Shown: piece by piece, positions 1 to 32,196 of the stretch
How the letters are laid out: every line of letters begins with the position of its first letter
Numbering within the stretch: position 1 is the stretch's first letter
Source of the DNA: Anaerolineae bacterium
GTDB taxonomy: Bacteria > Chloroflexota > Anaerolineae > DTLA01
Direction of reading: 5' to 3'
Length of the DNA: 32,196 nt
NCBI GenBank assembly: GCA_029907165.1
Contig: JARYMK010000012.1
Location: forward strand, 1-32,196
Notes under the pieces: generated by a model
What the model saw: only the letters and a program-made list of their open reading frames with translations
The model's database searches: none
Told to the model about the DNA's origin: nothing
Position numbers and translations under genes: made by a program

Positions 1-558
1 AACGCCACGCCCACGGCCACGCCCGCCCTGGTCATCGCGCCCACCGAGACCCCCGCCCCCTCTGCTACGCCCACGGGGGCGGAATCGCCTACCGACACCC
101 CGACGCCGCCCCCGTCGACGTTTACGCCGACCGCCGCGCCGACGCGCACGCCTGTGCGGCCCACAGACACCCCGACGCCGACGCGCATCCTGCACCCGGC
201 TCCCACGCTCCTGTCGCCGCCCGATGGCATGCACTTTGAGCCGCAAGAGGCCATCATCCTGCGCTGGGGGGACGTGGGGCCGCTGGCCGACGACGAGTGG
301 TACGTGGTGCGCATCCCACACGAGCGCGGCGAAGAGGTGGGCGTAACGCGCGAGACCCAATGGCAGGTTCCCGCCTACGTGTGGCTGCTGCGGCCGCCGT
401 CGGGGCGGCTGTACTGGAGCGTGAGCGTGCGGGTGCGGGCCAGCGAGAGGATTCCCGGCAACGCCGACCTGTGGCCGGCTGCCGGCGCAGAAAGCGCCCC
501 GCGCAGTTTCGTGTGGCTTGCGGGAACGCGCACCCCGACCCCCACTCCCACGCCGTAG
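1..558 (+). CDS. 3' end of an exported Thr-Pro-linker protein with an Fn3-like C-terminal domain (partial)
   Basis: The frame is open from base 1, so the start lies outside the window. The first 60 or so residues are low-complexity Thr/Pro/Ala linker, encoded by repeated ACGCCCAC-like DNA. A compact domain of about 110 residues follows, beginning near PAPTLLSPPDG and containing ILRWGDVGPL, DEWYVVRIPH and RLYWSVSVRV, and ends in a short TPTPTPTP tail. Alternating hydrophobic strands with conserved Trp resemble the Fn3-like modules often found after Thr-Pro stretches in exported Chloroflexota proteins. I infer a surface or cell-wall role. The N-terminal part (kinase, LysM or other) cannot be known from here. 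The same linker type recurs in the peptidase at 28490-30766. Confidence 0.75.
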   Translation, partial: NATPTATPALVIAPTETPAPSATPTGAESPTDTPTPPPSTFTPTAAPTRTPVRPTDTPTPTRILHPAPTLLSPPDGMHFEPQEAIILRWGDVGPLADDEWYVVRIPHERGEEVGVTRETQWQVPAYVWLLRPPSGRLYWSVSVRVRASERIPGNADLWPAAGAESAPRSFVWLAGTRTPTPTPTP

Positions 559-605
559 GCCCCCGCGCCCAACGCCGCGAATCCACGAGCGTTCCGCTAT
601 TGCCG

Positions 606-669
606 TGTCATGCTGAGCGACGCATCTCGGTTCGCGAGATCCTTTGCCGCTACGCGGTTCAGGATGACA
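606..669. repeat. Dispersed palindromic element, TGTCAT...ATGACA type (copy 1)
   Basis: The element starts TGTCATGCTGA and ends TCAGGATGACA, so its two ends form an imperfect inverted repeat around a central TCTCGGTTCGCGAGA hairpin. Related elements lie at 9119-9189, 11813-11892 and 30790-30884, all intergenic. It sits between the end of the Thr-Pro protein and the regulator promoter and could fold into a hairpin in RNA. No transposase is linked to it. Confidence 0.6.
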
Positions 670-713
670 TCGCAACCAACGACCTTCGGAGCCGAATCTA
701 GTTCCATGTGGAT

Positions 714-743
714 TTGTCGTTTTTATCGTTTGGGTGATATAAT
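714..743 (+). promoter_or_regulatory. Sigma-70-like promoter of the MalT/BTAD regulator (extended -10)
   Basis: TTGTCG (714-719), an 18-nt spacer and a perfect TATAAT (738-743) preceded by TG at 735-736, giving an extended -10. Transcription would start near 750, leaving a leader of about 50 nt before the ATG at 801. Confidence 0.7.
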
Positions 744-800
744 GTCAGAAGTCCCTCCGCGGGAACACCCTCTGCGAGAACGCGGTTGGCGGGAGTGCGC

Positions 801-3800
801 ATGCCAGGGCTTGGTCTGGTCAAGAAGACGAAAATCCTCATCCCACGGCGACGACCGGACTTTCTGCGCCGCCAGCGCCTCATAGACTTCCTGCATTCCC
901 GCATAGACCGGCGGCTGCTCCTGGTCTCCGCGCCCGCAGGCTACGGCAAGACGACCCTGCTGGTGGACTTCGCCAATGACACCGACCTCCCCGTGTGCTG
1001 GTACTCGCTGGACAGCGGCGCGCAGGACCCCCGCACGTTCCTGGAACATTTCATCGCCTGCATCCAGCGGCGTTTCCCCGAGTTCGGCTCGCGCACCGTG
1101 GAGACGCTGGACAGCCTGACCGACATGACCGAGACGGGGCTGAACCCCGTGCTGGTGAGCCTGGTCAACGAGATTCTGGACGAAATCCCGGAATACTTCG
1201 CCATTGTCCTGGACGACTTCCACCTGGTGGAGCAGAATACGGCCATCACGCGGTTCATCACGCGCTTCCTGGAGGACGCGCCCGAGAACTGTTGCCTCAT
1301 CGTGGCAGGGCGCACCGTGCCCGGTCGGCTCCCCATCGTAACCCTCGCCAGCAAGCAGCAGGTGGCAGGTCTGGGGAGCAACGACCTGCGGTTCACGCCC
1401 GACGAAATCCAGGCGCTGGTTCGCCAGGTGTACGACGTGGAACTGAGCGCCGAGGATGCCCGCGCCCTGGCCCAGGATACCGAAGGCTGGATCACCGGCA
1501 TCCTCCTGTCCACCCACAGCCTCTGGCAGGGCCTGCTGGAGGGCCTCATCCGCGGCAGAGGCACCATGACGGTGTACGACTACCTCGCCAACGAGGTGTT
1601 CAACCAGCAGGACTCGAAAGTCCAGGAGTTTCTGCTGGGCACATCTATCCTGGATGACATGACGCCCGAGTTGTGCGACGCCGTCCTGGAGACGAACAAC
1701 TCCTGGGCCATGTTGAACCTGCTGGAAGAGCGCAACCTGTTCCTGAATCGGCTGGGGGCAGAGGGGCAATGGTACCGGTACCATCGGCTGTTCCAGGGGT
1801 ACCTGGTGTCGCGGCTGCAGCGGGAGGAGCCGGGCCGATTCGCGGAACTGCATCGGCGGGCCGCGGCCTACTGGGAGGGCAAGAATGACCTGCCGCAAAC
1901 CATCTCGCACCTCCTGTCGGCGGGCGACTACGCAGCCGCAGCCGATCGTATGGAACGCGTCGCCAGCGCCATGATCGCCTCCGGGCGGCACATGGGGCTC
2001 ATGCAGTGGTACGAGACGCTGCCCGCCGATGTCTCGCGGCAGCATCCCTGGCTCCTGGTGCACTGCGCGAAGGCCTACGCGCAGTACGCCCAGCCCGACA
2101 TGGCGCTCTCCCTGTTGGATACGGCGGAGAATGCCTTTCGGCAGTCGGTGGACGCCAAAGGCACCGTGCAGGTCTCCGTGCAGCGGGGGACCATCTTCCG
2201 GCTCCAGGGGCGGTACAAAGAGGGCGCGGAGCAGTGCGCGCGCGCGGCGATGCTGGCCTCGCAGGTGGACGCGCCCACCGTGGCCGAACTGGAACGGTGC
2301 TGGGGCATCTGCCTGGGCCAGTTGGGGCGCTTGCAGGAAGGGGTGGAGCACCTGGAGCGGGCGCTGCAACTGCACCTCCTGTCGGGCAGCGAGTTCAACG
2401 CCGCCCTGGCGCGCACCGGGTTGGGAGCTTTCTTGGAACGCATGGGACACCTGGAGGAGGCACTCGCGCACTTTGAGAAAGCTGTACAAGCCTTCGGCCG
2501 TTTCCGAAATCCGAGCGAGCTGGCGAACGCGCTCAATTCCGTCGGCGTCATCTACTCCTACCGCGGCGAGTACGCCCGCGCGCGGGAGACCCTGCAACAC
2601 GCGCTGCAGGCGGCCCACGACGCCGGAAGCGGACGTTGGACAGCGTACATCCTGGCCGGCCTGGGCGACATAGAGCGCGACAGCGGCAACGCGGCCCAGG
2701 CGTTGGATCACTATGAGAAAGCGCTGGCCCTGCTGGACGAAACGCAGGAAGGCTTCCTCACTATGTACATCCATGCGGCCCAGGCCGAACTGCACGCCGC
2801 CCTGGGCGAGCCGCTGCGCGCGCAGGACCTGGCCCGCCAGGCGCGCGAACTGGCCGAGGCGCACCGCTCATCCTACGAGCAGGGCCTGGCAGGCATCGCC
2901 ACCGGCCTGGCCTGGCTTCCACGGGACGCGGCCCAGGCGGTGCAGGAACTGCAGAGGGCCGTGGACTTGCTAAAGGAAAATGGCGCCATGCGCGACATGA
3001 CGCGGGCGGTGTTCCTGCTGGCCGCGGCGCTGGAGCAGGCGGGCGCTCACGAGAAAGCCCTGACCCGCCTGGAAGAGGCCCTGACCCTGGCAAGCAAACT
3101 GGGCTACCGGATGGCCCTGCGCGCGCTGGCGGGCTGGGCCAAGCCCCTGCTGGCCCGCGCGGCCCAAAGCGGCATGGACGTGGCCGACATCCTGCAGGAG
3201 GCGGCGCCCCCCGCCCCCGCGATCGCCGCCGAGGCGCCTGCGCCCGCAGAGACCCACACCATCCGCCTGCTGGGGCTGGGCGGGAGCCGCGTGGAAATGG
3301 ACGGCGAGGCCGTGCTCACTAAGTGGAGCAAGGCGCGGGAGTTGATCTTCCTCCTGGCGACGCAGAACGAAGGGCGCGGCGTGCTCCGCGACGACATCTA
3401 TCAGGCGCTCTGGCCCGGCGACTCTGAGCACAAATCCTACGGCAATCTCCACACGCTCATCTATCGGGTGCGCCGGTTCCTGACCAACGACTGCATACAG
3501 TACGAGGACAACGTGTACCGCTTCGCGCCGGCGGGAGGCTACACCTGCGACGTAACCGAGTTCCAGACGCTCATCGCCAAGGCCCGGGCCGCCCAAGACC
3601 CCGCCGAGGCCCTGACCTGGTACGAAAAGGCCGTAGCACTCTACAGGGGCGATTTTCTGGAAGACATCGCTGCCGAGTGGACGATACACCTGCAGACGGC
3701 ATTGCGAGACATGTTCCTGATGGCGATTGCGCGAGTGGCCAACCACTACTGGCAGGTGGGCAACTGCGAGATGGCCGTTGCACTGGCGCATCGTTGGCTA

Positions 3801-3986
3801 GAGGAAGACCGCACCGACGAAGCGGCGCATCGCCTGCTGATGCGGTGCTTCGCGGCCCAGGGCAACATCGGCGCGGTGCGGCGCCAGTTCCAGTTGTGCG
3901 AACGCATCCTGACCCAGGAACTCCAGGTAGAGCCCGACGAGGAGACGCGCGAACTGTACGTTCGCCTGACCGCGCAAGGCGAGTGA
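801..3986 (+). CDS. MalT-like ATPase/TPR transcriptional regulator with C-terminal winged helix and BTAD domain
   Basis: About 1061 residues. A STAND-type NTPase opens the protein, with Walker A APAGYGKTT (about residues 44-52) and Walker B-like IVLDDFHLVE (about 135). A long helical region of TPR-like repeats covers about 390-790 (for example EALAHFEKAVQAFG and QALDHYEKALALLDE). An OmpR-type winged helix (about 818-905) and a bacterial transcriptional activator domain (about 915-1060) follow. In related regulators, ligand and ATP binding relieve autoinhibition and the winged helix binds direct repeats. I place the start at ATG 801, five bases after GGGAG, rather than at the TTG 15 bases upstream. 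Three phased repeats just downstream (4163-4191) are plausible targets, which would make the twin peptides its regulon. The inducing ligand is unknown. Confidence 0.88.
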   Translation: MPGLGLVKKTKILIPRRRPDFLRRQRLIDFLHSRIDRRLLLVSAPAGYGKTTLLVDFANDTDLPVCWYSLDSGAQDPRTFLEHFIACIQRRFPEFGSRTVETLDSLTDMTETGLNPVLVSLVNEILDEIPEYFAIVLDDFHLVEQNTAITRFITRFLEDAPENCCLIVAGRTVPGRLPIVTLASKQQVAGLGSNDLRFTPDEIQALVRQVYDVELSAEDARALAQDTEGWITGILLSTHSLWQGLLEGLIRGRGTMTVYDYLANEVFNQQDSKVQEFLLGTSILDDMTPELCDAVLETNNSWAMLNLLEERNLFLNRLGAEGQWYRYHRLFQGYLVSRLQREEPGRFAELHRRAAAYWEGKNDLPQTISHLLSAGDYAAAADRMERVASAMIASGRHMGLMQWYETLPADVSRQHPWLLVHCAKAYAQYAQPDMALSLLDTAENAFRQSVDAKGTVQVSVQRGTIFRLQGRYKEGAEQCARAAMLASQVDAPTVAELERCWGICLGQLGRLQEGVEHLERALQLHLLSGSEFNAALARTGLGAFLERMGHLEEALAHFEKAVQAFGRFRNPSELANALNSVGVIYSYRGEYARARETLQHALQAAHDAGSGRWTAYILAGLGDIERDSGNAAQALDHYEKALALLDETQEGFLTMYIHAAQAELHAALGEPLRAQDLARQARELAEAHRSSYEQGLAGIATGLAWLPRDAAQAVQELQRAVDLLKENGAMRDMTRAVFLLAAALEQAGAHEKALTRLEEALTLASKLGYRMALRALAGWAKPLLARAAQSGMDVADILQEAAPPAPAIAAEAPAPAETHTIRLLGLGGSRVEMDGEAVLTKWSKARELIFLLATQNEGRGVLRDDIYQALWPGDSEHKSYGNLHTLIYRVRRFLTNDCIQYEDNVYRFAPAGGYTCDVTEFQTLIAKARAAQDPAEALTWYEKAVALYRGDFLEDIAAEWTIHLQTALRDMFLMAIARVANHYWQVGNCEMAVALAHRWLEEDRTDEAAHRLLMRCFAAQGNIGAVRRQFQLCERILTQELQVEPDEETRELYVRLTAQGE

Positions 3987-4130
3987 ATTCCCCCACCCTG
4001 TAACGCCCTGCTCTTGATACACATTGAGGCCAATCCCGCACCTGTGCATATCGTAGTGGCGTAGCATGCTGCGCCCTGCAACCCTTCTTCGCGTTGCCGT
4101 GCGCATTCTTTCCCCCATTGAACCTTGTTT

Positions 4131-4152
4131 TACGTTTAGAAACCTTAACGTA
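4131..4152. promoter_or_regulatory. Inverted repeat TACGTT-N10-AACGTA, possible operator
   Basis: Perfect 6-bp arms (4131-4136 and 4147-4152) are separated by 10 bases, in an AT-richer patch 11 bp upstream of the phased heptamers. It has operator-like geometry for a dimeric regulator, but no T-tract follows, so it is not a simple terminator. Function is inferred from position only. Confidence 0.35.
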
Positions 4153-4162
4153 TCTGCCCCAG

Positions 4163-4206
4163 AAGTGAGCCCCATGTGAGTGCCAAGTGAGTGGCCCTGT
4201 GATACA
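4163..4206 (+). promoter_or_regulatory. Three 11-bp-phased heptamers plus extended -10: candidate BTAD/SARP-type binding site and promoter
   Basis: AAGTGAG (4163-4169), ATGTGAG (4174-4180) and AAGTGAG (4185-4191) are separated by exactly 4 bases, a period of 11 bp. Nine bases after the last repeat is GATACA (4201-4206), preceded by TG at 4198-4199, a weak extended -10; there is no recognisable -35. SARP-family activators are known to bind heptameric direct repeats at 11-bp period with the last repeat about 8 bp from the -10. The gene immediately upstream encodes a regulator with that winged helix-BTAD module. Transcription would start near 4213 and the first peptide begins at 4245. Confidence 0.55.
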
Positions 4207-4244
4207 GTGGGTGCAGAAACAAGAAAGCGCAGGAGGGAGTTGCC

Positions 4245-4370
4245 ATGAAGACCCTGTTCGCCAAACTCGCTGACCCCCGGTACGCCAAGGTTGCGTGGGT
4301 TGTGCTCGGACTCATCGGACTGATCATCGCGGGCGGCGCGCCCACCGGCCCCGGCGGCCCCGGCGCCTAG
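4245..4370 (+). CDS. Small 41-residue membrane-type peptide, copy A
   Basis: The peptide starts at ATG after a strong SD (AGGAGGGAG, 4231-4239). It has a basic amphipathic head (MKTLFAKLADPRYAK), a short hydrophobic stretch (VAWVVLGLIGLIIA, residues 16-29) and a glycine/proline tail (GGAPTGPGGPGA, residues 30-41). It is too short for most gene finders, but the neighbouring copy preserves frame, SD and 38 of 41 residues, so it is a real gene. I recognise no family. A double Gly at the end of the hydrophobic segment could be a processing site, but this is speculation. Possible roles are a small inner-membrane peptide, a secreted signal or a precursor peptide. Phased repeats upstream suggest control by the BTAD regulator. 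Confidence 0.75.
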   Translation: MKTLFAKLADPRYAKVAWVVLGLIGLIIAGGAPTGPGGPGA

Positions 4371-4408
4371 TCCGACGACACGCTGAACATTGACAGGAGG
4401 AAGTCGTC

Positions 4409-4534
4409 ATGAAGAACCTGTTCACCAAACTCGCCGACCCCCGCTACGCCAAGGTTGCGTGGCTCGTTCTCGGACTCATCGGGCTCATCATCGCGGGCGG
4501 CGCGCCCACCGGCCCCGGCGGCCCCGGCGCCTAG
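4409..4534 (+). CDS. Small 41-residue membrane-type peptide, copy B
   Basis: Second copy of the peptide, with its own SD (AGGAGG at 4396-4401) and ATG at 4409, 38 bases after the stop of copy A. It differs from copy A at residues 3 (Thr to Asn), 6 (Ala to Thr) and 19 (Val to Leu), all in the head and early hydrophobic part. The tail GGAPTGPGGPGA is identical. No separate promoter is visible between the copies, so they are probably co-transcribed. The mixture of synonymous and conservative changes indicates selection for the protein. Family and function are unknown; options are as for copy A. Confidence 0.75.
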   Translation: MKNLFTKLADPRYAKVAWLVLGLIGLIIAGGAPTGPGGPGA

Positions 4535-4836
4535 TCCGACGACATCGTAGCGATTCCCAGCCGCCGCCAAGTTTCGCGCGGCGATCCTCCGGATAGGGGG
4601 CAATGGAATCTGCTTGAGGGGGCCCTTTGGAAGGTGCTAGGGAACGCCGTCCGGGCCACCTGAACGAGCGCGGTTGGTCGTCCAGAATCATCTCAGAGCA
4701 GCGATCATCGCAGGCCTCACGGGTTCGCACATCATGAGGCTATCCATACGACAATCGCACAGCGTCGCAAGCAGTTTTCCTGCGCCCCCTATCGCTGTGC
4801 ATAAAGCGGAAACGCCAATATGGTGAGGGAGAGAAA
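4535..4836 (+). other. 302-nt non-coding gap upstream of the Os1348-like gene
   Basis: No credible reading frame. The first 10 bases belong to the duplicated peptide unit. Structural elements include an 11-bp palindrome GCGATCATCGC (4701-4711) and an inverted repeat GCCTCA/TGAGGC (4714-4719 and 4735-4740, 15-nt loop). No T-tract terminator follows copy B, and no convincing -35/-10 pair was found for the downstream gene, so it may be a long structured leader shared with the peptide transcript. Confidence 0.4.
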
Positions 4837-5067
4837 ATGACCGCCGAGATTCTGAATGTGCTCGTGGGCGCAGCGGTAACCGATGGCGAATTCTGCCAGG
4901 CCCTGCTGAACAACCCGGGCCGCACGGCGCGGCAATTCGGCCTCGCGCCCGAGGATGTGGAAGTCGTGTCCAAGATTCGGGCGCGCTCGCTGGCCGAATT
5001 CGCCGGGCAGTTGCTCCATTGGATGCCCGCCGAGCCCCGCGATTCCCTGTACGCCCGAATGCAATAG
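4837..5067 (+). CDS. Os1348/NHLP-clan-like small protein (RiPP-precursor-like)
   Basis: 76 residues, ATG preceded by a purine-rich SD (GAGGGAGAG). The sequence follows the pattern of the Os1348-type NHLP clan: an acidic helix with AAVTDGEFCQALL, a short NPGRTARQFGL turn, PEDVEVVSKI, then RSLAEFAGQLLHWM. In that clan the conserved part is leader-like and some members are precursors of ribosomally made, modified peptides. Here only about 14 residues (PAEPRDSLYARMQ) follow the leader-like part and they lack Cys, Ser/Thr clusters or Gly-rich core, so it may be a stand-alone member rather than a true precursor. No modifying enzyme lies on the same strand nearby; the closest radical SAM gene is at 7850-9019 on the other strand. 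Assignment is by remembered pattern. Confidence 0.6.
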   Translation: MTAEILNVLVGAAVTDGEFCQALLNNPGRTARQFGLAPEDVEVVSKIRARSLAEFAGQLLHWMPAEPRDSLYARMQ

Positions 5068-5112
5068 CGCGTTGCTGCCTTCCCAGGCAACCCAACGCCC
5101 ACGCTGACCCAA

Positions 5113-5149
5113 CAGCCTGCCGTGGCATGTCCGCGGCAGGCTGCTTTCT
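5113..5149 (+). terminator. Intrinsic-type terminator after the Os1348-like gene
   Basis: A perfect 10-bp stem CAGCCTGCCG / CGGCAGGCTG (5113-5122 with 5134-5143) with an 11-nt loop, followed by a short pyrimidine run CTTTCT. It lies 45 bases after the stop codon and between convergent genes, so it may also serve the minus-strand gene ending at 5178. Confidence 0.7.
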
Positions 5150-5177
5150 GCGTGGCGCAGGCGCGCCGAACCCCGCT

Positions 5178-7082
5178 TCACCGCCGCGCAAGTTCGTACA
5201 CGTGCACCCGATCCTGCATGATGGGGTTCACGGCTAGATTCCCACGGATGACCCCGCTCACGGAATCCCCCAGCCACTTTGGGGCTTCCTCAATAACCGC
5301 AACCTCGCGCAGTCGGCCATCGCGCAGGATGCCCTCCTGCACGGTGGCCCAGGTCTGGCCGCGCACGTCGCCCCAGCCCGCGTCATAACTGCGCTCGCCC
5401 ACGAGAACGTGCGTGATACCCCACGACTGGAGCAGCGAAATGCAATCCGGGTCTGGTAAGCGGGCCAGCATCCCCTCATAGGCCATGTACTCCGGCGGGT
5501 AGAACGTGCCGTGGCCGTAGGCGATCCGCCGCCCGTGCAGCGCCGAGCGGTACAGCGCGTCGCCGTTCCACGCTGCCACCAGCGGAAACCGCATGAGCGC
5601 CGCGTCATCGGGCAGCGTTCGCAGGTACTCCTCCAGCGGGCCGGCTGTTGCATCTGAGAACCCGAAGGGCATCGGCACGATGAGGAACTCCACCAGCACA
5701 AGCGCGGTCAGGACGCCCGCGACGACCCTGCGCGCGACCCGCCCCCTCCGCAGCACCAACGCCAGCCCTACCCCGCCCAGCACCGCCACCCCGAACGTGG
5801 TGATGAGGCCGAAGCGGTACAGGGTCCGCATGGCGCTGCCGAACGGGAGAAACAGATAGACCAGCAGCGCCGGCAGGGGGATGGGAATTGCGCCAGGCCG
5901 ATGGAGCGAGTAGTACGACACGGGGTTGATGGCCAGACGCTCGGTGAGGAAGTACATCCCGCGGGCGAACAGGCGGTCCACGCCGTCGGGCACGGGCACG
6001 TACAGGCGCGTCCCGCCAACGTGGAGCGTCGTCCCCAGGGCCATGACGAAGGCGACGAGCGCGATGAGCGCCAGGCCCGACACAAACCGATGGCTTCGCC
6101 TCCGCCACGCCACCCACGCCAGAATCAGCGGCACGAATCCCACGAACACAACCCCGGGCGCGTACCAGGGATACGCGGGCACGTTGGCGCGATGCTCAAG
6201 GAACCATCGCCCCCACAGGGGGTGGTAGATGTTGGGGTAGAAGAAGTCCTCCAGGCTGGCGGACCACTTCTCCACATCCCCCAGGGACCAGGCCAGGCCG
6301 CTCCCGCTTCGCGCGATCTGGATCGCGGGCACTGCCGCCGGCAGCACCAGCACCGCCGTAACCGCCGCCATCAGCGCCAGATGCCCCCACACCTGGCGGC
6401 GGGCCAGGTTCACCTTCCACGGCCACAGCCGCCACAGCGCGTACACCGCTGCCGAAAGGCCCACGATGTAAGCATAGTACCACGAGGACAGGGCGTTCAG
6501 GGCCAGAAAGCATCCGGCGAGGGCCGCATCCCGCGCGCGCCGTTCCCGAAGCCACCGCTCCAGGAACAGGAACAGCAGCGGCAGCCACTGCGTGGCGATG
6601 AGCGGGAGCCAGCCCGCCGCCATCGCCCCGATGCGGTACGGCGCATACGTGAACGCCACGGCAGCGAAGACGCCGGCCGCGCGGCTACGTGTGAGATACA
6701 GGACGAAGGCATAGGCCGCTAGGCTAGTGAGAAAGAAGGTCAGCAGGACGAAGACATTGTACGCCACCGTGGGGCTGAAGACCAGTAGGAGCGGGGCCAG
6801 GAGCACCTTGTTGGCGATCATCGTTTCGGACAGCGCCAGGTTGTAGCCGAACGGGTAGAAGATGTTGGGGTTGAACAGCAGGGCCGCCTTGCCTGCCATC
6901 GCCTGGCGCAGGTACCAGATGTCGTATAGCCATGCCAGATTGTCCCAGGGCGGGCCGGGAACCGCGCGCTCCATGAGAGTGATAAGCGGATACGTCATCG
7001 CCACGGGCAGGGCAGCGAACAGGACAACCGGAAGCCCGTGCCGACGAACCGAACGCAAGAGCCGGCCCGGCCCGCGGCGCAT
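5178..7082 (-). CDS. Polytopic membrane protein, glycosyltransferase/YfhO-like
   Basis: 634 residues with roughly ten or more hydrophobic segments (for example VLFAALPVAMTYPLITL and VAYNVFVLLTFFLTSLAAYA) and a soluble C-terminal part. After the first segment comes an acidic loop with DNLAWLYDIWYLRQ, as in the first periplasmic loop of GT-C-type membrane glycosyltransferases. The family is otherwise not one I can name, and the substrate is unknown. The start is ATG at 7082, five bases after the upstream stop, with GGAG overlapping that stop. A longer frame continues to 8195 but only reads through the upstream genes. It is last in the 9019-to-5178 operon, so it likely transfers sugars or finishes the glycan or glycolipid made by its neighbours. 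Confidence 0.7.
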   Translation of the reverse strand: MRRGPGRLLRSVRRHGLPVVLFAALPVAMTYPLITLMERAVPGPPWDNLAWLYDIWYLRQAMAGKAALLFNPNIFYPFGYNLALSETMIANKVLLAPLLLVFSPTVAYNVFVLLTFFLTSLAAYAFVLYLTRSRAAGVFAAVAFTYAPYRIGAMAAGWLPLIATQWLPLLFLFLERWLRERRARDAALAGCFLALNALSSWYYAYIVGLSAAVYALWRLWPWKVNLARRQVWGHLALMAAVTAVLVLPAAVPAIQIARSGSGLAWSLGDVEKWSASLEDFFYPNIYHPLWGRWFLEHRANVPAYPWYAPGVVFVGFVPLILAWVAWRRRSHRFVSGLALIALVAFVMALGTTLHVGGTRLYVPVPDGVDRLFARGMYFLTERLAINPVSYYSLHRPGAIPIPLPALLVYLFLPFGSAMRTLYRFGLITTFGVAVLGGVGLALVLRRGRVARRVVAGVLTALVLVEFLIVPMPFGFSDATAGPLEEYLRTLPDDAALMRFPLVAAWNGDALYRSALHGRRIAYGHGTFYPPEYMAYEGMLARLPDPDCISLLQSWGITHVLVGERSYDAGWGDVRGQTWATVQEGILRDGRLREVAVIEEAPKWLGDSVSGVIRGNLAVNPIMQDRVHVYELARR

Positions 7083-7087
7083 GGGCA

Positions 7088-7840
7088 CTACTCCGACGCG
7101 GGATCGGCGGGGGCAGGCGTGGGCCCAGTCCTCCACCCGGCAGGCGCGGGCTTCCGCCCTCGGCGCAGGTGGGTTGCCTTCTTGTGGAACAGGAACACCA
7201 AATTCTTGAACCCGTCCCGCCAGAGGTTCAGTTTGCTTTCGCCCACGCGCGGGCGGTAGTAAATCGGCACCTCGGCGCAGCGCAGTTCCCGCCGGGTGAA
7301 CGCCTCTATCTTCAGTTCCTCGGACAGAGACATGCCGTCGCTGGTGAGGTCCAGCAGAGGCAGGATGTCGCGGCGGAAAACCCACATCCCCGACTGCGAG
7401 TCCTTGATGTAGAACCAGAACAGGGCCGCCTGGACGACGCCCAGCAGCCAGTTGCCGAAGACCCGCAGCGCTGTGCCCGACCCGCGGCTCTTGTACCCCG
7501 TGCGGTCGCACGTGATGAAGTCCAGGCCGTCCTCCAACAACACGTCCACCAGCAGGGGGATGAACCCACGCGGGTAGGTGCCGTCGCCGTCCATGGTAAC
7601 GATGATGTCGCCGGTGGCGTTGCGGAACCCGGCCTTGTAGGCCGCGCCGTAGCCCTGCTTGGTCTCCACGACGACCCGCGCGCCCAGTTTCCGCGCCACC
7701 TCCGCCGTCCGGTCGGTGGAATTGTTGTCCACTACGATGACCTCGTCCACGCACGAGGGCATGTCGCTGAGTGTGACGGCAATGCCCTCTTCCTCGTTGT
7801 AGCACGGCGTTACGACGGAGATACGGTGGCCTTTGTACAT
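7088..7840 (-). CDS. Family 2 glycosyltransferase, polyprenyl-phosphate-mannose-synthase-like
   Basis: 250 residues. The N-terminal GT-A fold shows ISVVTPCYNEEEGI (residues 7-20), VDEVIVVDNNSTDRT (31-45) and the metal-binding DGDGTYP (D84-D86). KDSQSGMWVFRR and the IYYRPRVGESKLNL segment are typical of enzymes resembling dolichol-phosphate mannose synthase, which transfer a sugar from a nucleotide donor to a lipid phosphate. There are no C-terminal membrane helices, and the tail is Pro/Arg-rich. ATG 7840 has a good SD (AGGAG, six bases upstream) that overlaps the stop of the radical SAM gene, so the two are probably translationally coupled. A lipid-linked sugar from this enzyme could feed the membrane protein at 5178-7082. 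Confidence 0.88.
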   Translation of the reverse strand: MYKGHRISVVTPCYNEEEGIAVTLSDMPSCVDEVIVVDNNSTDRTAEVARKLGARVVVETKQGYGAAYKAGFRNATGDIIVTMDGDGTYPRGFIPLLVDVLLEDGLDFITCDRTGYKSRGSGTALRVFGNWLLGVVQAALFWFYIKDSQSGMWVFRRDILPLLDLTSDGMSLSEELKIEAFTRRELRCAEVPIYYRPRVGESKLNLWRDGFKNLVFLFHKKATHLRRGRKPAPAGWRTGPTPAPADPASE

Positions 7841-7849
7841 GCGCTGCTC

Positions 7850-9019
7850 CTAACTCTGCGGGCCGGATGCGTCGGCGACATGGGGCTGGCCGGCTTCCAG
7901 CGGCGAAATCCGATGGCGAACCTTGGCGGCCTTCAGGGCCAGGTACTCCTTGAACACCTGCGGCAACACCAGCGGGTTGAACAGGATGTTGACCGTCAGG
8001 AAACACTCGTACGTGCAGAAGCACTTGGTCTCGCGGATGTCTCGGCGCATCTCGTCGGCGCGCTGGCTGAACCACACTTTGCCGAAGTCGTAGTCGTAGT
8101 CGCGCACGTTGCCGATGACGCGGTCGGGCCGCACCTCGCAGGGGAGCACCTGCCCGCGGCTGAACATGGCCCCGCCCAGCGTCCCGGCGTAGCACGGAAT
8201 TTGGTAGCGGTTCTCGCGCACCGTCTTGGCGATGATGCGCGGGCGGACGATGCGCTTGGCGTTGAGCACGTCGGAGAACGGCATCTTGTAGTAGCCCGAC
8301 AGGATGCGGGCCTTGTTGTCGCGCTCCAGCGCGCGGTGCAGTTCCTCGTAGCGCGTGATGTCAAAGTCTTTGGTCATGGGGTCTCGCGGCTCGCCCCGCG
8401 TCAGCAGGGTGAACACGGTGTTGACCCCCAGTTCCTTGCCCAGGTAGTCGTACAGCGGCAGCAGGCGATCCTGGTTCAACGCCGAGACGGTGATCTGCAC
8501 GCAGACGCTGAAGTTGGGATAGTGCTTCTCCAACCGCCGCAGTTCCTTGTACGTGCGCACCGCCTTGTCAAACAGGCCGGGCGTGTTGCGGATGCGGTCG
8601 TGATCCTCGCCGATGCCGTCAATGGACACGTCAATGTGCAGGTCAATGTTGGGGTTCTGCCGCAGCATGGTCTCGGTGGTCTCCACGATGCGGCCCGTGA
8701 GACTCCCATTGGTGGGGATGCCCACGTTGGCAGCGTGGTTGTTGACCTTGAAGATGTGGACGATTTCGGCCAGGTCTTTGCGGATGAACGGCTCGCCGCC
8801 CGTGGGCGTGAAGAACAGCATGTCGCCCATGGACGCGGAGACCTTCTCAATCTCGTCTATAGTCAGTTCGTCCTTGACCCACTCCGTCCGCTGGCCGAGG
8901 AGACAATGGCTGCAGTGGGCGTTGCAGTTCTCGGTAACGAAGAAAACGAAGTACAGCGGCATTGCCCCGCGCTTGTAGAACATGCGGGGGGTGTACTTCA
9001 GATAGTTCCAGATGCTCAT
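7850..9019 (-). CDS. Radical SAM enzyme with SPASM-like C-terminal cysteines
   Basis: 389 residues. The radical SAM cluster motif CNAHCSHC has Cys32, Cys36 and Cys39 (CX3CX2C), followed by TGGEP (73-77) and the barrel strand DVSIDG. The C-terminal part carries Cys276, Cys294, Cys333, Cys335 and Cys339, in positions suiting auxiliary iron-sulfur clusters of a SPASM or twitch type. Such enzymes modify peptides, sugars or lipids. Being first in an operon with glycosyltransferases suggests a sugar, lipid or protein-anchor modification in a surface-glycan pathway. A peptide substrate encoded nearby (4245-5067) is possible but on the other strand. The SD AAAGG lies about 8 bases before ATG. Confidence 0.85.
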   Translation of the reverse strand: MSIWNYLKYTPRMFYKRGAMPLYFVFFVTENCNAHCSHCLLGQRTEWVKDELTIDEIEKVSASMGDMLFFTPTGGEPFIRKDLAEIVHIFKVNNHAANVGIPTNGSLTGRIVETTETMLRQNPNIDLHIDVSIDGIGEDHDRIRNTPGLFDKAVRTYKELRRLEKHYPNFSVCVQITVSALNQDRLLPLYDYLGKELGVNTVFTLLTRGEPRDPMTKDFDITRYEELHRALERDNKARILSGYYKMPFSDVLNAKRIVRPRIIAKTVRENRYQIPCYAGTLGGAMFSRGQVLPCEVRPDRVIGNVRDYDYDFGKVWFSQRADEMRRDIRETKCFCTYECFLTVNILFNPLVLPQVFKEYLALKAAKVRHRISPLEAGQPHVADASGPQS

Positions 9020-9118
9020 GCGTGTACCTTTCCCTGGTACGACCGTGATGGATTTTCAACGTGATGCGGTGCCGTCGCCCGCCGCTCCAGTGCTTCACTG
9101 CAGGGATTCCTGACGGCC

Positions 9119-9189
9119 TGTCATTGCCAGGGCGCTGCGCACCGAAGCAATCCCGGCAACCGAGATGCTTCGCTTCGCTCGCGATGACA
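9119..9189. repeat. Dispersed palindromic element (copy 2)
   Basis: It begins TGTCATTG and ends CGATGACA. Inside, GAAGCAATC and GATGCTTCGCTTCG are partly complementary. It occupies the 196-bp gap between the radical SAM gene and the next glycosyltransferase, close to the expected leader of the radical SAM operon. Confidence 0.6.
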
Positions 9190-9215
9190 ACGGGCAACCC
9201 TCTTTGTCGTCAAGT

Positions 9216-10205
9216 CTAGTAGCGCCGCCCGCGGGCGAAATCCCAGATGCCCTTCAGCACGCCAATCCCCGAAACCCAAAGGTTGACCGGCAAAAACGCC
9301 GCGCTCTGAAGGAAGAACCGCGCCCCCCGCGCTCGCCCCAGGAAGGCCAGGAACGGCGCATTGAGCGCCCAGATGGCCGCCAGCGCCGTCGCTGCCACTG
9401 CCCCCGCTGCCCTGGGCCATACGGGAATCAGAATCAGCGCCAGCAGCATCACCGCCGAGACGGGCACCGACAGTTGAAAGAACCAGGGCACCGAGGCGTA
9501 GAATTTCCGCCCCCTCCACTCCAGTTTATTGCGAAGCAGCACTTTTGTCAAACCCGCCGAGCGGGCGATGTCGGTGAGGATGAGGCCGTGCAGGCTGTAC
9601 CGTTTCAGGTGCAGCACCTGCAGGCGCTTGTCCAAACGCACGCGGCACCCCGCCGACAGCAGCCTCATCCCCAGTTCAATGTCCTCGGTAACCGATGCGC
9701 CGGTGTAGTGCGGGTCAAACCCGCCCAGCGCCTGGAAGACCGACTTGCGGGCCGCCGCCGCGCTGGTGTAGAACACGCCCACGAACTCGGGCAATCGCGC
9801 GTAGGTGTAGTGCATCCACAGGTTCTTGAACTGCGACGCGAACTCGGGATAGGGCATCTTCTTGTCCAGCAGGCCCACCACCGCGTCCACGGTCGGGTCG
9901 GCGAGGTCTCCGGCCACGATGGAGAGGGTGTCAGGGCGGATGATCACGTCGGAATCTATGAAGAAGACCACGTCGCCCAGCGTCGCCGCCGCGCCGGTGT
10001 TCTTGGCGACCGCCGCGCCGCGATTCACGTCGTGGCAGATGACGCGGCAGGGGAACGCCGCCGCAATCTGGGGAGTCGTGTCGGTGGAACAGTCGTCCAC
10101 CACGATGACCTCGTAGTCCGGGTATTCCGAGCGGAAGACCGCTTCCAGGCACTGCTGGAGCGTCGCCGCGCCGTTGTAGGTTGGGATGATGACGGATATC
10201 TTCAT
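9216..10205 (-). CDS. Family 2 glycosyltransferase with C-terminal membrane segments
   Basis: 329 residues. ISVIIPTYNGAATL (3-16) and VIVVDDCSTDTTP (33-45) mark the nucleotide-binding half, IDSD (83-86) is the metal-binding motif and SVTEDIELGMRL (171-182) holds the likely acid/base ED pair. Two to three hydrophobic helices follow near the C terminus (SVPVSAVMLLALILI, AAGAVAATALAAIWAL), a layout of membrane-associated enzymes building polysaccharide or glycolipid. The SD is AGGTGAG, four bases before ATG. It is separated from the radical SAM gene by 196 bp with a repeat, so it may be a separate transcript in the same surface-glycan locus. Donor and acceptor are not deducible. Confidence 0.88.
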   Translation of the reverse strand: MKISVIIPTYNGAATLQQCLEAVFRSEYPDYEVIVVDDCSTDTTPQIAAAFPCRVICHDVNRGAAVAKNTGAAATLGDVVFFIDSDVIIRPDTLSIVAGDLADPTVDAVVGLLDKKMPYPEFASQFKNLWMHYTYARLPEFVGVFYTSAAAARKSVFQALGGFDPHYTGASVTEDIELGMRLLSAGCRVRLDKRLQVLHLKRYSLHGLILTDIARSAGLTKVLLRNKLEWRGRKFYASVPWFFQLSVPVSAVMLLALILIPVWPRAAGAVAATALAAIWALNAPFLAFLGRARGARFFLQSAAFLPVNLWVSGIGVLKGIWDFARGRRY

Positions 10206-10231
10206 GCGCTCACCTGGTCATCTATTATTTT

Positions 10232-10432
10232 ACCACAGAGACCGCCGAGACCACGGAGAATATGGAAAGCCGCCTCGGAACCGGGTTTACCACAGCGCAC
10301 GCGGAGCCCACAGAGTTTGTCTTGAATCCTCTGCGTTCTCTGTGTGCTCTGCGGTGATAGGTTTCCATACCTGCCCCACACCTCAGTGTTCATTCTTTTT
10401 TCCTCTGCGGTCTCAGCGACCTCTGCGGTGAT
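10232..10432. repeat. Nested inverted copies of a CACAGAG/CTCTGCGGTG repeat
   Basis: Left arms start at 10232 (ACCACAGAGACCGCCGAGA) and 10288 (TTACCACAGCGCACGCGGAG). Matching right arms are at 10328-10359 (CTCTGCGTTCTCTGTGTGCT...) and 10401-10432 (TCCTCTGCGGTCTCAGCGAC...). ATATGGAAA and TTTCCATA sit symmetrically between the pairs. The whole gap between the glycosyltransferase and the DUF1848 gene is therefore a two-layer palindrome. Related single units occur at 15654-15720 and 30917-30947. Confidence 0.75.
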
Positions 10433-10440
10433 ATGGTGGT

Positions 10441-11280
10441 CTATGTTCCCGCCACCGGATTGGCGTAGCAGTACAGGCACCCGTTCGGGCAGCGCTGCCT
10501 GTACGAGCCGATGTCCACGCTCAGGGTGCAGCCGCAGCCCGCCCGCTGGCCCTTGTCGGGGCGCGCGTCGGCGGGCAGGCCGCGCGGATGCAGCGCCGTT
10601 AGCAGCGCGGCGTCTATGCAGTGGGACGGCTCCGCGCCCGCCTCCAGCAGAAACGGGTCGCAGCACGCCCGCAGTGACAGGCCATGCGCCCGCGCCAACT
10701 CCACCAGGTGCCGTCCGATGGCCACCTTCTCCTCCCGCGGCGGGTCGTGCCAGGGCCAGTCGCGCCGCCGCACTTTGTCGTACATCTGGGCGAACGACGA
10801 GATGATGCGCGTGATGCCCCGCTCGGCGGCCGCGCGGAAAATCGCGTCGGCGAAGGGCAGGTTGTTGCAGACAGCGCCCGCGTCCACCCAGTGCACGATG
10901 GGGTCAAACCGCACGGCCACCCGCCGCGGATCGCCCATGAATCCCACAAGCGCATCCAACTGGCCCACGGCCTCCTGCCAGGGCGGCACCGCTGGCTCCA
11001 GCGCCGACCCGCCCAGGCCCGTGATGGTGAACAGCGCGTAGCATTGCTCGTAGCGGGACAGGGCATCGCGCACGCCGCCACGGTTGTCCAGCAGCGGGCC
11101 GAAATCCTTGGACCACAGGACGACGGTGTGCACGTCCTCGGGCCGCAGCGAGACGTACCGCGAGCCGCGCCCGTAGGGCAGGGGCACGTCCACCTCGCCG
11201 GCGCGGATGACCTCCGCCAGCCATTCGGGGTAGCAGCGGGGCAAATCGGTGCGGCGCGACGCCGAGATGACCGCGCGCAT
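10441..11280 (-). CDS. DUF1848 family protein
   Basis: 279 residues. The opening ISASRRTDLPRCYPEWL and the C-terminal iron-sulfur-type signature SVDIGSYRQRCPNGCLYCYA with a preceding CGC are the marks of DUF1848, a family with unusual radical-SAM-like, C-terminally placed cysteines (CX3CX2C). The internal RFDPIVHW and ISSFAQMYDKV also fit. Biochemical activity is not established for the family as far as I know. ATG 11280 lies four bases after the stop of the DUF123 gene, whose end contains a GGAGGAG that can act as SD, so the two are co-transcribed and probably coupled. Confidence 0.85.
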   Translation of the reverse strand: MRAVISASRRTDLPRCYPEWLAEVIRAGEVDVPLPYGRGSRYVSLRPEDVHTVVLWSKDFGPLLDNRGGVRDALSRYEQCYALFTITGLGGSALEPAVPPWQEAVGQLDALVGFMGDPRRVAVRFDPIVHWVDAGAVCNNLPFADAIFRAAAERGITRIISSFAQMYDKVRRRDWPWHDPPREEKVAIGRHLVELARAHGLSLRACCDPFLLEAGAEPSHCIDAALLTALHPRGLPADARPDKGQRAGCGCTLSVDIGSYRQRCPNGCLYCYANPVAGT

Positions 11281-11284
11281 GGGG

Positions 11285-11713
11285 CTACGTCTCCTCCCAG
11301 TGGGATGCTGCGCCGTCGGTCAGGGCGCGCACCAGGTCGCCATCGGGCCTGGCGGGAAGGCGCACCAGGTGGCTCGCGCAGCAGCAGTCGGATGCGCCGA
11401 ACCCAGGCGCGGGGATGAGGGCGCCAGGCCACTGCAAGAGGTGCCGCGCCCATTCGCATTCCCACTTGCGAGGCAGCGGCGCGGCCCACGCCTCCATACT
11501 GTCGGCCACGGCGCGCAGGTAGTCCACATGCCAGCGCAGGGCTTTCTGCTGCGACCGGTGGCGGCGCAGACGGGCACCCAGTCCGCCCGGCCCGTGCGCC
11601 GATCCGACGTACACGTACCAGCCTGCGGGAAAGTGGAATTTGCCCAGCGCGCCCACGTCCACCGAACGGGCCTGGGGCAGATGCAGCACCAGAAGGTACA
11701 CGCCCTTGTCCAT
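11285..11713 (-). CDS. DUF123 (GIY-YIG-like) small protein
   Basis: 142 residues from ATG 11713. GVYLLVLHL and GWYVYVGSAHGPGGLGARLRRH carry the degenerate GIY...YVG...R pattern of DUF123, a branch of the GIY-YIG nuclease superfamily. HWHVDYL-like RWHVDYLRA, the ECEWARHLL segment and GFGASDCCCASHLV are also typical of DUF123. It is compact, with no extra domain. An in-frame ATG at 11719 abuts the -10 hexamer, so transcription should begin at or near 11713 and the mRNA would be leaderless. It probably acts on nucleic acid, but whether it is an active nuclease is not clear. First gene of a two-gene unit with DUF1848. Confidence 0.85.
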   Translation of the reverse strand: MDKGVYLLVLHLPQARSVDVGALGKFHFPAGWYVYVGSAHGPGGLGARLRRHRSQQKALRWHVDYLRAVADSMEAWAAPLPRKWECEWARHLLQWPGALIPAPGFGASDCCCASHLVRLPARPDGDLVRALTDGAASHWEET

Positions 11714-11719
11714 GTGCAT

Positions 11720-11747
11720 ATTATACGCCTGGGGTGGGGAGGGTCAA
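11720..11747 (-). promoter_or_regulatory. Promoter of the DUF123-DUF1848 unit, predicted leaderless
   Basis: On the minus strand TTGACC (11747-11742), a 16-nt spacer and TATAAT (11725-11720). The expected start of transcription, about 7 bases after the -10, coincides with ATG 11713. No Shine-Dalgarno sequence could fit. Confidence 0.75.
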
Positions 11748-11812
11748 CCCAGACTCGGTGCGCACTTCGCTTCCAAAGTCCGTTGGCAACTGCGAGTGCG
11801 AGGAGCACAGCG

Positions 11813-11892
11813 GCGAAGCAATCCCGGCAGACTGTCATCCTGAGGTGCGGATCGCCGGGGCGTGGGATTGCTTCGCTCCGCTCGCAATGACA
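11813..11892. repeat. Dispersed palindromic element (copy 3)
   Basis: It contains a perfect 13-bp inverted repeat GCGAAGCAATCCC (11813-11825) / GGGATTGCTTCGC (11864-11876) and TGTCATCC (11833) facing CAATGACA (to 11892). It is the most regular of the four copies and shows best how the family is built. Confidence 0.75.
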
Positions 11893-12016
11893 GACGGGAA
11901 CTGGGGAAGCGCGGAGCGCCAACGAATGTCGGCATGAACAGAGAACGCAAACCCTCGCGAACTCGTGCAGCCTCGTGTCCGTTGGCGGGTTCCGTCCAAC
12001 ATGCATCGCAACCGAC

Positions 12017-12065
12017 GGCCAACAGCCAGCGGCTAATGGCTAAAGGCTACCGGCGAATGGCCAAC
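12017..12065. repeat. Short tandem heptamer array, seven units
   Basis: Seven consecutive 7-mers: GGCCAAC, AGCCAGC, GGCTAAT, GGCTAAA, GGCTACC, GGCGAAT, GGCCAAC. The first and last units are identical. It lies 13 bases beyond the stop codon of the sensor gene. It resembles short tandemly repeated heptamers known from other bacteria and is not a CRISPR. Confidence 0.7.
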
Positions 12066-12077
12066 GACCCGCGCCGC

Positions 12078-14555
12078 CTAATCCCCCGCCACGACGCCGA
12101 CAGCGACGATGTACAGCGCCTTGCCGTCCTCGTCGCGCACGGTGGTGTTGTGCCACTCCACGAACAGTTCGCGCCCATCCTTGGTCAGGATCGGGTTGGC
12201 GAAGCGGTAGCCACCCGTCTGGTCGCGCAGGCGCCGTGCCACTTCCTTGACGCGGTCTCGCCACGCCGCCGGCACGAAGGTGTCCACCCACGGCTTCCCG
12301 ACGACCTCCTCGCGGCTCCAACCGGTCTTGTCCAGAAGGTACCGGTTCACGTGGGTAGTACAAGTCGTGAGCGCATCCGCCACCACTACGATGGAGCGCA
12401 TGGCGTCCAGGATGGTCTGGGCGAAGGCCCGCTGGCGGGCGCGCTCCGCTTCCGCGCGCGCCCGGGCGACATAGATGGCCACTTCGGCGGCCCTGGCCGC
12501 CGCCATTTCCACATCCTCGTCGTCAAAGAAGCGCCCCGGGAAGTCCCGACCCAGCACCAGCGCGCCGATGACCTCATCCCCAAGGCGCACGGGCACACCC
12601 ATGGAAGGTCCGATGGCTGGGTTGCTCACATTGCGAAGCCGCCCCTCCCAGGACGTGTAATCGTCTAGCACGATGGGCACGCCGCGGGCGAAGACCTCGC
12701 CCGCCAGGCCCTCGCCCGGCTTCAGGACAAACCCCTGGTCCAGGCGCTGGCCGCCGACGATGCTGGCCTGCTCCACCAGCACCTGCCGCCCCGCGTCCCA
12801 CAGGTACAACTTGGCGTGCTGAGCCTCGGTCAGGCTGCAGGCGTGCTCCAGAATCGCGAGGTACACTGGCCTGTCGGCTTGGGGCGGCAGGGCGATCTCT
12901 TTGATCACGCGCAGCAGGGCGCCCGTCTGCATCATCTGGCGCTCGGCACGCTGCCTTTGAACCAGGCTTTCGTACCCGACGCCGGCCAGCACTGCATAGG
13001 CGTGGGCGCCCAGCATGGCCTCCTCGGAGAAAGGCGTGCGGCGACGGCGGTACAGCGCCAGAACGGCGCGTATCACCCCGTGAACCGTCAGGGGCAGCGC
13101 GATCATGGAGCGTAGCCCCTCCTCCAGCACAGCCTGGAGCACCGGGACGGTGATCTCGGGGTCGTCTGTCATATCGGGGATGCGGGCGGGCACGCGCAGG
13201 GTCATCACGCGGCTCGTGCGCAGCGACGCGAAGTTCTCGCACACCGTCCGCACGTACTTCGCCGAGACGCCTCGGTAGGCAACGGCCTCCACGCCGCCGT
13301 CGGGCTGCGCCACGTAGAGCGCCCCCGCATCGGCGTTCAGGAGTTCAACCGCCTCGTCCACGATGACCTGGAGGCGTTGCGCTGCCGGGACGGGCAGCAG
13401 AAGGTTCTCGGCGCGCGCCAGCATGGTGCTCACGCGGCTCAGCAGGCGCTGCTGGCGCTCATACAGCTGGGCGTTGTGCAGGGCCATGGTAATGCTAGCC
13501 GCGCACGCCTGGAGCAGGTCCTTCTCTTCGGGACTCCACTCGCTGCGCCGCGACCACGCGAACATCAGCCCCAGCACCTCGCCGTTGCGGCACAGTGGCA
13601 GGACGGCGATACAGCCAATGCCCATGGCGCGCTGCATGGCCCGCGCCAGCTCAGGCTCTATCAGATGGCCGACCACCTCGGCCCCGTCCTGGGTGTACAC
13701 GGCCTGGCCCTGCGAGAGAGCATCCCACGCTTCAGATTTGCCAACGGGCGCGGGAATGGAATCCAGCGACACGCCGGTTTTCTCCTCCAGGATGCGTGTG
13801 GCCCAGTCGGGCATGAATGGCCGCCAGATCCACTGGCCCGCCTCAAAGTCGCGCACCGCAAACAGCGGCGGAAGCCAGCCGGGCATGAGTTTGGGCAGCG
13901 TGTCGCGGATGGCCGCCAGCGACTGCTCCAGGGGCTGCTCCATGCTCAGCGCGGCGATAACGGATTGCAGCATGTGGAGCGCCTCGCCGCAGGGTGCCGG
14001 CATTGGCCTCTCGGTCGGTGTGCCGGTGGCGCGGGCAAGTGCGGCCCCGAGGATGCGGCCCAGGCGCTCGGCGGGCGCGGCGCTCTGCCCCGTTACCGAG
14101 TCTCCCCAGATGAGCAGCAGGCCATACGCCTGGCTCCGGTGAGCCACAGGCGCATAAACGACGGGCCGCTGTGCGCCAAGGGCACCCAACAGCAACGCGC
14201 CGCCCGCCTCCTCGCGGGCAAGTGCCACTTCCGTCTCGCCCGCCTGCACGCCATCGTAGAACCCGGCCGTGAGGGAGACAAGTGCGCCAGCGAAGGGCAG
14301 CGCCCGATCCACGGGGAGAGATAGCAAGCCGCCCACCAGATTGCGGTTGCTGTGCCGGAGGTAGGCCAGAACGCGGGGAGACAGGTGAGCCTCGTCGCAG
14401 GCCCACTGCAGGCCATCGCCGCTGAGCCGCAGGCAGGCAGCAGCGAACCCCGCGGCATCCAGCCGGGCCAGAGTGGTGGCTTGGGCCTGGCTTGGTGGCA
14501 TGGGTTCTAGGAGGTCCACAGCAAGGTCCAGGGTGATGCGCGTTAGAGCATCCAC
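12078..14555 (-). CDS. Multi-GAF sensor protein with C-terminal PAS domain, no output domain
   Basis: 825 residues. A weakly conserved N-terminal region of about 190 residues is followed by three GAF-like domains (about 190-375, 380-555 and 570-725; for example CIAVLPLCRNGEVLGLMFAW and SMGVPVRLGDEVIGALVLG). A short charged coiled-coil (ARAEAERARQRAF) and a final PAS domain (about 735-825) with NRYLLDKTGWSREEVVG and FANPILTKDGRE follow. No HisKA, HATPase, GGDEF or DNA-binding domain follows; the stop comes right after the PAS fold. Start: a consensus promoter lies inside the longer frame, and GTG 14555 has GGGAGG at 8 bases, so I use GTG. It may signal through a separate kinase by protein contact; the ligand is unknown. 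Confidence 0.82.
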   Translation of the reverse strand: MDALTRITLDLAVDLLEPMPPSQAQATTLARLDAAGFAAACLRLSGDGLQWACDEAHLSPRVLAYLRHSNRNLVGGLLSLPVDRALPFAGALVSLTAGFYDGVQAGETEVALAREEAGGALLLGALGAQRPVVYAPVAHRSQAYGLLLIWGDSVTGQSAAPAERLGRILGAALARATGTPTERPMPAPCGEALHMLQSVIAALSMEQPLEQSLAAIRDTLPKLMPGWLPPLFAVRDFEAGQWIWRPFMPDWATRILEEKTGVSLDSIPAPVGKSEAWDALSQGQAVYTQDGAEVVGHLIEPELARAMQRAMGIGCIAVLPLCRNGEVLGLMFAWSRRSEWSPEEKDLLQACAASITMALHNAQLYERQQRLLSRVSTMLARAENLLLPVPAAQRLQVIVDEAVELLNADAGALYVAQPDGGVEAVAYRGVSAKYVRTVCENFASLRTSRVMTLRVPARIPDMTDDPEITVPVLQAVLEEGLRSMIALPLTVHGVIRAVLALYRRRRTPFSEEAMLGAHAYAVLAGVGYESLVQRQRAERQMMQTGALLRVIKEIALPPQADRPVYLAILEHACSLTEAQHAKLYLWDAGRQVLVEQASIVGGQRLDQGFVLKPGEGLAGEVFARGVPIVLDDYTSWEGRLRNVSNPAIGPSMGVPVRLGDEVIGALVLGRDFPGRFFDDEDVEMAAARAAEVAIYVARARAEAERARQRAFAQTILDAMRSIVVVADALTTCTTHVNRYLLDKTGWSREEVVGKPWVDTFVPAAWRDRVKEVARRLRDQTGGYRFANPILTKDGRELFVEWHNTTVRDEDGKALYIVAVGVVAGD

Positions 14556-14582
14556 TGGGCTAGCCTCCCAACTAACATATAT

Positions 14583-14611
14583 ATGATACACGCGTTTATC
14601 GCGCATGTCAA
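14583..14611 (-). promoter_or_regulatory. Promoter of the GAF/PAS sensor
   Basis: On the minus strand TTGACA (14611-14606), 17-nt spacer, TATCAT (14588-14583). Transcription would start near 14576, so the in-frame ATG codons at 14687 and 14606 cannot be used and GTG 14555 becomes the start, about 20 bases into the mRNA. Confidence 0.8.
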
Positions 14612-14689
14612 GCGTTGCGCGAAGCACAACGGGCGCGCGCGTTCCGTTGAACCGCCCTATACCTCTCATCACCCACAGGAATAACACAG

Positions 14690-14712
14690 GTGCGCGACAA
14701 CGGATGTCGCAC
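14690..14712. promoter_or_regulatory. Imperfect inverted repeat in the divergent promoter region
   Basis: GTGCGCGACA and TGTCGCAC face each other across ACGGA, with one extra base in the left arm. It lies between the divergent promoters of the GAF/PAS sensor and rsmI and looks like an operator; no known regulator motif is recognised. Confidence 0.35.
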
Positions 14713-14792
14713 GGGAAGAACTTTCGTCGCGAATGCCTGAGCCGGAGGCGTCCCCCGCCCGTTTCGGCTCCCCACGGTGAAATCCCCGAAAA

Positions 14793-14821
14793 TGGACACG
14801 CGGCGCCCGTCCGACTATAAT
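14793..14821 (+). promoter_or_regulatory. Promoter of rsmI
   Basis: TGGACA (14793-14798), 17-nt spacer, TATAAT (14816-14821). The -10 overlaps the upstream in-frame ATG at 14820, which therefore lies before the transcription start and cannot begin the protein. Confidence 0.75.
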
Positions 14822-14843
14822 GCAGCCGCTCAAGGAGGACACG

Positions 14844-15686
14844 GTGGGCACGCTATACCTGGTGGGTACTCCCATCGGCAATCTGGAGGACATCACGCTG
14901 CGGGCGCTGCGCATCCTGCGCGAGGTCGCGCTCATCGCCGCCGAGGACACGCGCCACACGCGCACGCTGCTCGCCCGCTACGACATCCGCACGCCCACCA
15001 CCAGTTACTTTGAGCACAACAAACTGGCCAAACTAGATGCCATCCTGGCCGCCCTGGAGACGGGCGACGTGGCGCTCGTGTCCGACGCGGGGATGCCGGG
15101 CATCTCCGACCCAGGCTACGAGTTGGTGCGGGCGGCGCTGGCGCGCGGCTTCCCCGTGGTGCCCGTGCCCGGGCCGTCGGCCATCGTTGCCGCGCTGGCC
15201 GCGTCGGGCCTGCCCACGGATGCATTCGTGTACGTCGGCTTCCTGCCGCGCAAGGCGGGCGAGCGGCGACGGGCGCTGGAATCCCTGCGCGACGAGCGGC
15301 GCACGCTGGTGCTCTACGAAGCGCCGCACCGCCTGCTGGATACCCTGGCCGACATCCTGACGACGCTGGGCGACCGCCCTGTGGCAATCGCCCGCGAACT
15401 GACGAAGGTGCACGAGGAAATCTGGCGCGGGACGGTGTCCGAGGCACGGGCGCACTTCGCCGAACACGCCCCACGTGGCGAGTTCACGCTGGTCATCGGC
15501 GGCGCGGCCGAGCCGCAGGCGTGGACCGAGGAGCAGGTGCGTGAGGCGCTGGCTCGGCGCCTGGCCGAGGGCTGGAGCGCGCGCGACGCCGCCACCGACG
15601 TGGCCGCCCGCTCCGGCTGGCCCAAGCGCGACGTGTACCGGATTGCAGCAGCCCACACCGCCGAGACGCGGAGGGCGCAGAGATAG
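14844..15686 (+). CDS. rsmI: 16S rRNA (cytidine(1402)-2'-O)-methyltransferase RsmI
   Basis: 280 residues. RsmI methylates the ribose 2'-O of C1402 in 16S rRNA, using SAM, in the decoding centre. The tetrapyrrole-methylase fold is clear: LVGTPIGNLEDITLRALRIL at the N terminus, IAAEDTRHTRTLL, LVSDAGMPGISDPGYELV, PVPGPSAIVAALAASGL and RELTKVHEEIWRG. GTG 14844 is chosen because AAGGAGG ends five bases upstream and the promoter -10 covers the earlier ATG at 14820. Length is normal for the family. The last 11 codons (AHTAETRRAQR) and the stop lie inside a dispersed inverted repeat (15654-15720), so the native C terminus appears to have been extended or replaced by repeat DNA. Confidence 0.95.
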   Translation: MGTLYLVGTPIGNLEDITLRALRILREVALIAAEDTRHTRTLLARYDIRTPTTSYFEHNKLAKLDAILAALETGDVALVSDAGMPGISDPGYELVRAALARGFPVVPVPGPSAIVAALAASGLPTDAFVYVGFLPRKAGERRRALESLRDERRTLVLYEAPHRLLDTLADILTTLGDRPVAIARELTKVHEEIWRGTVSEARAHFAEHAPRGEFTLVIGGAAEPQAWTEEQVREALARRLAEGWSARDAATDVAARSGWPKRDVYRIAAAHTAETRRAQR

Positions 15687-15720
15687 CCCTGATTCGCTCT
15701 GCGTCCCCAGCGCCTCGCGG
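15654..15720. repeat. CACAGAG/CTCTGCG-type inverted repeat overlapping the 3' end of rsmI
   Basis: The left arm CACACCGCCGAGACGCGGAG...GCAGAG is answered by CTCTGCGTCCCCAGCGCCTC to 15720. It resembles the units at 10232-10432 and 30917-30947. The rsmI stop codon (15684-15686) is in its left half, and the hairpin could act on mRNA between rsmI and the isomerase gene. Confidence 0.65.
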
Positions 15721-15741
15721 GCAATACAAACGCTGGAGGAC

Positions 15742-16803
15742 ATGTTGGAACTCCTGGACGATTTGAACGCCATGCAGCGACTGGACCCATCGGGCATGGG
15801 CGAGGCCATCGCCGGCCTGCCCCGCCACTGCCGCGAAGCGTGGGCCGCCGTGCAGGACCTGCCACTCCCGCCCGACTACGCGCTGGCCGAGAACGTCGTC
15901 ATCGCGGGCATGGGCGGCTCGGCCATCGGCGGCGCGCTGCTGCAGGGCATCATCGCGGGCGAGTGCCCTGTGCCCATCGCCATCTGCCGCGACTACGACC
16001 TGCCCGCCTTCGTGGACGAGCGCACACTGGTCATCGCCTCATCCTATTCGGGCAACACCGAGGAGACACTGTCGGCGGCGCGGCAGGCCCGCGAGCGCGG
16101 CGCGCGCATCCTCGTGCTGGCGTCGGGCGGCGAACTCCTGCGCCTGGCAAAGGAGTGGGGCGCGCCCGCCTACACCATCCCGTTCAAGGGCCAGCCCCGC
16201 GCCGCGCTGGGCTACTCCCTCATCCCGCTGCTGGGCATCGCGCAGAGGCTGGGCTGGGTGGCCGACAAGAGCGCGGATGTGGCCGATGCTGCCGCCGTGG
16301 TGGAGCGGTGGGGCGCGGAACTGGCCCCGCACGTCCCCGCCGAGCGCAACGCCGCCAAGCAGACGGCAGCGCGACTGCACGGCCGCATCCCTTTCACCTA
16401 CGGGGCTGAGCACCTGGCCCAGGTGGCCGCGCGGTGGCAGGGGCAGTTCAACGAGAACGCCAAGAACTTCGCGGGGCACGCCATCCTGCCCGAATTGAAT
16501 CACAATACCGTGGAGGGGTTCGGGCATCCCGATGGCGTGGGCGCGCCGCTCACGGTGTTCATCCTGCGCTCGGACCTGTACCACCCGCGCAACCGCCTGC
16601 GGTGCGACATCACGGGCGAGGTGCTGGACAAGAACGGCATCGCGTGGGAAGCGGTGCGCCCTAGAGGTCAAACTCGCCTGGCCGAGGTGCTGAGCCTGAT
16701 CCACTTCGGCGACTGGGTGAGTTACTACCTGGCGCTGCTGAACGGCGAAGACCCGACGCAGATCGCCAACATCGGGCACATCAAGCGGCGGCTGGCGGGG
16801 TAG
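15742..16803 (+). CDS. Bifunctional phosphoglucose/phosphomannose isomerase (SIS domain)
   Basis: 353 residues. It interconverts glucose-6-P, fructose-6-P and mannose-6-P in central sugar metabolism. The first SIS domain has GMGGSAIGGALLQG (56-69) and SSYSGNTEETL (100-110), the sugar-phosphate loop; the second carries NENAKNFAGHAILPELNHNTVEGFG, matching the family's active-site region. The C-terminal IHFGDWVSYYLALLNGEDP also fits. ATG 15742 is only two bases after GGAGG, so the TTG at 15745 is a possible alternative; a longer upstream frame overlapping rsmI is not credible. It follows rsmI by 55 bp and may be co-transcribed with it. Mannose-6-P supply suits the glycan genes in this window. 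Confidence 0.93.
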   Translation: MLELLDDLNAMQRLDPSGMGEAIAGLPRHCREAWAAVQDLPLPPDYALAENVVIAGMGGSAIGGALLQGIIAGECPVPIAICRDYDLPAFVDERTLVIASSYSGNTEETLSAARQARERGARILVLASGGELLRLAKEWGAPAYTIPFKGQPRAALGYSLIPLLGIAQRLGWVADKSADVADAAAVVERWGAELAPHVPAERNAAKQTAARLHGRIPFTYGAEHLAQVAARWQGQFNENAKNFAGHAILPELNHNTVEGFGHPDGVGAPLTVFILRSDLYHPRNRLRCDITGEVLDKNGIAWEAVRPRGQTRLAEVLSLIHFGDWVSYYLALLNGEDPTQIANIGHIKRRLAG

Positions 16804-16810
16804 CAGCGTG

Positions 16811-16852
16811 GCGGTGAAGTATCCCCGCTGAAATGACCGCCCCGTTCACCGC
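16811..16852. terminator. Inverted repeat between convergent genes, possible terminator
   Basis: GCGGTGAA (16811-16818) and TTCACCGC (16845-16852), with a 26-nt loop, lie in the 84-bp gap between the isomerase and the histidine kinase. There is no T-tract on either strand, so the terminator role is weakly supported. Confidence 0.3.
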
Positions 16853-16887
16853 TGGGCCCGTCCGCTCTCTCCGTCTGCGGCCCGGCG

Positions 16888-19800
16888 CTACGCTTTCGCC
16901 GCGAGGTACTCCCTCAGGGCCTGGGAAAGCCGCTCCACCTCGGCCTGCAAGCGGTCGGCGGCGGCAGGAGCCTCGTCCAGGCGGCCCTCGTCGCCGATGC
17001 GCTCCACATCCAGCGCCGCCTGGGCTGCGTCGTCGGCCCCGAAGTTGCGCGCCAAGCCTTTCAGCGTGTGGCCGGTGCGCTTGAGCAGGGCCGCGTCGCT
17101 CTGGGCGATAGCCTGTCGCATCTGCGCCAGCAGGGTCTGCGACTCGGACAGGAACATCTCCGCGATTTCGCGCAGCAAGTCCTCGTCGCCGCCCACGCGC
17201 TCCAAGGCTGAATCCAGGCGGAACGCCACCTCGGCGCCCACGACCTGTTGCAGCGCGGCTTCCTGCGGTTCCTCCTTTGGGCCGCCCGCCAGACGCTCTA
17301 TGATCTCCATCAGTTGCTCCACCTGCAGCGGCTTGGGGATGTAGTCGTCCATGCCCGCTTCCAGGCATCGCTCGCGGTCGCCCTTCATGGCGTGGGCGGT
17401 CATGGCCACGATGGGGATGTGCCTGCCCGTCTCCTTCTCGCGCTCGCGGATGGCTGCGGTGGCGGCGAATCCGTCCATGACGGGCATCTCCACGTCCATG
17501 AGCACAATGTCAAACGAATCACGCCCCAAAGCGGCCAACGCCTCCTGCCCGTTGTTGGCGACGGTAACGATATGCCCGCGCTTCTCCAGCAGCCGCGTTG
17601 CCAGGCGCTGATTCACCGGGTTGTCTTCTACCAGCAGGACGCGCACCCGCTTGCGCATCTCGCGCAGGGTGTGCCGCGTAATCAGGGCAGGGGCTTTGGC
17701 CTCGCCTTCCTTGGGCGCCATGGCTGTGAGGATGGCGTCCAGCAACTCGGACTGCTTGACCGGTTTGATGAGGTAGGCGCAGACGCCCAACTGCCGGCAG
17801 CGAGCCGCGTCGCCCACCATTCCCGCCGACGAGAGGATGATGACGCGCGTGTTGGCTAACCCTGTGTCGGCGCGTATCTGCTCTATCAGCATGAACCCGT
17901 CCATCTCGGGCATGCGCACGTCAGTGATGACGAGGGGGAAGGACGTGCCGCGCCTGGCGGCATCCTGCATCATAGCCAGCGCCTGGCGTCCGTTGGCGGC
18001 CAAACTCGGGCGCAGCCCCCATGAGGCCAGCATGTCGTGCAGGATGCGCCGATTCGTCTCGTTGTCGTCCACCGCCAGCACGGGCATCCCGCGGATGTCG
18101 CCCAGTTCGGCCGTGGGCCACACGCTCACGCCTTTCTGGATGCCGAAGCGCGCCGTGAAGAAGAACGTGCTGCCGACGCCGACCTCGCTCTGCACCCAAA
18201 TCCTGCCGCCCATCATCTCCACGAGGCGCGCGGAGATGGTGAGTCCCAGGCCGGTGCCGCCGTACTGGCGCGTGGTGGAACTGTCGGCCTGGGTGAACGC
18301 CTCAAAGATGGCCTGCTGGCGGTCGGGCGGGATGCCGATGCCGGTGTCAGCGACGGCGAATTGAAGCACGGCTTCGTCGTCTGTCTCCTCGGCGCATTCC
18401 ACGAACAGGACAACCTCGCCCTGCTCGGTGAACTTGATGGCGTTGCCCACCAGGTTGGCGACAATCTGGCGCAGGCGGCCTGGGTCGCCCACGAGTGCGT
18501 CGGGCACATGGACCGGGATGTCCATGGCGAGTTCCAGCCCTTTGTTGTGCGCGCGCACCGCCAGCGCCTTCATGGTGTCGCCCAGGCAGTCGTGCAGGCT
18601 GAAGGGGATGGATTCCATGTCCAGTTTGCCCGCCTCAATCTTGGAGAAGTCCAGGATGTCGTTGAGGATGCGCAGCAAGGACTCGGCGGAGTTGCGCGCC
18701 ATGGTGAGGTATTCCCGCTGCTCGGGCGTGAGTTCTGTGTCCAGCGCCAGTTCGGTCATGCCGATGATGCCGTTCATGGGGGTGCGGATTTCGTGGCTAA
18801 TGTTGGCGAGGAACTCGCTCTTGGCGCGGTTGGCGGCCTCGGCGGCCTCTTTGGCCGCGTGCAGTTCCTCCTGCACCCGCTTGCGCTCGGTGATGTCCTC
18901 CAGGCTGCCCTCGTAGTGCAGGGCGCGGCCCTCGGCGTCCCGTATCACGCGCACGTTGTCCAGCACCCAGATGACCGTGCCGTCCTTGCGGCGCATGCGC
19001 TGCTCAAAGGCGCGCGCCACGCCCTCGCGCTCCAGGATTTCCTGCTGGCGCGTGCGGTCGGCGGGGTCCACGTACACGTCGCTGGCGCTCACCTTCCGGA
19101 GTTCCTCCAGGCTGTCGTATCCCAGCATCTCCAGCAGGGCGGGGTTGGCGTCCAGGATGCGCCCGTCGGGCGCGGTGCGGTACAGGCCGATAGGAATGTT
19201 GTCAAACAGGGCGCGGTAACGGGCCTCGCTTTCGCGCAGGGCCTGCTCGGCGCGCTTGCGCTCGGTGATGTCGCGGAAGATGCCCCGCGTGGACACGGGC
19301 TTGCCGTTCTCCATGCGGCAGGAGACGCTTCCCTCCACCGGCACGACGCGCCCGTCCTTCGCCAGGAACAGGGCCTCCACGTTCACCGCGTTGCACCGTC
19401 CCGAGATCATGTCCCCGAACATGCGCATGCAGTGATCCAAGGAGTCGGGGTGGATGATGTTCCACAGGGTCAGGCCGGGGACTTCGGCCTCGGAGTAGCC
19501 CAGGGCCTTGCGCCACGCGCGGTTTACGTAGAGGAACTTGCCCTGCATGTCCACCATCTGAATCAGGTCAGTGGCGTTGTCCAGGAAGTCCTGGAGCCGC
19601 TCCTGGCTTTCGCGCAGGGCCTGCTCGGCGCGCTTACGCTCGGTGATGTCCACGTAAACGGCTACTGCGCCGATGAGGTGCCCCTCCACGAGCACGGGCG
19701 CGGCCGCTACGATGACGTCCACTGGCGACCCGTCCTTGCGGTAGCGCACCGTTTCGGTGGGCGGCACCGGCTCGCCGCTCATGACTTGGGCCGTGAGCGT

Positions 19801-20775
19801 CGTCGCCTCGGAAGCCGAACGGGCATTGGTGATGAGATCATCTAGGTTCTTTCCGATCACCTCGTCACGCATGTAGCCGAACAGACGCTCGGCTCCGGCG
19901 TTCCACTCCACGACGCGGTGCTGGGCGTCCAGGGTTACGATGGCATCGGGCGCGGCGGCCAGCACCGCCTCCAGATACAGCCGCCGCTCGGCGATCTGCC
20001 GCTCGGCCTCTTTGCGCGCGGTAACGTCGCGGGCGATGCCCAGCACCAGCGACTGGCCATGAATCTTGACCGGATAGGTGCGAATCTCGGCGACAACTTT
20101 GGTGCCATCCTTGCGCGTGAGGATGAATTCGTCAGGGCCGGTGGGTAGCCCCAGGACGTTGCGGGCCAGCAGCCCTGCTGCCTTCGGGATTTGCGATGGC
20201 GGCAGGAGTTTCAACTTCAGGAAACTGCCGCCGATGAGTTCCTCGCGCTTGTAGCCCACCATCTCCTCGGCGGCACGGTTGCCGTCCACGAAGACGCCCT
20301 TCATGTCGCTGAGGTAGTAGGCGTCGGGCGCGTATTCAAACAGGATGCGTAGCCTCTCCTCCGATGCTTTCAGCGCCTCCTCGGCCTGCTTGCGCTCGGA
20401 GATGTCCTCCACAACGCCCTCATAGTAGAGGATTCTACCATCGTCGCCGCGAATGGCGCGGGCCGATTCGCACACGAAGACGCGGCTTCCGTCGCGGCGC
20501 ACCCAGGAGGTCTCCCAGCCAACAATGAGGCCGTCGCGCTCCATGCGCTTCTTGAATTCGGTACGGGAGTATTCGTCACCGAAACTCTCCTTGTTGAGGT
20601 TGAGCCGCATCAGTTCCTCGGGCGAGTGGTAGCCCAACATGCGGGCGAGGGCAGGGTTGGCCAACAGGACACGTCCGTCGGGCGTCGTGCGGTACACGCC
20701 CACGCGCAGGCCGTCAAACAGCGCACGGTAGTCGGCGTTGCCGTGCGGGGATGGCATGGATTTGGAACCGCTCAT
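16888..20775 (-). CDS. Hybrid sensor histidine kinase: five PAS domains, HisKA, HATPase, two receivers and HPt
   Basis: 1295 residues. Five PAS/PAC units end with DISERK-, DVTARK- or DITERK-type linkers. The kinase core has HEIRTP with the phosphorylated His near residue 661, NLVGNAIKFT (N box, N778), ADTGIGIPP (G1, D810) and GGTGLGL (G2). Receiver 1 has phospho-Asp near 952 (ITDVRMPEMDG) and receiver 2 near 1094 (LMDVEMPVMDG). The HPt domain has TGHTLKG with His near 1236. The set is complete for a phosphorelay of BarA type, but there is no transmembrane helix, so it is a cytosolic sensor. Start ATG 20775 lies 8 bases after AGGAGG; the ATG at 20781 is only two bases from it. No cognate output protein is adjacent. 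Confidence 0.95.
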   Translation of the reverse strand: MSGSKSMPSPHGNADYRALFDGLRVGVYRTTPDGRVLLANPALARMLGYHSPEELMRLNLNKESFGDEYSRTEFKKRMERDGLIVGWETSWVRRDGSRVFVCESARAIRGDDGRILYYEGVVEDISERKQAEEALKASEERLRILFEYAPDAYYLSDMKGVFVDGNRAAEEMVGYKREELIGGSFLKLKLLPPSQIPKAAGLLARNVLGLPTGPDEFILTRKDGTKVVAEIRTYPVKIHGQSLVLGIARDVTARKEAERQIAERRLYLEAVLAAAPDAIVTLDAQHRVVEWNAGAERLFGYMRDEVIGKNLDDLITNARSASEATTLTAQVMSGEPVPPTETVRYRKDGSPVDVIVAAAPVLVEGHLIGAVAVYVDITERKRAEQALRESQERLQDFLDNATDLIQMVDMQGKFLYVNRAWRKALGYSEAEVPGLTLWNIIHPDSLDHCMRMFGDMISGRCNAVNVEALFLAKDGRVVPVEGSVSCRMENGKPVSTRGIFRDITERKRAEQALRESEARYRALFDNIPIGLYRTAPDGRILDANPALLEMLGYDSLEELRKVSASDVYVDPADRTRQQEILEREGVARAFEQRMRRKDGTVIWVLDNVRVIRDAEGRALHYEGSLEDITERKRVQEELHAAKEAAEAANRAKSEFLANISHEIRTPMNGIIGMTELALDTELTPEQREYLTMARNSAESLLRILNDILDFSKIEAGKLDMESIPFSLHDCLGDTMKALAVRAHNKGLELAMDIPVHVPDALVGDPGRLRQIVANLVGNAIKFTEQGEVVLFVECAEETDDEAVLQFAVADTGIGIPPDRQQAIFEAFTQADSSTTRQYGGTGLGLTISARLVEMMGGRIWVQSEVGVGSTFFFTARFGIQKGVSVWPTAELGDIRGMPVLAVDDNETNRRILHDMLASWGLRPSLAANGRQALAMMQDAARRGTSFPLVITDVRMPEMDGFMLIEQIRADTGLANTRVIILSSAGMVGDAARCRQLGVCAYLIKPVKQSELLDAILTAMAPKEGEAKAPALITRHTLREMRKRVRVLLVEDNPVNQRLATRLLEKRGHIVTVANNGQEALAALGRDSFDIVLMDVEMPVMDGFAATAAIREREKETGRHIPIVAMTAHAMKGDRERCLEAGMDDYIPKPLQVEQLMEIIERLAGGPKEEPQEAALQQVVGAEVAFRLDSALERVGGDEDLLREIAEMFLSESQTLLAQMRQAIAQSDAALLKRTGHTLKGLARNFGADDAAQAALDVERIGDEGRLDEAPAAADRLQAEVERLSQALREYLAAKA

Positions 20776-20885
20776 TTGCATAACCTCCTGCGGGCGGTGG
20801 TGTGCGTGGCCGCCCGTGTCGGGCACAATTCTACCCATGCGCGGGCCGACAGGCAAACGGCGCGGCGCACCATGCCCGCCTGTCC

Positions 20886-20899
20886 GCCCTTATCAACGC
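20886..20899 (+). promoter_or_regulatory. 14-bp repeated motif GCCCTTATCAACGC, copy 1 (before terminase)
   Basis: It lies 71 bases before the terminase start. An exact copy is at 22527-22540, 66 bases before the adaptor start. The similar distance suggests a shared promoter or operator of the cassette. TTATCA could be a weak -10, but no consistent -35 is present at both copies. Confidence 0.5.
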
Positions 20900-20956
20900 A
20901 GCGGGAGGCGTTTAGCCTTTGGCCATGATACGCCACCTGGCCGCTTGGAGATTGCC

Positions 20957-22471
20957 ATGCCCAACCGACAGCGCCTGCGCCTGTATGCCCTGTCGCGCAT
21001 CCTGCACCGCATAGACCTGTTCAGCCGCCACATTCTGGCGCGGCCTCTGCGAGGCTACCAACTGGCCCCCGCCCGCGCCATCGTGGACAGCGTCCTGCGC
21101 CGCCGCGGGCTGACATTCGCCGTGATGATGAGCCGCCAGGCGGGCAAGAACGAACTGTCGGCTCAGGTGGAGGCGTACCTGCTGGCGCTGCATTCGCGTG
21201 TCGGAGGGACGCTGGTGAAGGCTGCGCCAACCTTCGCGCCGCAGGCTGTTGTGAGCATGGAGCGCCTCGCGGCGCTGCTGGACAACCCGCTCACCCGCGG
21301 GCGCGTCGTCCGCGAGCACGGCAATATCCTCACGCTGGGCAAGGCGCGCGCCGTGTTCCTGAGCGCCCACCCCGAGGCCAACGTCGTGGGCCAGACGGCC
21401 AGCATCCTGCTGGAGTGCGACGAGGCGCAGGATGTGGACCCCGACAAGTGGGACAAGGACTTCGCCCCCATGGGCGCGTCGGCCAACGTTACCACGGTGT
21501 TCTACGGCACGGCGTGGACGCGCCACACCCTGCTGGCGCGGGTGGTCCACGAACTGCGCGCCCAGGAGGCCCGCGACGGGATTCGCCGCGTGTTCCTGGT
21601 GCCCGCTGACGTGGTGGCCGCCGAACTCCCCGCCTACGCCGCGCACTTGGAGAAGGAGGTAGCCCGCATGGGCCGTATGCACCCGCTCATCCGCACGCAG
21701 TACTTCCTGGAGGAACTGGACGCGGGCGCGGGCATGTTCCCACCCGAGCGCCGCACGCTGATGCAGGGCAGCCACCCGCCCCACCTGTCGCCCCAGCCCG
21801 ACTGCGCCTACGCCTTCCTGCTGGATGTCGGCGGGCCTGCCCAGGCGCCATTCACCTTGCCTCTGTTCCCCGATGAAGCCCTGGGGGAATGCGCTCCTGA
21901 CCCCGATCACGATGCGACGGCCCTGACCATCGTTGCCATAGACGCCGACGATGCCGTGAGCCTGCCCGTCTACCGCGTGGTGCACCGCAGGGCGTGGGTC
22001 GGCGTGGATCACCGCACGCTGTACGGGCAGATTCGGGCGCTGGCCGAGGCGTGGAACCCCGCGGCCATTGTGGCCGACGCCACGGGCGTGGGCGCGGGGC
22101 TGACCGACCTGCTGCGGTCGGCCCTGGGCGAGCGGGTGATCCCCGTGGTGTTCAGCGCCACCAAGAAGTCCGACATCGGCTGGCGGTTCATGGCGGCGTG
22201 CGACGCGGGGCGGGTTCGGGATCATGCGGCATGTGGCGGCGAAGGGCCCTTCGCTGCTACGGAGGCGCTCCGCCGCCAGTTCTGGGAGCAGGTGGAAGCG
22301 GCGCAGGTGGAGTACCTGCCCGGCCCAGGCCAGCGCATCCGCTGGGGCGTACCCGAATCGGCGGGGCACGACGATTTGCTCGTGAGCGCCGCCCTGTGCG
22401 TGGTGCTGGATGACGGCGGGTGGGGGTGCGGCGGGAGCGTGCTGGTGCGGAATCCCGTCCGCGAGGGGTAA
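20957..22471 (+). CDS. Phage terminase large subunit-like protein
   Basis: 504 residues from ATG 20957 (TTGGAG six bases upstream). The ATPase half has a terminase-type Walker A, SRQAGKNE (59-66), Walker B plus catalytic acid LLECDEAQD (151-159) and a coupling motif FYGTAWT. The RNase H-like nuclease half has LLDVGG (D290), VADATGVGAGL (D374) and AGHDDLL (D472/D473), so all expected acidic residues are present. Large terminases pump and cut DNA into procapsids, yet no portal or capsid gene follows. Both motors look intact, so it is either recently decayed phage or a domesticated system. Base composition matches the host, favouring long residence. A longer upstream frame overlaps the kinase promoter region and is not credible. 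Confidence 0.82.
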   Translation: MPNRQRLRLYALSRILHRIDLFSRHILARPLRGYQLAPARAIVDSVLRRRGLTFAVMMSRQAGKNELSAQVEAYLLALHSRVGGTLVKAAPTFAPQAVVSMERLAALLDNPLTRGRVVREHGNILTLGKARAVFLSAHPEANVVGQTASILLECDEAQDVDPDKWDKDFAPMGASANVTTVFYGTAWTRHTLLARVVHELRAQEARDGIRRVFLVPADVVAAELPAYAAHLEKEVARMGRMHPLIRTQYFLEELDAGAGMFPPERRTLMQGSHPPHLSPQPDCAYAFLLDVGGPAQAPFTLPLFPDEALGECAPDPDHDATALTIVAIDADDAVSLPVYRVVHRRAWVGVDHRTLYGQIRALAEAWNPAAIVADATGVGAGLTDLLRSALGERVIPVVFSATKKSDIGWRFMAACDAGRVRDHAACGGEGPFAATEALRRQFWEQVEAAQVEYLPGPGQRIRWGVPESAGHDDLLVSAALCVVLDDGGWGCGGSVLVRNPVREG

Positions 22472-22526
22472 CGCTCACCGCGGACGTGCGCAGCCGACCG
22501 ACACCGTTGGCGCGAGCCGTGCCCCT

Positions 22527-22540
22527 GCCCTTATCAACGC
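22527..22540 (+). promoter_or_regulatory. 14-bp repeated motif GCCCTTATCAACGC, copy 2 (before adaptor gene)
   Basis: An exact match to 20886-20899. TTGGCG at 22507-22512 lies 18 bases before TTATCA here, which would make a weak promoter, but copy 1 lacks a similar -35. Confidence 0.5.
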
Positions 22541-22592
22541 CCCGCGCACGTGGTACAACCGTGTGCGATGAACCGCCCGCAGGAGGTGTGCC

Positions 22593-23207
22593 ATGCCTTT
22601 CGCCAACCGTGCCGACTTTCTCGCAGCCATCGCCCGCGACCTGGGCGACCCCGACGGCAACACGTGGACTTCAGATGACCTGTCCCGCGCTCTGGATCAC
22701 GCGCTGGACGACCTGGCCGACGCCGTCGGCGCGCCTGCCTCGGTGGACGTGCCCGCGACCGGCTCCGACACCTACGACCTGTCCGGCTACCCCCACGTGC
22801 GCCAAATCGTGGCGGTGGAATGGCCCGCAGACGAGCAGCCGCCCGCGTACCTGCGCTTTCACATCTGGGGCGCGACGCTGCGCCTGCTGGACGCTGCGCC
22901 GCCCGCGGGCGAGACCCTGCGCCTGCACTACCGCCGGGCGTTCGCCGTGGACGACGAGAGTTCCGACGTACCCGCGGACCTGGCGGAACTGGCGGTGCTG
23001 GGCGCGCGTGCCTACGCTCTGCTCCAGCAGGCCGCCCGCACTGCCTGCACCGTCAACGTGGACGGCTGGGTCTCGCGGCGGTACGAACTGCAGAGCGAGC
23101 GGCTGCTGACCCGCTTCCGCGAGGCGCTGGCCGAACTGCGCCAGGCCCGCGAGAATCCCCCGTTCCATCCGGGTCAGACGCCCGCATGGTACGACGAGCG
23201 CGACTGA
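22593..23207 (+). CDS. Probable phage head-tail adaptor-like protein
   Basis: 204 residues with SD AGGAGG nine bases before ATG. The start RADFLAAIARDLGDPDGNTWTSDDLSRALDHALDDLADAV is a helical opening like gateway/head-completion proteins that dock under the portal, followed by a beta-rich middle (TYDLSGYPHVRQIVAVEW, RFHIWGATLRLL) and helices with ELAVLGARAYALLQQAAR, then a basic C terminus. The whole layout (an N-terminal helical pair and a mid-domain beta sandwich) is common to such small structural proteins, but sequence identity to a named family could not be checked. It lies 121 bp after the terminase and 19 bp before the tail-like gene. Confidence 0.5.
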   Translation: MPFANRADFLAAIARDLGDPDGNTWTSDDLSRALDHALDDLADAVGAPASVDVPATGSDTYDLSGYPHVRQIVAVEWPADEQPPAYLRFHIWGATLRLLDAAPPAGETLRLHYRRAFAVDDESSDVPADLAELAVLGARAYALLQQAARTACTVNVDGWVSRRYELQSERLLTRFREALAELRQARENPPFHPGQTPAWYDERD

Positions 23208-23226
23208 CGGTCGGCGGAGGTGGGCC

Positions 23227-25149
23227 ATGATTCCCATGTCTGACACCCTGCGGGTGGCGGTGAAGGCGTCGGGGCGTGTCCCCTTCGCCCGCCTGTCCAT
23301 CCGCGACCGCCAACTGCGCTGGTCGGCGGTTCACGGTGATGACGAGGAGAGCCAGCGCCAGACGGCCCTCGCCGTGGCGTCGGGCAGGGCATGGGTGAGG
23401 GCGCGGCTCGGTGAAGGCGGCGCGTTTCAATCGCAGCGCCTCGCCGACCCCGCCGATCCCGACGGTTGGGAACGGTGGGACACGCTGCTCACTTCGGGCG
23501 CGGCCCACGATGTCGCCATCGCTGCCGACGGGAACCTGGCCCGCGCCTTCTGCATCGTGGCCGAGAGCGGCGTGTGGCGCGTCAAGGTGTGGACGTCCGC
23601 GGACGGCGGCGCGACGTGGGCAGGGCCTGCCACCGCGTGCGAGTCGTCCTCGGCGATCACCAGCCTCGCTAGCCCTGCGCCCGACGCTGTGGCCTGGACG
23701 GCGGGCGGCGTCCTGCGCCTGTCGCTGTGGAACGGGGCGTCGTGGGGCGAGGCGGCTGCCTGGAGCGCAGGCGCGGTCATGGCCGATTACGGCATCGCAT
23801 GCGCGCGCCGCGATGGCGTGTACCGCTTCCTGCAGGCAGGGCTGCTCGCCGACGGCGCGTACCTGCGGGCCGTGTCGTGGGATGGGAACGGCTGGTCGGA
23901 GGGGCGCGTGGTCGTCCCAACCGGCCTCCCCGCCGACACGCTCATCCCGCGCTGGCCATCGCTGGCGTGGGTCGGCGACCGCTATCTGGCTGCCTACCTG
24001 GATACCTTCGCGGGTAGCCTGACCTACCAGACGCCGACCGTGCGCTTCTCGTGGGACTTTGAACACTGGTCGTACCCGTGCACCCTGAACCTGAACTCGG
24101 ACGGGCCGACGCGGGCCAACGTGGCCCTGGATACGGATCGTGCCGTAGCGGCTATGGAGCACTCGGCGCTGGCGGCTCCGCTGGGGCGCTCGCTGGAGGG
24201 GTTCGCGGGCATCCTGCGGGCCGAGCGGGTGGAGGCCGAGGGATACGGGGCGCTGCGGCTCCTGCTGCGCGGCGGCGAGGCGCTGGATTCGGCGCCGCTG
24301 CTACCCTACGCCGAAGCGGTGCTCGCCCTGGGCTACCGCACGGCAGCCGGTTACGAGAGCGTGGAGACCGCGCCCATGTACCTCGTGTCGGTGCATCGCG
24401 CCCGAGGCGAATCCCGGCCCGGGGCCGAGGTCATCGTCCACGCCCGCGACGGCTGGGGCCTGCTGGCCCAGTGGCAGGCGCTTACGACCGAGGCGTGGGC
24501 GGATGTCTCGCTCGGCTGGATGCTGGCGGAAGTCCTGATGCGGGCGGCGGGCCTGCGCCTGCTGACCGACGGCGCGCCCGCCTGGCAGGCCACGCTGGAC
24601 CGCTTCGCCATCCCGCGCGGCGCGCGGGGCGATGCCGTTGTCCGCCAACTGCTGCGCCACGCGGGGGCGCGTGCCAGGTGGGATGCCGACGGCTCGCTGT
24701 ACGCCTTCCTGCCGGCGGCCCAGCCGTGGGGCGTGGACTGGGCGTTTGATGCGGAGGTGCTCCGCGCCAGGCATGGCGTGGCGGCGGCGGGGGTTACGCT
24801 GGCGCGGGTGGCGGGGCAGTACCCGGCCCTGGGCCAGGCGCAGGACGTGCGCGCGGCCCAGCAGCAAGGCCGAACCCTGGACGCGGTGATGGACGACGGG
24901 TATCTGACCACGTCCGCCCAGTGCGCCGAGGCTGCGGCGGCGCTGGTGGCGCGGGGAACCGTCCGCGCGCTGCGGGGAACGCTCACCACCGCCGTTGTGC
25001 CGGGCCTCCAGGCGCTGGACCGGGTTACGGTGGATGATCCCGCCCTGGGGCTTGTGGCGGCCGAGCGGCGGGTCGTGTCGGTTCGCACGGTATGCGACGC
25101 CCTGCGCGGAGTCTGGCAGCAGACGGTGGAGATGGAAGGCCTCGCGTAG
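23227..25149 (+). CDS. Large phage tail-like protein with propeller-type N-terminal half
   Basis: 640 residues from ATG 23227, six bases after GGAGG. Residues 1-330 contain repeated blades of the type WRVKVWTSADGGATW, LRLSLWNGASWGEA and WDGNGWSEGRV, with regular Trp/Asp/Gly spacing as in sialidase or BNR-like beta-propellers. The C-terminal half (about 340-640) has the alternating strand pattern of tail-hub or late-control-D-type phage proteins (VIVHARDGWGLLAQW, ALDRVTVDDPALGLV), which form baseplate structures; this part is assigned by general resemblance only. If correct, the propeller could bind host surface glycans. It ends the cassette; no lysis or tail-fibre gene follows. Confidence 0.45.
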   Translation: MIPMSDTLRVAVKASGRVPFARLSIRDRQLRWSAVHGDDEESQRQTALAVASGRAWVRARLGEGGAFQSQRLADPADPDGWERWDTLLTSGAAHDVAIAADGNLARAFCIVAESGVWRVKVWTSADGGATWAGPATACESSSAITSLASPAPDAVAWTAGGVLRLSLWNGASWGEAAAWSAGAVMADYGIACARRDGVYRFLQAGLLADGAYLRAVSWDGNGWSEGRVVVPTGLPADTLIPRWPSLAWVGDRYLAAYLDTFAGSLTYQTPTVRFSWDFEHWSYPCTLNLNSDGPTRANVALDTDRAVAAMEHSALAAPLGRSLEGFAGILRAERVEAEGYGALRLLLRGGEALDSAPLLPYAEAVLALGYRTAAGYESVETAPMYLVSVHRARGESRPGAEVIVHARDGWGLLAQWQALTTEAWADVSLGWMLAEVLMRAAGLRLLTDGAPAWQATLDRFAIPRGARGDAVVRQLLRHAGARARWDADGSLYAFLPAAQPWGVDWAFDAEVLRARHGVAAAGVTLARVAGQYPALGQAQDVRAAQQQGRTLDAVMDDGYLTTSAQCAEAAAALVARGTVRALRGTLTTAVVPGLQALDRVTVDDPALGLVAAERRVVSVRTVCDALRGVWQQTVEMEGLA

Positions 25150-25190
25150 CCCAGGTCGCGCCGCCGAGTCGCCACGGCAGTTCAGTGGCC

Positions 25191-26123
25191 TCACTCGCAG
25201 GCGTCGTCCTGCTCCTGGAGCCAGCCGTTTTGCAGGCCCGCCTGCTCAAAGGCGTCTATGGCCTCCAGGTACTCGTCGGGCGACACTTTTCGGCCCAGCA
25301 CGGGGTCATCCAGCACGCGGTAGGCGGGGAAGTACTGGTTCATCACGCTCACGTGAACGTTGGGCGACAGTTCGCGGGCGATCCAGCGGAACACCTCGGC
25401 GCTCTGGGCCAGGCCGCCCGGCAGCACCAGGTGGCGGATGATCATCCCGCGGCGGGCGATGCCCTCCTCGTCCAGCACCAGTTCGTCGCCCATCTGGCGG
25501 TATATCTCCTTCAGGGCCGCGCGGTCGGCCTCCACGTACCCCACAAACCCCGACAGTTGCCGCGCCACATCGTCGTCGGCGTACTTGGCGTCGGGCAGGT
25601 AGATGTCCACGATGCCGTCCAGCAGGCGCAGCGTCTCCAGCGAGTCGTAGCCGCTGGTGTTGTACACGAGGGGGATTCGCAGGCCCAGTTCCACGGCGTG
25701 GGGCAGCGCCATCACAATCTGGGCGGCGAAGTGGGTGGGCGTTACGAAGTTGATGTTGTGGCAGCCCTTGGCCTGGAGTTCCACCATCATCTCGGCCAGG
25801 CGCTCCACCGAGACGCGGTTGCCCACGCCCAGTTGGCTGATGGGGTAATTCTGGCAGAAGCGGCAGCGGGCCGTGCAGTAACTGAAGAACACCGTGCCCG
25901 AGCCGCGCGTGCCGCTGATGGGTGGCTCCTCCCAGGGGTGCACGTTCCACGACGCCACGACGGGGTCGGCCCCCGCGCGGCAGAACCCCACCTCGCCCGC
26001 CAGGCGGTTCACGCCGCAGCGCCTCGGGCACAGCACGCAGTGGGCCAGGAGTTCCTCGGCGCGGCGGACGCGGTCGGCGAGTTCGCCCGTTTCGTGCAAG
26101 CGCAGGTAGCCTGGGGTATGCAT
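25191..26123 (-). CDS. Radical SAM protein of the PflX/COG1313 type (PFL-activase-like)
   Basis: 310 residues from ATG 26123. An N-terminal region with Cys29, Cys32, Cys36 and Cys48 precedes the radical SAM motif CTARCRFC (Cys83, Cys87, Cys90) and QNYPISQ. NVHPWEEPP, GSGTVFFS, VTPTHF, IPLVYNTSGYDSLETL and VDIYLPDAKYAD are family signatures. Members resemble pyruvate formate-lyase activating enzymes, but their targets are unknown and no glycyl-radical enzyme lies nearby. The start could also be ATG 26132, which overlaps the uvrB stop; ATG 26123 is two bases past it. Either way translation is coupled to uvrB, though no functional link is known. Confidence 0.9.
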   Translation of the reverse strand: MHTPGYLRLHETGELADRVRRAEELLAHCVLCPRRCGVNRLAGEVGFCRAGADPVVASWNVHPWEEPPISGTRGSGTVFFSYCTARCRFCQNYPISQLGVGNRVSVERLAEMMVELQAKGCHNINFVTPTHFAAQIVMALPHAVELGLRIPLVYNTSGYDSLETLRLLDGIVDIYLPDAKYADDDVARQLSGFVGYVEADRAALKEIYRQMGDELVLDEEGIARRGMIIRHLVLPGGLAQSAEVFRWIARELSPNVHVSVMNQYFPAYRVLDDPVLGRKVSPDEYLEAIDAFEQAGLQNGWLQEQDDACE

Positions 26124-26125
26124 AC

Positions 26126-28150
<2,025 letters not shown>

Positions 28151-28489
28151 CTCCCCTCGCTCCTGTGAACCCTCTGCAACCACATAAGTATAGGGGAAAA
28201 CGGCCAAAGGGCAAACAGCGTCGGGTTCACCCCAGAAAACGCAGAGCGTCGCACGGGGCTGAAGCCGCCGCGACCAGGGAGTGCTACCCCCTTCGCCCGC
28301 CGAGCGGGTTCGGATGAGGGCGGATAGAAGTGCGTCGCATCTAGCACCATGGCAGCCCTACCCGCGATCGGGACACCTGCTCCTCACGCAACATTCACTA
28401 ATTCTTAATACACGATTCACCTTTTTCGCGGCCCCTCGGCCCTACAATGGAAGGTGGAAACACCAATTTGCACTCATTGGGTTGCTCTT
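28151..28489. other. 339-nt divergent region between uvrB and the secreted peptidase
   Basis: No credible gene. It holds the uvrB promoter (28187-28214), two copies of GCGTCGCA, an AT-richer patch with direct repeats ATTCAC at 28393-28398 and 28415-28420 (22 bp apart, two helical turns), and a -10-like TACAAT (28443-28448) for the peptidase. TTCACC lies 21 bp upstream, too far for a normal -35, so activator-assisted transcription is possible. Confidence 0.45.
28187..28214 (-). promoter_or_regulatory. Promoter of uvrB
   Basis: On the minus strand TTGCCC (28214-28209), 16-nt spacer, TATACT (28192-28187). It gives a leader of about 30 nt before ATG 28150. Confidence 0.6.
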
Positions 28490-30766
28490 ATGCGTACGCG
28501 TCCGTTCTCGCGGTTCCTTTGGCTGGCAACGATACCTATCCTGCTCGGGCTGGCGGCACTCGCCCTGACCGCGACCGCTGCGCGGGCCGAGGGACCTGTC
28601 GCTCCATCGCTTGCCACGCCCCAGCCCGAAACCTGGCAGGCAGGCCGAACCTCGGTGTCGGACCTGAGCCTACGAGAGCAGGCGGCGCTCCTCGGCGTTC
28701 CCGCCCAGGTGATGGAGCAGGAGCGCATCCTGAGCCTGCTCAACGCGGGACGGCGGCCCGCCGACTATCACTATCCGCCCAGCCTTGACTGGCGCCAATA
28801 CGGCGGCCAGGACTACACCACGCCCATCCGCAACCAGAGTTCGTGCGGGGCGTGCGTGGCCTTTGGCGTGGTCGGGGCCGTAGAAAGCCGCCTTGAGGTG
28901 GCCGCGAGCAATCCCAATCTGAACCCGAACCTGTCGGAGGGGCAACTGTTCTACTGCGGGTGCGGGGCGTGTTGCGAAATCGGGTGGTCGCCTGCCGCCG
29001 CACTGAACTTCGCGCGGGACGTGGGCATCGTGGATGAGACCTGCTCACCCTACAGCCCGGTCAACCAAGCGTGCAACCTGTGCCCCGATTGGCAATCTCG
29101 GGTTACGCGCATCGCGGGGTGGGCCGGCGTGAGCGGCGCGGAGAACATCAAGGAAATCCTGGCCGATAGTGGCCCGGTGGTCGCCACGATGAACGTGTAC
29201 CAGGACTTCTATTCCTACGTGGGCGGGGTGTACCGCCGCACGTGGGGCAGCCTGCTGGGCGGGCACGCGGTGGTGCTGGTCGGGTACGATGACGCCGGTG
29301 GCTACTGGTTCGCCAAGAACTCCTGGGGCACTTACTGGGGCGAGAGCGGCTGGTTCCGCATCGCCTACGGTGAGTGCGAGATAGACGACTACGCCTACGT
29401 GCCGGTGATCCTCCCGTCGGCAACGGCCACGCCGGCGCCGACGTTCACGCCTGGCCCCAGCGCCACGGCCACGCCCATGCGCACGCCCACGGCGACGTGG
29501 ACGCCCACACCGACCCACACGCCGACGGCGACGCGCACGCCAACGAGCACGCCAACTCCCACGCGCACGGCCACAGCGACGCGCACGCCAAGCGCCACGC
29601 CGACCGCTACACATACGCCCGCGCCCTTGCCGCCGCAGCACGCCGTCCGCTTCTCGGCCCGGTACGTGTCGGGCCAGTACCTGACGTACAGCGTGTACTA
29701 CGTGCTGGACGGTGGTCTTCCCAGGTTCTTGGGCACGGTCAGTTTCGCCCGCGAGTGGGAGTTCTCCGCCAACTTCAATTCCATCTGGGTCTTCATGACC
29801 ACGTCGGCGGGGACGCTCTACGCGCAGGACCTGTATGTGGACGGGGAGCGGGTCGCGTGTGGCACGCTGAGCAGCGAAGGTCTTAGGTGGCCCGGTGGGC
29901 AGTGTGAGCAGCCGCCCGCGCCTACCGCCACGCCGACGCGGACTCCGACGCTCACCTGGACGCCGACGGCCACGCCCACGCCCACGGCCACCTGGACGCC
30001 AACTGCAACCCGCACGCCAGCGCCGACCGCTACGCAGACCGGCACGCCGGCTCCGGTTCCAGGCCAGCACACCGTGCGGTTCACGGCGCGGTACGTGTCG
30101 GGGTACGCGCTGACCTACGCCGTGTACTACGCGCTGGATGGAGGGCCGACGCAGTTCCTGGGGCCGGTCGCATCGGCAGGCGACTGGACGTTCACCGCCG
30201 CATTCAACGCCATTCGGGTGTACATCAGCGTGCCCGCCGGCACGATGTACGAACAGCGCTTGTACGTGGACGGTGTTGCCGTGGACTGCGGTACCGCGGG
30301 CAGCACGGGCATGATCTGGCCGGGCGGCCGATGCGACGCACCGGAGCCACCGACAGCCACCCCGACCCGCACCGCCACGCCCACGCGCACGCCCACAGCG
30401 ACGTGGACGCCCACGCCAACCCGCACGCCCACGGCGACCCGCACGCCGACGTGGACGCCCACCGCCACGCGCACGCCTGCGCCCGTGCCGCCGCTCCATA
30501 CGGTGCGGTTCACGGCGCGGTACGTGTCGGGCTACTACGTCATGCGGAGCATCTTCTACGAGTTGGACGGCGGCGCTCCCCAATTTCTGGGCGCGGTTAC
30601 GCAGTACGCAGATTACTACCTGTCCGCGAGTTTCAACCAGATTCGCGTGTATGCCTCTAGTCCACTGGACTCGCTGTATGGGGAACTGTACGTGGATGGG
30701 GTGCGGGTAGCGTGCGGGATGATCGGGGCCGAGGGGTTGCGCTGGCCTGGCGGTTCGTGCCCGTAG
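28490..30766 (+). CDS. Secreted papain-like (C1 family) cysteine peptidase with three tandem unknown domains
   Basis: 758 residues. A signal peptide (FLWLATIPILLGLAALALTATAARA, cleaved near 33) and a short pro-like region precede a papain fold at about 93-308. The catalytic Cys is 122 in SSCGACVAF with oxyanion Gln116; His259 lies in GGHAVVLVGYD and Asn277 in AKNSWGTYWGE. Three domains of about 90 residues follow, at about 382-472, 525-615 and 668-757, each HxVRF(S/T)ARYVSG...LDGG...FN.I.V...LYVDG..V.CG...WPGG.C, joined by Thr-Pro linkers of about 50-70 residues. A conserved Cys pair per domain suggests a disulfide. It looks surface- or secretion-bound, with the repeats perhaps binding carbohydrate. 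Start ATG 28490 is preferred over GTG 28454, which would put residues before the signal peptide; no good SD precedes it. Confidence 0.88.
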   Translation: MRTRPFSRFLWLATIPILLGLAALALTATAARAEGPVAPSLATPQPETWQAGRTSVSDLSLREQAALLGVPAQVMEQERILSLLNAGRRPADYHYPPSLDWRQYGGQDYTTPIRNQSSCGACVAFGVVGAVESRLEVAASNPNLNPNLSEGQLFYCGCGACCEIGWSPAAALNFARDVGIVDETCSPYSPVNQACNLCPDWQSRVTRIAGWAGVSGAENIKEILADSGPVVATMNVYQDFYSYVGGVYRRTWGSLLGGHAVVLVGYDDAGGYWFAKNSWGTYWGESGWFRIAYGECEIDDYAYVPVILPSATATPAPTFTPGPSATATPMRTPTATWTPTPTHTPTATRTPTSTPTPTRTATATRTPSATPTATHTPAPLPPQHAVRFSARYVSGQYLTYSVYYVLDGGLPRFLGTVSFAREWEFSANFNSIWVFMTTSAGTLYAQDLYVDGERVACGTLSSEGLRWPGGQCEQPPAPTATPTRTPTLTWTPTATPTPTATWTPTATRTPAPTATQTGTPAPVPGQHTVRFTARYVSGYALTYAVYYALDGGPTQFLGPVASAGDWTFTAAFNAIRVYISVPAGTMYEQRLYVDGVAVDCGTAGSTGMIWPGGRCDAPEPPTATPTRTATPTRTPTATWTPTPTRTPTATRTPTWTPTATRTPAPVPPLHTVRFTARYVSGYYVMRSIFYELDGGAPQFLGAVTQYADYYLSASFNQIRVYASSPLDSLYGELYVDGVRVACGMIGAEGLRWPGGSCP

Positions 30767-30789
30767 CGTCTCACCGACGCGCAGCGCCC

Positions 30790-30884
30790 GAAGCAATCTC
30801 CCCTCACCCCAGCCCTCTCCCGTCGGGCGACGGAGCGCCGAAGAATCTCGCCAACCGAGAGACTTTGCTCCGCTCGCAGTGACA
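30790..30884. repeat. Composite dispersed repeat (copy 4 of the palindromic family, with a CCCTCACCCCAGCCC motif)
   Basis: It starts CGAAGCAATC and ends CGCTCGCAGTGACA, like the other copies, but its centre contains CCCCTCACCCCAGCCCTCTC, a second repeat motif common in intergenic DNA of several phyla. It lies between the peptidase stop and the tRNA promoter. Confidence 0.55.
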
Positions 30885-30916
30885 GCGGCGCGGACGGCAC
30901 CGAGTTTTCCCCTGCT

Positions 30917-30947
30917 TTCTCTGCGCTCTCGGCGTTCTCTGCGGTGG
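30917..30947. repeat. Single unit of the CTCTGCGGTG repeat
   Basis: TTCTCTGCGCTCTCGGCGTT followed by CTCTGCGGTG resembles one right arm of the nested palindrome at 10232-10432; no left arm is seen here. Confidence 0.55.
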
Positions 30948-30993
30948 AACGGGGCCAACGAACATTGAAACCAAGCCTGCCCTCGTGCGCCGA

Positions 30994-31022
30994 TTGACAG
31001 AACCGCACCCCCGCCGTATAAT
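30994..31022 (+). promoter_or_regulatory. Consensus promoter of tRNA-Val
   Basis: Perfect TTGACA (30994-30999), 17-nt spacer, perfect TATAAT (31017-31022). The predicted transcript start, about 31029, lies a few bases before the tRNA. Confidence 0.9.
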
Positions 31023-31033
31023 GTGTTTGCTGC

Positions 31034-31107
31034 GGGCGAATAGCTCAGTTGGGATGAGCGCCTCGCTTACACCGAGGAGGTCACAGGTTCGAGCCCTGTT
31101 TCGCCCA
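31034..31107 (+). tRNA. tRNA-Val (anticodon TAC)
   Basis: A complete cloverleaf of 74 nt. The acceptor stem GGGCGAA (31034-31040) pairs with TTCGCCC (31100-31106), with discriminator A. The D arm is GCTC...GAGC, the anticodon stem CCTCG/CGAGG with loop CTTACAC, and the T arm ACAGG-TTCGAGC-CCTGT. Anticodon TAC reads Val GUA and, by wobble, other Val codons. The next bases are CCT, so the terminal CCA is not fully encoded and needs CCA-adding enzyme. Confidence 0.97.
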
Positions 31108-31116
31108 CCTGCAAGC

Positions 31117-31147
31117 AGGCCGCCACCCCAAAGGCGGCCTTGTCTTT
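31117..31147 (+). terminator. Intrinsic terminator after tRNA-Val
   Basis: An 8-bp stem AGGCCGCC / GGCGGCCT (31117-31124 with 31133-31140), with an 8-nt loop, followed by TGTCTTT. It ends the tRNA transcript before the response regulator. Confidence 0.8.
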
Positions 31148-31197
31148 ATCCAGGAATACCGCGCATCAACGCAAACGATGCACGAGCAGTGAGGTAG

Positions 31198-31875
31198 ATG
31201 GCAGGGCGTATCCTGGTTGTGGAAGATGATGCGAAGATCGCTGACCTGCTGCGGCGCGGGCTGGTCTTTGAGGGCTACGCGGTGGACGCGGCCGCCGACG
31301 GCGAGACCGCGCTGGCGATGGCTCGCGACCGCGAGCCCGACCTCGTGATCCTGGACCTCATGCTGCCAGGCATCAGTGGGCTGGAGGTGTGCCGACGCCT
31401 GCGCGCCGCCAGCGACGTCCCCATCCTCATCCTCACCGCCAAGGGCGCTGTCGCCGACCGCGTCCAGGGCCTGGACAGCGGAGCCGATGACTACCTCGTC
31501 AAGCCCTTCGCCTTTGAGGAACTTCTGGCCCGCATCCGCGCCCTTCTGCGCCGCCACCAGCGCACCGAGCAGGAGGAAATCCTGCGTTTCGCCGACCTGA
31601 CCATGAACACGTCCACCCGCAGGGTAACCCGCGGCGACCGCGTCATTGAACTCACCGCCAAGGAGTTTGACCTGCTGGAACTGTTCCTGCTGCACCCGCG
31701 CCAGGTGCTCACCCGCGACACCATCTACGACCGCATCTGGGGCTACGACTTCGGCGGCGAGTCCAACATCCTGGAGGTGTACATCCGCTACCTGCGGGCC
31801 AAACTGGAGGCGGGCGGCGAGCCTCGCCTCATCCACACCGTGCGCGGCGTCGGCTACGCCCTGCGCGAGGAGTGA
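31198..31875 (+). CDS. OmpR-family two-component response regulator
   Basis: 225 residues. The receiver domain has acidic pair E9-D10-D11, phospho-acceptor Asp53 (VILDLMLPG), Thr80 and Lys102 (LVKPF), a complete active site. The C-terminal winged helix begins with [15 protein letters not shown] and has [15 protein letters not shown] and [11 protein letters not shown], typical of OmpR/PhoB DNA-binding domains. Start ATG 31198 follows GAGG by only three bases, a weak spacing; no better start was found. The kinase gene begins 4 bases after its stop and is certainly co-transcribed. The stimulus cannot be read from this window. Confidence 0.95.
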
Positions 31876-31879
31876 ACCC

Positions 31880-32196
31880 ATGCCCATCCGCACCCGCCTG
31901 ACCCTCTGGTACGTGGGACTGCTGGCGCTGGTCCTGGTGGTCTTTGACCTGACCGTGTATGCCGTGCTGTCGTACCGCACCTACGCCGAGGTGGACCGCA
32001 GCGTGCAGACCCTGGCCGACCAGATCGTCATGTCCATCCGCGCCGAGAACAACCCGCTGTCGGTGCTCGTGTCGGGGCGGGTACGCCTGCCGTCGGTGGA
32101 CGCCTTCTCCACGCCCGACACCTACTGGCAGGTGGTGCGCACCGACGGCGTCATCGCCGCCCGCTCGGCCAACTTGGGCGAGCAGAGCCTGCCGCT
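31880..32196 (+). CDS. Sensor histidine kinase, N-terminal part (partial, runs off the window)
   Basis: About 105 residues are visible. After MPIRTRLTLWYVG comes a hydrophobic segment (LLALVLVVFDLTVYAVLSY) that is a typical first membrane helix, then a soluble sensor region (VDRSVQTLADQIVMSI, TYWQVVRTDGVIAARSANLG) likely outside the membrane. GAGGAG lies about 8 bases upstream of ATG. The arrangement is that of OmpR-coupled class I kinases; HAMP, HisKA and ATPase domains would lie beyond the end. It pairs with the regulator at 31198-31875. Confidence 0.9.
   Translation, partial: MPIRTRLTLWYVGLLALVLVVFDLTVYAVLSYRTYAEVDRSVQTLADQIVMSIRAENNPLSVLVSGRVRLPSVDAFSTPDTYWQVVRTDGVIAARSANLGEQSLP

Follow-up and report, generated by a model that had tools for sequence, protein, structure and literature searches.

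A predicted SARP-type regulator–operator–micropeptide module with phased heptamer repeats in Chloroflexota

The window analysed here – a stretch of 32,196 nucleotides from an Anaerolineae bacterium – carries three phased heptamer repeats between the gene for a large regulator and a pair of micropeptide genes (Table 1). We read the regulator as a SARP-type activator whose N-terminal part comprises a STAND ATPase of MalT-like character and a TPR region and whose C-terminal end carries a winged helix and a BTAD domain; it would act on the phased repeats to drive a module made up of the micropeptide, in some loci a DUF5317 gene, and an Os1348-like gene. Taken as a whole, including the predicted binding and activation, this explanation has in our estimate close to nine chances in ten of being correct. 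The operator, its phasing relative to the −10 element, the co-variation of its repeats with the recognition helix, the AfsR-like fold of the DNA-binding region and the conserved gene order all emerge directly from the computation.

In the proposed mechanism, the winged helices of the regulator would bind side by side on the repeats, the last two heptamers would stand in for a −35 element, and RNA polymerase would be recruited to the −10 hexamer, as in AfsR. By analogy, we infer both the side-by-side arrangement in place of a −35 contact and the sign of the effect, activation rather than repression. The twin micropeptide genes – elsewhere followed by DUF5317 and Os1348 genes – would be switched on together with a few distant targets, for example a sensor kinase gene, and the regulator itself would presumably be under ATP- or ligand-gated control.

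Table 1. Positions of the module features in the window and the basis of each assignment
Feature	Position	Strand	Basis
Regulator, ~1066 aa: MalT-like ATPase, TPR region, C-terminal winged helix and BTAD	786..3986	+	Pfam/NCBIfam scans
SARP-like DNA-binding and BTAD region, last 245 aa	3249..3983	+	AlphaFold2, Foldseek, profile match
Candidate operator, three heptamers, 11-bp period	4163..4191	+	Sequence; kept in both congeneric genomes
Predicted extended −10, TGA and TACAGT (4203–4208), 18 bp past the start of the last heptamer	4200..4208	+	Offset common to orthologous and paralogous promoters; 15–20 bp across the class
Micropeptide 1, MKTLFAKLADPRYAKVAWVVLGLIGLIIAGGAPTGPGGPGA, one TM segment, GAP motif, Gly-rich tail	4245..4370	+	ORF; family across 72 loci
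Micropeptide 2, MKNLFTKLADPRYAKVAWLVLGLIGLIIAGGAPTGPGGPGA, DNA 93% identical to copy 1, identical tail	4409..4534	+	Sequence
Os1348-family NHLP-clan small protein, 76 aa	4837..5067	+	NF038399, 46.1 bits (cut-off 40)

Operator, promoter and regulator in the window

The heptamers AAGTGAG (4163–4169), ATGTGAG (4174–4180) and AAGTGAG (4185–4191) follow one another in exact 11-bp steps, which confirms the three GTGAG-core 7-mers of the preliminary description; the strong SD and ATG that it placed downstream are found as AGGAGG at 4231–4236 and ATG at 4245. The triple GTGAG-N6-GTGAG-N6-GTGAG occurs once within the window, and with two mismatches allowed shuffling gives an expectation of 0.05.

The −10 element is best read as TACAGT behind TGA, not as GATACA inside TGTGATACA, because the related promoters of the genus place TANNNT at the identical offset: in all those read, the distance from the first base of the last heptamer to the hexamer is 18 bp exactly. 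The hexamers at this position, from the two congeneric genomes and from the paralogous sites of all three, are TACAGT, TATAGT, TATGAT, TATCAT, TACGAT and TAGAAT. An extended −10 behind the repeats, as first described, is retained, in a register that the genus comparison has shifted to TGA-TACAGT. Counting from this hexamer, transcription is predicted to start near 4215, which would place the last two heptamers roughly from −41 to −35 and from −30 to −24. They would begin no more than 1 bp away from the starts of the two 11-bp repeats of the afs box, which spans −40 to −19 (−40 to −30 and −29 to −19; PMC10936776), and the third copy reaches further upstream, like the three-heptamer operator of PimR (PMC5930380). 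A standard sigma-70 promoter with −35 and −10 elements ahead of the peptide genes was considered and rejected, as none was found in 3950–5200.

Scans of the regulator against Pfam and NCBIfam yield the order STAND ATPase–TPR–winged helix–BTAD and bear out the earlier claim of a MalT/BTAD protein with STAND ATPase and TPR parts just upstream of the repeats. Its Walker A motif reads APAGYGKT. The MalT profile NF003420 matches residues 14–490 (E 9e-78; 262 bits, under the equivalog cut-off of 537), the BTAD domain PF03704 occupies residues 921–1060 of 1066 (E 5e-22), and no LuxR-type C-terminal HTH, the other mark of MalT, is among the Pfam matches listed for the protein. The regulator is 93% and 84% conserved within the genus and about 30–40% within the class.

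AlphaFold2 models the C-terminal 245 residues with high confidence (pLDDT 95.5). Foldseek ranks AfsR (8hvr) first for this model, at a TM score of 0.77–0.78, followed by EmbR, and the profile match to AfsR covers the whole length of the region (E 5e-30); by profile and by fold alike, AfsR and then EmbR are its best solved full-length relatives, and the engineered TPR proteins that outscore AfsR in the profile search do so through helical repeats only. The predicted recognition helix, assigned from this fold and not from a protein–DNA complex, is EHKSYGNLHTLIYRVRRFL. The window shows two marks of SARPs, a winged helix–BTAD pair of the AfsR/EmbR fold and an 11-bp heptamer operator adjoining the −10. 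In AfsR and PimR the DNA-binding domain is N-terminal; because the BTAD domain of the window regulator is C-terminal, we speak of a SARP-type protein with altered domain order.

Repeats and recognition helices across the lineage

Within the genus, the doublet ATGTGAG-TGCC-AAGTGAG also precedes a GAF–histidine kinase–receiver gene, at the same 18-bp offset. This sensor kinase, predicted from its operator to be a second target, is common to three congeneric genomes (its domains were read in G002, the gene in G001 is homologous by eye, and the contig of G000 ends within the start of the gene). In G001 the operator and the twin peptides are kept; the regulator lies on a separate contig, followed by what looks by eye like an rRNA stretch, so that gene order cannot be judged there, and one further operator site stands ahead of a short ORF. 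G002 carries two triple operators, one before intact twins and the other before a 275-aa protein (L142, G002:C52, reverse complement 358–1186) that opens with the first 14 residues of the micropeptide (MKTLFAKLADPRYA) and has no Pfam match. Loss of the peptide in G002 was considered and is rejected, since the operator is duplicated and the intact twins follow the second copy.

Across the class, a strong regulator homologue was found in 119 of 396 genomes. About 113 loci were compared, of which 72 have a called peptide gene – 30–62 aa, with one hydrophobic segment – no more than 900 bp downstream of the regulator homologue; a few of these calls, such as that in L082, are doubtful, and some regulator homologues have no recognisable downstream peptide. 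Repeats were scored over the 150 bp leading up to the peptide start; the motif filter used for the peptides does not enter into the repeat statistic. Perfect 8-bp direct repeats at 11 or 12 bp are present in 38 of the 72 loci, against a mean of 0.4 and a maximum of 2 in shuffles. By spacing, 19 loci have them at 11 bp and 21 at 12 bp, and every other spacing from 7 to 30 bp accounts for 0–2 loci, except for the harmonic 22 bp (4 loci). The window, whose repeats score 7/8 on the 8-bp measure, lies outside the 38.

Control windows downstream of the peptide contain perfect repeats in 12 of 932 cases (~1%). When related regulators are collapsed, repeats persist in 30 of 61 clusters at 70% identity and in 16 of 30 at 50%; an independent set of named genomes, with duplicates of the first removed, has perfect repeats in 15 of 25 loci and at least 7/8 in 20 of 25. 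In 31 of the 38 loci, a −10-like TANNNT lies 15–20 bp past the point where the last repeat begins (32 hits versus 2 expected), in agreement with the 17 bp of AfsR's afs box. No repeat of at least 7/8 at 11 or 12 bp was found within the 150 bp searched in roughly one in four of the 72 loci, where some starts or peptides may be miscalled. The repeats, together with a candidate peptide, are also present in a member that has been cultured, Longilinea arvoryzae KOME-1. As a separate observation, a near-invariant 12-bp operator, TTTTGAAGCCTG, is common to family f27 (e.g. L055, L059, L065, L069, L072, L075 and L080), probably Anaerolineaceae or Anaerolineales.

These comparisons also bear on whether the heptamers might be an unrelated sequence repeat, produced by slippage or belonging to a simple repeat, without regulatory function. 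The doublet GTGAG-N6-GTGAG is indeed not rare in the genome, with 5 matches on the two strands taken together versus 5 for the reversed control; however, the repeats are confined to spacings of 11 or 12 bp, sit 15–20 bp before a −10 and differ in sequence between lineages, which makes such an origin exceedingly improbable. A chance repeat is likewise rejected by the cross-genome spacing and phasing statistics.

Operator types differ between lineages – compare the AAGTGAG type with the TTTTGAAG type – and their differences follow the recognition helix: for the most part, GTGAG accompanies F-H-S-T, GTAAGCAC accompanies S-F-H-V, and TTTTGAAGCC accompanies F-K-N-E, with further pairings besides. 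In 36 loci, three with repeats distant from the −10 having been excluded by hand, repeat similarity correlates with recognition-helix identity at 0.63. The partial correlation given BTAD identity is 0.41 (permutation p 0.0005, a test that corrects only partly for the shared ancestry of the loci), versus −0.02 for BTAD given the helix. On the tree of DNA-binding regions, the period has switched between 11 and 12 bp about five times. The comparison shows that regulator, operator and promoter evolve together, as a unit directed at the peptide gene.

The preliminary description had proposed that the regulator activates the peptide operon through the phased repeats, and had named a search of homologous loci for order and spacing as a check. 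The proposal passes this check and is supported. Relatives keep the order regulator–repeats–peptide, with repeats that drift along with the recognition helix; the period is 11 bp or, in about half of the perfect loci, 12 bp, and activation itself is predicted by analogy.

Relation to known regulators

By analogy, AfsR–afsS of Streptomyces coelicolor is a close precedent for the regulatory logic of the module; afsS adjoins afsR, and AfsS is not known to be a one-TM GAP peptide. AfsR, a SARP–NOD–TPR protein, activates the small gene afsS and shares with the window regulator the SARP-type winged helix–BTAD region, the STAND/NOD ATPase, the TPR region and the small target gene (PMC10936776). It is also alike in having two 11-bp repeats, the downstream copy of which starts 17 bp before the −10 (−29 versus the usual −12). 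The two differ in the place of the DNA-binding domain, in the MalT-like character of the window regulator's ATPase and in the 12-bp operators that are frequent in Chloroflexota loci.

PimR, of the SARP-LAL type, resembles the present system in its three heptamers with 4-bp spacers and in its large ATP-binding module (PMC5930380), yet it controls another regulator gene from an operator that stays clear of the −35 box, and its SARP domain is N-terminal. With MalT-type STAND activators the window regulator shares the N-terminal ATPase and the region that follows it, whereas it scores under the MalT cut-off and has BTAD instead of a LuxR-type HTH.

The regulator–operator–micropeptide unit, conserved in uncultured Chloroflexota, is apparently undescribed. 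The preliminary description knew of no such module; AfsR–afsS is a known analogue that gives the arrangement a precedent (PMC10936776), and the module itself was not found in the papers searched. Nothing on it came up in the Chloroflexi literature on AfsR, SARP/BTAD, DUF5317 or peptide pheromones, and neither the 12-bp operators nor the peptide family were found, in a search that left subscription journals mostly outside and is to that extent weak evidence of novelty. The module offers a lineage-wide, testable pairing of regulator, operator and target, a kind of regulation hardly described for the phylum in the literature searched. How SARPs read DNA could also be studied on this ready data set of natural operators, which change with the recognition helix and shift between 11 and 12 bp.

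Micropeptides, their neighbours and possible roles

The peptides are built alike, with M-K and a basic stretch followed by a single hydrophobic helix, by [AGS]-x-G-A-P and by a variable, Gly-rich tail of about 5–12 residues. The GAP motif is present in 53 of the 72 peptides, not an unbiased rate since the selection filter held 'xxP/GGG'. Tandem copies are frequent, and the twins of the window, 41 aa each, have tails that are identical even at the synonymous sites of the last codons. A known family for the peptides was looked for in Pfam and NCBIfam, which gave no convincing match; the module exposes a micropeptide family of its own, tied to DUF5317 and Os1348-like proteins.

A gene for an Os1348-like small protein stands downstream, in the same orientation, in 81 loci, and DUF5317 genes are present in 52. 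The window protein scores above the curated NF038399 cut-off for its family. In up to 17 loci (L013, L017, L064, L081 and others), the Os1348-like gene is itself followed by a response-regulator-like one.

The peptide would most simply be a membrane-inserted or Sec-exported product, with the G-A-P motif and the Gly-rich tail facing outward. Three proposals for what it might do are compatible with the operator explanation. It may work in the membrane as a microprotein with a partner to act on, for example DUF5317 or a sensor kinase, in the manner of an AfsS-like effector – a possible role, which we hold tentatively. In 48 of the 72 loci the peptide gene has a DUF5317 gene behind it, with gaps down to ~10 bp, and the sensor kinase appears co-regulated in the genus; however, no DUF5317 gene was recognised beside the window peptides, and the partners vary.

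The peptide could instead be an exported autoinducer, released by Sec, cleaved near [AGS]-x-G/AP and sensed through its Gly-rich tail by the TPR region of the regulator, directly or after re-import; the outcome would be a positive-feedback loop between cells, RRNPP-like but built on a STAND–SARP activator. RRNPP systems likewise pair a TPR regulator with a small MK-TM-tail gene, although theirs has a small N-terminal HTH in place of the STAND ATPase–TPR–winged helix–BTAD order found here. The basic N-terminus, single hydrophobic segment, conserved small-x-G-A-P and variable tail suit this proposal, as do the tandem copies with identical tails and the standing of the peptide gene as an apparent direct target of the adjoining TPR-containing regulator. 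Yet the partial correlation of tail with TPR is −0.01 once other regulator regions are controlled, so direct sensing by the TPR region is unsupported; the weak tail signal sits with the ATPase region instead (0.27), GAP conservation could equally mark a membrane-topology motif, and no linked protease or importer was recognised at the loci. We consider the autoinducer role rather unlikely, and unlikely too the broader proposal of a widespread Chloroflexota circuit in which a STAND–TPR–SARP activator both amplifies and senses an exported GAP-tail peptide. Were the latter true, it would add a further mode of cell–cell communication by peptide to the known RRNPP and histidine-kinase ones.

A third proposal, distinctly unlikely in our view, makes the peptide a small antimicrobial or RiPP-like product, with the Os1348-family protein as partner or leader-like helper and the regulator as the pathway-specific activator in what would be a minimal bacteriocin cluster. 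Secondary metabolism is the usual sphere of SARP control (PMC10936776), an Os1348-like gene goes with the peptide gene in 65 of the 72 loci, and the family member from Pseudomonas sp. Os17 has been tied to antibiotic activity (PMC7726476). Against this, none of the peptides could be assigned to a bacteriocin or RiPP family, and no recurring modification enzyme or exporter was recognised, only DUF5317, Os1348 and response regulator genes having been counted. The acetyltransferase, peptidase-like and SagB-type genes that accompany Os1348 in Pseudomonas (PMC7726476) were not recognised in the window, and the regulator there is a different one.

Elsewhere in the window, a Radical SAM/SPASM protein (7850–9019, minus strand) with weak likeness to several peptide and heme maturases lies near the small-protein genes; it was not found to belong to the conserved module. 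The ORF at 20738–22468 contains Terminase_6C, an RNaseH-like domain of phage terminases, which suggests that this part of the window is what remains of a prophage or is otherwise derived from a phage, and that at 28454–30766 (770 aa) has a papain-family cysteine protease domain (PF00112).

Follow-up and report, generated by a model that had tools for sequence, protein, structure and literature searches.

Tandem GAP-motif peptide genes beside a SARP-type regulator suggest an unrecognized peptide export or signaling system in Chloroflexota

We found that two tandem ORFs for 41-residue membrane peptides in an Anaerolineae genome are genuine genes and belong to a large family that is apparently new to the literature, whose conserved genomic setting suggests an unrecognized peptide export or signaling system in Chloroflexota. 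Across the class, one cassette brings together a SARP-LAL regulator, a propeptide that resembles a signal peptide, and DUF5317, a membrane protein with an uncharacterized function. In our best reading, to which we give a little less than an even chance, the peptide is a propeptide under SARP control, and its tail is exported and then set free, probably by DUF5317, to act as a signal.

Twin peptide genes and their family

The twin genes lie in a stretch of 32,196 nucleotides that was analyzed as a whole (the window), with the following features:

4231..4236, forward strand: Shine-Dalgarno sequence of peptide 1, AGGAGG, 8 nt 5′ of the ATG
4245..4370, forward strand: peptide copy 1 (GAP peptide), 41 aa, MKTLFAKLADPRYAKVAWVVLGLIGLIIAGGAPTGPGGPGA, with homologues across the class
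4335..4367, forward strand: GAP-tail codons of copy 1, GAPTGPGGPGA, the proposed exported product, with the conserved GAP motif
4395..4400, forward strand: Shine-Dalgarno sequence of peptide 2, AGGAGG, 8 nt 5′ of the ATG
4409..4534, forward strand: peptide copy 2 (GAP peptide), 41 aa, MKNLFTKLADPRYAKVAWLVLGLIGLIIAGGAPTGPGGPGA
4499..4531, forward strand: GAP-tail codons of copy 2, with the same DNA as in copy 1

Re-reading of the sequence confirmed what the preliminary description had reported, namely twin tandem ORFs, each with its own Shine-Dalgarno sequence, that share 38 of 41 residues (changes T3N, A6T, and V19L) and an identical Gly/Pro tail, GGAPTGPGGPGA. The identity of the tail extends to the DNA level, as does that of the 13 bases from the stop codon onward. 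The starts are 164 bp apart, and a direct repeat of 151 nt, 92% identical, spans both ORFs. All differences had been placed in the first 25 codons, which is right for the amino acids, the last difference being at residue 19, but not for the DNA, where differences reach codon 26 (CTG/CTC). The tandem pair is also present in both sister species of the genus (2/2 other genomes).

A search with the 41-mer against 60 related genomes yielded distant small ORFs of the same shape, and the alignment of those ORFs, run over 297 genomes of the class, identified 45/297 as strongly peptide positive at E < 1e-5, with the best homologue E values across the class down to 1e-20. Read out using the start codon and Shine-Dalgarno sequence, the homologous genes in the class genomes make up a family of about 60 peptides of 31-55 residues. 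No family had been recognized for the 41-mer at the outset; this is borne out by Pfam and NCBIfam, neither of which gave a match, but the peptide does belong to a clear, unnamed family, and homologues with a conserved frame, which we looked for, are present across the class.

The family members share a basic head and a single hydrophobic membrane helix, whose outer end mostly carries [AGS]-x-GAP; the tail that follows is short and either Gly/Pro-rich or Cys-containing. GAP is nearly invariant, with SAP or GGP as rare substitutes, whereas G, A, S, V, or I can precede the conserved G. The earlier suggestion that the Gly-Gly marks processing therefore has to be dropped, since its first Gly varies across the family and the motif that is kept is GAP.

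Two familiar precursor types were tried and rejected. A double-glycine leader peptide would need a Gly-Gly cleavage site, which is not conserved, GAP being kept instead; a lipoprotein precursor would need the lipobox cysteine at +1, where all members have Gly or Ala, and no family member has a cysteine at the GAP motif.

Cassettes carry one to five peptide copies in tandem, with five at locus L125. At another locus, L088, three tandem peptides share GAPIPW[ST]GSGGG and, unlike in other arrays, have C-terminal extensions that differ between the copies.

Codon usage between tandem copies

We compared the codons of 17 neighboring pairs from 13 tandem arrays and counted 109 synonymous versus 49 nonsynonymous differences, where 27% synonymous is the neutral expectation (binomial p 4e-28). 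From this excess of synonymous changes, we consider the genes of the family to be translated and under selection. The repeats in the window are short, GC-rich, and closely spaced, as they would be if the ORFs had arisen by chance and the repeat were a regulatory DNA element; the synonymous bias, together with the frame, Shine-Dalgarno sequence, and motif conserved in about 60 homologues, refutes that explanation as far as sequence can, and we regard its probability as negligible.

The first eight tail codons, counted from the GAP glycine, had 25 synonymous and 2 nonsynonymous differences versus 72:34 in the heads (Fisher p 0.008), with this eight-codon definition picked after the whole-tail result was seen. 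When whole tails were counted, the contrast between tail and head was gone (p 0.72), because the three copies at L088 carry long, variable tail extensions. The two window copies do not differ in the tail even at synonymous sites, and gene conversion or recent duplication explains this identity equally well.

Conserved cassette, regulator, and predicted operator

Nearly all homologues lie in a cassette composed of a MalT-like/TPR/SARP regulator, the peptide copies, DUF5317, and a small protein of the Os1348/NHLP clan. Wherever a locus extends far enough 5′, a regulator orthologue nearly always precedes the peptide. DUF5317 and the Os1348-like protein follow downstream in most loci, in either order, and after them there is often a gene for a histidine kinase, a response regulator, or an HD-GYP protein. 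When loci were gathered via DUF5317 and not via the peptide, nearly all of the regulator-bearing ones had the peptide too. The window cassette consists of the regulator, the two peptides, and the Os1348-like protein (4837-5067), DUF5317 being absent from it:

786..3986, forward strand: SARP-LAL type regulator, 1066 aa, with a MalT-like NTPase, TPR repeats, a weak C-terminal winged helix, and a BTAD
4163..4191, forward strand: predicted SARP operator, AAGTGAG-N4-ATGTGAG-N4-AAGTGAG, three 7-mers with an 11-bp period
4203..4208, forward strand: predicted -10 box, TACAGT, with an extended TGA just 5′ (TGA-TACAGT, 4200-4208), placed relative to the repeats as in homologues
4837..5067, forward strand: Os1348-family NHLP-clan small protein, 76 aa (NF038399, 46.1 bits; cut-off 40)

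A radical SAM protein with a weak SPASM match is encoded at 7850-9019 on the reverse strand, beside one gene resembling those of glycosyltransferases and another for a large membrane protein. Its gene is near the peptides also in one sister genome (G001) and was not seen in the stretch from the other (G002), so it is probably outside the cassette.

The regulator ends 258 bp before the start of peptide 1 (3986 to 4245). Its N-terminal MalT-like NTPase has the Walker A motif APAGYGKTT, and residues 14-490 match the NCBIfam MalT-like model at 8.7e-78, below the cut-off. Several TPR repeats (Pfam TPR_12, 9.7e-26) and a BTAD (PF03704, 4.7e-22, 79.3 bits versus a cut-off of 22.1) were also found, along with a weak OmpR-type winged helix (PF00486) whose 16.6 bits are below the cut-off of 26.2. 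The earlier pairing of the peptide with a TPR-bearing regulator thus proved well founded: the two stay together throughout the class, the regulator belongs to the SARPs, and directly 5′ of the peptide there is a predicted operator of SARP type. This operator, the DUF5317 partner, and the Os1348-like protein had escaped the preliminary description.

Published SARP sites consist of 7-mer direct repeats in 11-bp units 5′ of the promoter (PMC10972967), and the predicted site at 4163-4191, with the spacers CCCC between 7-mers 1 and 2 and TGCC between 2 and 3, fits this classical layout. It is the single occurrence in the 3.2-Mb draft genome within 3 mismatches, so the peptides look like a dedicated target. 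Among 52 upstream regions, repeats of at least 8/9 identity ahead of a -10 box had a period of 11 in 16/52 and of 12 in 7/52, against at most 1/52 for each of the other periods from 7 to 23 (shuffle mean, 0.07). More than half of the loci did not pass this strict operator test. Among 15 additional loci of more distant relationship, a repeat of period 11 was present in 1 and one of period 12 in 4, so the operator signal is lineage-dependent.

The regulator resembles SARP-LAL and other large SARP regulators (PimR, AfsR, and PolY) in its BTAD, TPR, and large NTPase region, and the predicted site resembles their operators in its 7-mer direct repeats with an 11-bp period 5′ of the target. It differs from them in that the SARP domain is C-terminal and the target is a membrane propeptide with no visible biosynthetic cluster. 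We found no paper linking BTAD regulators, small peptides, and Chloroflexota.

In the sister genome G002 (L023, 4215-5042, reverse strand), an extra module stands between the regulator and the peptides. In it, the same operator precedes the peptide's first 14 codons, which continue as a 275-aa Cys-rich protein that is apparently secreted and has no Pfam match; a small membrane protein comes after it.

The operator and the linkage also bear on whether the peptide could be the hydrophobic toxin of a type I toxin-antitoxin pair, retained as tandem copies. Its size, hydrophobicity, and tandem arrangement would suit such a toxin, but the region around the repeat gave no Rfam match to a structured RNA, the tail motif and the linkage to the regulator and DUF5317 are kept class-wide, and the predicted operator is of a dedicated activator type, which together make a toxin very improbable.

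The Os1348-like protein

An Os1348-like relative is present 3′ of the peptide in 48/52 loci of the peptide search and also in most regulator-bearing loci of the DUF5317 scan. The window protein scores above the NF038399 cut-off, as Os1348-family NHLP-clan proteins do, and differs from that family in being part of a regulator/peptide cassette without neighboring modification enzymes. A RiPP precursor would be expected to have modification enzymes beside it, but none was recurrent in the homologous cassettes.

A link between Os1348 and antibiotic activity is known from Pseudomonas sp. Os17 (PMC7726476), and SARPs are frequent controllers of secondary metabolism (PMC10972967). The peptide might accordingly be an end product, either a secreted or membrane-active antimicrobial or a RiPP-like compound, for which the Os1348/NHLP-clan protein would be a helper or another precursor, and both the tandem amplification and the Cys-rich protein that follows the same operator and peptide start in G002 would agree with this. 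However, a maturase, peptidase, or exporter gene is not recurrent in the cassette, the Gly/Pro tails of 8-15 residues are unlike cores, the Os1348-like proteins have little sequence past the leader-like domain, and the genes that follow encode a sensor, response regulator, or HD-GYP protein instead. We therefore judge an end product to be unlikely.

DUF5317 and its resemblance to signal peptidase II

DUF5317 (PF17248) is present in 79/297 genomes of the class, comprising 45/45 strongly peptide-positive genomes versus 34/252 others; the p value of 5e-32 ignores kinship, and such co-occurrence values are inflated because the genomes are related. In 7/7 tested genomes whose cassette lacks DUF5317, one copy was found elsewhere. 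For the window genome (G000), the sole copy is on contig 28, whereas the window is contig 33.

On the same contig (L106, reverse strand, around 4269-4349), a second small peptide, MKWRVLYALMIVASIVAAAGATAKWH, is encoded 5′ of a 444-aa membrane protein and DUF5317. Similar "GA..KW" peptides occur 5′ of DUF5317 in Bipolaricaulota, in a MAG labeled Thermotoga, in other MAGs, and in Chloroflexota.

One-helix peptides that regulate sensors are common, and the intact peptide may likewise be a small membrane regulator of DUF5317, the sensor kinase, or the SARP regulator, with nothing released. The GAP motif would be exposed at the surface of the membrane, within reach of a binding partner, many cassettes continue with signaling genes, and a complex would account for the co-occurrence with DUF5317 as well as a protease would. 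Against this, the first eight tail codons differ less between tandem copies than the heads and helices do, and as many as five copies in one array (L125) are easier to understand for a product whose dose matters than for a stoichiometric subunit. We consider such a regulator rather unlikely, yet it is the strongest competitor of a released tail.

Across 40 DUF5317 sequences, the invariant residues are Q, N, NGGxMP, D, and SxGD. Hydrophobic stretches and charges point to five helices, with the invariant residues near the outer face. The end of the protein, D...FSxGDxxxxxG, resembles the LspA dyad, and an hhalign comparison of DUF5317 with LspA, run without guidance, gave a probability of 41% (P 2.7e-4) with both aspartates aligned. 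With a larger alignment, hhalign gave 21%; the score of 28.8 marginally exceeded the highest among 300 local shuffles (28.7), and reversed LspA scored 15.2. In a profile search of 13,254 ORFs with LspA, DUF5317 made up 14 of the top 20 matches, and in the reverse search of 914 ORFs, LspA made up 9 of the top 12. The resemblance to signal peptidase II, which is below any usual homology threshold, is thus weak but reciprocal and centers on two invariant aspartates, and we consider it suggestive. A search of solved structures for relatives of DUF5317 returned chance-level matches only, and the literature searched had no paper on this domain.

DUF5317 shares with LspA (Peptidase_A8) two invariant aspartates about 18 residues apart and an F[NS]xxD that opens the last helix, probably on the outer face. 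On the substrate side, the peptide motif L-A-[AGS]-G resembles a lipobox, but without the lipobox cysteine. The two proteins differ in helix number and in a loop of about 45 residues before the first aspartate. DUF5317 may be the processing enzyme of the peptides.

A second, divergent LspA is encoded besides the standard one in 3/3 genomes of the genus (G000:C274:8446-8853, G001:C51:396-806, and G002:C95:5296-5706).

Proposed mechanism and comparison with RRNPP systems

If the tail is indeed released as a signal, the regulator would bind at 4163-4191 and activate the peptide genes, as the operator evidence suggests, and the peptide would insert head-in/tail-out, much as a signal peptide does. 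DUF5317, whose two invariant aspartates match those of signal peptidase II in position, would then cut near [AGS]-x-G-A-P and release the tail (GAPTGPGGPGA or a fragment). The released tail would act as an extracellular signal, read by the TPR regulator or by a downstream sensor, and tandem copies would provide a higher dose of one product.

Peptide signaling through TPR regulators is best known from Firmicutes. The RRNPP pairs (Rap/Rgg/NprR/PlcR/PrgX with Phr, SHP, or PapR) likewise have a small propeptide with a basic head, a hydrophobic middle, and a short C-terminal tail. In these systems, a propeptide of 10-100 aa with a basic N terminus and hydrophobic center is encoded -60 to 400 bp from a receptor of 250-500 aa with an N-terminal HTH and C-terminal TPR (PMC10075063). 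The 41-aa peptides agree with this in size and shape, their distance of 258 bp from the regulator is within the range, and the regulator carries TPR repeats (TPR_12); however, its 1066 aa and domain order of NTPase-TPR-BTAD do not fit the receptor. The DUF5317 partner and the Chloroflexota hosts are further differences. Peptide sensing, which the preliminary description had raised as speculation, may apply here, as the layout agrees with several published features of such pairs. The cassette most likely works like the RRNPP propeptide systems, but it is not one of them.

A more far-reaching proposal is that of a new class of peptide signaling, in which a SARP-LAL regulator drives tandem propeptides and DUF5317 is a signal-peptidase-II-like aspartyl membrane protease that acts at cysteine-free sites and frees the GAP tails, with the "GA..KW" peptides near DUF5317 in other phyla as variants. 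We regard this as possible but somewhat doubtful. If true, DUF5317 would gain a function, LspA-like proteases would extend beyond lipoproteins, a possible signal could be named for SARP-LAL regulators, and a communication system would be at hand in bacteria whose genetics is poorly developed. What is predicted is narrowly defined, namely a single operator, a single tail, and two aspartates.

Other features of the window

Three phage-like ORFs were recognized by eye at 20738-25149 on the forward strand, flanked by genes for a hybrid histidine kinase and an AmrS-like radical SAM protein; they encode a large-terminase-like ATPase with a QAGKNE motif, followed by proteins of 204 aa and 640 aa. At 28454-30766, we noted, also by eye, a papain-like cysteine protease with long Thr/Pro linkers between three copies of a C-terminal domain (VRFxARYVSG...).
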